Positions 1 to 64,000 of a stretch of 64,000 bases of DNA are shown here, one piece after another (position 1 is the stretch's first letter; the number at the start of each line of letters is the position of its first letter). Location of the stretch: NCBI RefSeq assembly GCF_003173755.1, contig NZ_CP029553.1:3806001-3870000 (forward strand), given 5' to 3'. This stretch comes from Methylobacterium terrae. GTDB taxonomy: Bacteria > Pseudomonadota > Alphaproteobacteria > Rhizobiales > Beijerinckiaceae. The notes under the pieces were generated by a model. The model was not told the DNA's origin. It searched no databases and saw only the letters and a list, made by a program, of their open reading frames with translations. The position numbers were made by a program, and so were the translations under genes.

Positions 1-209
1 ACGAGCCGCGCTACGCATCGCTCCCCAACATCATGAAGGCGAAGAAGAAGCCCCTCGACACGGTCGAGCCGGAGGCGCTCGGCGTCGACGTGAGCCCGCG
101 CCTGAAGGTGCTCAAGACCGTCGAGCCGGGCGGCCGCAAGGCCGGTGTCAAGGTCGCCAGCGCCGCCGAGCTCGTCAACAAGCTGAAGGTCGAGGCCGGC
201 GTCCTCTGA
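1..209 (+). CDS. etfB: Electron transfer flavoprotein subunit beta, C-terminal end (partial)
   Basis: Only the last 68 residues are in the window; the reading frame enters at base 3 and ends with TGA at 207-209. The tail has the EtfB pattern [14 protein letters not shown] followed by a lysine-rich end. EtfB binds AMP and docks acyl-CoA and other dehydrogenases, passing electrons to the FAD of EtfA and on to ETF:quinone oxidoreductase. It lies 44 bases upstream of etfA in the usual etfBA order, so the two are probably one operon. The identity rests mainly on this context and the short conserved tail. Confidence 0.9.
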
Positions 210-253
210 CGAGGACGCACAGGCATCCCTGAGAGAGGAAGGACACCCACGCC

Positions 254-1204
254 ATGACCACCCTCCTGCTGATCGAGCATGCCGGCGGCGCCGTGAAGGA
301 CGCCAGCACCAAGGCCCTGACGGCGGCCAAGCAGCTCGGCGCCCCGGTCCACGCCCTCGTGGTCGGCGCCGACGCGCAAGGGGCGGCGGACGCCGCCGCC
401 AAGCTCGACGGGGTCGAGAAGGTGCTGCTGGCGGCCGACGCCGCCTACGACCACCTGCTGGCCGAGCCGACCGCCGCCCTGGTGGCGGGGCTCGCCGCCT
501 CCTACGACACCGTGATCGCCGCCGCCTCGACCGAGGGCAAGAACGTGCTGCCGCGCGTCGCCGCCCTCCTCGACGTCGCCCAGGTCTCGGACATCATCAA
601 GGTGGTCGGTCCCGACACCTTCGAGCGGCCGATCTACGCCGGCAACGCGATCCAGACCGTGCAGGCAACCGACGCCAAGCGGGTGATCACGGTCCGCACC
701 GCCGCCTTCCAGGCCACCGCCGAGGGCGGCTCCGCCGCCCCGGTCGAGGCGGCCCAGGCGGGTGCCGCCCCGGACGCGAAATCGTCGTTCAAGGGCGAGG
801 AGATCGCCAAGTCCGACCGTCCGGAACTGGCGGGTGCCCGCATCATCGTGTCGGGCGGCCGCTCCCTCGGCTCGGCCGACAAGTTCAAGGAGCTGATCGA
901 GCCGCTCGCCGACTCGCTCGGCGCCGCGGTCGGCGCCTCGCGCGCGGCGGTCGATGCCGGCTACGCGCCGAACGACTGGCAGGTCGGCCAGACCGGCAAG
1001 GTCGTGGCGCCGGACCTCTACGTCGCGGTCGGCATCTCGGGGGCGATCCAGCACCTCGCCGGCATGAAGGACTCGAAGGTCATCGTCGCCATCAACAAGG
1101 ACGAGGAGGCGCCGATCTTCCAGGTCGCCGATTACGGCCTCGTCGGCGACCTGTTCCAGGTGGTGCCGGACCTGCAGCAGGAAATCGCCAAGTCCAAGGG
1201 CTGA
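254..1204 (+). CDS. etfA: Electron transfer flavoprotein subunit alpha
   Basis: This 316-residue protein is the usual length for EtfA. The C-terminal third holds the FAD-binding region, with [11 protein letters not shown], then [20 protein letters not shown] and a final [12 protein letters not shown]. EtfA and EtfB form a soluble heterodimer that collects electrons from flavin dehydrogenases of fatty-acid and amino-acid oxidation. The ATG at 254 is preceded by a purine-rich GAGAGGAAGGA. A perfect palindrome follows the stop. The downstream hydroxybutyryl-CoA dehydrogenase fits a beta-oxidation or polyhydroxybutyrate role. Confidence 0.96.
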
Positions 1205-1238
1205 CCGAGACGGGCTGACGGTCGGGGCTGAATGGTGT

Positions 1239-1260
1239 CCGCCCCTCGCGCGAGGGGCGG
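1239..1260. terminator. Palindromic hairpin after etfA
   Basis: Perfect inverted repeat of CCGCCCCTCG with a two-base centre, starting 34 bases after the etfA stop. No T-run follows, so termination is inferred from position and stem strength only. Confidence 0.55.
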
Positions 1261-1358
1261 CACAACGACCCGACCGGAACTCATTGGAACCCTTCGCATC
1301 TGCGAAGGCGCGGTGATATGAACGCTCGGTGTCGGCGCGGCGGGAAGGCAGGGGTGTG

Positions 1359-2240
<882 letters not shown>

Positions 2241-2254
2241 GGCACGGCCTCGCC

Positions 2255-2298
2255 CGGGGTCTGGCGGCCGCCGCATGATGCGCGGCCGCCAGACCCCG
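2255..2298. terminator. Strong bidirectional hairpin between convergent genes
   Basis: A 17-bp perfect stem (CGGGGTCTGGCGGCCGC and its complement) with a 10-base loop lies 14 bases after the stop of the hydroxybutyryl-CoA dehydrogenase gene. It probably ends transcription from both sides. The minus-strand reading frame opposite runs straight through it. Confidence 0.65.
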
Positions 2299-2741
2299 AG
2301 GACAACGTTCAGCGTCGAAATCGCCAGCAGCACCCACAGAGTCCCTCGCTCGGCCCCGAGCGAGAGGGCCAGGGTCGCCGGATCGACGCGACCGAGGAGG
2401 GCCTGCGCGGCGCGGTCGGCTTCGATCTGCATCGGACCCTGGACGCCGACGAAGCCGTACTCGAACATCAAGACGCCGGTGGCGAGCTTCACCCAGGCCC
2501 AGCCGGCGTTCTGGAACGCCCGGTTGAGGGCGATCGCCAGCAATCCGGCGACGAGCATGAGTGCGAGCGACGGCAGGAAGACCCACGTCGCCACCGCCGC
2601 CATCGCGCCGCGCATGAGGGCGTAGCCGGCGAGCGCCGTGGATGGCGCGGGAACCACGCCCAGCATCACCACCAGGGACGCCATCGCCCCCATCAGGCCG
2701 ATCGCCCCCATCGTGTGAAGGAACTTCATCAGGCGCCGCAT
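2259..2741 (-). CDS. DUF2269-like integral membrane protein, 3' end unresolved
   Basis: About 160 residues look like a four-helix membrane protein of the DUF2269 type. It starts MRRLMKFLHTMGAIGLMGA, has hydrophobic segments near residues 8-30, 45-70 and 85-105, and ends with LLAISTLNVVLGVWRPRI. Family members usually stop just after this last segment. Here no in-frame stop is present and the frame runs on to 1281, antisense to the hydroxybutyryl-CoA dehydrogenase gene. I give only the credible part. A single-base frameshift would give a TGA immediately before the hairpin. The start is the ATG at 2741, with GAGAGGGTGGG upstream; a second start at 2768 is possible. Function is unknown. Confidence 0.55.
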
Positions 2742-2891
2742 CGCGACGGTCCCACCCTCTCTGCCCACCGGTACCCTAGGGACGGTGCGGCGGCGGCGGG
2801 GATCACATTCCCGTGCCGATCGGGCGTTCGAAACGGCGAGGGGCCGCTCCCCTGCCGGGAAGCGGCCCTTCGTGGCTCCGAGCGTGAACGC

Positions 2892-3206
2892 TTACTTCGC
2901 GTTGGTCGAGCCGGTCGACTTCGGCTCGGCCGGGGCCGGATAGGCCGGGTTGCCGGCCGGCACGCCGGCGCTGTTCGACGACGAGACGCCGCCGCTGCCG
3001 TTCGTCGATCCGGTGATCTGCTGGCGCGAGGCATCCTGGCTCTGGCTGGCATAGTCCTTCGGCGCGTTGGCACCGTTCCAGCTCAGGAGCCCGACCATGG
3101 CGATCGCCAGGAGGGCGAGGCTGCCGAGCAGGACGTAGAGGACGGGACGGCCCTTGGCGCCCTGGCGGGCCTCGGTCGGGGTCTCGACGGTGCGGTTGGG
3201 ATCCAT
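2892..3206 (-). CDS. Small single-pass membrane protein, unknown function
   Basis: This 104-residue protein has a basic, hydrophilic N-terminus (MDPNRTVETPTEARQG), one clear membrane helix at about residues 20-40 (VLYVLLGSLALLAIAMVGLL), and a low-complexity Ser/Gly/Asn/Pro-rich periplasmic tail with a KDYASQSQDASRQQ segment. The frame continues upstream to 3326, but the ATG at 3206 places the helix normally and avoids an Arg-rich tail without coding character. No family was recognised. It stands alone between convergent or divergent neighbours. Confidence 0.7.
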   Translation of the reverse strand: MDPNRTVETPTEARQGAKGRPVLYVLLGSLALLAIAMVGLLSWNGANAPKDYASQSQDASRQQITGSTNGSGGVSSSNSAGVPAGNPAYPAPAEPKSTGSTNAK

Positions 3207-3327
3207 GGGGAACCTCGGGCTGGAGGCTCGGCGGCTGCGCCGAGCGGTGATCCGTTGTGCAGCCAACGTCACCGATCGGCCGAGGTTCCTCGCGCGCCCG
3301 CCGCAGGGGCGCGCGATGCCCGTCAAT

Positions 3328-4335
3328 CTACTTGCCGGTCCGCAGCATGATCTTGCCGAGATGGGCGCTCGACTCCATCAGCTCGTGCGCCGCCCGCGCG
3401 TCCTCCAGCGGGAAGGTGGCGTGGATCACCGGCTTGACGGTGCCGGATTCGAGCAGCGGCCAGACCTCCCGGCGCAGGCCGTCGGCGATGGCGGCCTTCT
3501 GGGCGACCGTGCGGGGACGCAGGGTGGAGCCGGTCACGGTGAGGCGCCGGATCATGATCGGGGTCAGGTTGAGGTTCTCCGCCATGAAGCCTTGCAGGAA
3601 GGCGATGACGACGAGCCGGCCTTCGAGCGCCAGCGACTTCACGTTGCGCTCGAGATAGGCCGCGCCCACCATGTCGAGGATCACGTCGACCCCCTGGCCG
3701 TCGGTCAGGCGCTTCACCTCGGCGGCGAAGTCGGCCTCGCGGTAGTTGATGGCATGGTCGGCGCCCAGCGACTCGCAGAAGTCGCATTTCTCGGCCGAGC
3801 CGGCGGTGGCGTAGACCGTGGCGCCGAACCGCTTGGCGAGCTGGATCGCCGTCGAGCCGATGCCGCTCGACCCGCCATGGACCAGGAAGCGCTCGCCCCG
3901 TTGCAGGCGCCCGCGCTCGAACACGTTGGTCCAGACCGTCCAGTAGTTCTCCGGCAGGCCCGCCGCCTCGACGAGCGAGAGCGGACCGGGCTTCGGCAGG
4001 CAGAGCGACACGTCGGCGAGGCAGTACTCGGCGTAGCCGCCGCTGATCGTGAGCGCGCAGACCTCATGGCCTTCCCGCAGCTCCGTGACGCCTTCGCCCG
4101 AGCCGACGACGCGGCCGGCGATCTCCAGGCCCGGCACCTCGGTGGCGCCGGGCGGCGGCGGGTACTTGCCGGCCCGCTGCTGGCAATCGGGCCGGTTCAC
4201 GCCGGCCGCCACGACCTCGACCAGCACCTGGTTCGGGCCCGGGCGCGGCACCGGCACGGTCTCGATCCCGATCACCTCCGGCCCGCCGGCCCCGTTGAAG
4301 CGGACCTGGCGCATGGTGGCGGGGATCGACGGCAT
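3328..4335 (-). CDS. NAD(P)H:quinone oxidoreductase, PIG3 type (MDR superfamily)
   Basis: The 335 residues cover the full zinc-independent medium-chain dehydrogenase/reductase fold. The N-terminus is MRQVRFNGAGGPEV, the GroES-like domain has AAGVNRPDCQQRAG, and the nucleotide-binding motif is VHGGSSGIGSTAIQLAK. The C-terminal part is typical of p53-inducible PIG3 quinone oxidoreductases (GSTLRPRTVAQKAAI). Such enzymes reduce quinones with NADPH. The structural-zinc cysteine cluster is absent, as expected. An internal ATG at 4314 (MRQVRF) is an alternative start. Confidence 0.9.
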   Translation of the reverse strand: MPSIPATMRQVRFNGAGGPEVIGIETVPVPRPGPNQVLVEVVAAGVNRPDCQQRAGKYPPPPGATEVPGLEIAGRVVGSGEGVTELREGHEVCALTISGGYAEYCLADVSLCLPKPGPLSLVEAAGLPENYWTVWTNVFERGRLQRGERFLVHGGSSGIGSTAIQLAKRFGATVYATAGSAEKCDFCESLGADHAINYREADFAAEVKRLTDGQGVDVILDMVGAAYLERNVKSLALEGRLVVIAFLQGFMAENLNLTPIMIRRLTVTGSTLRPRTVAQKAAIADGLRREVWPLLESGTVKPVIHATFPLEDARAAHELMESSAHLGKIMLRTGK

Positions 4336-4415
4336 GGGGCGGCTCCGAAGTCGCGGGGTAGGCGTCCTTACCTGCCGCGTGGGTGCGCCAGCGGCAAGGG
4401 GCTACCCCCGACGGG

Positions 4416-5090
4416 CTACCGCGTGCCGTACATCCGGTCGCCCGCATCGCCCAGCCCCGGCAGGATATAGCCGTGCTCGTTGAGGTGGCTGTCGATCGCC
4501 GCGGTCCAGACCGGGACGTCGGGATGCGCGCCCTGGAACTTGGCGAGGCCCTCCGGCGCGGCGAGCAGGCAGACGAAGCGCAGGTCGCGGGCGCCGCGCT
4601 CCTTCAGCCGGTCGACCGCGGCGACGGCCGAGTTCGCCGTCGCCAGCATCGGGTCGAGGACCAGCACGGTGCGGTCGGCGAGGTCGGACGGGGCCTTGAA
4701 GTAGTACTCGACCGCCTCCAGCGAATCGGGATCTCGGTAGAGGCCGACATGGGCGACGCGGGCCGAGGGCAGCAGCGACAGCATGCCGTCGAGGAAGCCG
4801 ACGCCGGCGCGCAGGATCGGCGCCAGGACGAGCTTCTTGCCGGCGATCTGGGCGCCCTGCATCGTGACCATCGGGGTCTCGATCTCGACCGGCTCCAGCG
4901 GCAGGTCGCGGGTGACCTCGTAGGCGAGCAGCGTCCCGATCTCGTTGAGGAGCTGGCGGAAGCCCTTGGTCGAGCGCGCCTTGTCCCGCATCAGGGTCAG
5001 CTTGTGCTGCACCAGCGGGTGGTCGACCACCGTGACCGGCGCCACCCCCGTCTCCCCGCGCGCACCCGCACCCTGCATCGCCGTCTCCAT
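4416..5090 (-). CDS. upp: Uracil phosphoribosyltransferase
   Basis: The 224-residue protein converts uracil and PRPP to UMP. The PRPP loop is [10 protein letters not shown] and the uracil-binding end is [19 protein letters not shown]. It is last of three same-strand genes after a DUF1688 protein and a GTP-cyclohydrolase-II-like protein. That set matches the URC uracil-degradation pathway known from yeasts, in which a UPRT is also required, so the gene may serve catabolism as well as salvage. A GTG two codons upstream (5096) is an alternative start; neither has a strong Shine-Dalgarno. Confidence 0.95.
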
Positions 5091-5123
5091 ATTCACGATC
5101 TTACTCGCACGATCACACTCGAC

Positions 5124-6359
5124 TCAGAATACGGTGCCGTCGCTCGCGATCGCCAGCGGCGGCGCGCCCTCGGGGCGCAAGGACTTGGCCAGGCGCCGGC
5201 CGGTGGCCCAGGTGCCGCCCTCCAGCACCTTGGCGAGGGGCAGCTCGGCCGGATCCTCGACTCCGAGGCGCTCGCGCACCAGCGGTGCCAGCCGGTCGAG
5301 GAGCGCCACGGTGAGCGCCCGCCACTCCACGACGAGGCGCGAGTCGACGGCGTGCGGCTGCTTGGCCTCCTCGGGCCGGCGAAGCGCCAGCACCCCGGTA
5401 TCGAGGAACAGGCCGCCGTTGCGGTACTCGGGCAGGCCCGTCAGCGCATCGAGGCCGGTGACGGTCAGGCCCGCCTCCTCCAGCGGCTCGAGCAGCGAGT
5501 AGGCGAGCCACTGCGACAGCTTGTGGAACGGCACCAGCCCCTCGGTCGGTCCGGTGCCGCCGGCCAGCGGATGGCGCCAGGTATCGCCGAGATCGACGCC
5601 GTCGACGACGATGCGGCCGGGCCAGATCGGCCCGAGATGGGTCAGCAGCACCTCGAGCGCCGTCTCGGCCGCGACCTCGCCGTCCCGGGCCCTGGCCTTG
5701 ATGCGGTCGAACAGGAAGCCGGGGCGCGCGTCCGGGCCGAAGCCCTCGGGATCGGCCGCCGCGACCTGGCCGAGGCGGTTGAGGAGCGCGGTGCGGCCGG
5801 ACAGGCCGACGAGGGGGTTGGTCGGCGAGACCTGGAAGCCGTCGGCGAGTTCCGCTTCGGTCAGGCTCGCGAGCGCGCGGGCGTCGGCGCGGAACGGGTC
5901 CTCCGGCGCGGAGGAGAAGAGCCCGGACACGAACATGTCGAAGCTCGCCACCGCCAGGCCTTCGGAGCGGGCATAGGTCTCGCCGGTGCGGCCCTCCTCG
6001 TAGCGCCAAGTCGGGCCGGCGCCGGCATCGAGCAGGACGCTCACCACCACGAGGTCGAAGGCGGCCCGCGCCTGCTCGGCCGGATCCTCGAACGGCGCGG
6101 CATGGACGAGGGAGCCCCAGCGCTCGAACCTGCCGACGGAGAAGTGGCGCCAGCGGGCGTGGTAGGGGATGGCGAGGTCCGGATAGGCCTCGCGGATCGT
6201 CTCGACCACCGCGTCGGCGCAACCGCCCAGGCGGTCGAGGTCGACCACGAAATGGTCGAGCCTGCCCTCGAGCCCGGCCTTGAGCAGGGTCTCGGCGCGG
6301 GCGCGCACCGCCCGGGCCGAGAGCAGGCTGCGGGCGGTCGAAAACTCAGGCACGGGCAT
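5124..6359 (-). CDS. DUF1688 family protein (URC4-like, uracil catabolism)
   Basis: This 411-residue protein matches the DUF1688 family, whose yeast member is URC4/URG3. It has a conserved early segment RWRHFSVGRFERW, then SPTNPLVGLSGRTALL, and a late segment TGLPEYRNGGLFLDTGV. The biochemical step is not firmly established; genetics place it in the reductive-independent URC route from uracil through uridine nucleotides. It lies between the cyclohydrolase-like gene (27-base gap) and upp, so the trio is probably cotranscribed. The ATG at 6359 follows GGAG with almost no spacing; an in-frame TTG two codons earlier is possible. Confidence 0.85.
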   Translation of the reverse strand: MPVPEFSTARSLLSARAVRARAETLLKAGLEGRLDHFVVDLDRLGGCADAVVETIREAYPDLAIPYHARWRHFSVGRFERWGSLVHAAPFEDPAEQARAAFDLVVVSVLLDAGAGPTWRYEEGRTGETYARSEGLAVASFDMFVSGLFSSAPEDPFRADARALASLTEAELADGFQVSPTNPLVGLSGRTALLNRLGQVAAADPEGFGPDARPGFLFDRIKARARDGEVAAETALEVLLTHLGPIWPGRIVVDGVDLGDTWRHPLAGGTGPTEGLVPFHKLSQWLAYSLLEPLEEAGLTVTGLDALTGLPEYRNGGLFLDTGVLALRRPEEAKQPHAVDSRLVVEWRALTVALLDRLAPLVRERLGVEDPAELPLAKVLEGGTWATGRRLAKSLRPEGAPPLAIASDGTVF

Positions 6360-6386
6360 CTCCAAAGGCGTGTCGTACGGGCGACG

Positions 6387-7637
<1,251 letters not shown>

Positions 7638-7663
7638 GCGGACGCGCCGTCCTTCAACGGAGA

Positions 7664-7692
7664 AGGCTCCCCGCGGGGGCCGCGAGGAGCCT
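7664..7692. terminator. Hairpin between DUF2852 gene and URC operon
   Basis: Arms AGGCTCCCCGCGG and CCGCGAGGAGCCT (one mismatch) around a three-base loop. It sits downstream of the DUF2852 stop and upstream of the cyclohydrolase-like start on the same strand, so it probably separates the two units. Confidence 0.5.
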
Positions 7693-7800
7693 GTCGATGC
7701 TTGACCTGATGGAGGGTGCCCCGGGCGATTCGGCGCGTCAAGCTCAAGCCTGAGGCGCTGAATCGCCGATCGGGGCGGCAGATCCTCCCCGTCCGGCCGG

Positions 7801-8217
7801 TCAGAAGTTCGAGCCGGCGCGGCGGCGGGCCATGAAGGCGTCGAACTGCTCGCGGTCGCGGGCGCGCTTCAGCTCGTCCACGAACTCGGTGAAGGCGCGG
7901 CTCTCCTCCTCGAGGCGGCGGCGCTCCTCTTCGAGGCGCTCGATCTCCTTGCGGCGATACTCCTCGAAGGCCCAGTTGCCGCTGTCGTGGCGGGCGGCGC
8001 CGAAGCCCGTGAAGCCGTTCCGGAAGGTGCGCTCGGCGAAGGACTTCATCTCGTTGAGGGCCGGGTATCCCATGAGCTTCCACACCACGTAGGCCGCGGC
8101 CAACGGCCACGCATAGATGAAACCGATGACGATCGCGCCGATCTCGACGGAGCGGCGCGGGAACGGGCCATTGCGGCAGGCGCGGCCGCTCGACCAGGGG
8201 GCAGAGGTATACGACAC
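7801..8217 (-). CDS. DUF2852 domain membrane protein
   Basis: The 138-residue protein has one membrane helix at about residues 25-47 (IGAIVIGFIYAWPLAAAYVVW), then a short linker and a strongly charged coiled-coil region rich in Glu and Arg (RKEIERLEEERRRLEEE). This is the DUF2852 layout common in Rhizobiales; function unknown. The start is a GTG at 8217, chosen because GGGAG lies about 8 bases upstream. A perfect AT-rich inverted repeat lies 18 bases upstream of the start and is probably its operator. Confidence 0.85.
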   Translation of the reverse strand: MSYTSAPWSSGRACRNGPFPRRSVEIGAIVIGFIYAWPLAAAYVVWKLMGYPALNEMKSFAERTFRNGFTGFGAARHDSGNWAFEEYRRKEIERLEEERRRLEEESRAFTEFVDELKRARDREQFDAFMARRRAGSNF

Positions 8218-8235
8218 GTCACGATCTCCCGCAGG

Positions 8236-8260
8236 ATGTAAATGTGAACGACATTTACAT
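8236..8260. promoter_or_regulatory. Perfect AT-rich inverted repeat upstream of DUF2852 gene
   Basis: ATGTAAATGT, five spacer bases (GAACG), then ACATTTACAT. The 10-bp arms are perfect and AT-rich in a GC-rich background. The position 19-43 bases upstream of the GTG start suggests a dimeric repressor or activator site. The cognate regulator is not in view. Confidence 0.6.
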
Positions 8261-8287
8261 GCGGGGTCGCCATGGCGGTTTCAAGGA

Positions 8288-8317
8288 GGGCGCCGCCGGG
8301 AAAAGAGCGCGGCGCCC
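8288..8317. terminator. Hairpin after ModA-like gene
   Basis: Arms GGGCGCCGC and GCGGCGCCC around a 12-base loop, 9 bases beyond the stop of the minus-strand substrate-binding protein gene. Confidence 0.5.
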
Positions 8318-8325
8318 CCGATCGC

Positions 8326-9102
8326 TCACGGGCCGGGCGGCGCCATGCCCTTCTGCGCCAGGACCGGCGCGGCGTCCGGGCCGGCGAGGTCCCGCAGGAG
8401 CCCGGATGCGGCCTCCGCCTCCGCCGCTCCCTCCGGGACCATCCCGGCATAGACGGTGTGGTTCTGGACCGCCGCCGGGATCGGGCCGACGAGGCGCGCG
8501 CCCTCGACGGCCAGCAATTCGCTCGTCTGCTGGAGCGCCAGATCCGCCTCGCCGGAGACGAGGCGCGACGCGGCGAGCCCCCCGCGCACCAGGACGAGCT
8601 TGTCCTTCATCCGGTCGGCGATGCCGAGGCGCTCGAAGAGCCGCGCGAGGTAGATCCCGCTCGAGCCGCCGGAGGCCGGATCGACCATCGCGACGGCCCG
8701 TGCCTGCAGCAGCGCCGCACGGAAGGCCTCGGGGGTGGCGATGTCCGGAACCGGCGCCCCGTCGCGGATCGCGACGCCGATCCCGACCGTCGCGAGCGGC
8801 ACCGGCTTCGCGCCGGCGAGGCGGCCCTCGCGGATCAGCGCGTCGAAGCCGCCCGGGGTGAGCACCACGAGGTCGGCCCGGACGCCGTCGCGGATCGCCT
8901 GCGCCACCGCGCCGGCGGTCTCGTTGCGCAGGACGACCTTGTGGCCGGTGCGCTGCTCGAAACGCGGCACCAGGGCCGCCGCCACGGGCTTGTAGGCGCC
9001 CGTGGTCAGCAGCGTGATCTCGGCCGCCCCTGCGGGAGCCGCGAGCCCGACCGCACCGCAGATGCACCACAGGATTCGGGATATCGGCGTGAGGCGGCGC
9101 AT
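8326..9102 (-). CDS. Periplasmic substrate-binding protein, ModA-like
   Basis: The 258-residue protein has an export signal (MRRLTPISRILWCICGAVGLA, cleavage near AGA-AE) and then a type-2 periplasmic binding fold. Segments ITLLTTGAYKPVAAALVPRFE and PASGGSSGIYLARLFERLGI resemble molybdate/ModA-like proteins. The ligand may differ from molybdate. No permease or ATPase gene is adjacent, so this looks like an orphan binding protein. It lies between the DUF2852 gene and the hopanoid operon, on the same strand but separated from hpnK by a modest gap. Confidence 0.8.
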   Translation of the reverse strand: MRRLTPISRILWCICGAVGLAAPAGAAEITLLTTGAYKPVAAALVPRFEQRTGHKVVLRNETAGAVAQAIRDGVRADLVVLTPGGFDALIREGRLAGAKPVPLATVGIGVAIRDGAPVPDIATPEAFRAALLQARAVAMVDPASGGSSGIYLARLFERLGIADRMKDKLVLVRGGLAASRLVSGEADLALQQTSELLAVEGARLVGPIPAAVQNHTVYAGMVPEGAAEAEAASGLLRDLAGPDAAPVLAQKGMAPPGP

Positions 9103-9169
9103 GCGAGGGCTCCCGGACGGCAGGCCGCGTCCCCGGCCCTGCCCTACCGGTAACCGATGCCCTCGCGCT

Positions 9170-10030
9170 TCAGCGAGCGAAATCCGAGAAGCCGCCGGTG
9201 ACGGCGCCCGATGCCGCCAGCGCCGCCCGGCTCGCCGGCGCCGTCAGGGCGGCGAGTTCCTCGGCGTAGGCGTAGCCCGGCGCCTCGCCGGGGAAGCCGC
9301 CCGTGGTCGCGGGATGCAGGTAGAGCTCGGTCAGCCCGTCCGGCAGGTGGCGCAGCAGGCCCTCGACCCGGGCGGGCGTCATGGCGCCCGACCAGGCGAG
9401 GCCGAGCACCCCGTCCGGCACGAGAAGGCCGGCCCGCGTCGCCCGGGCGCGCAGCAAGGCGGCCCAGGGCGCGGTGTCGAGGGCGAGGCCCGGTTTCGCC
9501 CCGGGCTCGGCGCGGCGCAGGGCCTCCCGCGATTCCCGCGGCACCCGGATCGCCCGCATGCCGTAGTCGCGCCCGATCGCCAGGACCATCCCGGCGATGA
9601 TCGGGTGGATGTGGAAGTGCTTGTGCGCGTTGACGTGGTCGAGGGGCAGCCCGGTCGCGCGAAAAGCCTCAAACTGCGCCCGGATCTCGGCCGCGAGCTG
9701 GCGGCGGGCCGGGGCCTTCAGCGCGAGGTCGAGGCCGAGCCGCCCCTGATCCGACCGGATCAGCCCGGCCCCGTGCACGAGGTCCGGGAGGTCGGCGGCC
9801 GGCAGGGTCGGCCAGGCCTCGACCATCACGAGGTGCAGGCCGACCCGCAGGGACGGCATCGCACGCGCCCGCGCCACCGCGTCGGCGGCTCCGGGTGCGG
9901 AGACCATCAGGCTCGCCGCCGTCAGGATGCCGTCGCGGTGGGCCCGTTCCACCGCCTCGTTGACCGGGCCTGAGAGGCCGAAATCGTCGGAGGTGACGAC
10001 GAGGCGCTTGGGCGGTCGGGCTGTGCTCAT
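9170..10030 (-). CDS. hpnK: Hopanoid biosynthesis protein HpnK (carbohydrate deacetylase family)
   Basis: The 286-residue YdjC/ChbG-type protein has the metal site pattern TSDDFGLS near the N-terminus and the pair LDHVNAHKHFHIHP in the middle, consistent with a divalent-metal deacetylase. In the hopanoid pathway HpnK removes the acetyl group from bacteriohopanetetrol-N-acetylglucosamine made by HpnI, giving the glucosamine form used by HpnJ. The ATG at 10030 (MSTARPPKRLVVTSDDFG) has GAGAG about 8 bases upstream; the frame is open further to 10108, inside the preceding hairpin. It is the last gene of hpnLMIJK. Confidence 0.92.
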   Translation of the reverse strand: MSTARPPKRLVVTSDDFGLSGPVNEAVERAHRDGILTAASLMVSAPGAADAVARARAMPSLRVGLHLVMVEAWPTLPAADLPDLVHGAGLIRSDQGRLGLDLALKAPARRQLAAEIRAQFEAFRATGLPLDHVNAHKHFHIHPIIAGMVLAIGRDYGMRAIRVPRESREALRRAEPGAKPGLALDTAPWAALLRARATRAGLLVPDGVLGLAWSGAMTPARVEGLLRHLPDGLTELYLHPATTGGFPGEAPGYAYAEELAALTAPASRAALAASGAVTGGFSDFAR

Positions 10031-10050
10031 GCTCGGTCTCTCACGCGAAA

Positions 10051-10082
10051 GAGCCTCCCCGTCCGGCCGGACGGGGAGGCTC
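10051..10082. terminator. Hairpin between hpnJ and hpnK
   Basis: Perfect 14-bp stem (GAGCCTCCCCGTCC and complement) with a GGCC loop, between the hpnJ stop and the hpnK start on the same strand. It may attenuate or process the transcript rather than end it, because hpnK belongs to the same pathway. Confidence 0.55.
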
Positions 10083-10132
10083 GCGCCCGCTTCAGGCGGG
10101 ACGATCAATCGTGGACGGTCACGCCGCCTTCG

Positions 10133-11572
10133 TCACGCCGCCTTCTTGGCGCCGCCCTGGCGCTCGCGCAGGAAGTGCCAGAACTCGACGCCCTCGCGCA
10201 GACGCCGCTTCATCATGTCGGGCGAGCGCACCATCTCGCTGACGATCGAGGCGATCTTCGGGGCGCGGAAGTAGAACTTCTTGTAGAACTCCTCCACCGA
10301 GTTGAAGATCTCGGTGTGGGACAGGTGCGGGTAGTGCAGCGGCGCGATCTGCACGCCGTTCTCGTCGACAAGCTCGGCGTTGCTAGCGTCGAGCCAGCCG
10401 TTCTCCACCGCCTGCTTGTACAGGAAGGTGCCCGGATAAGGCGCGGCGAGCGAGACCTGGATGGTGTGCGGGTTGATCCGCTTGGCGAAGGCGATCGTCT
10501 CCTGGATCGTCTCCTTGGTCTCACCCGGCAGGCCGAGGATGAAGGTGCCGTGGATGGCGATGCCGAGCTCGTGGCAGTCCTTGGTGAACCGCTCGGCCAC
10601 CTCGACCCGCATGCCCTTCTTGATGTTGTTCAGGATCTGCTGGTTGCCGGACTCGTAGCCGACGAGGAGCAGGCGCAGGCCGTTGGCCTTGAGCACCTCG
10701 AGGGTCTTGCGCGGGACGTTCGCCTTCGCGTTGCACGACCAGGTCACGCCGAGCTTGCCGAGCTCGCGGGCGATTTCTTCCGCGCGCGGCAGGTTGTCCG
10801 TGAAGGTGTCGTCGTCGAAGAAGAACTCCTTGGTCTGCGGGAACTCCTTCAGGCAGTACTTGATCTCCTCGATCACGTGCGCGACTGAGCGGGTGCGGTA
10901 GGTGTGGCCGCCGACCGTCTGCGGCCACAGGCAGAAGGTGCAGCGCGACTTGCAGCCCCGGCCGGAATAGAACGAGATGTAGGGGTGCTTCAGGTACCCG
11001 ATGAAGTACTTCTCCATCTCGAGGTCGCGCTTGTAGACCGAGGTCACGAACGGCAGCTGGTCCATGTCGGTCATGATCTCGCGGTCCTCGTTGTGGACCA
11101 CGACGCCGTCGGCGTTCCGGTACGAGAGACCCTTGATCTCGGCCATCGGCACGCCGTCGGCGACCTCCTTGACGGTGAAGTCGAACTCGTTGCGGGCGCA
11201 GAAATCGACCGCCGGGGCCTGGGCCATCGCGCCGGCGGCGTCCACCGCCACCTTGGCGCCGATCAGGCCGGCGATCAGCTTCGGGTTCTTCGCCTTCAGC
11301 GCCTCGATGGTCTTCACGTCCGACTTGAACGACGGCACCGAGGTGTGCAGCACCACGAGGTCGAAGTCGTTGGCCTGGGCCACGATCTCCGGCAGCTTGA
11401 TGTCGTGCGGCGGCGCGTCGATCAGCTTCGAGTTCGGCACCAGCGCCGCCGGCTGGGCGAGCCAGGTCGGGTACCAGAACGACTTGATCTCGCGCTTGGC
11501 CTGGTAGCGCGAGCCGGCGCCGCCGTCGAAGCCGTCGAAGGTGGGGGCCTGGAGGAAGAGGGTCCGCATCAT
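10133..11572 (-). CDS. hpnJ: Hopanoid biosynthesis radical SAM protein HpnJ
   Basis: The 479-residue protein combines an N-terminal B12-binding-like region with a radical SAM core. The [4Fe-4S] motif CKSRCTFCLWPQ is C-x3-C-x2-C. The N-terminus APTFDGFDGGAGSRYQAKRE is characteristic of HpnJ. Known work in other bacteria assigns HpnJ to conversion of bacteriohopanetetrol-glucosamine to the cyclitol ether, a ring-contracting step. Two consecutive ATGs (11572 and 11569) could serve as start. It lies between hpnI and hpnK, matching substrate order. Confidence 0.95.
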   Translation of the reverse strand: MMRTLFLQAPTFDGFDGGAGSRYQAKREIKSFWYPTWLAQPAALVPNSKLIDAPPHDIKLPEIVAQANDFDLVVLHTSVPSFKSDVKTIEALKAKNPKLIAGLIGAKVAVDAAGAMAQAPAVDFCARNEFDFTVKEVADGVPMAEIKGLSYRNADGVVVHNEDREIMTDMDQLPFVTSVYKRDLEMEKYFIGYLKHPYISFYSGRGCKSRCTFCLWPQTVGGHTYRTRSVAHVIEEIKYCLKEFPQTKEFFFDDDTFTDNLPRAEEIARELGKLGVTWSCNAKANVPRKTLEVLKANGLRLLLVGYESGNQQILNNIKKGMRVEVAERFTKDCHELGIAIHGTFILGLPGETKETIQETIAFAKRINPHTIQVSLAAPYPGTFLYKQAVENGWLDASNAELVDENGVQIAPLHYPHLSHTEIFNSVEEFYKKFYFRAPKIASIVSEMVRSPDMMKRRLREGVEFWHFLRERQGGAKKAA

Positions 11573-11646
11573 CGGGAAGATCGTCTCTTGAGGAGAGGAG
11601 GCCGCGGTCACGGCCGGTGAGGCCGCCCGGCGGCCCGATGGATGTG

Positions 11647-12831
11647 TCAAGTCGAGGGAGCGCCGGACTCGCGGGCGAGGCCGGATTCCGGGATCAGCGT
11701 GCCATCCGCAACGACCCGATAATCATGACCTTTCCAAGTCACGGCGCCGGAGACGAAGCACCAGGCGAAGCCGGCGAAGGAAAGGAGGTCGCGGATCGGC
11801 AGCAGCCAGTACGGGTGCGGCTGGAGGCCGAAGGCCCGCTCGATCCGCACGCACAGCACGATCCGGCAGGCGAGGGCCAGGGCCGCCGTGGCGAGCGTGT
11901 AGATCCCGGCATCCGGCAGCAGGGCAGCGATGAGCGCCAGCGGCACGGCGTGGGTGACGAGCGTGCCGGCGTAGCCGACGGGATCGAGGTTGCGGATGGT
12001 GCGGTTCCACCGCGTCTCGTGGCGCCAGAGGCCGGCGAGCGAGGTATCGACGCAGGTATGCCCGATGGTGAAGTTCGGGATCGCCACCATGCCGCCCTGC
12101 GCCCGCAACGCCGCCCCGAGGGCGTAGTCGTCGGCGAGGTCGTCGCGGATCGCCTCGAAGCCGCCGATCCGCGCGAGCAGCTCGGTGCGGAACGCGATGG
12201 TCGAGCCGAAGCACGGATCGGCGAGGTTCAAGGACGTGCCCATCAGGACGTTGGGCAGGAACTGCGTGTCGATGGCGAGCGCCGAGAGGTGCGCCCACAC
12301 GCCGCGATTGGCCGGCACGCCGTGATAGAGGCAGGTGACGCCGGCAACGCCCGGCTGCGCGAGTTCGGCGACGAGGCGCTCGAGGTAGTCGGGCGCCACC
12401 ACCATGTCGCTGTCGGCCAGCACCACGACCTCGTGGGCGATGAGGCCGCCCATGTTGATCAGGTTCGAGACCTTGCGGTTCGCACCGTGCTGGCGGGCGT
12501 CGACCACGAGGTCGATGCGCAAGGCGGGGTGCTCGGCCTGGAGCCGGTGCACGACGGCGATCGCCGGGTCGGTGGCGGTCTGCACCCCGAAGACCACCTG
12601 CACGGCGCCCGCATAGGCCTGGGTGCAGAAGGTGGTGAGGTTGTGGTGCAGGTTCGGCTCGTCGCCGCAGAGGGGCTTGAGCAGCGTCACCGACGGGCGG
12701 GCCGCGTCGGGGGCGAGACGCGGCGCCGGCCGCCGCGCGAGGCGCCCGGCGAGCCAGGCCGTCGTCAGTCCGTACACGCATCCGGCGAGCGCCAGGACGA
12801 TCAGCAGGGCGGAGATCCAGGTCCATTCCAT
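11647..12831 (-). CDS. hpnI: Hopanoid biosynthesis glycosyltransferase HpnI
   Basis: This 394-residue membrane glycosyltransferase has an N-terminal helix (residues 4-28), a GT2-type catalytic domain with SVTLLKPLCGDEPNL, the metal-binding LADSDMVV, and the acceptor-side RHETRWNRTIR (an R-x-x-R-W form of the QxxRW motif). C-terminal membrane helices follow. It resembles ceramide glucosyltransferases and is the HpnI that adds N-acetylglucosamine to bacteriohopanetetrol. It sits between hpnM and hpnJ on the same strand. Confidence 0.94.
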   Translation of the reverse strand: MEWTWISALLIVLALAGCVYGLTTAWLAGRLARRPAPRLAPDAARPSVTLLKPLCGDEPNLHHNLTTFCTQAYAGAVQVVFGVQTATDPAIAVVHRLQAEHPALRIDLVVDARQHGANRKVSNLINMGGLIAHEVVVLADSDMVVAPDYLERLVAELAQPGVAGVTCLYHGVPANRGVWAHLSALAIDTQFLPNVLMGTSLNLADPCFGSTIAFRTELLARIGGFEAIRDDLADDYALGAALRAQGGMVAIPNFTIGHTCVDTSLAGLWRHETRWNRTIRNLDPVGYAGTLVTHAVPLALIAALLPDAGIYTLATAALALACRIVLCVRIERAFGLQPHPYWLLPIRDLLSFAGFAWCFVSGAVTWKGHDYRVVADGTLIPESGLARESGAPST

Positions 12832-12966
12832 GGCGAGGCGGCGATCCCTGGGAGGAAGTTGGCCGCGCGGGGCGCACGGCGGATTGTCTTGTGGCGGTCG
12901 AGGATGGGGTCGTCGTCGGCCGCCGGTCCGGCGAGGGACCGGCGACGCGAGCGTTGGCGCTCAGCC

Positions 12967-13617
12967 TCAGGGCTTGGCCGGCACCTTCGGGGCCGGCGCC
13001 GCCAGCATCGTCTCGGTCGACTTCTTCAGGTGGGCGAGCAGGGCATCGGCTCCGCCCTCCTGCAGCGGCTCGGAGAAGCCGGTGCGCAGGGTGCCGGCCT
13101 CGCTCACCGTGCCCTGGAGGTAGACGTCGGTGATGCGGTTGTCGGCGTTCAGCACGTAGTCGACCGGGGAGGTGTCGCCGCTGCCGTCGGTCACCGTGAC
13201 GTGCACGATGCGGCCGGCCCCGCGGGCCTCGCTCTTCGGGTCGATGGCGAACTTGCTGCCGGCCGCGGCGCTGAGCCGGGTGGCGTAGGTCGCGGTCAGG
13301 TAGGGCCCGAAGGCGGCGATCAGCGCCTGCTGCTTCTCGGCCGGGATGTCCTTCCAGCGGGTGCCGATCCCGAGGCGCAGCATCGCCGGCAGGTCGAAGT
13401 TCTGCTGCATCGGGCCCGACAGGATCTCGGCGCGGGCGCGCACGTCGCCGGCCTTCAGCGCCGCCTCGAGGGCGTCGGTCATGCGCCGCACGGTGGCAAC
13501 CGCCGGGTCGCCCTCACCGGTGGCAGGGGCGGCGGGGCCTTGAGCCAGCGCCGGCAGCGAGGCCAGGCCGAGGCCGGCGATCGTCAGGCTGCGCAGGATG
13601 TCGCGTCGGGTCTGCAC
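12967..13617 (-). CDS. hpnM: Hopanoid-associated periplasmic protein HpnM (MlaC/Ttg2D family)
   Basis: The 216-residue exported protein starts with a twin-arginine-like signal (TRRDILRSLTIAGLGLASLPALAQ split by the RR pair) followed by the MlaC fold, including LRLGIGTRWKDIPAEKQQ and DVYLQGTVSEAG. MlaC-type proteins carry lipids across the periplasm, so HpnM is expected to help move hopanoids to the outer membrane. The start is GTG at 13617, with GGAG 9 bases upstream inside the end of hpnL; only four bases separate the two genes, so they are translationally linked. Confidence 0.9.
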   Translation of the reverse strand: MQTRRDILRSLTIAGLGLASLPALAQGPAAPATGEGDPAVATVRRMTDALEAALKAGDVRARAEILSGPMQQNFDLPAMLRLGIGTRWKDIPAEKQQALIAAFGPYLTATYATRLSAAAGSKFAIDPKSEARGAGRIVHVTVTDGSGDTSPVDYVLNADNRITDVYLQGTVSEAGTLRTGFSEPLQEGGADALLAHLKKSTETMLAAPAPKVPAKP

Positions 13618-13621
13618 CAGG

Positions 13622-14698
13622 TCATTCTCCTTTGCCGTCGACGGGCGCCGCGGCGTAGCCGAAGGCGGGCCCGTGAGCCCGGCGTGGGCGGACATACGCC
13701 CGCAGGGTCGCGCCGAGGCCGGCCGCCGGATTGCGGCCCTGCTCGGCGTTGGTGTCTTCCATCGCGTGCCAGAGCATCAGGCTCGGCAGCCCGACCGCGA
13801 GGTCGGCCAGGCGCTTGATGAGCGACAGGGCGAGCGCCGCCTCGGCCGGGATGCCGAACACGGCGCAGAGCGCGATCAGGCCGCCCTCCTGGGCGCCCAG
13901 CGCGCCCGGCACCGCGAAGGCGGCGCCGCGCACGGCCTGGGCCAGGCTCTCGATCACGATCGCTTCGAGGAAGCCGACCTCGTAGCCCATGAAGCGCAGC
14001 GCGATCCAGACCTCGAGCGTGCCGATGATCCAGCCGAACAGGTGCGTGCCGATGGCGGTGAGAATGCGGCCGCGGGCGGCGTAGAGGCCGCGCAGGCGCT
14101 CGAACAGCACGTCGACCGCGCCGAAGATCCGCCACTCGCGCCCGCCGGCGAAGCGGTTGATCGCGGCCTGGAGCAGGCTCTGCCCGAAGCGGCGCTGCAC
14201 CAGGTAGAACGCCACGAGGGCCGGCGCCGCCACGACGAGGCCGAGACCCACGTAGTGCACGATCGGCCCGTCGCCGCCGAGCGCCACCAGGATGCCGAGG
14301 CCGGCCACCGTGAACAGGAACTGGGTGAGGGCCTGGACCATCAGGTCGACGAGGGTGGTGGCCCCCGACAGGGCGCCCGGCACCTTGTGCAGGGTGAGAA
14401 GGCGCGCGCCGATCAGGTCGCCGCCGACCTGCGCCACGGGCAGCAGCGTGTTGACGCCCTCGCGCACGAAGCGCACGCTGACGCAGTCGCGCAGCAGCGG
14501 CCTCTCGCCGCGGGGAAACACCACCCACCAGCCGAGGCCCGCCCAGGCCACGGCGACGAAGCGCGCGACCACGACCAGCACGGCGCCCCAGCCGGACGCC
14601 CACAGGGCCGCCGCGACCGCCTCCGGCCCCGAGGAGACGAACAGGCCGATCACGGTGCACAGGCCGGCGATCAGGCCCAGTGTCGTCAGTCGCTTCAT
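13622..14698 (-). CDS. hpnL: Hopanoid-associated membrane protein HpnL
   Basis: The 358-residue protein has about eight hydrophobic segments and the lysylphosphatidylglycerol synthase-like transmembrane fold (DUF2062/LPG synthase TM family). Conserved stretches are LLPVAQVGGDLIGARLL and GALGAQEGGLIALCAVFGIP. HpnL is found in hopanoid clusters and is thought to assist transport or flipping. The ATG at 14698 opens the hpnLMIJK unit. The 288-base divergent region upstream separates it from the amidinotransferase gene and should hold both promoters. Confidence 0.9.
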   Translation of the reverse strand: MKRLTTLGLIAGLCTVIGLFVSSGPEAVAAALWASGWGAVLVVVARFVAVAWAGLGWWVVFPRGERPLLRDCVSVRFVREGVNTLLPVAQVGGDLIGARLLTLHKVPGALSGATTLVDLMVQALTQFLFTVAGLGILVALGGDGPIVHYVGLGLVVAAPALVAFYLVQRRFGQSLLQAAINRFAGGREWRIFGAVDVLFERLRGLYAARGRILTAIGTHLFGWIIGTLEVWIALRFMGYEVGFLEAIVIESLAQAVRGAAFAVPGALGAQEGGLIALCAVFGIPAEAALALSLIKRLADLAVGLPSLMLWHAMEDTNAEQGRNPAAGLGATLRAYVRPRRAHGPAFGYAAAPVDGKGE

Positions 14699-14986
14699 GA
14701 CCCTCTTTCTGTCGCAGCGGCGGCGGCCCCGGGGGCGCGCCATTCCGGCAACGGAGTCGAAACAAAGCAGCGCCGTTGCATCCCGGCACGTTGCAGCTTT
14801 GATGGGCCCTGTCTATCACCGCCCGGACACACTGCCGGTGAAACCGGCATGTTCCACCGGCCCGGCGAGGCCGCCCAAGCATCGCCGCAAGCTTATGTTA
14901 TGGCGTAGCTTCCTCCCCCGACGGCACCGACCGGCGGGGCTTCCGGAATCGCGTGAGAGAAGGCCGCTCGCAACGGCCGTCAAGGG

Positions 14987-16183
14987 ATGGACGAGGCAAT
15001 GGATCGGGAGACGACCTTCGAGGCCGAGCGCGGCGCGCTCGACGATGCGACCGCGCACGACCTGACCTCCTTCCAGGGTGAGGGCGCGGGCCGGGCGCCG
15101 GCGCCGCAATCCCCGGTCATGGCCTGGAACGAGTGGGATCCCCTCGAGGAGGTGATCGTCGGCTCGCTCGACGGGGCGACGATCCCGACCCATCACCTGA
15201 CGGTGATCTTCAACCTGCCGCGGGCCGCCCAACCGTTCTACCGGCTCGCCTCCGGCTGGAAATATCCCGGCTTCATGAAGAAGCTGGCCCAGCAGGAGCT
15301 GGACGGCTTCATCAAGATCCTGGCCGGCGAAGGCGTGAAGATCCGCCGTCCCGATTCGGTCGACTTCTCGAAGAAGTTCAAGGCGCCGCGCTGGTCCTCG
15401 CGCGGCTTCTGCGTCGCCTGCCCGCGCGACCCGTACCTGGTGATCGGCGACGAGATCATCGAGAGCCCGATGTGCTGGCGCTCGCGCTACTTCGAGGGCG
15501 ACGCCTACCGCTCGCTGTTCAAGGAGTATTTCCGGGCCGGCGCGCGCTGGACCTCGGCGCCGCGGCCGCAGCTCACCGACGAGCTCTACAACTACGACTA
15601 CCGGGTGCCGAACCTGAAGGCCGGCGAGCCGATGCAGTTCACGGTCAACGAGTTCGAGCCGGTCTTCGACGCGGCCGACTTCGTGCGCTGCGGCCGCGAC
15701 CTGTTCGTCACCCGCTCGAACGTCACGAACCTGATGGGCATCGAGTGGCTGCGCCGCCACCTCGGGCCGGGCTTCCGCATCCACGAGATCGAGAGCCGCT
15801 GCCCGCAGCCGATGCACATCGATTCGTCGTTCATGCCGCTCGCCCCCGGCAAGGTGCTGGTCAACCCCGACTACATAGACGTCGAGAAGCTGCCGGCAGT
15901 GCTCAAGAAGTGGGACGTGCTGATCGCGCCCCGCCCCGACCCCGTCGAGGGCTTCATGAGCAAAATCTCGATGTGCTCGCCCTGGACCTCGATCAACGTG
16001 CTCGCCATCGACGAGAAGAAGATCGTGGTCGACGCGAGCCAGCCGACGCTGATCAAGGCGCTCAAGGATTGGGGCTTCGACCCGATCCCGACGCCGTTCC
16101 TGTCCTACGGCCCGTTCGGCGGCTCGTTCCACTGCGCGACGCTCGACGTGCGCCGGCGCGGCCCGCTGAAGTCGTACTTCTAG
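14987..16183 (+). CDS. Glycine amidinotransferase-like protein
   Basis: The 398-residue protein matches the L-arginine:glycine/inosamine amidinotransferase family over its length. The catalytic triad is visible as Asp in FDAADFVRCGRD, His in QPMHIDSSF, and Cys in GGSFHCATLD. Family members move the amidino group from arginine to an amine through a covalent Cys intermediate. No creatine or streptomycin pathway genes are near. The gene is divergent from hpnL, so a hopanoid amine is an attractive acceptor: Methylobacterium has been reported to make guanidine-substituted bacteriohopanetetrol cyclitol ether. That substrate is my inference. ATG at 14987 or the second ATG at 14999 could start the protein. 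Confidence 0.88.
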   Translation: MDEAMDRETTFEAERGALDDATAHDLTSFQGEGAGRAPAPQSPVMAWNEWDPLEEVIVGSLDGATIPTHHLTVIFNLPRAAQPFYRLASGWKYPGFMKKLAQQELDGFIKILAGEGVKIRRPDSVDFSKKFKAPRWSSRGFCVACPRDPYLVIGDEIIESPMCWRSRYFEGDAYRSLFKEYFRAGARWTSAPRPQLTDELYNYDYRVPNLKAGEPMQFTVNEFEPVFDAADFVRCGRDLFVTRSNVTNLMGIEWLRRHLGPGFRIHEIESRCPQPMHIDSSFMPLAPGKVLVNPDYIDVEKLPAVLKKWDVLIAPRPDPVEGFMSKISMCSPWTSINVLAIDEKKIVVDASQPTLIKALKDWGFDPIPTPFLSYGPFGGSFHCATLDVRRRGPLKSYF

Positions 16184-16261
16184 GGGGCTCGCCCGTCCCG
16201 GGCAAAGCCGCCGGCGGACGCCCGGGGCGATGCGAGCGTCAGCGCGATCGTCTCCAAGACC

Positions 16262-16315
16262 AGCAAGGCGCGGGATCCCCGCTCCCACACGGGAGCGGGG
16301 ATCCCGCGCCTTGCT
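16262..16315. terminator. 25-bp stem-loop between convergent amidinotransferase and ccmB
   Basis: A perfect 25-bp inverted repeat with an ACAC loop lies 78 bases after the amidinotransferase stop and 29 bases beyond the ccmB stop. It is the longest perfect stem noticed in the window and probably terminates both converging transcripts. Confidence 0.75.
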
Positions 16316-16344
16316 TCATCAAGCTCGCACGAGCCGAAGTCGCG

Positions 16345-17013
16345 TCACTCCCCCCAGCGCAACGCCGCCGCCGCCGCCAGCGTGCCGACCACGCCCGCGG
16401 CGAGGCTCAGCGCGCCGAGGATCGCGAGCGGCGTCGTGAACGGCACCGTGCCGCTCAAGGCCGCCTCCGCCGCCGAGACGCCGAAGATCAGGGTCGGCAC
16501 CATCAGGGGCAGCACCACCACCGCGAGGATCAGGCCGCCGCGGCGGATCGAGGCGGTGAGTGCCGCGCCGACGGCGCCGATGAAGGTCAGCGCCGGGGTG
16601 CCGACGAGGAGCGTCAGGCCCGTCGCCGCCATGCCGGTCGGGCTGAGCGCCACGAGGAGCCCGAACAAGGGCGTCGCCAGTGCCAGCGGCAGGCCGGTGG
16701 TGAGCCAGTGCGCCGTGACCTTGGCGAGCACCAGGAGTTCCAGCGGCGCCGGCGCACCCGACAGCAGGTCGAGGGAGCCGTCCTCCTCGTCGGCCTGGAA
16801 CAGCCGGTCGAGGCCGATGAGCGTCGCCAGCACCGCGGCGATCCACAGGATGCCGGGGCCGACCCGCGCGAGCAGGTTCAGGTCGGGCCCGAGGCCGAAC
16901 GGCACCAGGGCGACGATCATCAGGAAGAACACCAGGGACAGGGCCCCCGAGCCGCCGATGCGGCCGGCGAGCCGCAGGTCGCGGGCGACCACCGCCAGGA
17001 AGGCGCGCCCCAT
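16345..17013 (-). CDS. ccmB: Heme exporter protein CcmB
   Basis: The 222-residue protein has six hydrophobic segments. It has the CcmB signature near the N-terminus (RDLRLAGRIGGSGALSLVFF) and the loop LDRLFQADEEDGSLDLL. It is the membrane subunit of the CcmAB ABC transporter, which acts with CcmC and CcmD to release heme-loaded CcmE for c-type cytochrome assembly. Its ATG overlaps the ccmA stop by one base (TGATG), so translation is coupled. The rest of the system (ccmCDG) is 12 kb away. Confidence 0.95.
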   Translation of the reverse strand: MGRAFLAVVARDLRLAGRIGGSGALSLVFFLMIVALVPFGLGPDLNLLARVGPGILWIAAVLATLIGLDRLFQADEEDGSLDLLSGAPAPLELLVLAKVTAHWLTTGLPLALATPLFGLLVALSPTGMAATGLTLLVGTPALTFIGAVGAALTASIRRGGLILAVVVLPLMVPTLIFGVSAAEAALSGTVPFTTPLAILGALSLAAGVVGTLAAAAALRWGE

Positions 17014-17660
17014 CAGACGGTCTCCGCGAAGGGATCGGCCGACTGCTCGACCCGGCCGGCGCGGAAGGCTTCGACGGAGAGTTCGCGTGCAGTCTCAAGG
17101 CCGAGCGCCTGGTGGGTGGCGGCGATGACGAGGCCGCCTCCCGCAAGATGCGCCCGCATCAGCCCGGCGAGCGCGCCCTGCGAGGCGACGTCGAGGGCGG
17201 CGGTCGGCTCGTCGAGGAGCCAGAGCGGCCGGCGGCAGACGAGGAGCCGGGCGAGCGCCACCCGCCGGCGCTGGCCGGCCGAGAGGTAGGCCACCGGCAG
17301 CCCCGCCGCGTGGGCGAGGCCGAGGCGCGCCAGCGCCTCGCGGGGGCTGAGGTCGGCGTCGCCCAGGAGATCGCGGGCGAAGGCGAGGTTCTCCTCCGCG
17401 GTGAGCGCGCCCTTCAGGCCGTCGCGGTGGCCGACGACGTGGAGGCATTCGGGGATCGTGCGCTCCCCTACCCCCTCGGCCACGAGCCGCCCGGCCTCCG
17501 GCCGCAGCCGCCCGGCGAGGATGGCGAGCAGCGACGACTTGCCGGCGCCGTTGCGGCCGGTCACGGTCAGCGCCTCGCCGGCCCCCAGGGTGAAGGACAG
17601 GCCGGCGAAGACGCGGCGGCCGGAGCGCCGGCAGGCGAGATCCTCGGCGATCAGGCGCAC
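17013..17660 (-). CDS. ccmA: Heme exporter ATP-binding protein CcmA
   Basis: This 215-residue ABC ATPase has Walker [10 protein letters not shown] at about residue 36, signature [15 protein letters not shown] and Walker [14 protein letters not shown]. Length and the compact form fit CcmA, and the overlapping ccmB confirms it. ATP hydrolysis drives release of holo-CcmE from CcmC during cytochrome c maturation, needed here for XoxG. Confidence 0.95.
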
Positions 17661-18042
17661 GGGTGGAGGCTCCCGGGTGGAGGGAAAGGGCGACGCCCGC
17701 GTTTACGCGATGGCTGCTCCGGCGAGAATGACCGAATCCGCGGCCACCAGACCCGTAGCGGCCAGTTTCGAAGTGTTCTATACGCATCCCCGGCTGCGCC
17801 GCGCGACCTTCAGAGGCGTCCAAACCGTCCTTCGCGCATCCCAGTCCGGGCACCCCCGGGGCGGCGCGCGCACCGTCCGATTCTTAGCCGTAAGGCGTGG
17901 GCGGGCGGCACACGGGTATTCCCTTGCCTGGCGATTCTTTGCGTCAGCCTGGGCCGAACCCGCAGCGCATCCGGCCGAACACTTCGTTGTGGCGCGGGTC
18001 CTGCCTGCGCCGTGTTCGACAACCCCTCGCGAGGACCACGCC
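17661..18042. other. Divergent intergenic region between ccmA and acnA
   Basis: No credible gene was found in these 382 bases. The region must contain the ccmAB promoter (minus) and the acnA promoter (plus). The AT-richer part at about 17760-17790 and 17920-17945 is the likeliest promoter area, but no convincing -35/-10 pair was identified. A Shine-Dalgarno GAGG sits at 18030-18033 before acnA. Confidence 0.5.
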
Positions 18043-20742
<2,700 letters not shown>

Positions 20743-20848
20743 GGGGTAGGCCTCTCCCCTCGGGCGACCGCGAAAGGGAGAGGTTTCGCAACACCGGGAG
20801 TCCTGACAGGCTCGGTCCTGACAGGCTCCATGGAACCGCCACGACGAC

Positions 20849-20876
20849 GGGGGCCTTTCCGGCGGGAAGGGCCCCC
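20849..20876 (+). terminator. Intrinsic terminator after acnA
   Basis: A 12-bp stem (GGGGGCCTTTCC with one G-T pair) and a four-base loop are followed by TTCCTGTTCT. It lies between acnA and the small downstream gene. Confidence 0.65.
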
Positions 20877-20899
20877 TTCCTGTTCTCGGGAGAGCCGCG

Positions 20900-21205
20900 A
20901 TGAGCCCGGACGACAAGATCAACGGCCTGACCACGCTCTCGGCGCGCCACGGCGAGATGATCGCCCGGCTCTCCGAGGCGCAATCCGACGTCGCCGCCAA
21001 GCAGGTGGCCCTGCAGATGGCGGTGCGCTTCGTCGCCGGCATCCTGCGCGGCGTCGATTCCGACCATTACCGCCACCAGCTCGGCGGCTTCCTCGCCATG
21101 CTCGAGGACGCGCTGACCCGCGAGGACCCGGATTCCGACCTCGCCCGGCGGGTGCTCGACACCGTCAAGGCGACGCTGGAGCCGGAAGAGGCCGACGAGG
21201 AATAG
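20900..21205 (+). CDS. Small helical protein of unknown function
   Basis: The 101-residue acidic protein is predicted helical from its heptad-like pattern: NGLTTLSARHGEMIARLSEAQ, then a hydrophobic middle AVRFVAGILRGVDSDHYRHQL and an acidic end EPEEADEE. There is no signal peptide or membrane segment. GGGAGAGCCGCG precedes the ATG. A terminator-like hairpin follows. No family was recognised. Confidence 0.72.
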   Translation: MSPDDKINGLTTLSARHGEMIARLSEAQSDVAAKQVALQMAVRFVAGILRGVDSDHYRHQLGGFLAMLEDALTREDPDSDLARRVLDTVKATLEPEEADEE

Positions 21206-21593
21206 AGGACATCGCCCGATCGTGGCGCCGCCGGGTGGCGCTCGCCCCGTCCTCCATCGGGACGGGGCGAGCGCGCCTGGCCCTGGTGAGCGGACCGTGC
21301 GACCCATGCCGGCGCGCTTGACGGTTCCCGTCTCGTCGCGGTCGCGAGCGGGGCGGTCGTGTCGCCGGACATCGACAGGCGCTTGATCGACCGGCGACGT
21401 CAGCGCCGCGCGCTTGGAACCGGTGACGCACGAGTCCACGCCGATTCACATCCCGCCACTCGCTGAAGATCGGCGTGGAAATCCGGCGATCTGTATCCTA
21501 CACTCGGGTATCGCAGCTTTGCGACCTGGTCGGGTCACGCTACCTGCGGTCACAACATCCGCATTTCAAAATTTACACTTCGCGAGGCCCGTC
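21206..21593. other. Intergenic region before glycosyltransferase; base composition shifts
   Basis: The first part holds a hairpin. From about 21480 the sequence becomes clearly richer in A and T than the surroundings and stays so through the next gene. The glycosyltransferase frame is open from 21414, so part of this stretch could be coding if a TTG there is used. Confidence 0.5.
21238..21274. terminator. Hairpin after the 101-residue protein gene
   Basis: A 15-bp perfect stem (GCGCTCGCCCCGTCC and complement) with a seven-base loop starts 33 bases after the stop codon. Confidence 0.6.
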
Positions 21594-22796
21594 GTGAGTC
21601 TTCCCGAAATCGTCATTATTGGTCGCGAAGAGTTTGAAATCCAAAGTCCGGGCCCCGATATCGCAGTCGAAACGAGGACATTGAATTGCTCGTTTTATGC
21701 GAACGATCATGATTTGGAGCAGATCCTCGTCTCGAAGCGGCCGCACGTGATCGCGACTTTCGGAGAGGAGGCGAAATTTCAGAATCTGATGCGCGCCCCG
21801 TATGAGGTGCGCAAGCGCTGGATCAATTTCGGGAACAACATCGATGCCGACGAGATCGGGCGGCAGATTTTCTACTGCTTTTTAGAAAATGCCACGACAT
21901 TTCGGAGATCGCGCCCTCTTGTAAGCGTCTTCACTCCGGCTTATCGGTCCGGCCACAGGATCCTGCGCCCTTTCGAGTCTTTGAGATCACAGACCTATGT
22001 CGATTGGGAGTGGATCATCGTCGACGATTCGGACGATGATGGGGCGACATTCTCCGAGCTCAATATTCTGGCTGCGCAAGATCATCGTATTCGCGTCTAT
22101 CGTCCGCATCGCCCGTCGGGCCGTATCGGGAACGTGAAGCAGGCGGCTTGCCGTCTGGCTGGAGGCGACATTCTCCTCGAGCTGGATCACGACGACGAAT
22201 TGACATCGGACAGCCTGGATGCGGTCACGCTGGCGTTTCACCTGCATCCCGAAGCTGGTTTTCTCTATACGGACTGGGCCGAAGTCTTCGAAGATGGACG
22301 CAATGCCACCTACGGGCAGGACTGGGCCTTCTTCTACGGAAGAGACCGAGTCGAGAACTACAATAATCGAGATTATATCGTGCACGAGGCGCCGAAGATC
22401 AATGCAAAGACGATACGGCACATCGTGTCTGCCCCGAATCACATCAGGGCGTGGCGCAAGGATTTCTATCACAGCATCGGCGGGCACAATCCGGATCTGG
22501 CCGCGGCCGATGATTACGAACTATGCGTGAGAACATTTCTCCACACACGAATGATATTATTAAGAAAATTTTGCTATATACAATACTATAACCAAACGGG
22601 GAATACGCAGAGGTCGCGCAATCAGGATATCCAAAGGCTCACGCGTGCCGTCAGCGAGAAGTACGACGCGAGAATCCATCAGCGCTTCGTGGATCTCGGC
22701 GTGGATGACTTTACCTGGGATGCACGTCGCCATGCGACGGATTGGTCGCGCGCCAACCCGGCCATCGAGCCGCATTGCAGTCTGATCGTCGGGTAG
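21594..22796 (+). CDS. GT2-family glycosyltransferase, compositionally atypical
   Basis: About 400 residues with an N-terminal domain of unknown role (LPEIVIIGREEFEI) and a GT2 catalytic domain from about residue 115: LVSVFTPAYRSG, VDWEWIIVDDSDDD, and the metal-binding LLELDHDDELTSDS. Acceptor-side residues GGHNPDLAAADDYEL follow. It probably glycosylates a surface polymer or protein. The GTG at 21594 has GAGG six bases ahead; the frame is open back to a TTG at 21414 (460 residues). Codons such as AAA, AAT, ATA and TTA are frequent, unlike all neighbours, suggesting recent transfer. Confidence 0.82.
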   Translation: MSLPEIVIIGREEFEIQSPGPDIAVETRTLNCSFYANDHDLEQILVSKRPHVIATFGEEAKFQNLMRAPYEVRKRWINFGNNIDADEIGRQIFYCFLENATTFRRSRPLVSVFTPAYRSGHRILRPFESLRSQTYVDWEWIIVDDSDDDGATFSELNILAAQDHRIRVYRPHRPSGRIGNVKQAACRLAGGDILLELDHDDELTSDSLDAVTLAFHLHPEAGFLYTDWAEVFEDGRNATYGQDWAFFYGRDRVENYNNRDYIVHEAPKINAKTIRHIVSAPNHIRAWRKDFYHSIGGHNPDLAAADDYELCVRTFLHTRMILLRKFCYIQYYNQTGNTQRSRNQDIQRLTRAVSEKYDARIHQRFVDLGVDDFTWDARRHATDWSRANPAIEPHCSLIVG

Positions 22797-22975
22797 ATCC
22801 CGGATTCCGTCACCGTCTCTCGCATCGCAGGCCGAGCGCCTGCGCGGGCCGGGTGACGCCGGTCTCGTCATCCTCCGCCCGTTCACGTGTGCGCGAGACG
22901 AATGTCCGGCGCGGCGGGGCGAACCATAACGGGTGGGGCGCAGATCCCTGAGCCCCGCCCCCCGGAGTGTGTTTC

Positions 22976-23701
22976 ATGTCCCTTCTCAGGATGATCGCGG
23001 CCGCCGGCCTGACCCTCGCGGCCGGCGCGCAGCCCGGTGTCGCTCTCGCCGCACCGCAGGTCGAGCGCCTGCGCGGCACGATCGAGCGCGTCGAGGCCGA
23101 CGCCGTCACCATCCGCACCCGCGCCGGCGCGACGGAGACGGTGCGCCTTGCTCCCGGCACCCGGGTGGCGCAGCTGACGCCGGCGAGCCTCGACCACGTC
23201 AAGGACGGCAGCTTCATCGGCACCGCCGCCAAGGCCGGGACGAAGCCCGGCGATCCGCCGGTCGCCCTCGAGGTGCTGATCTTCCCCGAGGCGATGCGCG
23301 GCACCGGCGAGGGCCACTATCCCTGGGACCGGCTGCCGGACGGGTCGGCCGAGGGCCCGGCCGAGACCAGCATGACCAACGGGACCGTGAAGGCGCCGGA
23401 GGTCGAGACGAGCATGACCAACGGCACCGTCAAGGCCCCCGAGGTCGAGACCAGCATGACGAACGGCACCGTGGCGGGCGGCAGCGCCGGCGCCGGCGCG
23501 CGGACGATCACCGTGTCGTACAAGGGCCAGAGCCTCGCGGTCTCGGTGCCGCCGGGGACCCCGGTCGTGATGCTGGAGCCCGCCGACCGGGCGGTGCTCA
23601 AGCCGGGCGCCAAGGTCTTCGCCTCGGCGATCCGCGACGGCGAGCGCCTGGAGGCGCGCAGCATCTCGGTCGGCAAGGACGGCCTGACGCCGCCGATGTG
23701 A
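22976..23701 (+). CDS. Exported protein with internal SMTNGTV repeats (DUF5666-like)
   Basis: The 241-residue protein has a signal peptide (LLRMIAAAGLTLAAGAQPGVALA) and two beta-rich halves that look related. The first is ERLRGTIERVEADAVTIRTR with RLAPGTRVAQL; the second is RTITVSYKGQSLAV with SVPPGTPVVML. They are joined by about 2.6 copies of a 14-residue repeat, ETSMTNGTVKAPEV. The OB-like halves resemble DUF5666 modules. The ATG at 22976 has GGAG eight bases upstream. Function is unknown; a periplasmic metal- or polymer-binding role is possible but unproven. Confidence 0.75.
   Translation: MSLLRMIAAAGLTLAAGAQPGVALAAPQVERLRGTIERVEADAVTIRTRAGATETVRLAPGTRVAQLTPASLDHVKDGSFIGTAAKAGTKPGDPPVALEVLIFPEAMRGTGEGHYPWDRLPDGSAEGPAETSMTNGTVKAPEVETSMTNGTVKAPEVETSMTNGTVAGGSAGAGARTITVSYKGQSLAVSVPPGTPVVMLEPADRAVLKPGAKVFASAIRDGERLEARSISVGKDGLTPPM
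23363..23473 (+). repeat. In-frame 42-bp tandem repeat, 2.6 copies
   Basis: Copies at 23363-23404 and 23405-23446 and a 27-base partial at 23447-23473. Each encodes ETSMTNGTVKAPEV or its first nine residues. Synonymous differences between copies (ACC/ACG, GGG/GGC, GCG/GCC) show the repeat is not brand new. Confidence 0.9.
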
Positions 23702-23977
23702 GGCGGGCCGGCATCGTCGCCGCCCTCGTCCCGGTCGACGTGATCGAAGGTCCGTCGCGCCGGAGGACGATCGGTCGTGGCTCCGTGCTTCGCAGCACGG
23801 GGCCGCATCTATTTGGTGTGGGTGCCCGAAGATCGGGCGCAACTGCCCTCCCGGAAGCGCGTTGTTCCTGGCAGGCCGGAGTTCCGGCACAGTGCAACCT
23901 CCGCGCGGGTGCGTGTTTCGCGCCCCGAACCTCGCCCTTTCCTGACGGAGCCGGGACCGCAGTCTCGTAGTCGCGCC

Positions 23978-24190
23978 ATGAAGCTGATCCCGAGCAATCA
24001 CGCTGCGAGCTTCGGCCAGACGCACTCGACCGCGCCATCCCTGGCCGACGCGCTGCTGCTCGCCAAGCTCGGCTACGACCTGCGGGCGATGTATACCGAC
24101 GTGAGCGACGAGCGGGTGCCGCCGGAACTCAACAGGCTGATCGACCGGCTGCACGCCGTGCTGGGCGACGATCCCGAGCGTCGCGGTTAG
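23978..24190 (+). CDS. NepR-like anti-sigma factor (orphan)
   Basis: The 70-residue protein has the NepR pattern of two short helices: LLLAKLGYDLRAMYTDV then VPPELNRLIDRLHAVL. In alphaproteobacteria NepR binds the ECF sigma factor EcfG and is itself captured by phosphorylated PhyR, releasing the general stress response. No phyR, ecfG or sensor kinase gene is adjacent, so this would be a dispersed paralogue. The open frame extends upstream to 23777 but lacks coding character there. The assignment rests on motif similarity alone. Confidence 0.68.
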   Translation: MKLIPSNHAASFGQTHSTAPSLADALLLAKLGYDLRAMYTDVSDERVPPELNRLIDRLHAVLGDDPERRG

Positions 24191-24371
24191 AACCTGCCCG
24201 GAGACCACCGGGACATCTCCACGACTCCGCCTCTGCTCCTCGCCGCACGGGCGTGACTGTACCGCGGAAGCGACAAGTCGGGTGAACGCACGGCTTCCCC
24301 GCGATCGCGCCTTGAGGTTGGCCGCGAAACAGTGTGGGGTGCGCGTCCCGAGCCGCCAGCCCCCCAGCCGC

Positions 24372-25571
24372 ATGCCTTCGCTTTCCCGCACCCGCCTCGC
24401 CCTTCCGCTCGCCCTCGCCCTCGCGATCCTGGGCGGCGTCTCCGGGGCGGGAGCCGCCACGCCGCCGACCCAGCCGAAGGACGGACCGGGCGGGCAGGCC
24501 TATCCCGCCGCAAGCGTGGTGAAGCGGACCCTCGGCCGGGCCGGCGCGGTGACGCTGGCCTATTACGGCAACGGCCCGGCGCCGGCTGGGGGACGGCCGG
24601 TGGTGGTGGTGCTGCACGCCTGGGGGGCGGTGAACCCGCAGGCCTACGGCGCCTGGATCGAGCACCTCGCCCGCTCCGGCACCCTCGTGCTGTTCCCGCG
24701 CTTCCAGGAGCTCAACCGCACCCGGCCGGCGGATGCCAGCGGCATCGCCGCGGGCCTGATCAAGGACGCCTTGGCGGAACTCGCCGGCGACCAGGAGGCC
24801 AAGCCCGACACCGGCCGCGTGGCGCTGATCGGCCACCTCGCCGGGGTTCCGCTCGCCGCCAACCTCGCGGCCCACGCGCGCGAGACCGGCCTGCCGGTGC
24901 CGAAGCTGATCTTCGGCGCGATGCCGGGCGGCATCGCCCGGGACGACAAGTCACGCGGCATCGCGCTCCACGACCTCGACGCCATCGACCCCGCCACGAT
25001 GATCGTCACGGTAATCGGCGACCGCGACGCCCGGGCCGCCGACATCGCGGCCCGGCGCCTGATGCGCGAGGCGAGCGCCGTGCCGGTCGACCACAAGCTG
25101 ATGGTGCGGGCGCTCTCGGACGATCACGGCTTCCCGGCCCTCTCCGCCACCCTGGCCTCGCCCGCCGGCAGCAGCGCGGCCTACGACGTCGGACAGCTGA
25201 AGCTGCCGGCCGCCGACCCGAAGCAGAAGCCGCCGCCGTTCAAGTGGTCGGCCGACATGGCGCTCACCGGCGAGCAGACCGTGCTGGTGGCCCAGATCAA
25301 CGGCGCCGGCACCGACAGCCTCGACTACCTCGCCTACTGGAAGACCTTCGACATGGCGGCGGCGGCGGCGTTCGCGGGCCAGAACGCCGCGAGCCTGAAG
25401 AGCAACCCGCGCTTCATCGACATGGAGCGCTGGAGCGACGGCTGGCCGGTGCGGCGCCTCTCGGTCGAGACCCCGCGCCCGCCCGCCCCGCCCAAGCCCG
25501 CGGCCGCCAACGCGACGCCGCCGGCACCCGCGAAGCCCGCCGCCAGGCCGACGCCGGCGCGGGGGCACTGA
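24372..25571 (+). CDS. Exported alpha/beta hydrolase-fold protein lacking the nucleophile serine
   Basis: The 399-residue protein has a signal peptide (residues 1-29, ending GAGAAT), an alpha/beta hydrolase core with VVVVLHAWGAVNPQAYG as the oxyanion segment, and a nucleophile elbow reading GHLAG (residues 144-148), where Leu146 replaces the expected Ser. A DDHGFPAL segment could carry the His. The end is Pro/Ala-rich, ending TPARGH. With the Ser missing, esterase activity is doubtful. The ATG at 24372 gives a clean signal peptide. Confidence 0.75.
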   Translation: MPSLSRTRLALPLALALAILGGVSGAGAATPPTQPKDGPGGQAYPAASVVKRTLGRAGAVTLAYYGNGPAPAGGRPVVVVLHAWGAVNPQAYGAWIEHLARSGTLVLFPRFQELNRTRPADASGIAAGLIKDALAELAGDQEAKPDTGRVALIGHLAGVPLAANLAAHARETGLPVPKLIFGAMPGGIARDDKSRGIALHDLDAIDPATMIVTVIGDRDARAADIAARRLMREASAVPVDHKLMVRALSDDHGFPALSATLASPAGSSAAYDVGQLKLPAADPKQKPPPFKWSADMALTGEQTVLVAQINGAGTDSLDYLAYWKTFDMAAAAAFAGQNAASLKSNPRFIDMERWSDGWPVRRLSVETPRPPAPPKPAAANATPPAPAKPAARPTPARGH

Positions 25572-25619
25572 GCGGCCGGCCGGTGGCGTGAACCGTCCTC
25601 GGCGATCACGCCCCACATC

Positions 25620-25659
25620 GTCGTCCCGGGGCCCGGCGCGGTCGGAAACCCGGGACGAC
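25620..25659. terminator. Stem-loop between hydrolase-like and GST genes
   Basis: Arms GTCGTCCCGGG and CCCGGGACGAC (11 bp) with an 18-base loop, 48 bases after the hydrolase stop. Confidence 0.5.
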
Positions 25660-25730
25660 AGCGAGGGAATCGGTTCCCTCGATCGCGTTCTCGAACGCCG
25701 AACCAAGACCAAGAAGACCGGAGGATTCCC

Positions 25731-26336
25731 ATGAAGCTGTTCTACGCCAAGGCCTCGCCCTTCGTCCGCAAGGTGCTGGTCGTCGCCCACGAGCTCGGCC
25801 TGTTCGAGCGCATCGAGCTGCTGCCCGCCGCCGCCCACCCGATCAACCGCGACGCGACCATCCGGGCGCAGAACCCCCTCGGGCAGGTCCCGACCCTGAT
25901 CCTCGACGACGGCACGGCCCTCGCCGACAGCCGGGTGATCTGCGAGTACCTCGACCACCTGGGCGGGGGCGGGTTCTTCCCGGCTCCCGGCCCGGCCCGC
26001 TGGACGGCGCTCGCCGCGCAATCGACCGGCGACGGCCTGCTCGATGCCGCCCTGCTCTGCGTCTACGAGACCCGGGTGCGCCAGGAGGGCGAGCGCTCGC
26101 CGGCCTGGGTCGCGGGCCAGCGGGAGAAGATCGTCGACGCGCTGGCGCGGATCGAGGCGGCGGCGCCCAGCCTCGGCGAGCGGGTCGACATCGCCTCCAT
26201 CACGTATGGCTGCGGCCTGGGCTACCTCGACCTGCGCCTGCCCGACCTCGGCTGGCGCGAGCGCGCGCCCGCGGCGGCGGAGTGGTACGCCGGCTTCTCC
26301 GCGCGCCCGTCGATGCAGGCGACGCGGCCCGAGTGA
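25731..26336 (+). CDS. Glutathione S-transferase family protein
   Basis: The 201-residue protein has the two-domain GST layout. The N-terminal thioredoxin-like domain starts MKLFYAKASPFVRKV and includes NPLGQVPTLILDDG and ADSRVICEYLD, the glutathione-binding region. The helical C-terminal domain follows. Ser9 in the ASPF motif is the likely activating residue. Substrate unknown. The ATG at 25731 has CCGGAGGA just upstream, a strong ribosome-binding site. Confidence 0.92.
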   Translation: MKLFYAKASPFVRKVLVVAHELGLFERIELLPAAAHPINRDATIRAQNPLGQVPTLILDDGTALADSRVICEYLDHLGGGGFFPAPGPARWTALAAQSTGDGLLDAALLCVYETRVRQEGERSPAWVAGQREKIVDALARIEAAAPSLGERVDIASITYGCGLGYLDLRLPDLGWRERAPAAAEWYAGFSARPSMQATRPE

Positions 26337-26416
26337 GAGGCGGGCCGAGTGTCGGCAGGGCTTGGCGCGGCTCTTGCTGCGCCGGGCCGGTCCTCGCCCA
26401 CGGAGGTCCCGCATCC

Positions 26417-26620
26417 ATGAACGACTTCGTCGCTCTCCTCCTCGCCGCCCTGACGTTCTGCCTCGGCTACTGGGCGGTCGGGTTCGCCGTGCGCCTCGCG
26501 GTGCGGCTCGATCTCGGCCACGCCCATCTGGGCGAGGGCAGCCTCGCCCAGGTCGCCCTCGCGCTGGTCGCAGCGACCGTGACCTGGCACCGGGCGCGGG
26601 GAGCCGGCGCCCGCGCCTGA
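26417..26620 (+). CDS. Small membrane protein, unknown function
   Basis: The 67-residue protein has one long hydrophobic segment (residues 4-30, FVALLLAALTFCLGYWAVGFA) and a second weaker one around AQVALALVAATVTW. It ends in a basic RARGAGARA tail. GGAGG lies about 12 bases before the ATG. No family was recognised, and it could be a chance frame, but spacing and composition favour a gene. Confidence 0.55.
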   Translation: MNDFVALLLAALTFCLGYWAVGFAVRLAVRLDLGHAHLGEGSLAQVALALVAATVTWHRARGAGARA

Positions 26621-26730
26621 CCAGTGAACCCGCCATCCATGCGGGCGAAGACTGGCGGCCCTGCTTCCCCGCCCGTTGCGCGGGCCGGGCATTTGTCGCG
26701 AGTCTCGGCGTCGCGCACGGAGGCCGGGCC

Positions 26731-27519
26731 ATGTCGACACGCCTGCTGAAGAAGACCGCGATCGTGTTCGGGGCGGGCTCCGCCGGGACCGGCTGGGGCA
26801 ACGGCAAGGCCGTCGCCGTCGCCTTCGCCCGCGAGGGCGCCCGGGTGATCTGCGTCGACCGGCTGCTCGCCGCCGCCGAGGAGACGGCGCAGATCATCGC
26901 CGAGGAGGGCAACGAGGCCGAAGCCCTGTGCGCCGACGTCACCGATTACGAGGCGGTGGCGGGTGCGGTCGCCGCCGGCGAGGGGCGCTTCGGCCGCATC
27001 GACATCCTGCACAACAATGTCGGCCTGCCGGAGGCGGGCGGCCCCGAGGACCTCGACGAGGAGACCTGGCGGCGGGCGATCGAGGTCAATGTCGGCGGCG
27101 TCTGGCGCACCTGCAAGGCGGTGCTGCCGGGGATGCGGGCGCGCCGCTCCGGCGCCGTGGTCAACATCTCGTCGGTCGCCTCCCTGCGCTGGGCCGGGGC
27201 GCCGGCCTTCGCCTACGCGGCCGCCAAGGCGGCGGTGAACCAGGCCACCGTCTCGGTGGCGATGCAGTACGCCCGCGACGGCATCCGGGCGAACGCGATC
27301 CTGCCGGGCCTCCTCGACACCACGATGGCCGACGAGTGCCGCGGCGCGGGCACGCTCGAATCCGGCCGCGACCGGCGGGTGCCGCTCGGCCGCCTCGGCG
27401 AAGCCTGGGACATCGCCCATGCGGCGGTCTTCCTCGCCTCCGACGAGGCCCGCTTCATCACCGGCGTCTGCCTGCCGGTGGATGGCGGCCAGAGCTGCAG
27501 CATGGCGGCCCTCGCCTGA
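26731..27519 (+). CDS. Short-chain dehydrogenase/reductase
   Basis: The 262-residue SDR has the cofactor loop GAGSAGTGWGNG, the HNNVG motif (NNAG variant), Ser in NISSVASL and the catalytic YAAAK. The end VCLPVDGGQS is typical. An Asp after beta-2 (CVDR) suggests NAD(H). GGAGG lies seven bases before the ATG. Substrate cannot be told from sequence. Confidence 0.9.
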   Translation: MSTRLLKKTAIVFGAGSAGTGWGNGKAVAVAFAREGARVICVDRLLAAAEETAQIIAEEGNEAEALCADVTDYEAVAGAVAAGEGRFGRIDILHNNVGLPEAGGPEDLDEETWRRAIEVNVGGVWRTCKAVLPGMRARRSGAVVNISSVASLRWAGAPAFAYAAAKAAVNQATVSVAMQYARDGIRANAILPGLLDTTMADECRGAGTLESGRDRRVPLGRLGEAWDIAHAAVFLASDEARFITGVCLPVDGGQSCSMAALA

Positions 27520-27765
27520 GGCCCGCGGGCCGGAGCGTCAGGGCCCTCACCTTCCGAAACAATGTGGCCGAAGCGTTACAGCCGGGGCGGAAGCGCGGGC
27601 GGCGGCCAAGCTCGGCTTTCCGACCCGCGCGGCGAGGGGTAGGTTCAGGCCATAACGGTGCGGCGGCCCGAACGGGCCGGCCCTGCGCCGCCGGGAGCCG
27701 GCCTCCGGGCTCCCCCGAACGGGGGTGCGCGGGTCCGGCTTCGCGCGATCCGGGAAAGCGACCGA

Positions 27766-28653
27766 ATGCGGACGACAATCAAGGCTGCCTTGAACGCGCG
27801 GGCCGCCCGCCGCGTCGCGGCCGTGGCCGGTCTGGCCGTGCTCGCGGGCTGCGCCACGCCGGTGCTGACCCAGACCGGGCTGCTGACGCGCTACGACCGC
27901 CTGGCGCCGAGCGAGGCGACCGCCACCAAGTCGCGGATCTTCATCGACAAGGCCGCGATGGCCGCGGTCCGGACCGTCCGCATCATCCCCACGACCTTTC
28001 CGGCGGCGATCGCCGGCCCCGGCGTGACCGAGCAGGAGCGCCGGGTCGTCGCTAACGCGGCGGACCGCGCCCTGTGCTACGAGCTGTCGCTGCGCTACGA
28101 CGTCGTCTCGTCCGGCCCGGCCGACCTGACCGTGCGGGCGAACATCACCCGCGCCGGCCTCACCAACGTGCCGGCGTCCGGCGTCGCGATCGGCGCCTCG
28201 GCGGCCATCACCATCGCCGCGCAGGTCGGCGTCGGCTTCGCCGACACGGTCGGCAAGGTGCCGGTGCCGCGCCTGCCGATCGGGCTCGGCGACCTCACGG
28301 TCGAGGCCGAGGCCGTCGACGCCCGCCGCCAGCAGCGCGCCGCGATGGTGTGGGCGGGCGGCGCCAACTCCTTCACCAACCAGGCCCGCTTCTCCCCGGT
28401 CGCCGACATCTACGACCTCGCCGGCGATTTCGGCCAGGATTTCGGCTCCTACCTCGCCACCGGCGAGGATCCGTTCGAGTCCGAGCTCACCATCCCGACC
28501 TACGAGCGCATCCGGGTGACGATGCTCGGCGAGATGCCCCGCGATCCCGACTGCCAGGCCTTCGGCCGCGCCCCGGGCGTCGACGGCATCATCGGCGATT
28601 CCTTCGGCCTGCCGCCGGACTGGACCGACAAGGGCCCGACGGCCGGGCGATAA
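27766..28653 (+). CDS. DUF3313 family lipoprotein
   Basis: The 295-residue protein has a lipoprotein signal: basic start, hydrophobic VAAVAGLAVLAGC, with Cys in the LAGC lipobox. The mature part fits DUF3313, starting GLLTRYDRLAPSEA and including RIFIDKAAM and YELSLRYDVV. It should be anchored to a membrane facing the periplasm; function unknown. The ATG at 27766 has GGGAAAGCGACCG upstream. The gene converges on the broken GNAT gene. Confidence 0.85.
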   Translation: MRTTIKAALNARAARRVAAVAGLAVLAGCATPVLTQTGLLTRYDRLAPSEATATKSRIFIDKAAMAAVRTVRIIPTTFPAAIAGPGVTEQERRVVANAADRALCYELSLRYDVVSSGPADLTVRANITRAGLTNVPASGVAIGASAAITIAAQVGVGFADTVGKVPVPRLPIGLGDLTVEAEAVDARRQQRAAMVWAGGANSFTNQARFSPVADIYDLAGDFGQDFGSYLATGEDPFESELTIPTYERIRVTMLGEMPRDPDCQAFGRAPGVDGIIGDSFGLPPDWTDKGPTAGR

Positions 28654-28687
28654 CGGACCCGTCGCCGCCGCAGGGGGTATCCGTTCC

Positions 28688-29201
28688 TCAGGGACCGCCA
28701 CCGGCCCCATCCGGGACGAAAACCCTCCTGTCCATGATCGATCGTCCGCTCGTCGCCGTGCAGGTGCTCGCGCACGACCCGGAACCCGAGCCTGAGATAG
28801 AAGCCCGACGCGATCAGGGACGACTGGAGCGTGAGGACGGCGATGCCGGCCTCCCTCGCGGTCCGCTCGATCTCGGCCATCAGCGCCCGGTCGGTTCCGC
28901 GTCCCTGCACCTCGGGCGCGACGAAGACCGCGCGCACGCCGGCGCCGTCGCGGCTCGCGGTGCCGACGATGCGGCCCTCCTCCGCCGCGAAGACTTCCTC
29001 AGCCACGAAGACCTACTCAGTCACGAAGACCTGCCGCTCGGCGATCTGCGCGGCGACCCGATCCGGGGTGAAGCCCCGCACGACCCGCGCGATGGTCCCC
29101 GGCCCGTCATCGCGGGCGTTGCTCCCGTGCGGCGCCGAGAGGACGACGCGGCTGATCCCCGCTGCGTCGTCCACGGTTGCAAAGCGTACGCGGTGGATCA
29201 T
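28688..29201 (-). pseudogene. GNAT-family N-acetyltransferase, interrupted by an in-frame stop
   Basis: Read from the ATG at 29201 the frame starts MIHRVRFATVDDAAGISRVV, a GNAT beginning, and hits TAG at 29013-29015. The same frame continues to the acetyl-CoA-binding region AVFVAPEVQGRGTDRALM and SGFYLRLGFRVV. The stop lies in a threefold tandem 18-bp repeat. Near 28735 a one-base shift would give TIDMDR and a stop at 28688-28690, so a second lesion is likely. Both halves together make one complete GNAT domain. Confidence 0.8.
28977..29030 (-). repeat. Three tandem 18-bp units inside the GNAT pseudogene
   Basis: Units at 28977-28994, 28995-29012 and 29013-29030. On the coding strand they read GTCTTCG(C/T)G-G/A-C(G/T)GAG followed by GAG, GAA or TAG, encoding VFAAEE, VFVAEE and VFVTE-stop. 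The outermost copy supplies the stop codon. Confidence 0.85.
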
Positions 29202-29209
29202 CGACGCCC

Positions 29210-29234
29210 TCCCCCGGCGCACCACGCCGGGGGA
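29210..29234. terminator. Hairpin between DUF1328 gene and GNAT remnant
   Basis: Perfect 10-bp stem TCCCCCGGCG and complement with a five-base loop, 11 bases beyond the stop of the minus-strand DUF1328 gene. Confidence 0.6.
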
Positions 29235-29245
29235 AGATTCCGGCC

Positions 29246-29419
29246 TCAGAACACCGCCTGACCGAGCAGCACCGCCACGATCACGATCACCACGGCGATG
29301 ACCAGGAACAGGCCGAACAGCAGCCGCGCGATGCCGCGGGCGCCCGACGCTACGTTGGTGAAGCCGAGGGCACCGGCCACCAGCGAGATCACGAAGAAGA
29401 TGATCGCCCATTTCAACAT
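29246..29419 (-). CDS. DUF1328 family small membrane protein (YtjA-like)
   Basis: The 57-residue protein starts [20 protein letters not shown] and has a second helix [18 protein letters not shown]. This two-helix pattern with the [16 protein letters not shown] loop is diagnostic of DUF1328. Such proteins are widespread in proteobacteria; function unknown. The ATG at 29419 is the only sensible start in a much longer open frame. Confidence 0.9.
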
Positions 29420-29554
29420 GGCGGGAGCGCTCCGGTCGCAGCGAAAAGTCGCAGCGATAACCGTGACCGCCACGCTTCGTTCCGAGGCCTGCTGGCGGTC
29501 TGCGCCGTTCGTCCGCATTGCCCGGACGCGGCCGCGCGCGCTACACCTCCGGGC

Positions 29555-30322
29555 ATGTCGATGGGTCGTCTCACGCGGCTGGCGCAGCCCGGCCACTTCA
29601 TGCGCTGGTCCGGGGCGATCCTGCCCTGGGTGGCGGGCCTCGCCCTCGTGCTGGTGGCACTCGGCCAGTACATGACCTGGTTCGTGGCCCCGCCCGACTA
29701 CCAGCAGGGCGAGACGGTGCGGATCATGTTCATCCACGTGCCGGCAGCCTGGATGGCGGTGTTCTTCTACGGCGCCATGGCGGTCTCGGCCCTCGGCACC
29801 CTGATCTGGCGCCATCCCCTGGCCGACGTGGCGCAGCGCGCCGCCGCCCCGATCGGCGCCGCCTTCACGCTGATCTGCCTCGTCACCGGCTCGCTCTGGG
29901 GCAAGCCGATGTGGGGCACCTACTGGGTCTGGGACGCGCGCCTGACCTCGATGCTGGTGCTGTTCCTGATCTATTGCGGGCTGCTCGCCCTGTGGCGCAC
30001 CATCGAGGACCCGAACCGGGCCGCCCGGGCGGTCGCGATCCTGACCCTCGTCGGCGCCGTCAACCTGCCGATCATCAAGTTCTCGGTGAACTGGTGGTCG
30101 ACCCTGCACCAGCCGGCCTCGATCCTGCGGATGGGCGGGCCGACCATCCACCCGACCATGCTCCATCCCCTCCTCGTGATGATCGCCGCCGCCTCGGTGC
30201 TCGGCATCGCGCTCCACCTCCAGGCGATGCGCACCGAGATCCTGCGCCGGCGCGTGCGCACCCTGACGATCCTCGAGGCCGAGCGGCTGGACGCCGCCCT
30301 GCTGTCGCCGCAGGCCGCGTGA
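29555..30322 (+). CDS. ccmC: Heme transporter CcmC
   Basis: The 255-residue membrane protein has six helices and the tryptophan-rich WWD domain ([13 protein letters not shown]) flanked by conserved histidines in IHVPAAWMA and STLHQPAS. CcmC loads heme onto CcmE for c-type cytochrome assembly. It starts the ccmCDG group. ATG at 29555 or the second ATG at 29561 may be used; the Shine-Dalgarno is weak. Confidence 0.95.
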
Positions 30323-30327
30323 GACCC

Positions 30328-30480
30328 ATGGATCTCGGACCCCACGCCGCCTTCATCCTCGGCGCCTACGGCTTCACCGCACTGGTGATCGCGGGCCTCG
30401 TCGCCCACGCGGTCCTCGACCGGCGGGCGCAGGAGCGGGCGCTCGCGCGGCTCGCACAGGAACCGCGAGGCCGCCGGTGA
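30328..30480 (+). CDS. ccmD: Heme exporter protein CcmD
   Basis: The 50-residue protein has one membrane helix ([21 protein letters not shown]) followed by a basic tail ([15 protein letters not shown]), the CcmD pattern. It stabilises the CcmABC complex that releases holo-CcmE. It starts 5 bases after ccmC and overlaps the next gene by four bases. Confidence 0.9.
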
Positions 30481-31106
30481 GCGAGGCCCCCATGCATCCG
30501 GTGCAGGAAGGCGCCGGCCAGGCCGGCGCCGGCGAGGAGGCCGAGGAGGTGCCGCGCCGCTCGCGGCTGCTGTTCCTGCTGCCGCTGCTGGCCTTCGCGG
30601 CGCTCGCCGGCATCTTCCTCGGCAAGCTGCTCACCACCGGCTACGACCCCTCGGCCGTCCCCTCGGCCCTGATCGGCCGCCCGGTGCCGGACTTCACCCT
30701 GCCCCCGGTTCCCGGGCTGACCGCCGACGGCACCGGCGTGCCGGGCCTGAATGCCGCAGACTTCAAGGGGAAGGTGACGGTGCTGAACGTCTGGGCCTCG
30801 TGGTGCGCGCCCTGCCAGGTCGAGCACCCGATGCTGGTGCGCCTCGCCCGCGACGGCGTGAACCTCGTCGGCATCGACTACAAGGACCAGCCCGAGAACG
30901 GCCGCCGCTTCCTCGGCCGCCACGGCAACCCGTTCAAGACCGTCGGCGCCGACGCGGACGGCCGCGTCGGCATCGATCTCGGGGTCTACGGCGTGCCCGA
31001 GACCTTCGTGATCGGGCCGGACGGGCGGATCCGCGAGAAGCTGGTCGGCATTCTCACGCCGGAGAATTACGACGCGTTCCTGGCGCGGGTCCGGGCGATG
31101 AAGTAG
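30477..31106 (+). CDS. ccmG: Thiol:disulfide interchange protein CcmG/DsbE
   Basis: The 209-residue protein has an N-terminal membrane anchor (about residues 31-50, LLFLLPLLAFAALAGIFLGK) and a periplasmic thioredoxin domain with WCAPC in VLNVWASWCAPC and the cis-Pro segment YGVPETFVIG. It reduces apocytochrome c cysteines for heme attachment. The GTG at 30477 overlaps the ccmD stop (GTGA); an ATG 15 bases later is an alternative. Confidence 0.93.
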   Translation: MSEAPMHPVQEGAGQAGAGEEAEEVPRRSRLLFLLPLLAFAALAGIFLGKLLTTGYDPSAVPSALIGRPVPDFTLPPVPGLTADGTGVPGLNAADFKGKVTVLNVWASWCAPCQVEHPMLVRLARDGVNLVGIDYKDQPENGRRFLGRHGNPFKTVGADADGRVGIDLGVYGVPETFVIGPDGRIREKLVGILTPENYDAFLARVRAMK

Positions 31107-31210
31107 GGCGCCGACGCCCCGCGATCCCTGTCGCGTGCTGCGATGCGAGATCAGGCCGTGTCCGATGAGGCTCGCCGAAGCGCGGTTCGATCTGCCCCGG
31201 CGGACTTTGA

Positions 31211-31361
31211 GAGCCTGTTTGACGTGTAAGGGCGGTCTCGCGAGACACTCAACTGTCCCACCCGCGACCTCATCCCGAGGTGTCAGTCGATGAACAATCG
31301 ACTGACACCTCGGGATGGGGTTGTGAGGGGGATAAAATTTGTCACTCAGCCAAACAGGCTC
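31211..31361. mobile_element. MITE-like element, 151 bp, with 11-bp terminal repeats and TGA duplications
   Basis: The ends GAGCCTGTTTG and CAAACAGGCTC are perfect inverted repeats. TGA immediately flanks both sides (31208-31210 and 31362-31364), as expected for a three-base target duplication of the TNA type used by the IS1031 group of IS5. The interior encodes nothing and holds a large hairpin. It is presumably a non-autonomous derivative moved by a full IS elsewhere in the genome. Confidence 0.65.
31271..31317. repeat. 21-bp perfect hairpin inside the MITE-like element
   Basis: Arms at 31271-31291 and 31297-31317 around GAACA; the stem continues outward with wobble pairs. It could act as a terminator for the ccmG transcript. 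Confidence 0.7.
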
Positions 31362-31395
31362 TGAAACCAACCCTGTCATCACAGGGCCGCGCAGC

Positions 31396-31489
31396 GGAAC
31401 CAGGGATCCTTAACCGCCGACGATGCGGGATGAAGCGGGACCGTGTTCAGTCTCTCCTTCCACGTCGGCGGTCACGAATCCCTGGTTCC
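31396..31489. repeat. Imperfect 26-bp inverted repeat with 42-base interior
   Basis: Left arm 31396-31421 starts GGAACCAGGGAT and ends ACCGCCGAC. The right arm 31464-31489 is its complement with three mismatches. It could be a second short element or a structured RNA. Confidence 0.6.
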
Positions 31490-31562
31490 CGGCAAGGCTC
31501 GCCCCGGGGCCGACGCCGAGGGCGTGGAAATCCGCCGGCAAAAACCCGTCGGTGAGAATCCG

Positions 31563-32360
31563 TCACTTGGGCAGCGCGTAGATGTTGACCTCCAGCGCGT
31601 CGTCGGACGGGCTCGCGAGCGGGGTCAGGTACTCCTCGACGAAGGCGTCCTGGACGATGATGCCCTTGGCATCGAGATAGGCCGTCACCGTCTCGTAGGT
31701 CTGGTCGATGCCCTCGTAGGGGCCCTTGTGGGTGAAGCGCAGGGCCTTGCCGCTCGGCGTCGCGCCGAAGCGCAGGTCGTCCGGCAGGCCGGCCGGGCGC
31801 GGGTTCGGGGCGGCCTCGACCGGCACCATCACCTCGTACTGGAAACCGTCGTCGTCGGTGCGGGTGAACACCGAGAGCGGCTTGCCGACGGCCTTGATGC
31901 CGGCTTGAGCGAGCGCCGCCTCGACCTTGGCGATCGCGTCCTTGAGGCTCGGCACCGCCTGGTCCCACTTCGCGGTGCCGGACAGGATCGCGGCGGGCTT
32001 GGCCGGCAGCGTCACCTCGTCGACGTCGGAGGGGTCGCCCGGATTGGCGACGAGCGGCACGCGGCCGGCGGCCGGCGGCACCGGGGTCGCGGGCGGCAGC
32101 GCCTTCTCGGGCGCGGGCGGGGTCGGCGCCTGGTTCGTCCCCGGGCCGGGCCCCGGTGCCGTGGTGGTCGGCAGCGGGGTCGTCTGCGCCGGCGAGGGCG
32201 TGCCGGCCGGGGGCGCGGCGGGGGACGGCGCGGGCGCGGGCGCGGCAGGGCCGGGCGCAGCAGGGCCGGGAGCTTGGGCCGGCTGCTGCGCCAGAACCGA
32301 GGCGCCGCAGGCCAGGGAGGCCGCGAGGCCGATCGCGATCGTCGGAAGGCGGGTCTTCAT
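31563..32360 (-). CDS. Exported GyrI-like/effector-binding-domain protein with Pro-Ala linker
   Basis: The 265-residue protein has a signal peptide (residues 1-25), a long Pro/Ala/Thr linker (about residues 26-100) and a C-terminal domain resembling GyrI-like or SOUL small-molecule-binding folds: [15 protein letters not shown] strand, [18 protein letters not shown] and VEEYLTP with the end NIYALPK. The ligand is unknown; heme or another aromatic compound would fit the fold. The ATG at 32360 follows an in-frame GTG at 32363. Confidence 0.75.
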
Positions 32361-32587
32361 CACGGGCGGAGCGCTCCGGGCGGCTTTGGCGTGCCGGCAT
32401 CGCCGGCCCCATCGAACGCGTCAAGCGCAAAGCCGTTGCGTGCTCATCGCGGATGCGTGAGCGGGCGGCTTTCCTTCGGGCTTCCCGTTTCGGGCTCCCC
32501 GGTGCCCCGCCGCTCGCCTGCGCGCCGGTTCTGGTCCATACACCGCCCGATCCCCACCTGAACGTCCCGCTCCGGAGAGCCTGCCCC

Positions 32588-33475
32588 TTGTCCCCCCTCG
32601 CCCATCGCCGCTTCCTGAAGATGAACGGCCTCGGCAACGAGATCGTGGTGCTGGACCTGCGCGGGAGCGACGTCCGGGTACAGCCGCAGGAGGCCCGCGC
32701 CATCGCGGCCGACCCGGCCTCGCACTTCGACCAGCTGATGGTGCTGCACGATCCCGTCACCCCGGGCACCGAGGCGTACGTGCGGATCTACAACACCGAC
32801 GGGTCGGAGGCGGGCGCCTGCGGCAACGGCACCCGCTGCGTCGCCTGGGCGATGATGGACGATCCGGTCATGGCCCGCCCGCTCCGGGGCGACCGCCTGA
32901 TCCTCGAGACCCGCCCCGGCCTCCTCGAGGTGGTGCGGGTCTCGGCCCTGGACTTCACCGTCGACATGGGAACGCCGCGGCTGCGCTGGGACGAGATCCC
33001 CCTCGCCGAGCCGTTTCCCGACACGCGGCGCATCGAATTGCAGATCGGGCCGATCGACGACCCGGTGCTGCACTCGCCCGGGGCGGTCAGCATGGGCAAC
33101 CCGCACGCGGTGTTCTTCGTCGAGCGCGACCCCGAGACCTACGACCTCGCCCGGATCGGCCCGCTGCTCGAATCGCACCCGATCTTCCCGGATCGGGCCA
33201 ACATCTCGCTGGCGCAGGTCGTTGACCGCGCGCACATCCGCCTGCGGGTATGGGAGCGCGGCGCCGGCCTGACGCGCGCCTGCGGCACCGCCGCCTGCGC
33301 GGCCCTGGTCGCGGCGTCGCGCCTGCGCCTCACCGGCCGCGAGGCCATCGTGACCCTGCCGGGCGGCGACCTCACCATCGCCTGGGGCGAGGACGACCAC
33401 GTCCGCATGACCGGACCGACCGAACTGGAGCACGAGGGCACCTTCGCAGCCTCGCTGTTCGCCGGAGCCGCCTGA
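32588..33475 (+). CDS. dapF: Diaminopimelate epimerase
   Basis: The 295-residue enzyme interconverts LL- and meso-diaminopimelate for lysine and peptidoglycan. The two catalytic cysteines are visible in GACGNGTRC and TRACGTAAC. The start is probably the TTG at 32588, which has GGAG ten bases upstream and gives the normal lead-in [10 protein letters not shown]; the ATG at 32621 would cut the family N-terminus short. The stop overlaps the mtaB start by one base. Confidence 0.94.
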
Positions 33476-34716
33476 TGGGCGTGGAGGTCCTGAGCTTCGG
33501 CTGCCGCCTCAACGCCGCCGAATCGGAGGCGATGCGCCGGCGGGCGGAAAGCGCCGGGCGCACCGACCTCGTCCTCGTCAACACCTGCGCGGTCACGATC
33601 GAGGCCGGGCGCCAGGCCCGCAAGGCGATCCGGGCCGCCGTGCGGAGCAACCCAGGCGCGCGGGTCGTGGTGACGGGCTGCGGCGCGCAGGTCGAGACCG
33701 AGGCCTACGCGGCGATGCCCGAGGTGGCCGAGATCCTCGGCAATCGCCGCAAGCTCGACCCGGCGGTCTGGACCGATCCGGCACCGGAGCGGATCCGGAT
33801 CGACGACGTGATGGCGCCGCACCCCGATCCCCTGCCCGAGCCGGCCCCGATGCGGGCGCGCACCCGCGCCTTCCTGCCGGTGCAGAACGGCTGCGACCAC
33901 CGCTGCACCTTCTGCGTCATCCCGTTCGGCCGCGGCAACTCGCGCTCGGTGCCGGTGGCGCGCGTCGTGGCGCAGGTCCGTGCCCTGGTGGAAGCCGGCA
34001 CCCGCGAGGTGGTGCTCACCGGCGTCGACCTGACGGCCTACGGCCGCGACCTGGATGCCTCGGGCGACCTCACCCTCGGTCTCCTGGTGCGGGCGATCCT
34101 GCGCGAGGTGCCCGACCTCGACCGCCTGCGCCTGTCCTCGATCGATTCCGTCGAGGCCGATCCGGCGCTGGTCGCGGCCTTCGCCGAGGAGGAGCGGCTG
34201 ATGCCGCATCTCCACCTCTCGCTCCAGGCCGGCGACGACCTGATCCTCAAGCGGATGAAGCGCCGGCACGGCCGCGACGACGCGATCCGGTTCTGCGCCG
34301 AGATCCGGGCCTTACGCCCCGACGCGGTGTTCGGCGCCGACCTGATCGCCGGTTTCCCGACCGAGACCGAGGCGCAGTTCGCCCGCTCCCTCGCCCTCGT
34401 CGAGGAATGCGGCCTCGCCCAGCTCCACGTCTTCCCCTACTCGCCGCGCCCCGGCACCCCGGCCGCCCGGATGCCACAGGTCGCCCCCGCGGCGATCCGC
34501 GAGCGCGCCGCCCGCCTGCGCGAGGCCGGCACCGCCGCCCTCGCCCGCCGCCTCGACCGCGAGGTCGGCGCGACCCGCCGGGTGCTGGCGGAGCGCGGCG
34601 GCACCGGGCGCACCGAGGGTTTTTTGCCTGTGCGGCTGCCGGAGGGGGTGGAGGCGGGGGCGCTCGTCGAGCTGCGCATGGCCGGGCATGACGGGCGGTT
34701 GTTGCGGGTGGCGTGA
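33475..34716 (+). CDS. mtaB: tRNA t6A37 methylthiotransferase MtaB
   Basis: The 413-residue protein has the methylthiotransferase layout. The N-terminal domain carries cysteines in FGCRLN, NTCAV and TGCGAQ for the second cluster. The radical SAM motif is CDHRCTFCVIP (C-x3-C-x2-C), and a C-terminal TRAM-like end follows. It converts t6A37 to ms2t6A37 in tRNAs reading ANN codons. It overlaps dapF by one base (TGATG) and is followed, after the RluA gene, by ftsY, a common Rhizobiales order. Confidence 0.94.
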   Translation: MGVEVLSFGCRLNAAESEAMRRRAESAGRTDLVLVNTCAVTIEAGRQARKAIRAAVRSNPGARVVVTGCGAQVETEAYAAMPEVAEILGNRRKLDPAVWTDPAPERIRIDDVMAPHPDPLPEPAPMRARTRAFLPVQNGCDHRCTFCVIPFGRGNSRSVPVARVVAQVRALVEAGTREVVLTGVDLTAYGRDLDASGDLTLGLLVRAILREVPDLDRLRLSSIDSVEADPALVAAFAEEERLMPHLHLSLQAGDDLILKRMKRRHGRDDAIRFCAEIRALRPDAVFGADLIAGFPTETEAQFARSLALVEECGLAQLHVFPYSPRPGTPAARMPQVAPAAIRERAARLREAGTAALARRLDREVGATRRVLAERGGTGRTEGFLPVRLPEGVEAGALVELRMAGHDGRLLRVA

Positions 34717-34765
34717 GGAGCCCGACCGGTGGGTGGATGTGCAGAGTCTTTCTCGCTGCCGCCCT

Positions 34766-35464
34766 CTATTCGGAACTCTCGACCAATCCACACGCCCGCA
34801 ACCCCTGCCGCATGTGCCCCGGCGCCGGCGCCTCGATCGCGATCGCCGGCTTCTTCGGGTAGAGCGGCAGCGCGAGGGCCCTGGCGTGGAGCTGCAGGCC
34901 CGGCCCGCCCTGGCGCGGGGCGGTGCCGTAGACCGCGTCGCCGAGGATCGGCCAGCCCATCGCGGCGCAATGCACCCGGAGCTGGTGCGTGCGCCCGGTC
35001 ACCGGGGTCAGCGCCAGCCAGGTCCGCCCGGATGCCGGATCGCGTCCCATCACCCGCCAGCGGGTGAGCGACGGGTCGCCGGCCGGATCGGTCTTCATCC
35101 ACCAGCTCCGGGGGTCGTCGGAGCGGCGCGCCAGGGGCAGGTCGATCTCGCCGGTCTCCTCCGCCGGCCCGCCCTCGACGAGCGCCCAGTAGGTCTTGCC
35201 GGCACGCCCTTGCGCGAACAGGGCGTTCAGCCGGGCGAGCGCCTTGGCGTGGCGGCCGAGCGCCAGGCAGCCGGAGGTGTCGCGGTCGAGGCGGTGGGCG
35301 GCTTCCGGCCGGCGCGGCAGGCCGAAGCGCAGGGCGTCGAGGTGCTGGGTCAGCGTCTCGCCGCCCTTCGGCCCGGGATGCACCGGCAAACCCGCCGGCT
35401 TGTCGATGACGAGCACCAGGGCATCGCGGTAGAGGAGCCGCGAGAGTATGTCGTCAACGATCAT
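34766..35464 (-). CDS. RluA family pseudouridine synthase
   Basis: The 232-residue protein has the RluA catalytic motif HRLDRDTSG with the active Asp, plus LVIDKPAGLPVHPG and GRTHQLRVHCA. It is short and lacks an S4 domain, similar to RluA/TruC-type enzymes. The modified position in rRNA or tRNA cannot be assigned. It is convergent with mtaB and divergent from ftsY. Confidence 0.92.
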   Translation of the reverse strand: MIVDDILSRLLYRDALVLVIDKPAGLPVHPGPKGGETLTQHLDALRFGLPRRPEAAHRLDRDTSGCLALGRHAKALARLNALFAQGRAGKTYWALVEGGPAEETGEIDLPLARRSDDPRSWWMKTDPAGDPSLTRWRVMGRDPASGRTWLALTPVTGRTHQLRVHCAAMGWPILGDAVYGTAPRQGGPGLQLHARALALPLYPKKPAIAIEAPAPGHMRQGLRACGLVESSE

Positions 35465-35547
35465 GAGGCTGTCGCAGTGGCGGCGGAGGCGGGCGAAGTT
35501 CGGGGCAGGCCGCCCTAGATCGTCCGCAGGGTCTGGAGCAAGTGCGG

Positions 35548-36978
35548 ATGAGTGAGACCAAACAGCCGGGCTGGTTCGGCCGTCTGTTCGGCCGGAAGGC
35601 CGAGACGCCGACGGAGACGCCTGCCGAGGCGCCCGCCGAAACTCCTGCTGAAATTCCTGCCGAGGCCCCCGCGCCCAGCCCCGATCCCGCCGAGACGATG
35701 CCGACGGAGCCGACCGGCACCCTGTCGGAGGGCGTGCCGGACTTCGCCACCGCCGCCGACGACGTGCTCCCGGCCCCGCCGACGGTGACGGAAGCCTCGC
35801 CCGGGACCGCGCCGGAGCACGACCTGCCCGACGAGCTCGCCGGGGCCGACCTCGAGCCGGTCGAAGGGGTGCAGCCCGAGGGCTTGGTGCCGGCGGCGCC
35901 CGAGCCCGCCCAGCCGGAGCCCTTGCCCGAGCCGGAGCCCTTGCCCGAGCCCGCCGCGCTCGCGGAGCCCGAGCCGGTCGCCGAGGAGACCGAAGCCGAA
36001 CGGGCTCCGCTCCAGATCTTCCAGCCTCCGGCCCAACCCGAGCCGGCGGAGGAGAAGCGCGGCTGGTGGAGCCGGCTGACCGGCGGGCTCAAGCGCACCT
36101 CCTCGGCCCTGTCGGACCGGGTCACCGGGCTGTTCACCAAGCGCAAGCTCGACGCCGACACCCTGGAGGAGCTGGAGGACGCGCTGATCCAGGCCGATTT
36201 CGGCCTCGAGACCGCGACCCGGATCGCGGAAGCGGTCGGCAAGGGCCGCTACGAGAGGGGGATCGCTCCCGACGAGGTGCGGGCGATCCTGGCCTCGGAG
36301 GTCGAGCGTGCCCTCGATCCGGTGGCCCAGCCGCTCGTCGTCGACGCGACGAAGAAGCCGTTCGTGATCCTGATGATCGGCGTCAACGGCGCCGGCAAGA
36401 CCACGACGATCGGCAAGCTCACGCAAAAATTCCGGGCGCAGGGGCACAGCGTGATGCTGGCCGCCGGCGACACCTTCCGGGCCGCCGCGATCGAGCAGCT
36501 GCGGGTGTGGGGCGAGCGCACCGGAGCCCCGGTGGTGGCGCGCGCGCAAGGCTCGGACGCCGCCGGCCTCGCCTACGACGCGCTCCAGGCCGCCCGCGAC
36601 GCCGGCACCGACATCCTGCTGATCGACACCGCCGGCCGGCTGCAGAACAAGGCCGGGCTGATGGCCGAGCTCGAGAAGGTGATCCGGGTGATCCGCAAGC
36701 TCGACGAGGCGGCGCCCCACGCCGTGCTCCTCGTCCTCGACGCCACGGTGGGCCAGAACGCGCTGAGCCAGGTCGAGATCTTCCAGAAGGCCGCCGGCGT
36801 CACCGGCCTGGTGATGACGAAGCTCGACGGCACGGCGCGGGGCGGCATCCTGGTCGCGCTCGCCGCCAAGTTCGGCCTGCCGGTCCACTTCATCGGCGTC
36901 GGCGAGGGGGTCGACGACCTCGAGCCCTTCGCGGCGCGGGACTTCGCCCGGGCGATCGCGGGTCTCGACAAGGGCTGA
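35548..36978 (+). CDS. ftsY: Signal recognition particle receptor FtsY
   Basis: The 476-residue protein has an acidic, Pro-rich A domain (residues 1-170) with repeated ETPAE-type units, then the SRP NG domain. GTPase motifs are GVNGAGKTTTIGKL, DTAGR, TKLDGTARGG and the closing GVGEGVDDL. It docks SRP-ribosome complexes at the membrane. The ATG at 35548 has GGAG ten bases upstream; GTG at 35542 is also in frame. Confidence 0.96.
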   Translation: MSETKQPGWFGRLFGRKAETPTETPAEAPAETPAEIPAEAPAPSPDPAETMPTEPTGTLSEGVPDFATAADDVLPAPPTVTEASPGTAPEHDLPDELAGADLEPVEGVQPEGLVPAAPEPAQPEPLPEPEPLPEPAALAEPEPVAEETEAERAPLQIFQPPAQPEPAEEKRGWWSRLTGGLKRTSSALSDRVTGLFTKRKLDADTLEELEDALIQADFGLETATRIAEAVGKGRYERGIAPDEVRAILASEVERALDPVAQPLVVDATKKPFVILMIGVNGAGKTTTIGKLTQKFRAQGHSVMLAAGDTFRAAAIEQLRVWGERTGAPVVARAQGSDAAGLAYDALQAARDAGTDILLIDTAGRLQNKAGLMAELEKVIRVIRKLDEAAPHAVLLVLDATVGQNALSQVEIFQKAAGVTGLVMTKLDGTARGGILVALAAKFGLPVHFIGVGEGVDDLEPFAARDFARAIAGLDKG

Positions 36979-37002
36979 GGCGGCGGGGGGCCCTCCCCCC
37001 CC

Positions 37003-37887
37003 TCACTCCGCGCAATAGGCCGCCATCCCCTCCGCCAGCGCGTCGAACGCCGCCCGGCAGCAGCGCAGGGAGCGCAGGTCCTCGTGCATCGCCACGAAGG
37101 TCGGCAGCTCCCAGACGATCTCCGGCAGCACCCGGACCAGGTCCGGGTCGCGGGCGGCGAGCACCGTGTGGCAGGCGCCGAGGCCGAACCCGGCGCGGAG
37201 AGCCGCGAGCTGGGCGAGCGTGCTGTCGCTGCGCCAGGCGAAGCCCGCCTCGGCAAGTGCCGGGGTATTGCGTATCATCGCCCGCAGGAACGGGGTCTCG
37301 GCATCGAAGCCGACGACGCTGTGGCGGGCGAGATCGGCCGGATCCGTCGGGATGCCGCGTCTTTCGAGGTAGCGGCGGTGCCCGTAGAGGCCGAGGTGCA
37401 CCGTGCCGACCCGGCGCGCCACCAGCGCGTCTTGCGTCGGCGGCGTCATCCGCACCGCGATGTCGGCGTCGCGCCGCAGCAGGTCCTGCATCCGGTCCGA
37501 CAGCACCACGTCGAGGGCGAGGCCGGGGTACCGCGCGTGCAGGCCGGCGAGGATTGGCGGCAGCACCTCGGCGCCGACCACCTCGGAGGCGGTGATCCGC
37601 ACCCGCCCCGACACCCCCTCGGCCTCCGCCGCCACCGCCCGGCGCAGGGCCTCCGCGGTCGCCCGGAGCGACCGCGCGAAGGGGGCGAGCGTCAGCGCGG
37701 CCTCGGTCGGCGCGAGCCCGGCGGGCGAGCGGGTGAACAGGGAGACGCCGAGTGCCCCCTCCAGGGCCGCGATCTGCCGGCCGAGGGTCGGCTGCGTCAG
37801 GCCCAGGGCCCGCGCCGCGCCGGAGAGCGAGCCCTCCTCAAGCACGGCCAGCGCCGCGCGATAGTGATCCCAACTCGGTCCTGTCAT
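37003..37887 (-). CDS. LysR family transcriptional regulator
   Basis: The 294-residue protein has an N-terminal winged helix-turn-helix (GSLSGAARALGLTQPTLGRQI) and a LysR substrate-binding domain. It is divergent from the epimerase gene with 93 bases between starts, the classical arrangement for a LysR regulator and its target. The ATG at 37887 gives the family N-terminus (SWDHYRAALAV). The effector is unknown. Confidence 0.92.
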   Translation of the reverse strand: MTGPSWDHYRAALAVLEEGSLSGAARALGLTQPTLGRQIAALEGALGVSLFTRSPAGLAPTEAALTLAPFARSLRATAEALRRAVAAEAEGVSGRVRITASEVVGAEVLPPILAGLHARYPGLALDVVLSDRMQDLLRRDADIAVRMTPPTQDALVARRVGTVHLGLYGHRRYLERRGIPTDPADLARHSVVGFDAETPFLRAMIRNTPALAEAGFAWRSDSTLAQLAALRAGFGLGACHTVLAARDPDLVRVLPEIVWELPTFVAMHEDLRSLRCCRAAFDALAEGMAAYCAE

Positions 37888-37980
37888 ACGAAACCGTATA
37901 GCCGATCGCCGCCCTTCGGCAATTTTCGACGTGCCGGCTCCCTGGCACATGGTCACCCGTCACGAGGCGAGGAGAGCGCG

Positions 37981-38937
37981 ATGACGACGGGTACGGCCCT
38001 GGTGCTGGGCGCGACGGGCGGGGTGGGCGGCGCGGTGGCGCGGCGCCTGAAGGCCGAGGGCTGGACGGTGCGGGCGCTCCACCGCGACCCCGGCCGGGCG
38101 GCGCGGGCCGCGGACGGGCTCGACTGGGTGCGCGGCGACGCGATGGTGGCCGCCGACGTGGTCGCGGCCGCCGCGGGCGCGTCGCTGATCGTCCACGCGG
38201 TCAACCCGCCCGGCTACCGCGACTGGGACCGTCTGGTCCTGCCGATGCTCGACGCCTCGATCGCCGCCTCGCGCGCCAGCGATGCCCGCCTGCTCCTGCC
38301 CGGCAACGTCTACGTCTACGGCCGCGACGCCGGCCCGAACCCGGGCGCCGACGCCCCCCAGGCGCCCCGGACCGCCAAGGGCCGCATCCGCATCGCCATG
38401 GAGGCGCGCCTGCGCGATTCCGGCGTGCGAAGCCTGATCGTGCGGGCCGGCGACTTCTTCGGCCCGCGCACCACCGCCAATTCCTGGTTCTCGTCCGCCC
38501 TGGTGCGCCCGGGGCGGCCGGTGCGGAGCGTGACCGGTCCGGGCACGCCGGGAATCGGCCACCAATGGGCCTACCTGCCCGACGTCGCCGAGACCATGGT
38601 GCGCCTGAGCGCCCGCGAGGCCGAGCTGCCCCGCCTCGCCGCCTTCAACATGGAGGGCCACTGGGACCCGGACGGCCGGCAGATGATCGCCGCCATCGCC
38701 CGCGCGGTCGGCGGACGGGTGCGGGTGCGGCGCTTCCCCTGGGCGCTCCTGCCGCTCGCCGCGCCGTTCTGGCCGCTGGCGCGGGAGATCCGCGAGATGC
38801 GCTACCTGTGGCGGGAACCGATCCGGATGCGCAACGATGACCTCGTCAGGTTCCTGGGGGCCGAGCCGCACACGCCGCTCGATGAGGCGGTGCGCGAGAC
38901 GCTCGCGGGGCTCGGCTGCCTGAGCGCATCTGCCTGA
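37981..38937 (+). CDS. NAD-dependent epimerase/dehydratase family protein
   Basis: The 318-residue extended SDR has the Rossmann motif LGATGGVGGAV at residues 9-19, the typical VIHA-like LIVHAVNPPG and an RAGDFFGP segment of NmrA/epimerase-like proteins. The classical YxxxK is not obvious; VYVYGRDAG may supply the Tyr. The ATG at 37981 has GGCGAGGAGAGC upstream. It is probably controlled by the divergent LysR gene. Substrate unknown. Confidence 0.85.
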   Translation: MTTGTALVLGATGGVGGAVARRLKAEGWTVRALHRDPGRAARAADGLDWVRGDAMVAADVVAAAAGASLIVHAVNPPGYRDWDRLVLPMLDASIAASRASDARLLLPGNVYVYGRDAGPNPGADAPQAPRTAKGRIRIAMEARLRDSGVRSLIVRAGDFFGPRTTANSWFSSALVRPGRPVRSVTGPGTPGIGHQWAYLPDVAETMVRLSAREAELPRLAAFNMEGHWDPDGRQMIAAIARAVGGRVRVRRFPWALLPLAAPFWPLAREIREMRYLWREPIRMRNDDLVRFLGAEPHTPLDEAVRETLAGLGCLSASA

Positions 38938-39039
38938 GCGCGCCTGCCTGACGGCATCGGCCGGGAGCCCCCGAAAGCCCACCTCGCCCATCGCGGCGAT
39001 CCCGTGCAGGATGACCGGCCACGGAAGACCGGGAACGGG

Positions 39040-40641
39040 ATGGGATCGCTCAGGGTACGGTTCGGGCTGCTGGTCGGAAGCGCGGCCGCCCTGGTGGTGC
39101 TGGCCGCGATCGGCCTCTACGGGGCGCTGCACGCCGCCGAGCGCACGCTCGACGCGACGCTCGACGCGCAGGTGCGCCTGGAGCTGATCGCCGAATTGTC
39201 CGGGCGCCTGACCGAGTTCGGCCTCGCCGCCGTCGAGGCGGTCGGCGACAATCCGGGCCGGCCCGAGCGGCTGGCCAATGCCCGCAACGAGGTCGACCGG
39301 GCGCTCAACGCCGTCGACGACGGCCTGAGCCGGGCCGTCGCCGGGGCCGGCGGCGTCCTCGACCGCACGCAGTACACCGCCCGCGCCCGGCCGCTCGCCC
39401 GTCTGCGGGCCGCCCGCGCCATGCTCGACCGGCAGGTGGCGCAGATCCAGCGCGAGCCCGACCCCGCCCGGCGCGCCGACGCGATCCGGGGCGCGCTCAA
39501 CGGCTTCGGCGCGGTGACGGGCCAGCCCCTCACCTTCCTGGTCGAGGCCGAGCGCCGGGCGGTCGAGGCCTCCTCCGCCGAGGTCCGGGTGCTCGCCGGG
39601 CGGATGCGCGGCGTCGCGGTCGCGGCGGCCGTGCTGATCGTGCTGCTGCTCCTCCTTCTGCACCAGGGCCTGACGCGGCCGATCCTGCGGCGGATCGAGG
39701 CGATCCGGATCGGGGCCGCGGCCATCGGCCGGGGCGAGCTCGACACCCGCCTGGCCGTGGCGAGCCGCGACGAGCTCGGCCTGCTCGTCGCGAGCTTCAA
39801 CCGCATGGCGGCGCGGCTGAAGCGGCGCGAGGCCCGGGTCGCCGCCGACCGGGCGGCGCTCGAGGAGACCGTCGCCCGCGCCACCGCCGACCTGCGCGGC
39901 GCCAACGCCCGGCTCGAGGAGATCGACCGCTCGCGCCGGCGCTTCTTCGCCGATGTCAGCCACGAGCTGCGCACGCCGCTCACGGTGATCCTCGGCGAGT
40001 GCGACCTCGCGGCCCGCTCGCCCGACACGCCCGACGCGTTCCGGCCGGTGATCGCCACCATCCGCAAGCGGGCCTTGAGGCTGCACCGCCGGGTCGGCGA
40101 CATGCTGCGGATCGCCCGCTCGGAATCCGGGGAGATCGCCCTCGACCGGCGCCCGGTCGGCCTCGCGACCATCCTGGCCGAGGCGGTGGAGAGCTGCGCG
40201 CCGGAGGCGCGCCGCCGCCGCATCGCGCTGGAGCTGGAGCCGAGCGCCGCCGACGCCGAGGTGCTGGCCGATGCCGAGTGGCTGCGCCAGATCGTCGAGG
40301 GGCTGATCGACAACGCGCTGCGCCACGCCGCCGGCGCCACCCGGGTGAGCATCGGCTTCTCCCCCGGCCGTACCGGCGCCGCCGTCACGGTGACCGACGA
40401 CGGACCGGGCTTCCCGCCGGAGGCCGAGGCGCTGTTCGAGCGCTTCCGGCGCGGCGGCGGGCCCGGCCCGGCGCCCGCCGGCTTCGGCATCGGGCTCGCT
40501 CTGGCGCGCTGGGTCGTTGAGCGCCATGATGGGGTGATCCGCCTCGAAGCGGCCGATCCGGGAGCCCGGGTCGTCCTGGAGCTGCCCGGCGAGGACATGG
40601 GGGAGGATGCGGCATGGGACGCGGCAGGGGACGCAGCATGA
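39040..40641 (+). CDS. Sensor histidine kinase
   Basis: The 533-residue kinase has a first membrane helix (about residues 9-28), a helical periplasmic domain, a second helix (VAVAAAVLIVLLLLLLH), a HAMP region (RPILRRIEAIRIGAAAIGRGE), the phospho-accepting FADVSHELRTPL, and the ATP domain with DNALRHA, DDGPGFP and GFGIGLALA. It pairs with the response regulator 22 bases downstream. A GTG at 39004 would add 12 residues. The pair sits directly upstream of the pqq operon. Confidence 0.93.
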   Translation: MGSLRVRFGLLVGSAAALVVLAAIGLYGALHAAERTLDATLDAQVRLELIAELSGRLTEFGLAAVEAVGDNPGRPERLANARNEVDRALNAVDDGLSRAVAGAGGVLDRTQYTARARPLARLRAARAMLDRQVAQIQREPDPARRADAIRGALNGFGAVTGQPLTFLVEAERRAVEASSAEVRVLAGRMRGVAVAAAVLIVLLLLLLHQGLTRPILRRIEAIRIGAAAIGRGELDTRLAVASRDELGLLVASFNRMAARLKRREARVAADRAALEETVARATADLRGANARLEEIDRSRRRFFADVSHELRTPLTVILGECDLAARSPDTPDAFRPVIATIRKRALRLHRRVGDMLRIARSESGEIALDRRPVGLATILAEAVESCAPEARRRRIALELEPSAADAEVLADAEWLRQIVEGLIDNALRHAAGATRVSIGFSPGRTGAAVTVTDDGPGFPPEAEALFERFRRGGGPGPAPAGFGIGLALARWVVERHDGVIRLEAADPGARVVLELPGEDMGEDAAWDAAGDAA

Positions 40642-40663
40642 GCCGGCGGCCGGACGGGCGCCG

Positions 40664-41368
40664 ATGACCAGCGTGCTCATCGTCGAGGATGACGGCGACA
40701 TCCGCGCCATGCTGGCCCGGGGCCTCGGCGCCGAGGGCTTCGACATCGACCTCGCCGGCGGCGTCGACGAGGCCCTGGCCGCCGCCCGCGAGCGGGTGCC
40801 GGAAGCGGTGCTCCTCGACAACATGCTGCCGGACGGCTCGGGCCACGACGTCTGCCGCTCGCTTCGCGAGGGCGGCTACCCGGGCGCGATCCTGTTCCTC
40901 AGCGCCAAGGACGACGTCGGCGACCGGGTCGACGGCCTGGCGGTCGGGGCCGACGACTACATCGTCAAGCCGTTCGTGTTCGACGAGCTGCTCGCGCGCC
41001 TGCGCACCCACCTGCAACGGCGGCGCGCCACCGGCGAGGCCCGCACCCTCGTCACCGCCGGGCGCCTCTCCCTCGACCTCGCGACCCGGCAGGTGCGCTT
41101 CGGCGAGGCCGGCGCCCGCCTGACGCAGCGCGAGGCGGAGCTCCTGGCGATCCTGATGGAGCAGGCGAGCCGCCCGGTCACGCGGGGCGACATCTTCGAT
41201 CGCCTCTGGGCCAGCCAGGGCGGCCTCTCCCTCAACGTGGTCGACGTCTATGTCGGCTACCTGCGCACCAAGCTCGCCGACATCGCCCGGGCCGGCGGCC
41301 CGAGCCTCGTCACGGTGCGCGGGCGCGGCTTCATGCTCGACCTGCGCGAGGCCGGGTTTCGTCAGTGA
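40664..41368 (+). CDS. OmpR-family response regulator
   Basis: The 234-residue protein has a receiver domain with the acidic pair VEDD, the phosphorylation site in LLDNMLPDGSG and the conserved Lys in DDYIVKPF. The C-terminal winged helix follows (LTQREAELLAILME, and VDVYVGYLRTKL). It should be phosphorylated by the upstream kinase. The signal and targets are unknown; the pqqA promoter begins about 110 bases after its stop, making pqq a plausible target. Confidence 0.94.
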   Translation: MTSVLIVEDDGDIRAMLARGLGAEGFDIDLAGGVDEALAAARERVPEAVLLDNMLPDGSGHDVCRSLREGGYPGAILFLSAKDDVGDRVDGLAVGADDYIVKPFVFDELLARLRTHLQRRRATGEARTLVTAGRLSLDLATRQVRFGEAGARLTQREAELLAILMEQASRPVTRGDIFDRLWASQGGLSLNVVDVYVGYLRTKLADIARAGGPSLVTVRGRGFMLDLREAGFRQ

Positions 41369-41481
41369 CGAAATTATTTTGGGCGCAATCGATACCGGCT
41401 AACTCCCGGCGCATCCTGCACAATAAGACCGGTCTGAGAATGGTCGTCCAGGGCTGTCCCGGACTTTCGGCAAAATAGCGC

Positions 41482-41511
41482 TTGCACTCCGGGTCGTGAT
41501 TGCCGATATAT
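41482..41511 (+). promoter_or_regulatory. Putative sigma70-type promoter of pqqA
   Basis: TTGCAC at 41482-41487 and GATATAT starting at 41505 are separated by 17 bases, in an AT-richer pocket. The expected start point would lie about 70 bases before the first pqqA. Confidence 0.45.
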
Positions 41512-41517
41512 CCCTGG

Positions 41518-41535
41518 TGACAGAAACCACTGTCA
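41518..41535. promoter_or_regulatory. TGACAG-N6-CTGTCA dyad near the pqqA start point
   Basis: Perfect six-base inverted repeat just downstream of the putative -10, where a bound repressor would block initiation or elongation. Confidence 0.45.
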
Positions 41536-41549
41536 TTCCAACGTCTTAA

Positions 41550-41566
41550 GAACCTCTTAGAGGTTC
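41550..41566 (+). promoter_or_regulatory. Short hairpin in the pqqA leader
   Basis: GAACCTC, TTA, GAGGTTC: a 7-bp stem directly before the AGGAG ribosome-binding site of pqqA1. It could affect ribosome access or transcript stability. Confidence 0.4.
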
Positions 41567-41587
41567 CGGCAGCCCAGGAGAAACGCC

Positions 41588-41677
41588 ATGAAGTGGTCGA
41601 TGCCCGTCGTCGCCGAGGTCTGCGTCGGCATGGAAGTCACCTCGTACGAGTCCGCTGAGATCGATCCCTTCAACTAA
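41588..41677 (+). CDS. pqqA: PQQ precursor peptide PqqA, copy 1
   Basis: This 29-residue peptide (too short for usual ORF cut-offs) reads MKWSMPVVAEVCVGMEVTSY then ESAEIDPFN. The conserved Glu16 and Tyr20 in EVTSY are the atoms source of PQQ: PqqE/PqqD cross-link them in the first step. AGGAG lies ten bases before the ATG. A second, similar pqqA follows 126 bases later, before pqqB. Confidence 0.95.
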   Translation: MKWSMPVVAEVCVGMEVTSYESAEIDPFN

Positions 41678-41698
41678 GGGCTCGCACGGTTCGCGCCT

Positions 41699-41715
41699 CC
41701 GGCGGTCGCCGCCGG
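41699..41715 (+). terminator. Hairpin between the two pqqA copies
   Basis: CCGGCGG, TCG, CCGCCGG: a 7-bp perfect stem 22 bases after the first pqqA stop. It may stabilise or partly terminate the short pqqA transcript. Confidence 0.4.
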
Positions 41716-41803
41716 ATGGCGCTCGGCGCATGACACGAGAATGCCGGCCCGGGACCGACAGCCCACGAGCCGGTCGTCCGCCGAAGTCGAAGGAGGAACG
41801 CCA

Positions 41804-41893
41804 ATGCGTTGGTCGATGCCCATCGTCGCCGAGATCTGCCTCGGCATGGAAGTCACCGCCTACGAATCCGCCGAGATCGATCCGTTCCACTGA
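41804..41893 (+). CDS. pqqA: PQQ precursor peptide PqqA, copy 2
   Basis: A 29-residue peptide reading MRWSMPIVAEICLGMEVTAY then ESAEIDPFH. Glu16 and Tyr20 are conserved. It differs from copy 1 at five positions plus the last residue (His for Asn). GGAGG lies eight bases before the ATG, a stronger site than copy 1. pqqB follows after 18 bases. Confidence 0.95.
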   Translation: MRWSMPIVAEICLGMEVTAYESAEIDPFH

Positions 41894-41911
41894 CGAGGTC
41901 GGGACCGGACC

Positions 41912-42811
41912 ATGCAGGCCATCGTTCTGGGGTCCGGCGCGGGCGGGGGCGTGCCGCAGTGGAACTGCCGCTGCCCGATCTGCGCCCTGGCCCGGGCGGG
42001 CGACCGCCGGGTTCTCCCCCGCACCCAGTCGAGCCTCGCCGTCTCCGCAGACGGTGATCACTGGCTCCTGGTGAACGCCTCGCCGGACATCCGCCAGCAA
42101 CTCTTCGACACGCCCGCACTGCACCCGCGCGAGGGCCTGCGCCACTCGCCGATCCGGGCGGTGCTGCTCACCAACGGCGACGTCGACCACGTCGCGGGCC
42201 TGCTCACCCTGCGCGAGGGCCAGCCCTTCCGGCTCCACGCGACGCGCGGCATCCTCGAATCGATCGCGGCCAACCGCGTCTTCGACGTGATGGCGCCGGG
42301 CACGGTCGAGCGGACCGAGATCGCCCTGGACGAGACCTTCTCGCCCGTGCCGGGCCTCGCCGTGACGCTGTTCCCGGTGCCCGGCAAGGTGCCGCTCTGG
42401 CTCGAGGACGGCACGCCGGAGATCGGCGCCGAGACCGAGAGCACCGTCGGCGCGATGATCGAAGCCGGGGGGAAGCGCCTCGCCTACGTGCCGGGCTGCG
42501 CCCGGGTCACGGACGGCCTCAAGGCCCGGGTCGCCGGGGTCGACGCGCTCCTGTTCGACGGCACGGTGCTGGCCGACGACGACATGATCCGCGCCGGGGT
42601 CGGCACCAAGACCGGCTGGCGCATGGGCCACGTGCCGATGACCGGCGAGGGCGGCTCGGTCGCGGCGCTCGCCGACGTGCCGCTCGGCCGGCGGGTCTTC
42701 GTCCACATCAACAACACCAACCCGGTGCTGGTGGAAGGCTCCGAGGAGCGCCGCGGCATCGAGGCGGCGGGATGGATCGTGGCGCAGGACGGGCTGACGC
42801 TGAGCCTCTAG
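41912..42811 (+). CDS. pqqB: PQQ biosynthesis protein PqqB
   Basis: The 299-residue protein has the metallo-beta-lactamase fold of PqqB, starting IVLGSGAGGGVPQWNCRCP with the zinc-binding cysteines, then TNGDVDHVAGLL and HINNTNPVL. PqqB hydroxylates the tyrosine-derived part of the PQQ precursor. It follows pqqA copy 2 by 18 bases. A 137-base gap with a hairpin separates it from pqqC. Confidence 0.96.
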   Translation: MQAIVLGSGAGGGVPQWNCRCPICALARAGDRRVLPRTQSSLAVSADGDHWLLVNASPDIRQQLFDTPALHPREGLRHSPIRAVLLTNGDVDHVAGLLTLREGQPFRLHATRGILESIAANRVFDVMAPGTVERTEIALDETFSPVPGLAVTLFPVPGKVPLWLEDGTPEIGAETESTVGAMIEAGGKRLAYVPGCARVTDGLKARVAGVDALLFDGTVLADDDMIRAGVGTKTGWRMGHVPMTGEGGSVAALADVPLGRRVFVHINNTNPVLVEGSEERRGIEAAGWIVAQDGLTLSL

Positions 42812-42822
42812 CCCCGTCCCGT

Positions 42823-42842
42823 CCGGGCGCCCCGCCGCCCGG
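42823..42842 (+). terminator. Hairpin in the pqqB-pqqC gap
   Basis: CCGGGCG, six-base loop, CGCCCGG, 12 bases after the pqqB stop. It may separate or modulate expression of pqqCDE. Confidence 0.4.
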
Positions 42843-42948
42843 GTCCCCCGGTCCAGGCACTTTGGTCGCCCTTGACCCCCTTCCGCCGCGGCGCAATCTC
42901 CCGTCCCGAGGTCAGCCGCCGAACGAGAAACCGGAACGCCAGCACGCC

Positions 42949-43764
42949 ATGACCGCTTCCCCCGCCCTCCCCCCGGACGATACCGGGCCCGCCGGCCGCC
43001 TGCTCTCGCCGGACGAGCTCGAGGCGGCGCTCCGCGACATCGGGGCGCGGCGCTACCACAACCTGCACCCGTTCCACCGCCTGCTGCACGACGGCAAGCT
43101 CGACAAGGACCAGGTCCGGGCCTGGGCGCTCAACCGCTACTATTACCAGGCGATGATCCCGGTGAAGGACGCCACCCTGCTGGCGCGCCTGCCCGATGCC
43201 GCGCTGCGCCGGATCTGGCGCCAGCGCATCGTCGACCATGACGGCGACCACGAGGGCGACGGCGGCATCGAGCGCTGGCTGAAGCTCGCCGAGGGCGTCG
43301 GCTTCGCGCGCGACTACGTGCTCTCGACGAAGGGAATTCTCTCGGCGACCCGCTTCTCGGTCGAGGCCTACGTGCACTTCGTCGCCGAGCGCTCGCTGCT
43401 CGAGGCGATCGCCTCCTCGCTGACCGAGATGTTCTCGCCGACGATCATCTCCGAGCGCGTCTCGGGGATGCTGAAGAACTACGACTTCATCACCCGCGAG
43501 ACCCTGGCCTACTTCGACAAGCGCCTGACCCAGGCGCCCCGGGACGCGGATTTCGCCCTCGACTACGTCAAGCGCCACGCCGTGACGCCGGAGCAGCAGG
43601 CCCAGGCGCTCGACGCCCTGCGCTTCAAGTGCAGCGTGCTGTGGACCCAGCTCGACGCGCTCTACTTCGCCTACGTGGCTCCCGGGATGATCCCGCCGGA
43701 GGCCTGGCGCCCGGGCGAGGGCCTGCGGGCGGAGACCGCCACCGCCGGGAGCGCCGCGGCATGA
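42949..43764 (+). CDS. pqqC: Pyrroloquinoline-quinone synthase PqqC
   Basis: The 271-residue protein matches Pqq[31 protein letters not shown], and [18 protein letters not shown]. It catalyses the final cofactor-free oxidation and ring closure to PQQ. The ATG at 42949 gives the usual short lead. The stop (TGA 43762-43764) separates it from pqqD, which overlaps by four bases. In M. extorquens the two are one fused gene, so this is a different clade state. Confidence 0.96.
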
Positions 43765-44048
43765 GCCTGACCCCCGACAGCGTGCCGCGGCTGCCCCGCG
43801 GCGTCCGGCTGCGGCACGACACGGTGCGCGACGCCCACGTGCTGCTGGCGCCCGAGCGCACCTTCGACCTCGACCAGAACGCCGTCGCGGTCCTGAGCCT
43901 CGTCGACGGCACCCGCAGCATCCGGGCCATCGCCGAGGCCCTGGGCCGGCAATACGAGACCGACCCCGGCATCATCGAGCCCGACGTCGTCGCCATGCTG
44001 GACGGCCTGCTGCTCAAGCGCGTGCTCGAGACCGTGCCGGCGGCGTGA
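43761..44048 (+). CDS. pqqD: PQQ biosynthesis chaperone PqqD
   Basis: The 95-residue PqqD has the recognition fold with [17 protein letters not shown] and [11 protein letters not shown]. It binds PqqA and presents it to PqqE. The ATG overlaps the pqqC stop (ATGA), giving coupled translation. Confidence 0.95.
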
Positions 44049-44083
44049 AGCCCGGGAGCGCCACTCATCCGGGAGGGACAGTC

Positions 44084-45223
44084 ATGAACGCCGTCACGCC
44101 CATTCCACCGGCCCCGATCGGTCTTCTCGCCGAGCTGACCCATCGCTGCCCCCTGCGCTGCCCCTACTGCTCGAACCCGCTCGAGCTCGACCGGCGCTCG
44201 GCCGAGCTCGACACCGCGACCTGGCAGCGGGTGCTGGCCGAGGCGGCGGGCCTGGGCGTGCTGCACGTCCACCTCTCGGGCGGCGAGCCGACGGCGCGGC
44301 AGGACATCGTCGCGATCACCCGGACTTGCGCCGAGCTCGGCCTCTACTCGAACCTGATCACCTCCGGGGTGGCGGGGGCGCTGGACAAGCTCGACGCCCT
44401 GTCCGAGGCCGGCCTCGACCACGTGCAGCTCTCGGTCCAGGCGGTCGAGGCGGCCAATGCCGAGCGCATCGGCGGCCTCAAGAACGCGCAGCCGCAGAAA
44501 TTCGCCTTCGCCGAGCGGGTGACGGCCCTCGGCCTGCCGCTGACGCTGAACGCCGTGATCCACCGCGGCAACATCGCCGAGGTGCCGGCGCTGATCGACC
44601 TCGCGGTCCGCCTCGGCGCCAAGCGCCTGGAGGTCGCCCACACCCAGTATTACGGCTGGGCCTACGTCAACCGCGCCGCCCTGATGCCGGCGAAAGCCGA
44701 CGTCGACCGCTCGATCCGCACCGTCGAGGAGGCGCGCGAGCGCCTCAAGGGCCAGCTCGTCATCGACCTCGTGGTGCCGGACTACTACGCCAAGTACCCC
44801 AAGGCCTGCGCCGGCGGCTGGGGCCGGCGGCTGATGAACGTCACCCCGACCGGCAAGGTGCTGCCCTGCCACGCCGCCGAGACGATTCCCGGCCTCGAGT
44901 TCTGGCACGTGCAGGACCGCTCGCTCGGCCAGATCTGGGCCGATTCGCCGGCCTTCCGGGCCTATCGCGGCACGGACTGGATGCAGGAGCCCTGCCGCTC
45001 CTGCGACCGGCGCGAGAAGGATTGGGGCGGCTGCCGCTGCCAGGCCCTGGCGCTCGCCGGGGACGCCGCGGCGACCGACCCGGCCTGCTCGCTCTCAGGC
45101 CTGCACGGCAAGGTCCAGGCCCTGGCGATCGCCGAATCGGCGCTGGAGACCGCGCCCGACTACCAGTACCGCACCATCGGCGGCGCGCCGCGCACCGCCG
45201 TGCCCGAGGGAGCGCCCGTGTGA
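44084..45223 (+). CDS. pqqE: PqqA peptide cyclase PqqE (radical SAM)
   Basis: The 379-residue protein has the radical SAM motif [11 protein letters not shown] (Cys22, Cys26, Cys29) and a C-terminal SPASM domain with [21 protein letters not shown] and a later Cys for auxiliary clusters. It forms the Glu-Tyr carbon-carbon bond in PqqA. The ATG at 44084 is preferred because GGAGG lies eight bases upstream; an earlier GTG at 44045 overlaps pqqD. Confidence 0.96.
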
Positions 45224-45966
45224 GACGCCACGTCCTGGCTGCCGCCGTCGCGGCCGCCCTCGCCTGCCCGGCCCTGGCGCAGACGTCCCCCTCGCCGACT
45301 CCGCCGCCGCAGGCCTCACCCCAGCCGGGCGCCCCGGCGCAACCGAGCGCGCAGGCGCCGGGCGCGCCGACCGCCACCGCGCTCCTGTTCGAGACCAACC
45401 AGCTCGCCGGCGCCCCGCCGGGCCGGGTGCTGAGCTACCGCTACACCCGCTTCAGCGGCATCGAGGGCGCGCCGTTCGGGCCCCCCGTCGAGGACCGCAT
45501 CCGCGAGGAGGTGGCGCCGGGGGCGAGCCCGGAGACCCGCAACCTCAAGGTGGAGATGTTCTCCGGCGAGCGCCGGATGCCGACCGCGACCTACGAGGAC
45601 GCGCCCGGCAATCCGGTCCTGGTGCGCTTCCTCGAACACCACCTCGACGACCTCGCCAAGGTGCTGAAGGGCAACCCGCGCTACATCAAGAACGCGATCC
45701 GGCGCGCCCTGCGCGAGAGCGCCTCCGTGGCCGCGACCGAGGTCGAGGTCGACGGCAAGACGATCCCGGGCTGGCGCGTGGTGGCGCGGCCCTTCGTCGA
45801 CGACCCGATCCGCGAGCGCCTGCGCGGCTTCGACAGCCTGACCTACAGCTTCGTGGTCGCGCCCGAGGTCCCCGGCCAGATCGTCTCGATTGACGTGCGG
45901 GCGGCGAGCCCGGACGGCGGAACCCTGCTGCAGGAAGCCCTGACCTATGAACCGAACGCTGGCTAA
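45220..45966 (+). CDS. Exported protein of unknown function, coupled to pqqE
   Basis: The 248-residue protein has a signal peptide ending ALAQ, a Pro/Ala/Gln linker (about residues 22-50), and a mature domain with [18 protein letters not shown], a repeated [18 protein letters not shown] segment and [16 protein letters not shown]. Its GTG start overlaps the pqqE stop (GTGA). It probably acts in the periplasm with the PQQ enzymes. No family was recognised. Confidence 0.75.
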
Positions 45967-46315
45967 GCTGGCACTCGCCGCAGGCGCGATGCTCGCTGCG
46001 GGCCTCGCCTCCGCCCGGGCCGACGACAACGACTACCCGACCGAGGCGCGGGCCGATTACGTCTTCGGCTGCATGGCGGCCAATGGCCAGACCCGCGAGG
46101 CGCTGACGAAGTGTGCCTGCTCGATCGACGCCATCGCGGCGATCCTTCCCTACGACCGGTACGTCCAGGCCTCGACGATCCTCGGCATGCGCCAGGGCAT
46201 CGGCCAGCGCGCCAACGAGTTCCGCTCGACCAAGATGTTCGACGACAAGGTGGCGGAGCTGCGCCGGGCCCAGGCCGAGGCGGAGATCCGCTGCTACCGG
46301 CCGACCGCGAACTGA
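45947..46315 (+). CDS. Small exported cysteine-containing protein, end of pqq operon
   Basis: The 122-residue protein has a signal peptide (residues 1-25, ending SARA) and a helical mature part with cysteines in YVFGCMAANGQ and LTKCACSID and a final EIRCYRP. Such a Cys pattern suggests disulfides. It overlaps the preceding gene by 20 bases, extending the pqq transcript by two exported proteins. Function unknown; a helper role for a periplasmic quinoprotein is inferred from context. Confidence 0.75.
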   Translation: MNRTLAKLALAAGAMLAAGLASARADDNDYPTEARADYVFGCMAANGQTREALTKCACSIDAIAAILPYDRYVQASTILGMRQGIGQRANEFRSTKMFDDKVAELRRAQAEAEIRCYRPTAN

Positions 46316-46591
46316 CGGGGCGGTCGACCGCGACGCGATCGCGCCCGGCCTGCCTGGCCTCGCAGAGGGCGCGGTCGGCCAAGCGCCGCAGCGGCTCGAC
46401 CTCCGCACCGGCCTGCGCCACCGCATCGTCCGTCATCCGCGGCGATCGTGCATGACCCCCGGTCGGACCGGACGGCAGGCGCCGTCCGGGTGACGCGGCC
46501 TGTCGCGGTCCCAGCCGAGGCGGTCGCGCGCTCCTCCGGATCGCCTCGCCACCGATCGCGGCGCAGGCCATGATCGGGGACGGGGCGGTGC

Positions 46592-47110
46592 CTACAACCC
46601 GAGCGCCTTGCGGAGCGACTTGTGGGTCAGTTCGGTGACCTCGCCGCGCTGGTCCACGTACGTGCCGGCGTCGTCGAAGACCGGCTCCGATCCGTCCCAG
46701 TAGACGAGGTAGGCGTCGGCATCGCCGGTGACCGTCTTCACCCGGCGCGTCAGGCCGCCCCACACCCCGCGCAGCTCGTGCGCGGCACAGCCGACCGCCG
46801 CCGCGACGTCGCTGACCTGGAAGTAGCGGGTGTCGCTGCGCGCGATCGCCTCGATGGCCGCCCTGGTCTTCTCGCCGCAGCCGGCGATGTACCGGCGGGC
46901 ATGTCGAGGCGTCAGGTCGGCGAAGCCGTCGTCGTCGGGAGTTCCGGGCTGCGGGTGCGCATGACCCGGGCTGGTCGGGGTCCCGGCGTCGCCGCCGCCC
47001 GATCCGTCCCGGTGTCCCACGACGAAGGCCAGGATCGTTTCCCGAACGTCATCCGGCATGCGCATCAAGGTCGCAGAAGAAATGAAGAGTCCGTCGGTGC
47101 TCGTAGTCAT
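46592..47110 (-). CDS. Hypothetical protein
   Basis: The 172-residue soluble protein has an N-terminal helical part (MRMPDDVRETILAFVVGH), a Gly/Pro/Asp-rich linker around residues 35-62, and a compact C-terminal domain with ARRYIAGCGEKTRAAIEAIA and DVAAAVGCAAHELRGVWGGL, which looks helix-turn-helix-like. No family was recognised. It is divergent from the cyclase gene across an AT-rich region. Confidence 0.65.
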   Translation of the reverse strand: MTTSTDGLFISSATLMRMPDDVRETILAFVVGHRDGSGGGDAGTPTSPGHAHPQPGTPDDDGFADLTPRHARRYIAGCGEKTRAAIEAIARSDTRYFQVSDVAAAVGCAAHELRGVWGGLTRRVKTVTGDADAYLVYWDGSEPVFDDAGTYVDQRGEVTELTHKSLRKALGL

Positions 47111-47194
47111 TCAGCCGCTCCATTCATCGCCATCGAACGCCGCGATCCAGCGTCGATGATCTTGATGCATGATGAACCGGTATGTTTCAAATTG

Positions 47195-47242
47195 GTATAT
47201 TGGAAATCTGTATTCCGTACATGCAACGGCGTCCCAATATAC
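47195..47242. promoter_or_regulatory. AT-rich divergent promoter region with inverted repeat
   Basis: GTATATTGG at 47195-47203 and CCAATATAC at 47234-47242 are perfect inverted copies 30 bases apart. The surrounding 47150-47260 is AT-rich compared with its flanks. It lies between the divergent hypothetical and cyclase genes and could be the shared control region. Confidence 0.45.
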
Positions 47243-47405
47243 GATTGCGACTGCCTCGACACCCCGCCCCGTCCTGACATCGGCAGCCCTTGCCGTGAGC
47301 CTGGGCGAGGCTGGCGCGGTGCGCACCGACGGTCGTCACGGTCGTTGCGCTCCGTTCCGGGGGCGGCCACTCTGCCGTCGGACATCCCGCGGGAGGGGCG
47401 AGGAC

Positions 47406-48338
47406 ATGGTGTCGATGCGCAGCGCGGCTCTCCTGGCGAGCGTCCTCCTGGGTCTGGGTCCAGCCGCGGCGGACGACCTCTCCCTCTGGTCGCTCTACGA
47501 CCGGACGCTGCGCTCGGCGAAGTACATCGATCTCACCCACGCCTTCGCGCCGGTGCAGCCGGTCTGGCCGGGCTTCGCCGGCGCCCGGTTCAAGCCGGCG
47601 CAGGCCGGCCGCACCCTGGAGGGGTTTGCCAAGGAAGGCGACGTCTTCACCTACGAGACCCACGGCTTCGTCGCGACCGCCTACGACCTGCCGACCGACC
47701 AGTACGGCACCCAGCTCGACCCGCCGGCGCACTGGAATCCGCGCGGCGCCACGATCAGCGACCTGCCGGCGACCTACACCCTGCGGCCGCTCGCGGTCAT
47801 CGACATCTCGCCGAAGGTGGCGCGGGACGAAGGCTATCACCTCCAGGTCGCCGACATCGCGGCGTGGGAGGAGAAACACGGCCGCATCCCGGCGGGCGCC
47901 GTGGTGATGGTGCGCTCGGACTGGTCGAAGCGCTGGGCGGAGGCCGAGCGGTTCCGGCAGAAGCCGTTTCCCGGCGTGAGCCTCGCGGCGCTGCAATTCC
48001 TGCACCTCGAGCGCAAGATCCTGTTCCACGGCCACGAGCCGCTCGACACCGACACGACGCCGAACCTCGAGGGCGAGGCCTGGCTGATGCACAACAACTT
48101 CGCTCAAGGCGAGGGGGTGACGAACCTCGATCAGGTGCCGGAGGCCGGCGCCCTGATCGCCATCGGCTTCGCCAAGCCTCTCGGCGGCACCGGCGGCTTC
48201 GCCCGCTACGTCGCGATCGCGCCGGCGGACTGGCCGCACGGGGTCAGCGCCGAGGCGGTGCCGGGCGCGCCGCTGCCGCTCCAGCCCGCGCCCCTGCGCC
48301 GCGATGCCGACGGGGTGATGCGGCCGACGAAACCGTGA
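47406..48338 (+). CDS. Cyclase family protein (kynurenine-formamidase-like fold), exported
   Basis: The 310-residue protein has a signal peptide (residues 1-22) and the cyclase fold (PF04199 type), with IDLTHAFAPVQPVWPG and the metal-binding YGTQLDPPAHW in place of the usual HxGTHxDxPxH. A later GVTNLDQVPEAGALIAIG is typical. Substrate unknown. The ATG at 47406 follows GGGAGGGGCGAGGAC. It stands between pqq and the quinoprotein accessory genes, so a periplasmic methylotrophy-related role is possible. Confidence 0.85.
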   Translation: MVSMRSAALLASVLLGLGPAAADDLSLWSLYDRTLRSAKYIDLTHAFAPVQPVWPGFAGARFKPAQAGRTLEGFAKEGDVFTYETHGFVATAYDLPTDQYGTQLDPPAHWNPRGATISDLPATYTLRPLAVIDISPKVARDEGYHLQVADIAAWEEKHGRIPAGAVVMVRSDWSKRWAEAERFRQKPFPGVSLAALQFLHLERKILFHGHEPLDTDTTPNLEGEAWLMHNNFAQGEGVTNLDQVPEAGALIAIGFAKPLGGTGGFARYVAIAPADWPHGVSAEAVPGAPLPLQPAPLRRDADGVMRPTKP

Positions 48339-48399
48339 CGAGAGGGGAATGGCGCCGCCCGCGACCCGGATCGCATCCGGCCGCGAGGGACCGGGCGGA

Positions 48400-48789
48400 T
48401 CACCCGCCCATGGCGCTGCACAGCTCCACCAGCACGCCGTCGCCGTCCCGCAGATAGGCGACGACCTGGCCCCAGGGTTTCGTCGCCGGCTCGGAGACCG
48501 GCAGCGCGCCCGCCGCCACGGCCCGGGCAAAGGCGGCCGGAACGTCGTCGGCGACCAGGCCGACCTCGACGCCCGCCGGCGCCTCGGACCGGCGGTTGAG
48601 GCGGAAGCCCGGGCAGGTCCGGGCGACGAACCGCTCCTCCGCGAAGGCCAGCGCCGTGGCGCCGGTCTCGAGTTCGGCGTACTGCCCGCTCTCGTGGACG
48701 AAGCGCGGCGAGAGCCCGAAGGCGCGCCCGTAGAACGCGACGCTCGCCCCGACGTCGGGAACGTACAGGATCACGTAACCGAGCCGCAT
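48400..48789 (-). CDS. VOC-family (glyoxalase-like) protein
   Basis: The 129-residue protein has two beta-alpha-beta-beta-beta halves: GYVILYVPDVGASVAFYGRA and EVGLVADDVPAAFARAV, with the closing YLRDGDGVLVELC. Such proteins bind metal and small molecules. The ATG at 48789 gives the right family start; the much longer open frame upstream is not coding. It is followed in the same direction from the SoxYZ-like gene. Confidence 0.9.
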   Translation of the reverse strand: MRLGYVILYVPDVGASVAFYGRAFGLSPRFVHESGQYAELETGATALAFAEERFVARTCPGFRLNRRSEAPAGVEVGLVADDVPAAFARAVAAGALPVSEPATKPWGQVVAYLRDGDGVLVELCSAMGG

Positions 48790-48821
48790 CGTCCCGGTCT
48801 CCCTCACGGATGTTCGATCCG

Positions 48822-49616
48822 TCACGTCCCGCCGCCCGCCGGGAAGGTCTGCGTGAACACCCGCCCCTCGGTGTCCTTGGCCGCCACCGTCACGGGCTCG
48901 GCATTGCCCGCGTAGGTGAAGCGGAAGGTCGGGTCCTCGCTGATCGAGATGCCGCCGGTCATCGAGAAGAGCGGCGTCTCGCCCTGGCGCACGCTCAGGG
49001 ATTCGACGAACCAGGCCGGGGTGTAGAGCCGGGTCACCTGGTCCATCTGCAGGCCGGAATAGTTCGGGTGGCGGACCTGGACCTGGGCCTCGCCGCGATC
49101 CGCGAAGGCGCGGAAGCGCATCCGGCCGAGATGGGCCTTGGCCTCGGCCGGGTCCTTGACCACCGGCGCCGAGCAGCCGCCCGCCGCCTTGACGTAGGCC
49201 TTGGTCATGTAGAGCGCGCCGTCCTCGGTCTCGGCGATGGCGCGGACGTAGGAGTAGGAATTCACCCGGATGCGGGTGGAGAGGTCGAAGTGGCGCTGCG
49301 GCACCGCGAACCGGATCGTGCCGACCACCGGCGAGGGGTTCTCGTCCACCACGAGGGTCAGGCTCTTCACGCGGCGGGCATCGCCCTCGGGCAGCGCGAT
49401 CCGCAAGGTGACCGGCACGATGGCGGCGTCCTCGGCGCGCCGGGGCGCCTCCAGGCCGACCAGCCCGGCCCCGTCCCGGATCGGGCGGTCGCCCAGGACG
49501 GAGGGGCGCAGCTCGGTCCAGGTGGTCTCGGGCCGCTCGTCCTGCGCCGATGCCGGCCCGGCCAGCACCGCCACCACCGCCAGGGCCGGCAGCACGCTCG
49601 CCGACAGCACTCTCAT
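48822..49616 (-). CDS. Quinoprotein dehydrogenase-associated SoxYZ-like carrier
   Basis: The 264-residue exported protein (signal ends PASAQ) has a SoxY-like first half with the swinging-arm Cys in KAAGGCSAPVV and a SoxZ-like second half (RHPNYSGLQMD and QTFPAGGGT). Fused SoxYZ-like carriers of this kind occur with PQQ dehydrogenases, where a thiol-bound relay is proposed but not proven. GGGAG lies seven bases before the ATG. Partners in this window are the CXXCW protein and the zinc metallohydrolase. Confidence 0.87.
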   Translation of the reverse strand: MRVLSASVLPALAVVAVLAGPASAQDERPETTWTELRPSVLGDRPIRDGAGLVGLEAPRRAEDAAIVPVTLRIALPEGDARRVKSLTLVVDENPSPVVGTIRFAVPQRHFDLSTRIRVNSYSYVRAIAETEDGALYMTKAYVKAAGGCSAPVVKDPAEAKAHLGRMRFRAFADRGEAQVQVRHPNYSGLQMDQVTRLYTPAWFVESLSVRQGETPLFSMTGGISISEDPTFRFTYAGNAEPVTVAAKDTEGRVFTQTFPAGGGT

Positions 49617-49826
49617 GGCGTTCTCCCGGGTTCGCGCCCTCTCTCGGGGCTTCGACCAATGTAGAGGACGCGTCGGCCCGGCACCAGGGTAAGCCCCTGG
49701 CGCGACGCCGCTTCGGACCGCATCCCGCCGCATCGCGGGGGCTCCCGGCGCCGTTGCGCGCGCGCTCCCCCCGGCCTATCCCGGGGTGCGCCCGCCCGAG
49801 GATCACCGTTCGAGGATCACCGCCCC

Positions 49827-50678
49827 GTGACCGCGCCCTCCGCGTCTTCCCTCGCCAACCTCCTGCCGGATCTCGGCCGACGCACCCTGGTGATGGGCAT
49901 CCTCAACGTCACCCCGGACTCGTTCTCGGATGGCGGCCGCTTCCAGGACCTCGACGCCGCGCGGGAGCAGGCCGACCGCCTGGTGCAGGAGGGCGCGGCC
50001 CTCCTCGACATCGGCGGCGAATCGACGAGGCCCGGCCACGTCCCGGTACCGGCCGAGGAGGAACAGGCCCGGGTGCTGCCGGCGATCCGGGCGCTCGGCC
50101 CCGCCCTCCCCGTCCCGATCTCGATCGACACCTACAAGGCCTCGACCGCGGACGCGGCCCTGAGGGCGGGGGCGCGCATCGTCAACGACGTCTGGGGCCT
50201 GCAGCGGGAGCCGGAGATCGCGGTCGTCGCGGCCCATCACGGCGCGCCGGTCGTCGTGATGCACAACCGCGAGAGCGTCGATCCGAGCCTCGACATCCTG
50301 GACGAGATGCGGGCCTTCTTCGAGCGCTCGCTCGCCATCGCCCGCCGGGCCGGCATCCCCGACCGCGACATCGTGCTCGATCCCGGCATCGGCTTCGGCA
50401 AGAGCTGGGAGCAGCACCTCGAGGCCCTGCGGCGCCTGCCCGAGCTCAAGGCGCTCGGCTTCCCGCTCCTCGTTGGCGTGTCGCGCAAGTCGGTGCTCGG
50501 GCGCATCCACAACGCCGCGACCGCGCCGGCCGACCGGCTCTTCGGCTCGATCGCCGCCCACGTCGCCGCCGCGTCGCTGGGGGCCGACATCGTCCGCGTC
50601 CACGACGTGCGCCCCCACGTCGAGGCCTGCCAGGTGGTCGACGCGATCACGCGGCCCGCCTCCCGCGCCGGAGCCTGA
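49827..50678 (+). CDS. folP: Dihydropteroate synthase
   Basis: The 283-residue enzyme joins pterin pyrophosphate and p-aminobenzoate. Signatures are ILNVTPDSFSDGG, LDIGGESTRPG and VGVSRKSVLG. The start is GTG at 49827, with GAGG 11 bases upstream. It begins the folP-folB-folK operon. Folate/H4-pterin needs of methylotrophy may explain the neighbourhood. Confidence 0.95.
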   Translation: MTAPSASSLANLLPDLGRRTLVMGILNVTPDSFSDGGRFQDLDAAREQADRLVQEGAALLDIGGESTRPGHVPVPAEEEQARVLPAIRALGPALPVPISIDTYKASTADAALRAGARIVNDVWGLQREPEIAVVAAHHGAPVVVMHNRESVDPSLDILDEMRAFFERSLAIARRAGIPDRDIVLDPGIGFGKSWEQHLEALRRLPELKALGFPLLVGVSRKSVLGRIHNAATAPADRLFGSIAAHVAAASLGADIVRVHDVRPHVEACQVVDAITRPASRAGA

Positions 50679-50683
50679 GACCT

Positions 50684-51049
50684 TTGGACCGCATCCTGAT
50701 CCACCGCCTCGCGGTCTTCGCCCGGCACGGCGTGCTGCCGGAGGAGGAGGTGCTCGGCCAGCGCTTCTACCTCTCGCTCGACGCCCGCCTCGATCTCGGC
50801 GAGGCCGGCCGGACCGACGCGATCGGCGCGACCGTGAGCTACGCCGACCTCGCCGCGCTAGCCCACCGCATCGCCACCGAGCGCCGCTTCCGCCTGATCG
50901 AGGCCCTGGCCGAGACGATCGCCCGGGAGGCCCTCGCCGCCTTCCCGGCCCTCGACAGCCTGACCGTGCGGATCGACAAGCCGGGCGCGCCGGTGCCGCT
51001 GGTGCTCGACGGCGTCGCGGTCGAGATCACGAGGACGCGCCGTGGCTGA
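50684..51049 (+). CDS. folB: Dihydroneopterin aldolase
   Basis: The 121-residue protein has the FolB signature RILIHRLAVFARHGVLPEE and the closing DSLTVRIDKPGAP. The start appears to be a TTG at 50684, five bases after folP, since no ATG precedes the conserved N-terminus. It overlaps folK by eight bases. Confidence 0.92.
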   Translation: MDRILIHRLAVFARHGVLPEEEVLGQRFYLSLDARLDLGEAGRTDAIGATVSYADLAALAHRIATERRFRLIEALAETIAREALAAFPALDSLTVRIDKPGAPVPLVLDGVAVEITRTRRG

Positions 51050-51533
51050 GGCTTACCTGGGTCTCGGCAGCAACCTCGGCGACAAGGCCGCGATGCTCGA
51101 CGCAGCGGTAGCGGCGCTCGCCGCCACGCCCGGCCTCGCGGTGACGGCCCGCTCGCGCCACTACCGCACCCCGCCCTGGGGCGACACCGACCAGGACTGG
51201 TTCCTCAACGCCGCGATCGGGATCGAGACGACGCTCTCGCCCCACGCACTGCTGGAGGCCTGCCTGTCCGCCGAGACCCGCCTCGGCCGGGTGCGCGAGC
51301 GCCGCTGGGGCCCGCGGGTGATCGACATCGACGTGCTGCACTATGCCGGCGCGACCGTCAGCGACGAGCGCCTGGTGCTGCCCCACCGTTTCCTGCGCGA
51401 GCGCGCCTTCGTGCTGGTGCCGCTGGCCGAGATCGCCCCGGCCCTGGTGATCGGGGGGGAGACGGTGGCCGAGGCGCTGGCGCGGCTCGACCGGAGCGGG
51501 ATCGAGCCGGAGGCGGATCCAGGTTCGCGTTGA
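51042..51533 (+). CDS. folK: 2-amino-4-hydroxy-6-hydroxymethyldihydropteridine pyrophosphokinase
   Basis: The 163-residue HPPK has YLGLGSNLGDK at the N-terminus and RRWGPRVIDIDVL, the metal and pterin site. It phosphorylates the product of FolB for FolP. The GTG at 51042 lies within the end of folB, so the three genes are coupled. Confidence 0.95.
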   Translation: MAEAYLGLGSNLGDKAAMLDAAVAALAATPGLAVTARSRHYRTPPWGDTDQDWFLNAAIGIETTLSPHALLEACLSAETRLGRVRERRWGPRVIDIDVLHYAGATVSDERLVLPHRFLRERAFVLVPLAEIAPALVIGGETVAEALARLDRSGIEPEADPGSR

Positions 51534-51537
51534 CGCC

Positions 51538-52242
51538 CTACACCGACCGGGTGATCCCGCCATCCACCCGGAGGTTCTGCCCGGTGATGTAGCCCGCCCC
51601 GTCCGAGGCGAGGAACGAGACCACGGCGGCGATCTCGCCCTCCCGCCCGTAGCGGCCGAGCGGGATGCGCTCGCGGATGCCCGGCTTCTCCGGCAGGCTG
51701 TCGATGAAGCCCGGCAGGACGTTGTTCATGCGGATGTTGTCGGGGGCGTAGCGGTCGGAGAAGAGCTTGGTGAAGGCGGCGAGCCCCGAGCGGAACACTC
51801 CCGAGGTCGGGAAGGCCTGCTCGGGCTCGAAGGCCGCGAAGGTCGAGATGTTGATGATCGCACCCCCGCCCTGGCGCTGCATGATCGGCGTCACGAGGCG
51901 GGTCGGCCGCACCACGTTGAGGAAGTAGACCTCCATCCCGCGGGTCCAGTCCTCGTCGGTGAGGTCGAGGAGCGGGCCCTTCGGCCCGTGGCCGGCGCTG
52001 TTGACGAGCACGTCGACCCGGTCCCAGCGTTCCATGGCGCGCTCGACGAGGCGGGTCAGGTCCTCGACCGAGCGGTTCGAGCCCGTCACCCCGACTCCGC
52101 CGAGAGCCTCGGCCAGGGCCTCGCCCTTGCCCGACGAGGACAGGATCGCGACCTTGAATCCGTCCGCCGCCAGCTTGCGGGCGGCCGCGGCCCCCATGCC
52201 GCTGCCGCCGGCGGTGACGATGGCGACGCGTTCGCTCTTCAT
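51538..52242 (-). CDS. Atypical SDR-family protein lacking the YxxxK motif
   Basis: The 234-residue protein has the SDR cofactor loop TAGGSGMGAAAARK, VNSAGHG (NNAG variant) and the end GQNLRVDGGIT. The catalytic YxxxK region reads SGVFRSGLAA, with no Tyr or Lys at the usual spacing. So reductase chemistry is doubtful or altered. The ATG at 52242 has GGAAGGACGG upstream. It follows the CXXCW gene on the same strand, perhaps as the last gene of the xox unit. Confidence 0.85.
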   Translation of the reverse strand: MKSERVAIVTAGGSGMGAAAARKLAADGFKVAILSSSGKGEALAEALGGVGVTGSNRSVEDLTRLVERAMERWDRVDVLVNSAGHGPKGPLLDLTDEDWTRGMEVYFLNVVRPTRLVTPIMQRQGGGAIINISTFAAFEPEQAFPTSGVFRSGLAAFTKLFSDRYAPDNIRMNNVLPGFIDSLPEKPGIRERIPLGRYGREGEIAAVVSFLASDGAGYITGQNLRVDGGITRSV

Positions 52243-52299
52243 GAATGCCGTCCTTCCCGGGTCTCGCGTCCGCCTGCATGCCACGGCCGGGGCCGAGCG

Positions 52300-52833
52300 T
52301 CACGGTGCGGCCGGGCTCGCCCGTTCGAGGGGCAGGCCGGCCTCGGCCCAGCCGTCGGTGCCGTCCGGGTACCAGCGGACGCGGCGGTACCCGAGGGCGA
52401 GGGCGCGCTTGGCGGCGTTCCACGACATCCAGCAGTGCCGCTGGCAGAACAGAACCACGGGCCTGTCGCGGTCGCCCCCGGTCGCCGCCGCGAGGCCGCT
52501 GCGAAAATACGCCTCGGTCTGCGGCGCCAGCGCGCCGAAGCCGGTATTGGGCAGCCAATGGGCGCGCGGGATGCTGTCGTGGGGAGCGTCGCGCCAGATC
52601 GTGCCGGGCGGCAGGGTGGCCGGGCGGGGCGGGCGCGGCAGCACGTCGACGAAGGCGACGCCCGCCCGCCACAACCGCTCGGCCTCGCCCGTGCTCACGG
52701 TCTCGGCACCGTGCAGGGCCGCGGGCGTCGGGCTCCGGAAGTCCTCCTGGCGGTACCCGTCGGGCTCGGGCGGAGCCGCCTGGGCCGCGCAGGACGCCAC
52801 GACCAGCAGCAGCGCCGCGGCGCTCCGCCTCAC
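52300..52833 (-). CDS. PQQ-dependent catabolism-associated CXXCW-motif protein
   Basis: The 177-residue exported, rhodanese-like protein has the CxxxCW segment VVLFCQRHCWMSWNAAKRA, which gives the family its name, and a preceding PPGTIWRDAPHDSIPRAHW. The signal peptide is ALLLVVASCAAQA. Its GTG start overlaps the xoxJ stop (GTGA). It is one of the proteins that co-occur with PQQ dehydrogenases and SoxYZ-like carriers; a thiol or sulfur-transfer role is proposed by family resemblance only. Confidence 0.87.
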   Translation of the reverse strand: MRRSAAALLLVVASCAAQAAPPEPDGYRQEDFRSPTPAALHGAETVSTGEAERLWRAGVAFVDVLPRPPRPATLPPGTIWRDAPHDSIPRAHWLPNTGFGALAPQTEAYFRSGLAAATGGDRDRPVVLFCQRHCWMSWNAAKRALALGYRRVRWYPDGTDGWAEAGLPLERASPAAP

Positions 52834-53687
52834 GGCTTGGGATCCGCCGGCAGCAGCCGGTTCTCCTCCTCGTCGAGGAGCGGCACGGCGTAGTCGCGCA
52901 GGACCGCCTCGATCTCGGCCCGGCGCTTGCGCAGCGCCGTGTTGAGGACCCGCTTCCACTCGTTCTCGCCGTGCCGCACCCCCATGGCGATGCGGTAGGA
53001 GAGCGGCGGCCGGTCGGGCTCGCGCAGCAGCGGCACGACATCGAGGCCTCCGGCCTGCTTGCCGGCCTCCTTGGCGAGCCAGCCGGCGGCCGGGCCCCAC
53101 AGCACCGCGGCGTCGAGCTTGCCCGCGGCGACGTCGGCGACGATCTCGGCCGAGACGGTCTGGTGCGGGCGCGCCGGATCGAACTGGTAGGGTGGATAGG
53201 GCTTCATCGTCGGCACGAGGCCGACTGCGCCCATGCGGTCGACCGGCGGGGTGCCGACGATGACGCCGATCGCCTTGCCCTTGAGGCGCGGGTCGTCGAG
53301 CCCGGTCAGCCCATCGAAGCTGCCGCGGCGCGACACCAGGACGTAGGGAGAGCGGTAATAGGGGTTGGTGTGCTGCACCAGCTCGCTGCCGAAGGCGGAG
53401 CCGACGATGACGTCGCACAGGCCGGTGCCGAGCGTGTTGCGCACGAAGCCTGGCCCCTGGGTGAGCCAGTAATAGCGCAGCTTCACCTTCAGCTCGTCGG
53501 CGAGGATCTGCGCGATGCGGTTCTCGAAGCCGTCCCCCTTGCGCTCCGAGAACGGCATGTTGCCGGGATCGGCGCAGACCCGCAGGGTGTCGGGGGTGAC
53601 GAGGTCGGGCAGGTTCTGCGCCCGCGCGGGGGCGGCCAGCGCGAGGCCGGCCGCCAGGAGCGTCGCTGGGAGAGGTACCCGCGCCAT
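52830..53687 (-). CDS. xoxJ: XoxJ, periplasmic helper of the lanthanide methanol dehydrogenase
   Basis: The 285-residue exported protein (signal ends ARAQ) is a substrate-binding-like fold of the MxaJ/XoxJ type, with RVCADPGNMPFSERKGDGF and GTGLCDVIVGSAFGSELV. XoxJ is needed for XoxF activation or maturation and has a large cleft for a partner segment. The ATG overlaps the xoxG stop by one base. Confidence 0.92.
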   Translation of the reverse strand: MARVPLPATLLAAGLALAAPARAQNLPDLVTPDTLRVCADPGNMPFSERKGDGFENRIAQILADELKVKLRYYWLTQGPGFVRNTLGTGLCDVIVGSAFGSELVQHTNPYYRSPYVLVSRRGSFDGLTGLDDPRLKGKAIGVIVGTPPVDRMGAVGLVPTMKPYPPYQFDPARPHQTVSAEIVADVAAGKLDAAVLWGPAAGWLAKEAGKQAGGLDVVPLLREPDRPPLSYRIAMGVRHGENEWKRVLNTALRKRRAEIEAVLRDYAVPLLDEEENRLLPADPKP

Positions 53688-54298
53688 CAGCCGCCCAGGC
53701 ACTCCTTCTCCGCCTTGCGCGCCGCCTCCGGCTTGTCCTCCTTGTCGCCCGGCCGCACCCGGCCGAGCGCGCCGGCGGCCCGCGCCTTCAGGTAGACGTA
53801 GAGGTCGTCCATGTAGCAGGTGACGTTCTTGTTGTCGCCGAAGGCCGGCATGACCTTCTGGGTCGACGAGTTCACGTCCTGCTTGCCGCCGACGACGATG
53901 CCGACGAATTCCTCGTAGGAGAGGGTCTTCAGCGAGTCCTTCAGCGCCGGGGCGTAGGTCGAGCCCATGCCGTCCGGGCCGTGGCAGACGTGGCACTCGG
54001 CGTGATAGCGGCGATAACCCGAATAGGTGTACCAGTCGACCTTCTTGCCGTTGTCGGTGATGTGGAAGGTCGGCGCGCCGGCGGCGTCGAAGTACTTGCC
54101 GTCCTCCACCTTCACGGCGGCATCCTTGGCGAGCAGCTTCTCGTCGGGCTCGGCGGACTTGTCGTTGGGGTTGAGCTGGTTGGCGAGAGCCGGATCCGGC
54201 TTCTTGGCATCCTCAGCATGTACGGCAACCATCCCGATGGCTGCTAGGGCGAGGCCGGCCACGAACGGCCGCAGGACAGCTTTGCTGAGGTCACGCAA
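53687..54298 (-). CDS. xoxG: XoxG, c-type cytochrome partner of XoxF
   Basis: The 203-residue exported cytochrome c has the heme motif CHVCH (Cys102, Cys105, His106) and the axial Met region KVMPAFG. It takes electrons from XoxF. A TTG at 54298 is chosen because GGGAG lies nine bases upstream and gives a normal signal peptide (ending AVHAE). An ATG at 54367 is in frame but adds an Arg/Pro-rich tail. A hairpin lies between xoxF and this gene. Confidence 0.92.
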   Translation of the reverse strand: MRDLSKAVLRPFVAGLALAAIGMVAVHAEDAKKPDPALANQLNPNDKSAEPDEKLLAKDAAVKVEDGKYFDAAGAPTFHITDNGKKVDWYTYSGYRRYHAECHVCHGPDGMGSTYAPALKDSLKTLSYEEFVGIVVGGKQDVNSSTQKVMPAFGDNKNVTCYMDDLYVYLKARAAGALGRVRPGDKEDKPEAARKAEKECLGG

Positions 54299-54381
54299 CG
54301 GACGTTTCTCCCTGACAACTTTGGGTGGCCACCGCAGACGCCGCGGCGGCACCGTCGTCAACGTCATCTAATCATGGGAGA

Positions 54382-54405
54382 GCCGGCGCGGGAACCCGCG
54401 CCGGC
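54382..54405 (-). terminator. Hairpin between xoxF and xoxG
   Basis: GCCGGCGCGGG, AA, CCCGCGCCGGC: 11-bp perfect stem 61 bases after the xoxF stop and before xoxG. It may lower xoxG/J expression relative to xoxF. Confidence 0.6.
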
Positions 54406-54465
54406 CCGGACTTAGGTCTGAGATGCTTTGGTCTCAGCCCGCTTCCCTATCGGCCGTGAGGCCGG

Positions 54466-56268
54466 TCAGTTCGGCAGGGTGAAGACGGTCAGCTGGCCGC
54501 CGAGGTTGGTGTAGCTCGACAGGGCGGCGTAGCCGCCGACCGCGCCGAGGCCGGCATTCGGGTCGGTCAGGCCGGCCGCCAGGCCGATGCCCGCCCAGCC
54601 GCCGACGCCCGACAGGACGGCGATCTGCTGCTTGCCCTTGTGCTGGTAGGTCATCACGTTGCCGATGATGCCCGACGGGGTCTTGAACTTGTAGAGCTCC
54701 TTGCCCGACTTGGCGTCGACCGCCTTCAGGTAACCCTCGAGCGTGCCGTAGAACACCACGTCGCCGGCGGTGGCGAGAGCGCCCGACCACACCGAGAACT
54801 GCTCGGGCACCGACCACTTGATCTTGCCGGCCACGTTGTCCCAGGCGATGAAGTTGCCCATGCCGCCGTGGCTGTTGGGCGCCGGGTACATCGACAGGGT
54901 CGCACCGACATAGGGCTGGCCCGGGGTGTAGCTCACCCGGAACGGCTCGTAGTCCATGCAGACGTGGTTGGTCGGCACGTAGAACAGGTTGGTCTTGGGC
55001 GAGAAGGCCGCCGGCTGCTGGTCCTTGGAGCCCAGCGCCGCCGGGCAGATGCCCTTCGAGTTGGTGTCCTCGCCGTTCTGGTCGGTCGAGTACTTGGCGA
55101 CGACGAGCGGACGGCCGTAGGTCTTCGAGGACTTGTCCTGATCGACCTTGGTGGCCCAGTTCACCGCCGGATCGTACTTCTCGGCGACGAGCAGCTCGCC
55201 GGTGGCGCGGTCGAGGGTGTAGCCGAAGCCGTTACGGTCGAAGTGGGTCAGGAGCGGCCGCTCCTTGTCGCCGACCTTCTGATCCGTGAGGATCATCTCG
55301 TTGATGCCGTCGTAGTCCCACTCGTCGTGCGGGGTCATCTGGTAGACCCACTTCGCCACGCCGGTATCGGCGTCACGGGCGAAGATCGTCATCGACCACT
55401 TGTTGTCGCCCGGGCGCTGCTTCGGGTTCCAGGTCGAGGGGTTGCCGGTGCCGTAATAGACCAGGTTCAGCTTCGGGTCGTAGGAGTACCAGCCCCAGGT
55501 CGAGGCGCCGCCGGTCTTCCACTGGTCGCCTTCCCAGGTCTTGATCGACGAGTCCTTGCCGACCGGCTTGCCGAGCTCGGTGGTCTTCTCCGGGTCGATC
55601 TTCATCTCGGCGTCGGGGCCGACGTTGTAGGCGCGCCAGGCCTGCTTGCCGGTCTTGAGGTCGTAGGCGGTGATGTGGCCGCGGATGCCGTACTCGGCGC
55701 CCGAGATGCCGACGATCAGCTTGTCCTTCACCGGCATCACGGTGGCGGTGTTGGTCTCGCCGATCTTCGGATCGCCGTTCTGCACCGACCAGTTGACCTT
55801 GCCGGTCTTGGCGTCGAGCGACACGATGGTGGTGTCGGCCTGGTGCAGGAAGATCGCGCCGTCGGCATAGGCCAGGCCACGGTTCACCGTGTCGCAGCAC
55901 ATCACCGGGATGACGTTGGGATCCTGCTTCGGCTCGTACTTCCAGAGGATCTTGCCCTCCTGGTTGAGGTCGAGCGCGTAGACGATGTTCGGGAACGGCG
56001 TGTGCACGAACATCACGTCGCCGACGACCAGCGGCGAGCCCTCGTGGCCGCGCAGCACGCCGGTCGAGAACGTCCAGGCCACCTGCAGCTTGTTGACGTT
56101 GCCGGTGTTGATCTGGTCGAGCTTGGAATAGCGGGTGTTGGCGTAGTCGACCGTCTGAAGGACCTGCTCGGCCGGATTGGCCGAGCGCTTCAGCACGTCG
56201 TCGTTGGCCAGCGCCGGGGTGACGCCGAGAATGCCCGCGCCCAGCGCAAGAAGATGAACCGCTCTCAT
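54466..56268 (-). CDS. xoxF: Lanthanide-dependent methanol dehydrogenase XoxF
   Basis: The 600-residue PQQ enzyme is a periplasmic eight-bladed propeller. The signal peptide ends at about Ala21. The disulfide CC is at Cys124-Cys125. The sequence DEWDYD holds catalytic Asp318 and Asp320; the second Asp is the lanthanide-coordinating residue that calcium MxaF lacks (Ala there). Signature [13 protein letters not shown] is at about residues 253-265. It oxidises methanol to formaldehyde or formate and passes electrons to XoxG. GGAGG lies five bases before the ATG. Confidence 0.97.
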
Positions 56269-56694
56269 GGATTCCTCCGACAGGTGCATTCCGCCGTGCG
56301 CCCAGAGGGGACGCAACGAGCCGTTTCCTGTTATTAGCGTTTTGGGGATGTCGTTGGCTTCGGCAGCGTGTCACAACCGGCGGCCAGCGAAGCTGGCGCG
56401 AGAGGAGCCCTGAAGGGCCTTGCCGTGTCTGCGAACCGAACACCGCCTTCCCCCGGCGGCACCGTTGAAACCGAAGCTTGAAGGAACTCTAAGAGAAATT
56501 GGGACGCCGTCAACACACCAGCCTGCCGCAGGGCGGGTCCGGCCGGCCCCCAAATCCATAACTAAGGTATACATCCGCTCAATGCTGCATGGCAGCATAG
56601 AAATTGTGCCGCGCAACATCAACCGGTCGTGTACGAACGTGGCGGGCGGGGGCCGCGGTTGCCTCGCCGGGCGCACTTAACCGTAGGTCGTCGT
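56269..56694. other. Upstream region of xoxF, 426 bases
   Basis: No gene is credible here. It contains the xoxF promoter(s) on the minus strand; the metallohydrolase gene upstream ends at 56695, same strand. The 56555-56600 part is AT-richer and includes a palindrome at 56582-56598 and, on the minus strand, TTGAGC about 16 bases before TATGGA, which could be a promoter (weak evidence). Confidence 0.5.
56582..56598. promoter_or_regulatory. Palindrome upstream of xoxF
   Basis: ATGCTGC, ATG, GCAGCAT: 7-bp perfect inverted repeat about 315 bases before the xoxF start, next to the possible -35. It is a candidate operator for lanthanide or methanol control. Confidence 0.4.
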
Positions 56695-57648
56695 CTACTC
56701 CCACTCCAATTCCTGGTAGGCGGCGGTGGCGTTGCGGGCGTTGAAGTCGTCGAACAGGGCCCACGCCCCCGCCTCGTCCCGGGCGGCGCGGCCGGCCTCG
56801 CCGATCGGTGTGCCGTCGCGCACCATCGCCCGCACCTGCTCGTCCAGGGCCGCGAGGTAGCGGTCGATCGGCCCCGCGGCGGCCGGCCACGGGACGGCGG
56901 CGGGCCCGTGCCCCGGCACGACCCGGGCGGCGGGCCGCGCCCGCAGGGCGCGCAGGGTCGCGATCCAGCCGGTGAGGCGCCCGTCGAGGGCGGGGACGTG
57001 GCCAACGAACAGCAGGTCGCCGAGGAACCAGGTGTCGCTGCCCTCGTCGCGCACGGTGAGGTCGCTGTTGGTGTGGGCGGTCGGCCAGGCCTCGAGATGC
57101 AGCACCCGCCCGCCGAGGTCGAGGTCGAGGCGCGTCGAGACCAGCAGCGTTGGCGGCACGATCCGGGTGCCCGCGAAGTCGGGGCCGACGAGGTCGGCAT
57201 TGGCCCGCAGGTACGAATCCGTCCGCGCCGCCAGCGCCTCCGGCAGGGCGCGGTGGCCGACGAAGGTCGCGCCCCCGTCCGCGAAGGCGGCGTTGCCGAG
57301 CACGTGATCGGGGTGGACGTGGGTGTTGATCACGTAGCGCACCGGCAGGGCGGTGCGCTCGCGCAGGGCCGCGAGCAGGCGTCGCCCCGCCGCCAGGCTG
57401 CCGCCGGTATCGATCACCGCGACCGCGTCGCGGCCGATCACGAAGCCGACATTGGCGATGGCGCCGGCATTGCCGCGCCCGGCCAGCGCGTAGGGCGCGG
57501 CGTAGACGAAGACGCCGGGCGCGACCTCCTGCACCGGCAGGGGGTCCGCGGCGGCCTCGCCGACCGTCGCCCGCACCGGCCCGTCAGAGGCCCCGGCCGG
57601 CGCGCCGAGGAGCGGCAGGACGAGGGCGAGCGCGCTCGCGATCCTCAC
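56695..57648 (-). CDS. Quinoprotein relay system zinc metallohydrolase
   Basis: The 317-residue exported metallo-beta-lactamase-fold protein (signal ends GAPAGA) has the zinc motif NTHVHPDHVLGN, AHTNSDL, GDLLFVG and VPGHGP. It belongs to SoxH-like hydrolases found with PQQ dehydrogenases and SoxYZ-like carriers. The substrate is unknown; hydrolysis of a carrier thioester is the family hypothesis. The start overlaps the trmO stop by four bases. It lies upstream of xoxF, same strand, across a long leader. Confidence 0.87.
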   Translation of the reverse strand: MRIASALALVLPLLGAPAGASDGPVRATVGEAAADPLPVQEVAPGVFVYAAPYALAGRGNAGAIANVGFVIGRDAVAVIDTGGSLAAGRRLLAALRERTALPVRYVINTHVHPDHVLGNAAFADGGATFVGHRALPEALAARTDSYLRANADLVGPDFAGTRIVPPTLLVSTRLDLDLGGRVLHLEAWPTAHTNSDLTVRDEGSDTWFLGDLLFVGHVPALDGRLTGWIATLRALRARPAARVVPGHGPAAVPWPAAAGPIDRYLAALDEQVRAMVRDGTPIGEAGRAARDEAGAWALFDDFNARNATAAYQELEWE

Positions 57649-58142
57649 GCGTCGCCGACCGCGTCATCCCCCGCCTGGGGCGGCGCCAGGGGCGTGAACA
57701 GGGTGCGGTCGGGCTTGATGTCGAGGAGCGGCGTGCCGTCGAGGCAGTCGAGCCCGCGCACGTGGACGACCCCGTCCTCGACCCGGATCAGGTGGACGAT
57801 GCTGGTGCCGATCGGGTTCGGTCGCACCGGCGAACGCAGGGAGAAGGTGCCGCGCGTGGTGCCGTCGTCGGCCGGGCTCTGGCGCACGAGGTCGCGCCGC
57901 GACCGGTCGAGCCAGTACAGGATCTCGAGACGCTCGTAGAGCGAGACGCCGTCGAGGGCCTCGCGCCAGGGCGGGAAGACCTCGATCCGGCAGGCCGGGC
58001 CGTCGGCCCTGCCCTGGCGCGGGCAGCCGAGCCGGTCGATCCAGGGGGTATGGATGCGGCCGATGAAGACGAGCCCCGCATCCACGGTCGCGGGCGGTGC
58101 CACCGCGACCTCGCCGGCCCGGATCTCGTTCAGGCGCACCAT
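57645..58142 (-). CDS. trmO: tRNA t6A37 N6-methyltransferase TrmO
   Basis: The 165-residue protein matches the UPF0066/TrmO fold, with VFIGRIHTPW, RSPVRPNPIGTS and LDCLDGTPLLDIKPD. It methylates t6A37 in tRNA-Thr with SAM. The tRNA-Thr gene is 1.3 kb away, by chance or not. The stop overlaps the metallohydrolase ATG (ATGA). Confidence 0.92.
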   Translation of the reverse strand: MVRLNEIRAGEVAVAPPATVDAGLVFIGRIHTPWIDRLGCPRQGRADGPACRIEVFPPWREALDGVSLYERLEILYWLDRSRRDLVRQSPADDGTTRGTFSLRSPVRPNPIGTSIVHLIRVEDGVVHVRGLDCLDGTPLLDIKPDRTLFTPLAPPQAGDDAVGDA

Positions 58143-58342
58143 GTGGCGGGTTCCCTCCCCTCGCGAGCAGGCCGGGCCTCGACGGAGGTGTTCAGACTGC
58201 GCTGGCCCGACCTGCCGCCGGACCGACCCGCGGGGGCAGTCGTGGGCCCGGCCATGAGACCCTATTGCACCGGCCGCTCGCCTGGCAATCGGCGGCCGCT
58301 CGACCCGCGAGCGCAGCCCGCGGTCTCGCGACGTCGTGCCGC

Positions 58343-59344
58343 TCAGTACACCGAGAAGATCTCCGCCAGGGCGGCGGGATCGCGGGTCACCGTGAGGGCG
58401 AGGGCCAGCAGGATGCGGGCCTTCTGCGGCGTCAGGTTGTCGGCGCTGAGGATGCCGAGCTCGGCCAGGCGCCGCGTCGGCGGGACGACGCCGCTGCCGG
58501 CCCGGGTCGACTGCACCACCGCGAGGCCGGCCTCCACCGCCCGAGCGAGCGCCTCGGCTTCCGCCGGCGTCGTCATGCCGGGGGCGAGCCCGGCCGAGAC
58601 GATGCCCCGCGCCCCCGCCTGCACGAAGGCCCGCACCGCCGTGCCGTCGGCGTCGGCGTGGGAATAGGCGATGTCGACCCGCGGCAGCGCGTCGAGGTCC
58701 CGGATGTCGAAGGGCGTGCCGGGGGCGTGGCGCCGCTCCGCCCGGCGGTAGTAGCGCACATGCGGCCCGTCGACCTGGCCGAGCACGCCGAAATCCGGCG
58801 TGCGGAAGGTCTGCATCCGGGCGACCGAGGTCTTGGTCACCTCGCGGGCGGCCTGGATCTCGTCGTTGAGCACCACCAGCACGCCGCGCCCGCGCGAATC
58901 CGGCGCCGCCGCGGTGCGCAGGGCCGCGACGAGGTTGAGGCCGGCATCGCTCGACAGGGCGCTGATCGGCCGCTGCGAGCCGACCAGCACCACCGGCAGG
59001 TCGACCGTCAGGGTGAGGCTCAGCGCGTAGGCGGTCTCCTCCAGGGTCGCGGTGCCGTGCCCGATCACGATGCCGGCGAGGTCCGGGTGCTCCCGCGCCA
59101 GCCGCTCGCAGAGCAGGACCAGCGTGCGCCAGTCGGAGAAGCCGACCCCCGGGCTCGTCACCGCCCGGTAGCGGACCGCCACCACCTCGGCCACCGCGCG
59201 GGTCTCGGGGATCCGCGCCAGGATCTCCTCGGCCTCCAGGCGCTCGCCGGTGGCGGTGTAGTCGAGGATGTCGAGGCCGTCTCGGCCCACCGACGAGAGG
59301 GTGCCGCCGGTGCCGATGAAGGCGACCTTGGGAAGTGCGGTCAT
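58343..59344 (-). CDS. L-asparaginase family protein with altered HGTD motif
   Basis: The 333-residue protein matches type-II asparaginases: FIGTGGTLSS with the first Thr at position 12 or 15, and LNDEIQAAREVTKTS with the conserved Lys. The second signature reads GHGTATLEETA, where the usual HGTD has Ala99 in place of Asp. That Asp is part of the substrate-binding and proton-relay triad, so activity may be changed. The ATG at 59344 gives the correct start. No export signal is visible. Confidence 0.88.
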   Translation of the reverse strand: MTALPKVAFIGTGGTLSSVGRDGLDILDYTATGERLEAEEILARIPETRAVAEVVAVRYRAVTSPGVGFSDWRTLVLLCERLAREHPDLAGIVIGHGTATLEETAYALSLTLTVDLPVVLVGSQRPISALSSDAGLNLVAALRTAAAPDSRGRGVLVVLNDEIQAAREVTKTSVARMQTFRTPDFGVLGQVDGPHVRYYRRAERRHAPGTPFDIRDLDALPRVDIAYSHADADGTAVRAFVQAGARGIVSAGLAPGMTTPAEAEALARAVEAGLAVVQSTRAGSGVVPPTRRLAELGILSADNLTPQKARILLALALTVTRDPAALAEIFSVY

Positions 59345-59468
59345 GCTGATGGGACTCCTCGTGCTCGGGCCCGGCGCGTGCCGAAGGCTCGGCAAGGCGC
59401 TATCCGGCAGGAAATCGTGGCAGCCCCCGTGCCGGCGGGACGCGATGCGCCGGCCGATCGGAAGGGTC

Positions 59469-59543
<75 letters not shown>

Positions 59544-59664
59544 GAGAGCCCGCGAGGCCGAGTGCCGGCAAACCATTGCTCAGCGACCACGAGACGTCAG
59601 TGACGGGCGGGTCTTTAGACCCACTGGTCGCGTCGGCGTCAAGGCGCAAAATCCGCCGCCCGCG

Positions 59665-60333
59665 TCAGGCCGCCCGCGATTGCAGGAACGCGACGGGGCC
59701 GGGATCGGTCCGGTCGAAGACCGCGGCGGTCAGGCGGCCGGTCCGCACCGCGGCGGTGTCGAGGTTGGTGCGGTAGAGATGGCGTTCCGGGACGCCCGCG
59801 TAGCACGGCGTGTGCCCATGGACGACGTGCTTGCCGAAATCGAAGTCCGCGGACAGGAACGGCTCGCGGATCCACAGGCGGGCCTTCACGCTCGGATCGA
59901 TGCCGCGGCGGCCCGGCCGGAAGCCGGCATGGACGTAGTAGCGCAGCGCATCCTCGTGGACGGTCCTCAGCCCGGCGATCCAGGCCAGTTCGTCGGCCGG
60001 CAGGTCGGCGACTCGCGCGGCGCGGTAGGAGGCGAGGGTGCGGTCGCCGCCGGTCGTGATCCAGGCCCCCGCCCGGCGGGGATCGCGCGCGGCCTGCAGC
60101 AGGAACGCTTCCCGGTTGCCCATCAGGCACACCACGGCCTCGGGATCCGCCGCCTGCAACCGCCGGACGATCGCGACCGCACGGGCGCTCTCCGGGCCCT
60201 TGTCGATGTAGTCGCCGAGGAAGACCAGCCGGCGCCGCAGGCCCGCGCCGTGCGCCGCGATCCGGTCGAGCAGGCTCTCGAGGGCGTCGGCACAGCCGTG
60301 GACGTCGCCGATGGCGTAGGTCAGTTCGTCCAT
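59665..60333 (-). CDS. Metallophosphatase (PPP/serine-threonine phosphatase-like)
   Basis: The 222-residue protein has GDVHGC, GDYIDKGP, GNRE (for the usual GNHE) and the late HGHT, the metal-binding motifs of bacterial PPP phosphatases. Whether it acts on proteins or on ApnA-type dinucleotides is unknown. The ATG at 60333 gives the family start (MDELTYAIGDVHG). Confidence 0.9.
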   Translation of the reverse strand: MDELTYAIGDVHGCADALESLLDRIAAHGAGLRRRLVFLGDYIDKGPESARAVAIVRRLQAADPEAVVCLMGNREAFLLQAARDPRRAGAWITTGGDRTLASYRAARVADLPADELAWIAGLRTVHEDALRYYVHAGFRPGRRGIDPSVKARLWIREPFLSADFDFGKHVVHGHTPCYAGVPERHLYRTNLDTAAVRTGRLTAAVFDRTDPGPVAFLQSRAA

Positions 60334-60614
60334 GGCGGCCGGATGCGCGAGGTGACGGGGCAGGAATATGGTCCAAGCCGAAGACGCGGCCGCTGTCGAT
60401 GCCGCAGCGGCAGGACGAGACGCCGGGCCTAGGAATCGAGACGCCGTGCACATTCGCCCGCCGGGCATGCGCCGATCGGCCCCGGACCGGCCAGGCGATG
60501 GCCGGCCGGGCGACCGGCGGTCTCGCATCCGGCTACGGATGTGGCGGTTTCGATCTTGCTTTGCACGATCCTCTGGCCCTAACGCCAAGTCACGACAACT
60601 CGGCCGAGCGATCC

Positions 60615-61634
60615 ATGTCCGAGCCAGCAGCGACGGTTCGCCGAACGGCGGGCCTGCACTTCTCGACCGCCACCGCGTCTCCGTCCGGCCAGGGCGGGTT
60701 CGAGGCCTATCACGATCTCTACGCGATGGTGGCCGACGCGGTGCGGCTCGACGAGGCCTTCGCGGTCGCGGTCGCGGCCGAGCGCCTCGGCGACATGATC
60801 CTGTTCGACCGGCAGATGCGGGGCGTCGCGCATGTCCGCTCGCCCCGCAGGGTCCTGCGCAACGGCTTCGACCATTTCACGGCGCAGCTCGTCCTGGACG
60901 GCACCCTGGCGGTCGACACGCCGGAGGGCAGCCGGATCGTCGAGCCGGGCGAGTTCGCCCTCATCGACATGAGCCGGCCGATGGAGACGCGGGCCGGTCG
61001 CGCCCGCGTGCTGACGCTGTCGGTACCCCGCGAGGAGATCGAGGCGGTCGTGCCCGAGCCGGGGCGCCTGCACGGCGCCGTCCTGCCGCGGGACCGCGCG
61101 CGCCTGCTGACGCAATTCCTCGGCGCCCTGCCCGAGGAGATGCACCTCCACGGTGCAGGCGCCCGCCAGCGGCTGTCGCGGGTGACCTCGGACCTTCTCG
61201 GCCTCTCGCTCTCGGGCCACGCTCCGCCGGGCGCGGAGGCGGTGCGGACGGCCGGCGCGGCGGCTTGCCGCCGCAGGGCGCGGCACTACATCGACGCGCA
61301 TCTGGGAACGACGCCGGAGGAGGTCGCACGGGCCATCGGCGTGTCGCGTTCCGCGCTCTACCGCGCCTTCGAGGCGAGCGGCGGCGTCGCCCGCGCCATC
61401 CGCGCCCGCCGGCTGGCCCGGCTGCGCACCCTGCTGGCGCGGCCCGACGAGCCCGGCCGGATCGCCGAGCTCGCCCATGCCTGCGGCTTCTCGAGCGAGT
61501 CCGATTGCAGCCGCGCCTTCAAGGTCGCTCACGGCCTCTCCCCGAGCGAGTACCGGCGGCTCGGCCGGGAGGAGAGCGGGCCGGGCGCCCTCCCCTCGCA
61601 GAGCTTCGCCGGCTGGTGGAACGACCTGCGCTGA
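60615..61634 (+). CDS. AraC family transcriptional regulator
   Basis: The 339-residue regulator has an N-terminal cupin-like sensing domain (LVLDGTLAVDTPEGSRIVEPG) and a C-terminal double helix-turn-helix with TPEEVARAIGVSRSALYRAFE and IAELAHACGFSSESDCSRAFK. The ATG at 60615 starts MSEPAATVRRTAG; the frame is open further upstream. Target unknown. Confidence 0.92.
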   Translation: MSEPAATVRRTAGLHFSTATASPSGQGGFEAYHDLYAMVADAVRLDEAFAVAVAAERLGDMILFDRQMRGVAHVRSPRRVLRNGFDHFTAQLVLDGTLAVDTPEGSRIVEPGEFALIDMSRPMETRAGRARVLTLSVPREEIEAVVPEPGRLHGAVLPRDRARLLTQFLGALPEEMHLHGAGARQRLSRVTSDLLGLSLSGHAPPGAEAVRTAGAAACRRRARHYIDAHLGTTPEEVARAIGVSRSALYRAFEASGGVARAIRARRLARLRTLLARPDEPGRIAELAHACGFSSESDCSRAFKVAHGLSPSEYRRLGREESGPGALPSQSFAGWWNDLR

Positions 61635-61798
61635 GGCGGCCGGGACCGGCCGCACGGCTTGCTGCGATGCAACAAAGCGTCGCGGCTCACGGGTGCCGTC
61701 CGATCCTGGCACGCGAATCGCTGCCTCTCCCCGGCGCGGCGAGCCTCCCTCCGGTCCGGACCTCCGCCGCCCGATGGCGCGCGGCCGGTGGAGGTGGC

Positions 61799-62044
61799 AT
61801 GTCGGACTTTCTCACCGTGGCCCTGGTCTGCGCCGGGGCGCTCGCGGCGCCGGACTGCTCCCGCGAGACCGCCCTCGACATCGCGGTCGCACCCGCGCCG
61901 ACGCCCATCGCGTGCCTGATGCAGGGCGAGACCCTGGCGGCGCGCAGCGGCCTCGTGCGCGGGGGCGAGACCTACCTGAAGGTCGCCTGCGAGCGCCGCC
62001 GCACCGCCGCGCTCCAGCCGGAGATGCGGCCTGAAGGCCGTTAG
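61799..62044 (+). CDS. Small exported protein, unknown function
   Basis: The 81-residue protein has a short hydrophobic start ([17 protein letters not shown]) and cysteines in [15 protein letters not shown] and KVACERR. The pattern suggests a small disulfide-bonded periplasmic protein. GGAGG lies five bases before the ATG. No family was recognised. Confidence 0.6.
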
Positions 62045-62190
62045 GCCGGATCCCGGGTGCGGTTTGGGGGATGGATGGATCGGCCGCGCCGGTCTATGGC
62101 CATCCTCCCGTTGCGCGAGGCGCGGCGCGGGCCCACCTGCGCGGTCGGAAACCCGCCTCAGCGCGTCGAGAGGAGCGTCGCCCCCGCCCC

Positions 62191-62814
62191 ATGCAGATCG
62201 AAGCCGTCCCGCCGCAGACCCATCTGCCGCCCCTCGCCAAGCTCGCCCTGGAGCTCGGCCCCCTCGGGGTCTTCTTCCTCGGCAACGCCTACGCCGAGAA
62301 GTTCGGCTTCGCGGCCGACCAGCGCCTGTTCGTGGCGACCGGGCTGTTCATCGTCGCGACCCTGGCGGCGCTCGCGATCCACTACGTCTGGGTGCGGCGG
62401 CTGCCGATCATGCCGCTCGTCTCGGGCGTCGTGGTGGTGGTGTTCGGCGGGCTGACGCTGCTCCTGCGCGACGAATTGTTCATCAAGCTCAAGCCCACCA
62501 TCGTGAACAGCCTGTTCGGCGCGGTGCTGCTCGGCGGCCTCGCCTTCGGCCGGCCGCTGCTGGCCCTGGTGCTCGACAGCGTGTTCGACCTCACCCAGGA
62601 GGGCTGGCGCAAGCTCACCTTCCGCTGGGGCTTGTTCTTCTTCTTCCTCGCGGGCGTGAACGAGGTGGTGTGGCGCACCCAGACCACCGATTTCTGGGTC
62701 AGCTTCAAGGTGTTCGGCATCATGCCGATCACCATCGCCTTCGCGCTGGCCCAGACGCCGCTGCTGCTGCGCTACGAGCGCAGGAAGGACGAGGACAAGT
62801 CGGGCCGGGCATAA
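62191..62814 (+). CDS. Inner membrane-spanning protein YciB / septation protein IspZ
   Basis: The 207-residue protein has five membrane segments. Family motifs are [19 protein letters not shown] and [20 protein letters not shown], with the C-terminal [15 protein letters not shown]. YciB/IspZ proteins act in envelope maintenance and division. The ATG at 62191 has only a distant AGGAG; no better start is evident. Confidence 0.93.
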
Positions 62815-62911
62815 TCGGGCCAAGCATGGACAGGCCAAGCATAGACAGGCCAGCACAGGGACGCGGTGCCGCAGGCGGAACGGGGGCGGGACTTCGGCGA
62901 TTCACCCCGTC

Positions 62912-63646
62912 ATGAGCGCCGCACCCGCCGACCTCGCCGAGAAGGCCCTGGCCATCCACCGCCGCCTGTGCGGGGTCTATGGCTGCCCGATCCCGTACTT
63001 CCACGACCTCGACCCGGTGAGCGAGCTGATCTCCTCGCTCCTGTCGCACCGCACCCGCAACGCCGATTCGGGCCGGGCCTTCAAGGCCCTGCGGGCGCGC
63101 TTCAACGACTGGGATTCGCTCGCCGCCGCGCCGACCGAGGAGGTGCAGGCGCTGATCTCCGGCGTGACCTGGCCCGAGCTGAAGGCGCCCCGCATCCAGG
63201 CGGTGCTGCGCGCCGTGCAGGCGCGGGCGGGGAGCCTCGACCTCGGCTTCCTGCGCGATCTTCCGGTGCCGGAGGCGCGGACCTGGCTCGAGGCGATCCC
63301 CGGGATCGGGCCGAAGACCAGCGCGGCGGTGCTGTCGTTCAGCAGCCTGCGGATGCCGGCCCTGCCGGTCGACAGCCACCACCACCGCGTGGCGCAGCGC
63401 ACCGGCCTGATCGGCCAGAAGGTCGATGTCGGCCCCGCCCACGCGATCCTCCGCGCCCAGCTGCCGGCGGACTGGGATGCGCAGCGCCTGTACGACAATC
63501 ACGAGGTCCTGATGCTGCACGGGCAGCGCTGCTGCTTCCACCGCAACCCGGCCTGCGGGGATTGCGCCGTGCTCGACCTCTGCCCCACCGGCCAAGCCCG
63601 GACGGAGGCGCGCAAGCCGCAGGGCACGGCGGCTCTGCACCCCTGA
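62912..63646 (+). CDS. Endonuclease III-like DNA glycosylase
   Basis: The 244-residue protein has the helix-hairpin-helix AIPGIGPKTSAAVL with the catalytic Lys, the Asp in LPVDSHHHRVAQR, and a [4Fe-4S] end C-x6-C-x2-C-x5-C (CFHRNPACGDCAVLDLC). It is more divergent than Nth itself, and a specialised glycosylase of the same family is likely. The ATG at 62912 is well placed. Confidence 0.9.
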   Translation: MSAAPADLAEKALAIHRRLCGVYGCPIPYFHDLDPVSELISSLLSHRTRNADSGRAFKALRARFNDWDSLAAAPTEEVQALISGVTWPELKAPRIQAVLRAVQARAGSLDLGFLRDLPVPEARTWLEAIPGIGPKTSAAVLSFSSLRMPALPVDSHHHRVAQRTGLIGQKVDVGPAHAILRAQLPADWDAQRLYDNHEVLMLHGQRCCFHRNPACGDCAVLDLCPTGQARTEARKPQGTAALHP

Positions 63647-63747
63647 TTCCGCCCGCTTGACCCCCCTTCCGGAACGGTCCAGAACGCCGCGCCCGCGGGA
63701 TTGTGACAGCCCTCGGCCAGGGACCGACCCAAGGGACGACGATCACG

Positions 63748-64000
63748 ATGCCCGCGTTCAAGGAACTGGTCTTCTCCGGCGTCCAGCCGACCGGAAACCT
63801 GCACCTCGGCAACTATCTCGGCGCGATCAAGCGCTTCGTCGCCATGCAGGCGCAGTACGAGTGCCTGTACTGCGTCGTCGACCTGCACGCGATCACGGTC
63901 TGGCAGGACCCGGCCGAGCTGACGCGCCAGATCCGCGAGGTGACCGCGGCGTTCCTGGCGGCCGGCATCGACCCGGCCCGCTCCGTGGTGTTCAACCAGA
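63748..64000 (+). CDS. trpS: Tryptophan-tRNA ligase, N-terminal part (runs off the window)
   Basis: The first 84 residues are present. [19 protein letters not shown] carries the class I HIGH-type motif (HLGN) and [11 protein letters not shown] is the TrpRS continuation. It charges tRNA-Trp. The ATG at 63748 is followed by the family start ([15 protein letters not shown]). Confidence 0.95.

Follow-up and report, generated by a model that had tools for sequence, protein, structure and literature searches.

In Methylobacterium terrae, an amidinotransferase gene, designated here as AMT, adjoins the genes for the hopanoid side chain, and it very likely encodes an accessory hopanoid-tailoring enzyme, which would transfer the amidino group of arginine to the amine of bacteriohopanetetrol (BHT) cyclitol ether, and probably to that of BHT glucosamine as well. 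In the window (the whole analyzed stretch of DNA, 64,000 nucleotides), the five genes hpnL-M-I-J-K are all on the minus strand in this order, and the full-length amidinotransferase with its Asp/His/Cys triad is encoded on the plus strand, divergent from hpnL, as the sequence-only reading had described. The features are as follows.

9170..10108, minus strand: hpnK, deacetylase giving BHT glucosamine (TIGR03473, 347 bits, cut-off 232.6)
10133..11650, minus strand: hpnJ, radical SAM enzyme giving BHT cyclitol ether (TIGR03471, 812 bits, cut-off 577.6)
11647..12831, minus strand: hpnI, BHT N-acetylglucosamine transferase (TIGR03472, 434 bits, cut-off 310)
12967..13695, minus strand: hpnM, MlaC-type protein (Pfam MlaC, 92.7 bits, cut-off 26)
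13622..14743, minus strand: hpnL, flippase-like membrane protein (TIGR03476, 329 bits, cut-off 195.65; tree)
14744..14986, no strand: hpnL-AMT intergenic stretch, presumed divergent promoter region (position only)
14987..16183, plus strand: AMT, AGAT-type amidinotransferase, 398 aa; proposed to amidinate the head groups of amino-hopanoids
15668..15670, plus strand: Asp228 codon of the triad, equivalent to AGAT Asp254 (alignment; 146/146 hpn-type and 133/133 Streptomyces-type rows)
15815..15817, plus strand: His277 codon of the triad, equivalent to AGAT His303 (alignment; 146/146 hpn-type and 132/133 Streptomyces-type rows)
16133..16135, plus strand: Cys383 codon, nucleophile, equivalent to AGAT Cys407 (alignment; 146/146 hpn-type and 133/133 Streptomyces-type rows)

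The hpn genes were called with NCBIfam profiles at their curated cut-offs, and hpnM additionally by Pfam; the HpnM protein of the window scores 101.8 bits with the NCBIfam profile TIGR03481, below its curated cut-off of 160.1. HpnI, HpnJ, and HpnK all exceed their curated cut-offs and are clustered, as expected for a cyclitol-ether cluster. Around AMT, the window carries genes of hopanoid synthesis and cytochrome maturation.

AMT is present in a single copy in the M. terrae genome. Among proteins with solved structures, its best matches are SxtG (e-value 2e-131), human AGAT (5e-103), HsvA (1.8e-93), and StrB1 (2.7e-72), and the alignments extend from about residue 20-43 to residue 397-398, which indicates full-length homology. 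AMT also has the fold of the AGAT-type amidinotransferase family. The residues D228, H277, and C383 are aligned with D254, H303, and C407 of AGAT, which we take, along with their roles, to be the catalytic triad described in the AGAT literature. In this family, the amidino group of L-arginine is taken onto the catalytic Cys. Cys383 of AMT would receive the amidino group of L-arginine in the same way, and the acceptor would be the primary amine in BHT cyclitol ether and probably that in BHT glucosamine as well; the products would be the published guanidine-substituted hopanoids.

At the presumed substrate site of AGAT, the residues N300, Y164, S354, and W408 align with Q274, C142, C330, and A384 in AMT. 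AMT lacks these four AGAT residues, which would be expected of a glycine amidinotransferase in the narrow sense. AMT is thus distinguished from AGAT (1jdw/4jdw, L-arginine:glycine amidinotransferase) by these substitutions and by its hopanoid gene context. SxtG (6u1r) belongs to saxitoxin biosynthesis according to its entry title, while AMT is surrounded by hopanoid and cytochrome-maturation genes. StrB1 (1bwd, inosamine-phosphate amidinotransferase), whose identity to AMT is lower, presumably amidinates an aminocyclitol, judging from its entry name; its acceptor is soluble and phosphorylated, in contrast to the membrane lipid head group proposed for AMT. No Pfam family matches AMT at an e-value of 1e-3. 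The Pfam ADI model PF02274 was rejected as a finder of AMT, with zero matches at 1e-3 in the M. terrae genome; an AMT copy of Rhizonema scores 15.9 bits, under the cut-off of 22.8, and we do not hold a PF02274 match to be defining for AGAT.

The sequence-only reading had suggested testing whether the AMT family tracks with hpnJ across Methylobacterium, and the genomes reveal that it does. AMT and an HpnJ over the cut-off are each present in all 69 sampled genomes of the genus, always on the same contig as divergent neighbors with 2.8-3.5 kb between the matches. At all 40 named loci of the Methylobacterium/Methylorubrum type, HpnI, HpnJ, and HpnL are found beside AMT.

Outside these 40 loci, an hpn I-M gene was found in the examined flank at 14 of the 20 other named loci of the AMT group, in differing layouts and in independent lineages including cyanobacteria; no hpn I-M match was found in the examined flank of the other six. 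The linked loci include Enterovirga (2), Raskinella, a MAG with a nearly identical AMT, a Hyphomicrobiaceae MAG, and MAG DS2.3.33. HpnL is followed by AMT in Paramagnetospirillum, Roseococcus, an Acetobacteraceae MAG, Burkholderia H160, and a Rokubacteria MAG, the last with an HpnL below the cut-off. Two loci of Rhizonema show hpnJ-K-I and then AMT, all on one strand. An AMT unlinked to hpnJ in most genomes had been named beforehand as evidence against the proposed function; the opposite was seen, with the hpn link recurring beyond the genus. Since it recurs there in different gene orders, an inherited accident is argued against, and a chance neighborhood was rejected on the same ground.

Matches to AMT at an e-value of 1e-3 were found in 28 of the 199 genomes of the order sample: four of these genomes belong to the genus, two (G052 and G123) match at 76% identity, and in the rest the best match is short or has 25-40% identity. 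Distant amidinotransferases were rejected as carriers of the link, because hpn genes were found only at G052 and G123 among the ten stretches examined. In the phylum of a Syntrophobacteraceae MAG, a close AMT is present in just two of 257 genomes, the MAG itself counted. For a ferritin-like protein encoded near the cyanobacterial AMT, Pfam gave no match, and PDB gave none with an e-value below 0.6.

The sister subfamily is designated here as the Streptomyces/Methylocystis type and includes G430 and 20 Streptomyces loci. These proteins are 59-65% identical to AMT and have the same triad, and they form a clade separate from AMT (100/100). The two types have different residues, each conserved at >85% on its own side, at 17 positions; of the four positions aligned with the AGAT substrate site, only that of N300 differs, with Q in AMT versus mostly N or T. 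No hpn I-M match was found in the examined flanks at any of the 20 Streptomyces loci or at G430, and HpnJ was found in none of the seven sister-type genomes searched (0/6 Streptomyces, none in G430). Support for the backbone of the AMT tree is weak, and the hpn-type group may therefore be a grade.

It is improbable that AMT makes a soluble guanidino compound, such as guanidinoacetate, homoarginine, or similar, and lies by the hpn genes through chance or shared regulation. The solved relatives SxtG, AGAT, HsvA, and StrB1 presumably act on soluble amines, as their names indicate, and some AMT loci are unlinked to hpn. However, the link is seen again, in different gene orders, in cyanobacteria, Alphaproteobacteria, and a Burkholderia, whereas it is missing from the sister subfamily, and AMT differs from AGAT at the four substrate-site positions.

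Beyond Methylobacterium-type loci, HpnJ was found in 13 of the 17 AMT-group genomes searched, versus 11 of 343 non-Methylobacterium Pseudomonadota (Fisher p 2e-14, which is only a guide because relatedness and differing phyla are ignored). The four genomes in which it was not found are L056, L087, L112, and L115, a MAG labelled Gloeocapsa of which 1.8 Mb was searched. All 11 of the Pseudomonadota genomes with HpnJ lack AMT at an e-value of 1e-50, which indicates that AMT is an accessory step. In a cyanobacterial order sample, 22 of 25 genomes with HpnJ over the cut-off lack the AMT group, and only three of five AMT-group genomes have HpnJ. HpnJ was thus ruled out as a predictor of AMT.

The pathway stated in PMC12583986 is as the sequence-only reading had given it: HpnI converts BHT to the N-acetylglucosamine adduct, HpnK gives BHT glucosamine, and HpnJ gives the amino-cyclitol ether. 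In M. terrae, HpnI would put N-acetylglucosamine on BHT, deacetylation by HpnK would give BHT glucosamine, and HpnJ would convert this into the amino-cyclitol ether, so that the neighbors of AMT would make its acceptor. Unlike these enzymes, AMT has no hpn letter in the parts of the literature covered, and it would be accessory to them. The expected product is also on record, as had been claimed: PMC5358736 and PMC5642901 report guanidine-substituted BHT cyclitol ether from Methylobacterium. Methylotrophs were its first described source, for which PMC5642901 cites a 1985 paper on Methylobacterium organophilum, and it has been cautiously proposed as a marker of source organisms in sediments. 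For the guanidine-substituted cyclitol ether or glucosamine (C42H75N3O8), the calculated [M+H]+ is about 750.563, versus about 708.541 for the form without the guanidino group.

The amino-cyclitol ether was the acceptor originally proposed. The linkage to hpnJ supports it, although BHT glucosamine may be an acceptor too, as suggested by three observations: a MAG locus, L056, has AMT with hpnK, hpnI, hpnM, and hpnL, and HpnJ was not found in the genome searched; in M. oxalidis (L065), AMT is followed on its own strand, after about 60 bp, by an hpnK match; and a guanidine-substituted form of BHT glucosamine is itself a reported lipid (PMC5642901). The same observations, with the Iningainema locus, where AMT directly follows hpnI, hpnK is close by, and hpnJ lies on a different contig, agree with AMT acting before HpnJ, on BHT glucosamine; HpnJ would then form the guanidino cyclitol ether from the guanidinylated sugar, or AMT would make it through a relaxed second activity. 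This order is rather unlikely given the presence of HpnJ in most AMT-group genomes inside and outside the genus, and the form that the covered sources report for Methylobacterium is the guanidino cyclitol ether. Another amine of the pathway, such as 35-aminobacteriohopanetriol (the HpnO product), is likewise a primary amine on a hopanoid, but it is a highly improbable acceptor: the linked genes are hpnI/J/K/L/M, of which hpnI, J, and K account for the glucosamine/cyclitol branch, and no guanidino-aminotriol appears in the parts of the literature covered.

The guanidino step had been thought to have no assigned enzyme, and no gene is named for it in the covered parts of the open-licence PMC literature, where no paper pairs "hopanoid" with "amidinotransferase" and none mentions Methylobacterium extorquens together with an amidinotransferase. 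A 2025 survey (PMC12583986) includes 54 alphaproteobacterial cultures, among them four Methylobacterium/Methylorubrum and Enterovirga rhinocerotis; the string "guanid" is absent from its main text, and the product was thus absent, unsought, or missed there. Guanidino-hopanoids are reported also from Geobacter, Zymomonas, Dolichospermum, and Aphanizomenon; none of these names appears among the 120 relatives listed for the cyanobacterial type (most without a name), while AMT is carried by L115, the MAG labelled Gloeocapsa. In the parts of PMC3712917 (Zymomonas) and PMC12271159 (cyanobacteria) covered, guanidine is mentioned only as a reagent or within a cited reference.

AMT would thus modify a lipid of bacterial membranes that serves as a molecular fossil. 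As a gene marker, AMT would allow genomes and metagenomes to be screened for guanidino-hopanoid producers, would help to establish the groups from which this biomarker comes, and would open genetics on its role in the membrane. The acceptors known for the amidinotransferase family, which are soluble amines, would probably be extended to a lipid head group.

Most of the HpnL copies encoded next to AMT belong to a single clade (100/99), which includes the hpnL of the window and, in the set compared, is found only in AMT-bearing genomes; none of the 16 HpnL from HpnJ genomes without AMT belongs to it. Ten further HpnL copies from AMT genomes are outside the clade in seven cases and inside in three (Methylobacterium), and the AMT-adjacent HpnL of Rokubacteria is outside. 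HpnL presence was ruled out as a marker of AMT, since HpnL also occurs in HpnJ genomes without AMT; only the HpnL clade tracks AMT. Tentatively, AMT and a dedicated HpnL-type flippase paralogue may constitute a portable guanidinylation-and-handling module, which would make a strongly basic cation of the hopanoid head group and would have been passed among Alphaproteobacteria and a Burkholderia, with AMT alone joining hpnI-J-K in cyanobacteria. AMT would then be an amidinotransferase with a membrane lipid as its acceptor. In the HpnL analysis, L203 gave no HpnL match, and the AMT-adjacent row of the Acetobacteraceae MAG G592, with a branch of 6, looks like a bad translation. In an earlier tree, in which five genes were included twice, the G592 HpnL fell inside the AMT clade.

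An AGAT-type amidinotransferase gene (AMT) in the window adjoins the hpn genes, and the whole group is flanked by a ModA-like gene and by ccmB/ccmA. Cut-offs for Hpn proteins are the curated NCBIfam score thresholds of the respective models.

8326-9102, ModA-like gene, under the modA cut-off
9170-10108, minus strand, hpnK
10133-11650, minus strand, hpnJ
11647-12831, minus strand, hpnI
12967-13695, minus strand, hpnM, of MlaC type, under the HpnM cut-off
13622-14743, minus strand, hpnL
14987-16183, plus strand, AMT
16345-17660, ccmB/ccmA

Gene calls and profile matches confirmed the arrangement described in the sequence-only reading, with hpnK, hpnJ, hpnI, hpnM and hpnL on the minus strand and AMT on the plus strand. 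AMT is single-copy in this genome (6.16 Mb, one contig), and its closest named relatives are from Methylobacterium species.

The guanidine-substituted cyclitol ether that the same reading attributed to Methylobacterium is stated for M. extorquens, where adenosylhopane leads to bacteriohopanetetrol (BHT) cyclitol ether and its guanidine-substituted form (PMC5358736). This form was reported in methylotrophs, Zymomonas mobilis, Geobacter sulfurreducens, a Gloeocapsa enrichment and Dolichospermum/Aphanizomenon (PMC5642901). The same paper lists guanidine-substituted BHT glucosamine for Dolichospermum BIR53 and for a Nostoc, the latter from unpublished data. The HpnI-HpnK-HpnJ route is given in PMC12583986, in which 63 structures were quantified and whose main text does not contain the string "guanid". 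The acceptor-making enzymes are thus assigned, the product is known, and AMT fits the missing step. In the BHT glucosamine/cyclitol-ether branch, AMT is most likely the enzyme that adds the guanidino group; the gene, its fold, its triad and its recurrent linkage are established. Arginine would be the amidino donor and an amino-hopanoid the acceptor; the order of the step relative to HpnJ, the place of AMT in the cell and the role of the AMT-linked HpnL are further putative elements of the mechanism.

AMT was expected to track with hpnJ across the genus, and it does: AMT (86-100% identity) and HpnJ above its cut-off are present in all 69 genomes sampled, always as divergent genes on the same contig with 2837-3475 bases between matches. 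As these genomes are relatives, the 69/69 linkage represents conservation, not independence. Among the best 80 of 357 confirmed AMT loci from one genome-contig scan (40 Methylobacterium-type, 20 Streptomyces, 20 others), HpnI, HpnJ and HpnL adjoin AMT in 40/40 named loci of the Methylobacterium/Methylorubrum type. Conservation there is higher for AMT (88-98% to the window) and for HpnJ (89-98%) than for HpnI, HpnM and HpnL. The hpnK gene of Methylobacterium oxalidis (L065:9977-12048) is not beyond hpnJ but immediately 3' of AMT, in the same orientation.

The 20 other loci, which include MAG DS2.3.33, labelled Methylobacterium, were searched with the window hpn proteins (E 1e-5). The fetched flank contains hpn I/J/K/L/M genes at 14 of them, or at 12/18 when the near-duplicate pairs L103/L104 and L106/L107 are each counted once. 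Layouts vary among the linked loci. The two genes AMT and hpnL form a divergent pair in Enterovirga aerilata, Raskinella, a Hyphomicrobiaceae MAG and MAG DS2.3.33; other ORFs separate them in Enterovirga rhinocerotis. HpnL is followed by AMT in Paramagnetospirillum, Roseococcus, an Acetobacteraceae MAG, Burkholderia H160 and a Rokubacteria MAG, and hpnI by AMT in Iningainema. One strand in Rhizonema carries hpnJ, hpnK, a ferritin-like gene, hpnI and AMT, and the opposite strand another hpnK. Rhizonema HpnJ and HpnK exceed their cut-offs, HpnI of the two cyanobacteria examined is slightly under (304.1 and 295.8 vs 310), and three of four AMT-adjacent HpnL copies tested pass, the fourth, from Rokubacteria, scoring 138.2 vs 195.65. 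No hpn I/J/K/L/M match was found in the flanks of L055, L087, L108, L112, L115 and L123 (E 1e-5), nor any hpn gene among 1-3 neighbours scanned at each of these loci and at the AMT-group stretches L159, L161 and L169. Linkage was 0/20 for the Streptomyces loci among the best 80 of 357.

Outside Methylobacterium-type loci, 18 of these 20 were chosen for an HpnJ search that covered 17 genomes. HpnJ exceeds its cut-off in 13; it was not found in MAG DS2.3.33, Crenalkalicoccus, an Acidobacteriota MAG and the Gloeocapsa MAG, nor in six Streptomyces genomes, G430 or G534. Among 349 background Pseudomonadota genomes, 17 have HpnJ beyond the cut-off, six of them from the genus Methylobacterium, and AMT was found in 0/11 of the remainder (E 1e-50). 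In a cyanobacterial order (204 genomes), five, Iningainema included, carry the AMT group (at least 74% to that of Iningainema), and three of these have HpnJ, which is above its cut-off in 25/204 overall (Fisher p 0.014, relatedness ignored). A close AMT occurs in 2/257 genomes of the phylum of the Syntrophobacteraceae MAG, itself one of the two. With a cyanobacterial-type AMT as query, names in the best 120 matches, most of them nameless, include Chlorogloeopsis, Rhizonema, Prochloraceae, Xenococcaceae and Nitrospirota, and not Geobacter, Zymomonas, Dolichospermum, Aphanizomenon or Nostoc.

MAG DS2.3.33 (L056:2889-8982) has hpnK, hpnI, an MlaA-type gene, hpnM, hpnL and AMT. With AMT present and HpnJ not found, it offers a natural way to test whether BHT glucosamine serves as the acceptor.

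In a 50-row AMT tree, the Streptomyces/Methylocystis type forms a separate clade (100/100), and HpnJ was found in 0/7 of its tested rows. Because the backbone forks are mostly unstarred, the hpn-type group, the kin of the window AMT, is possibly a grade and not a clade. The hpn and Streptomyces types differ at 17 positions at >85% on each side; several are near active-site loops, and these positions may set acceptor choice.

HpnL presence by itself does not track AMT and was rejected as a marker. In the HpnL tree, 14 of 16 AMT-adjacent copies fall in one clade (100/99) of 18 rows, the others being three Methylobacterium second copies and one from an AMT genome; it includes 0/16 HpnL from HpnJ genomes without AMT. 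Second copies of Paramagnetospirillum and Roseococcus lie outside it. These results hint that AMT and a clade-specific HpnL travel together, in a small sample partly following taxonomy. Another HpnL copy of the window's genome (L208, G000:C1:165207-166169) is encoded far from the hpn cluster and, in the tree, is placed with the one found beside AMT in Roseococcus.

In Burkholderia sp. H160, HpnL and AMT are preceded by a radical SAM protein (L069:7526-8776) with no HpnJ model match at E 1e-10. A cyanobacterial protein near AMT carries EEASH...DEARH motifs, ferritin-like by inspection, and has no Pfam match. In Rhizonema it is encoded between hpnK and hpnI (L106:4000-4872, P0241), and in the Gloeocapsa MAG (L115:2055-2879) and genome G660 (L160:7539-8366) directly 3' of AMT; it may be another cyanobacterial hopanoid-tailoring enzyme. 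Rhizonema sp. NSF051 has a tandem pair of AMT copies after hpnI (L107:7260-8312 and 8441-9493). In the cyanobacterial genome G659, argininosuccinate synthase (L161:11791-12990), which contributes to arginine synthesis, is encoded ~0.9 kb from AMT.
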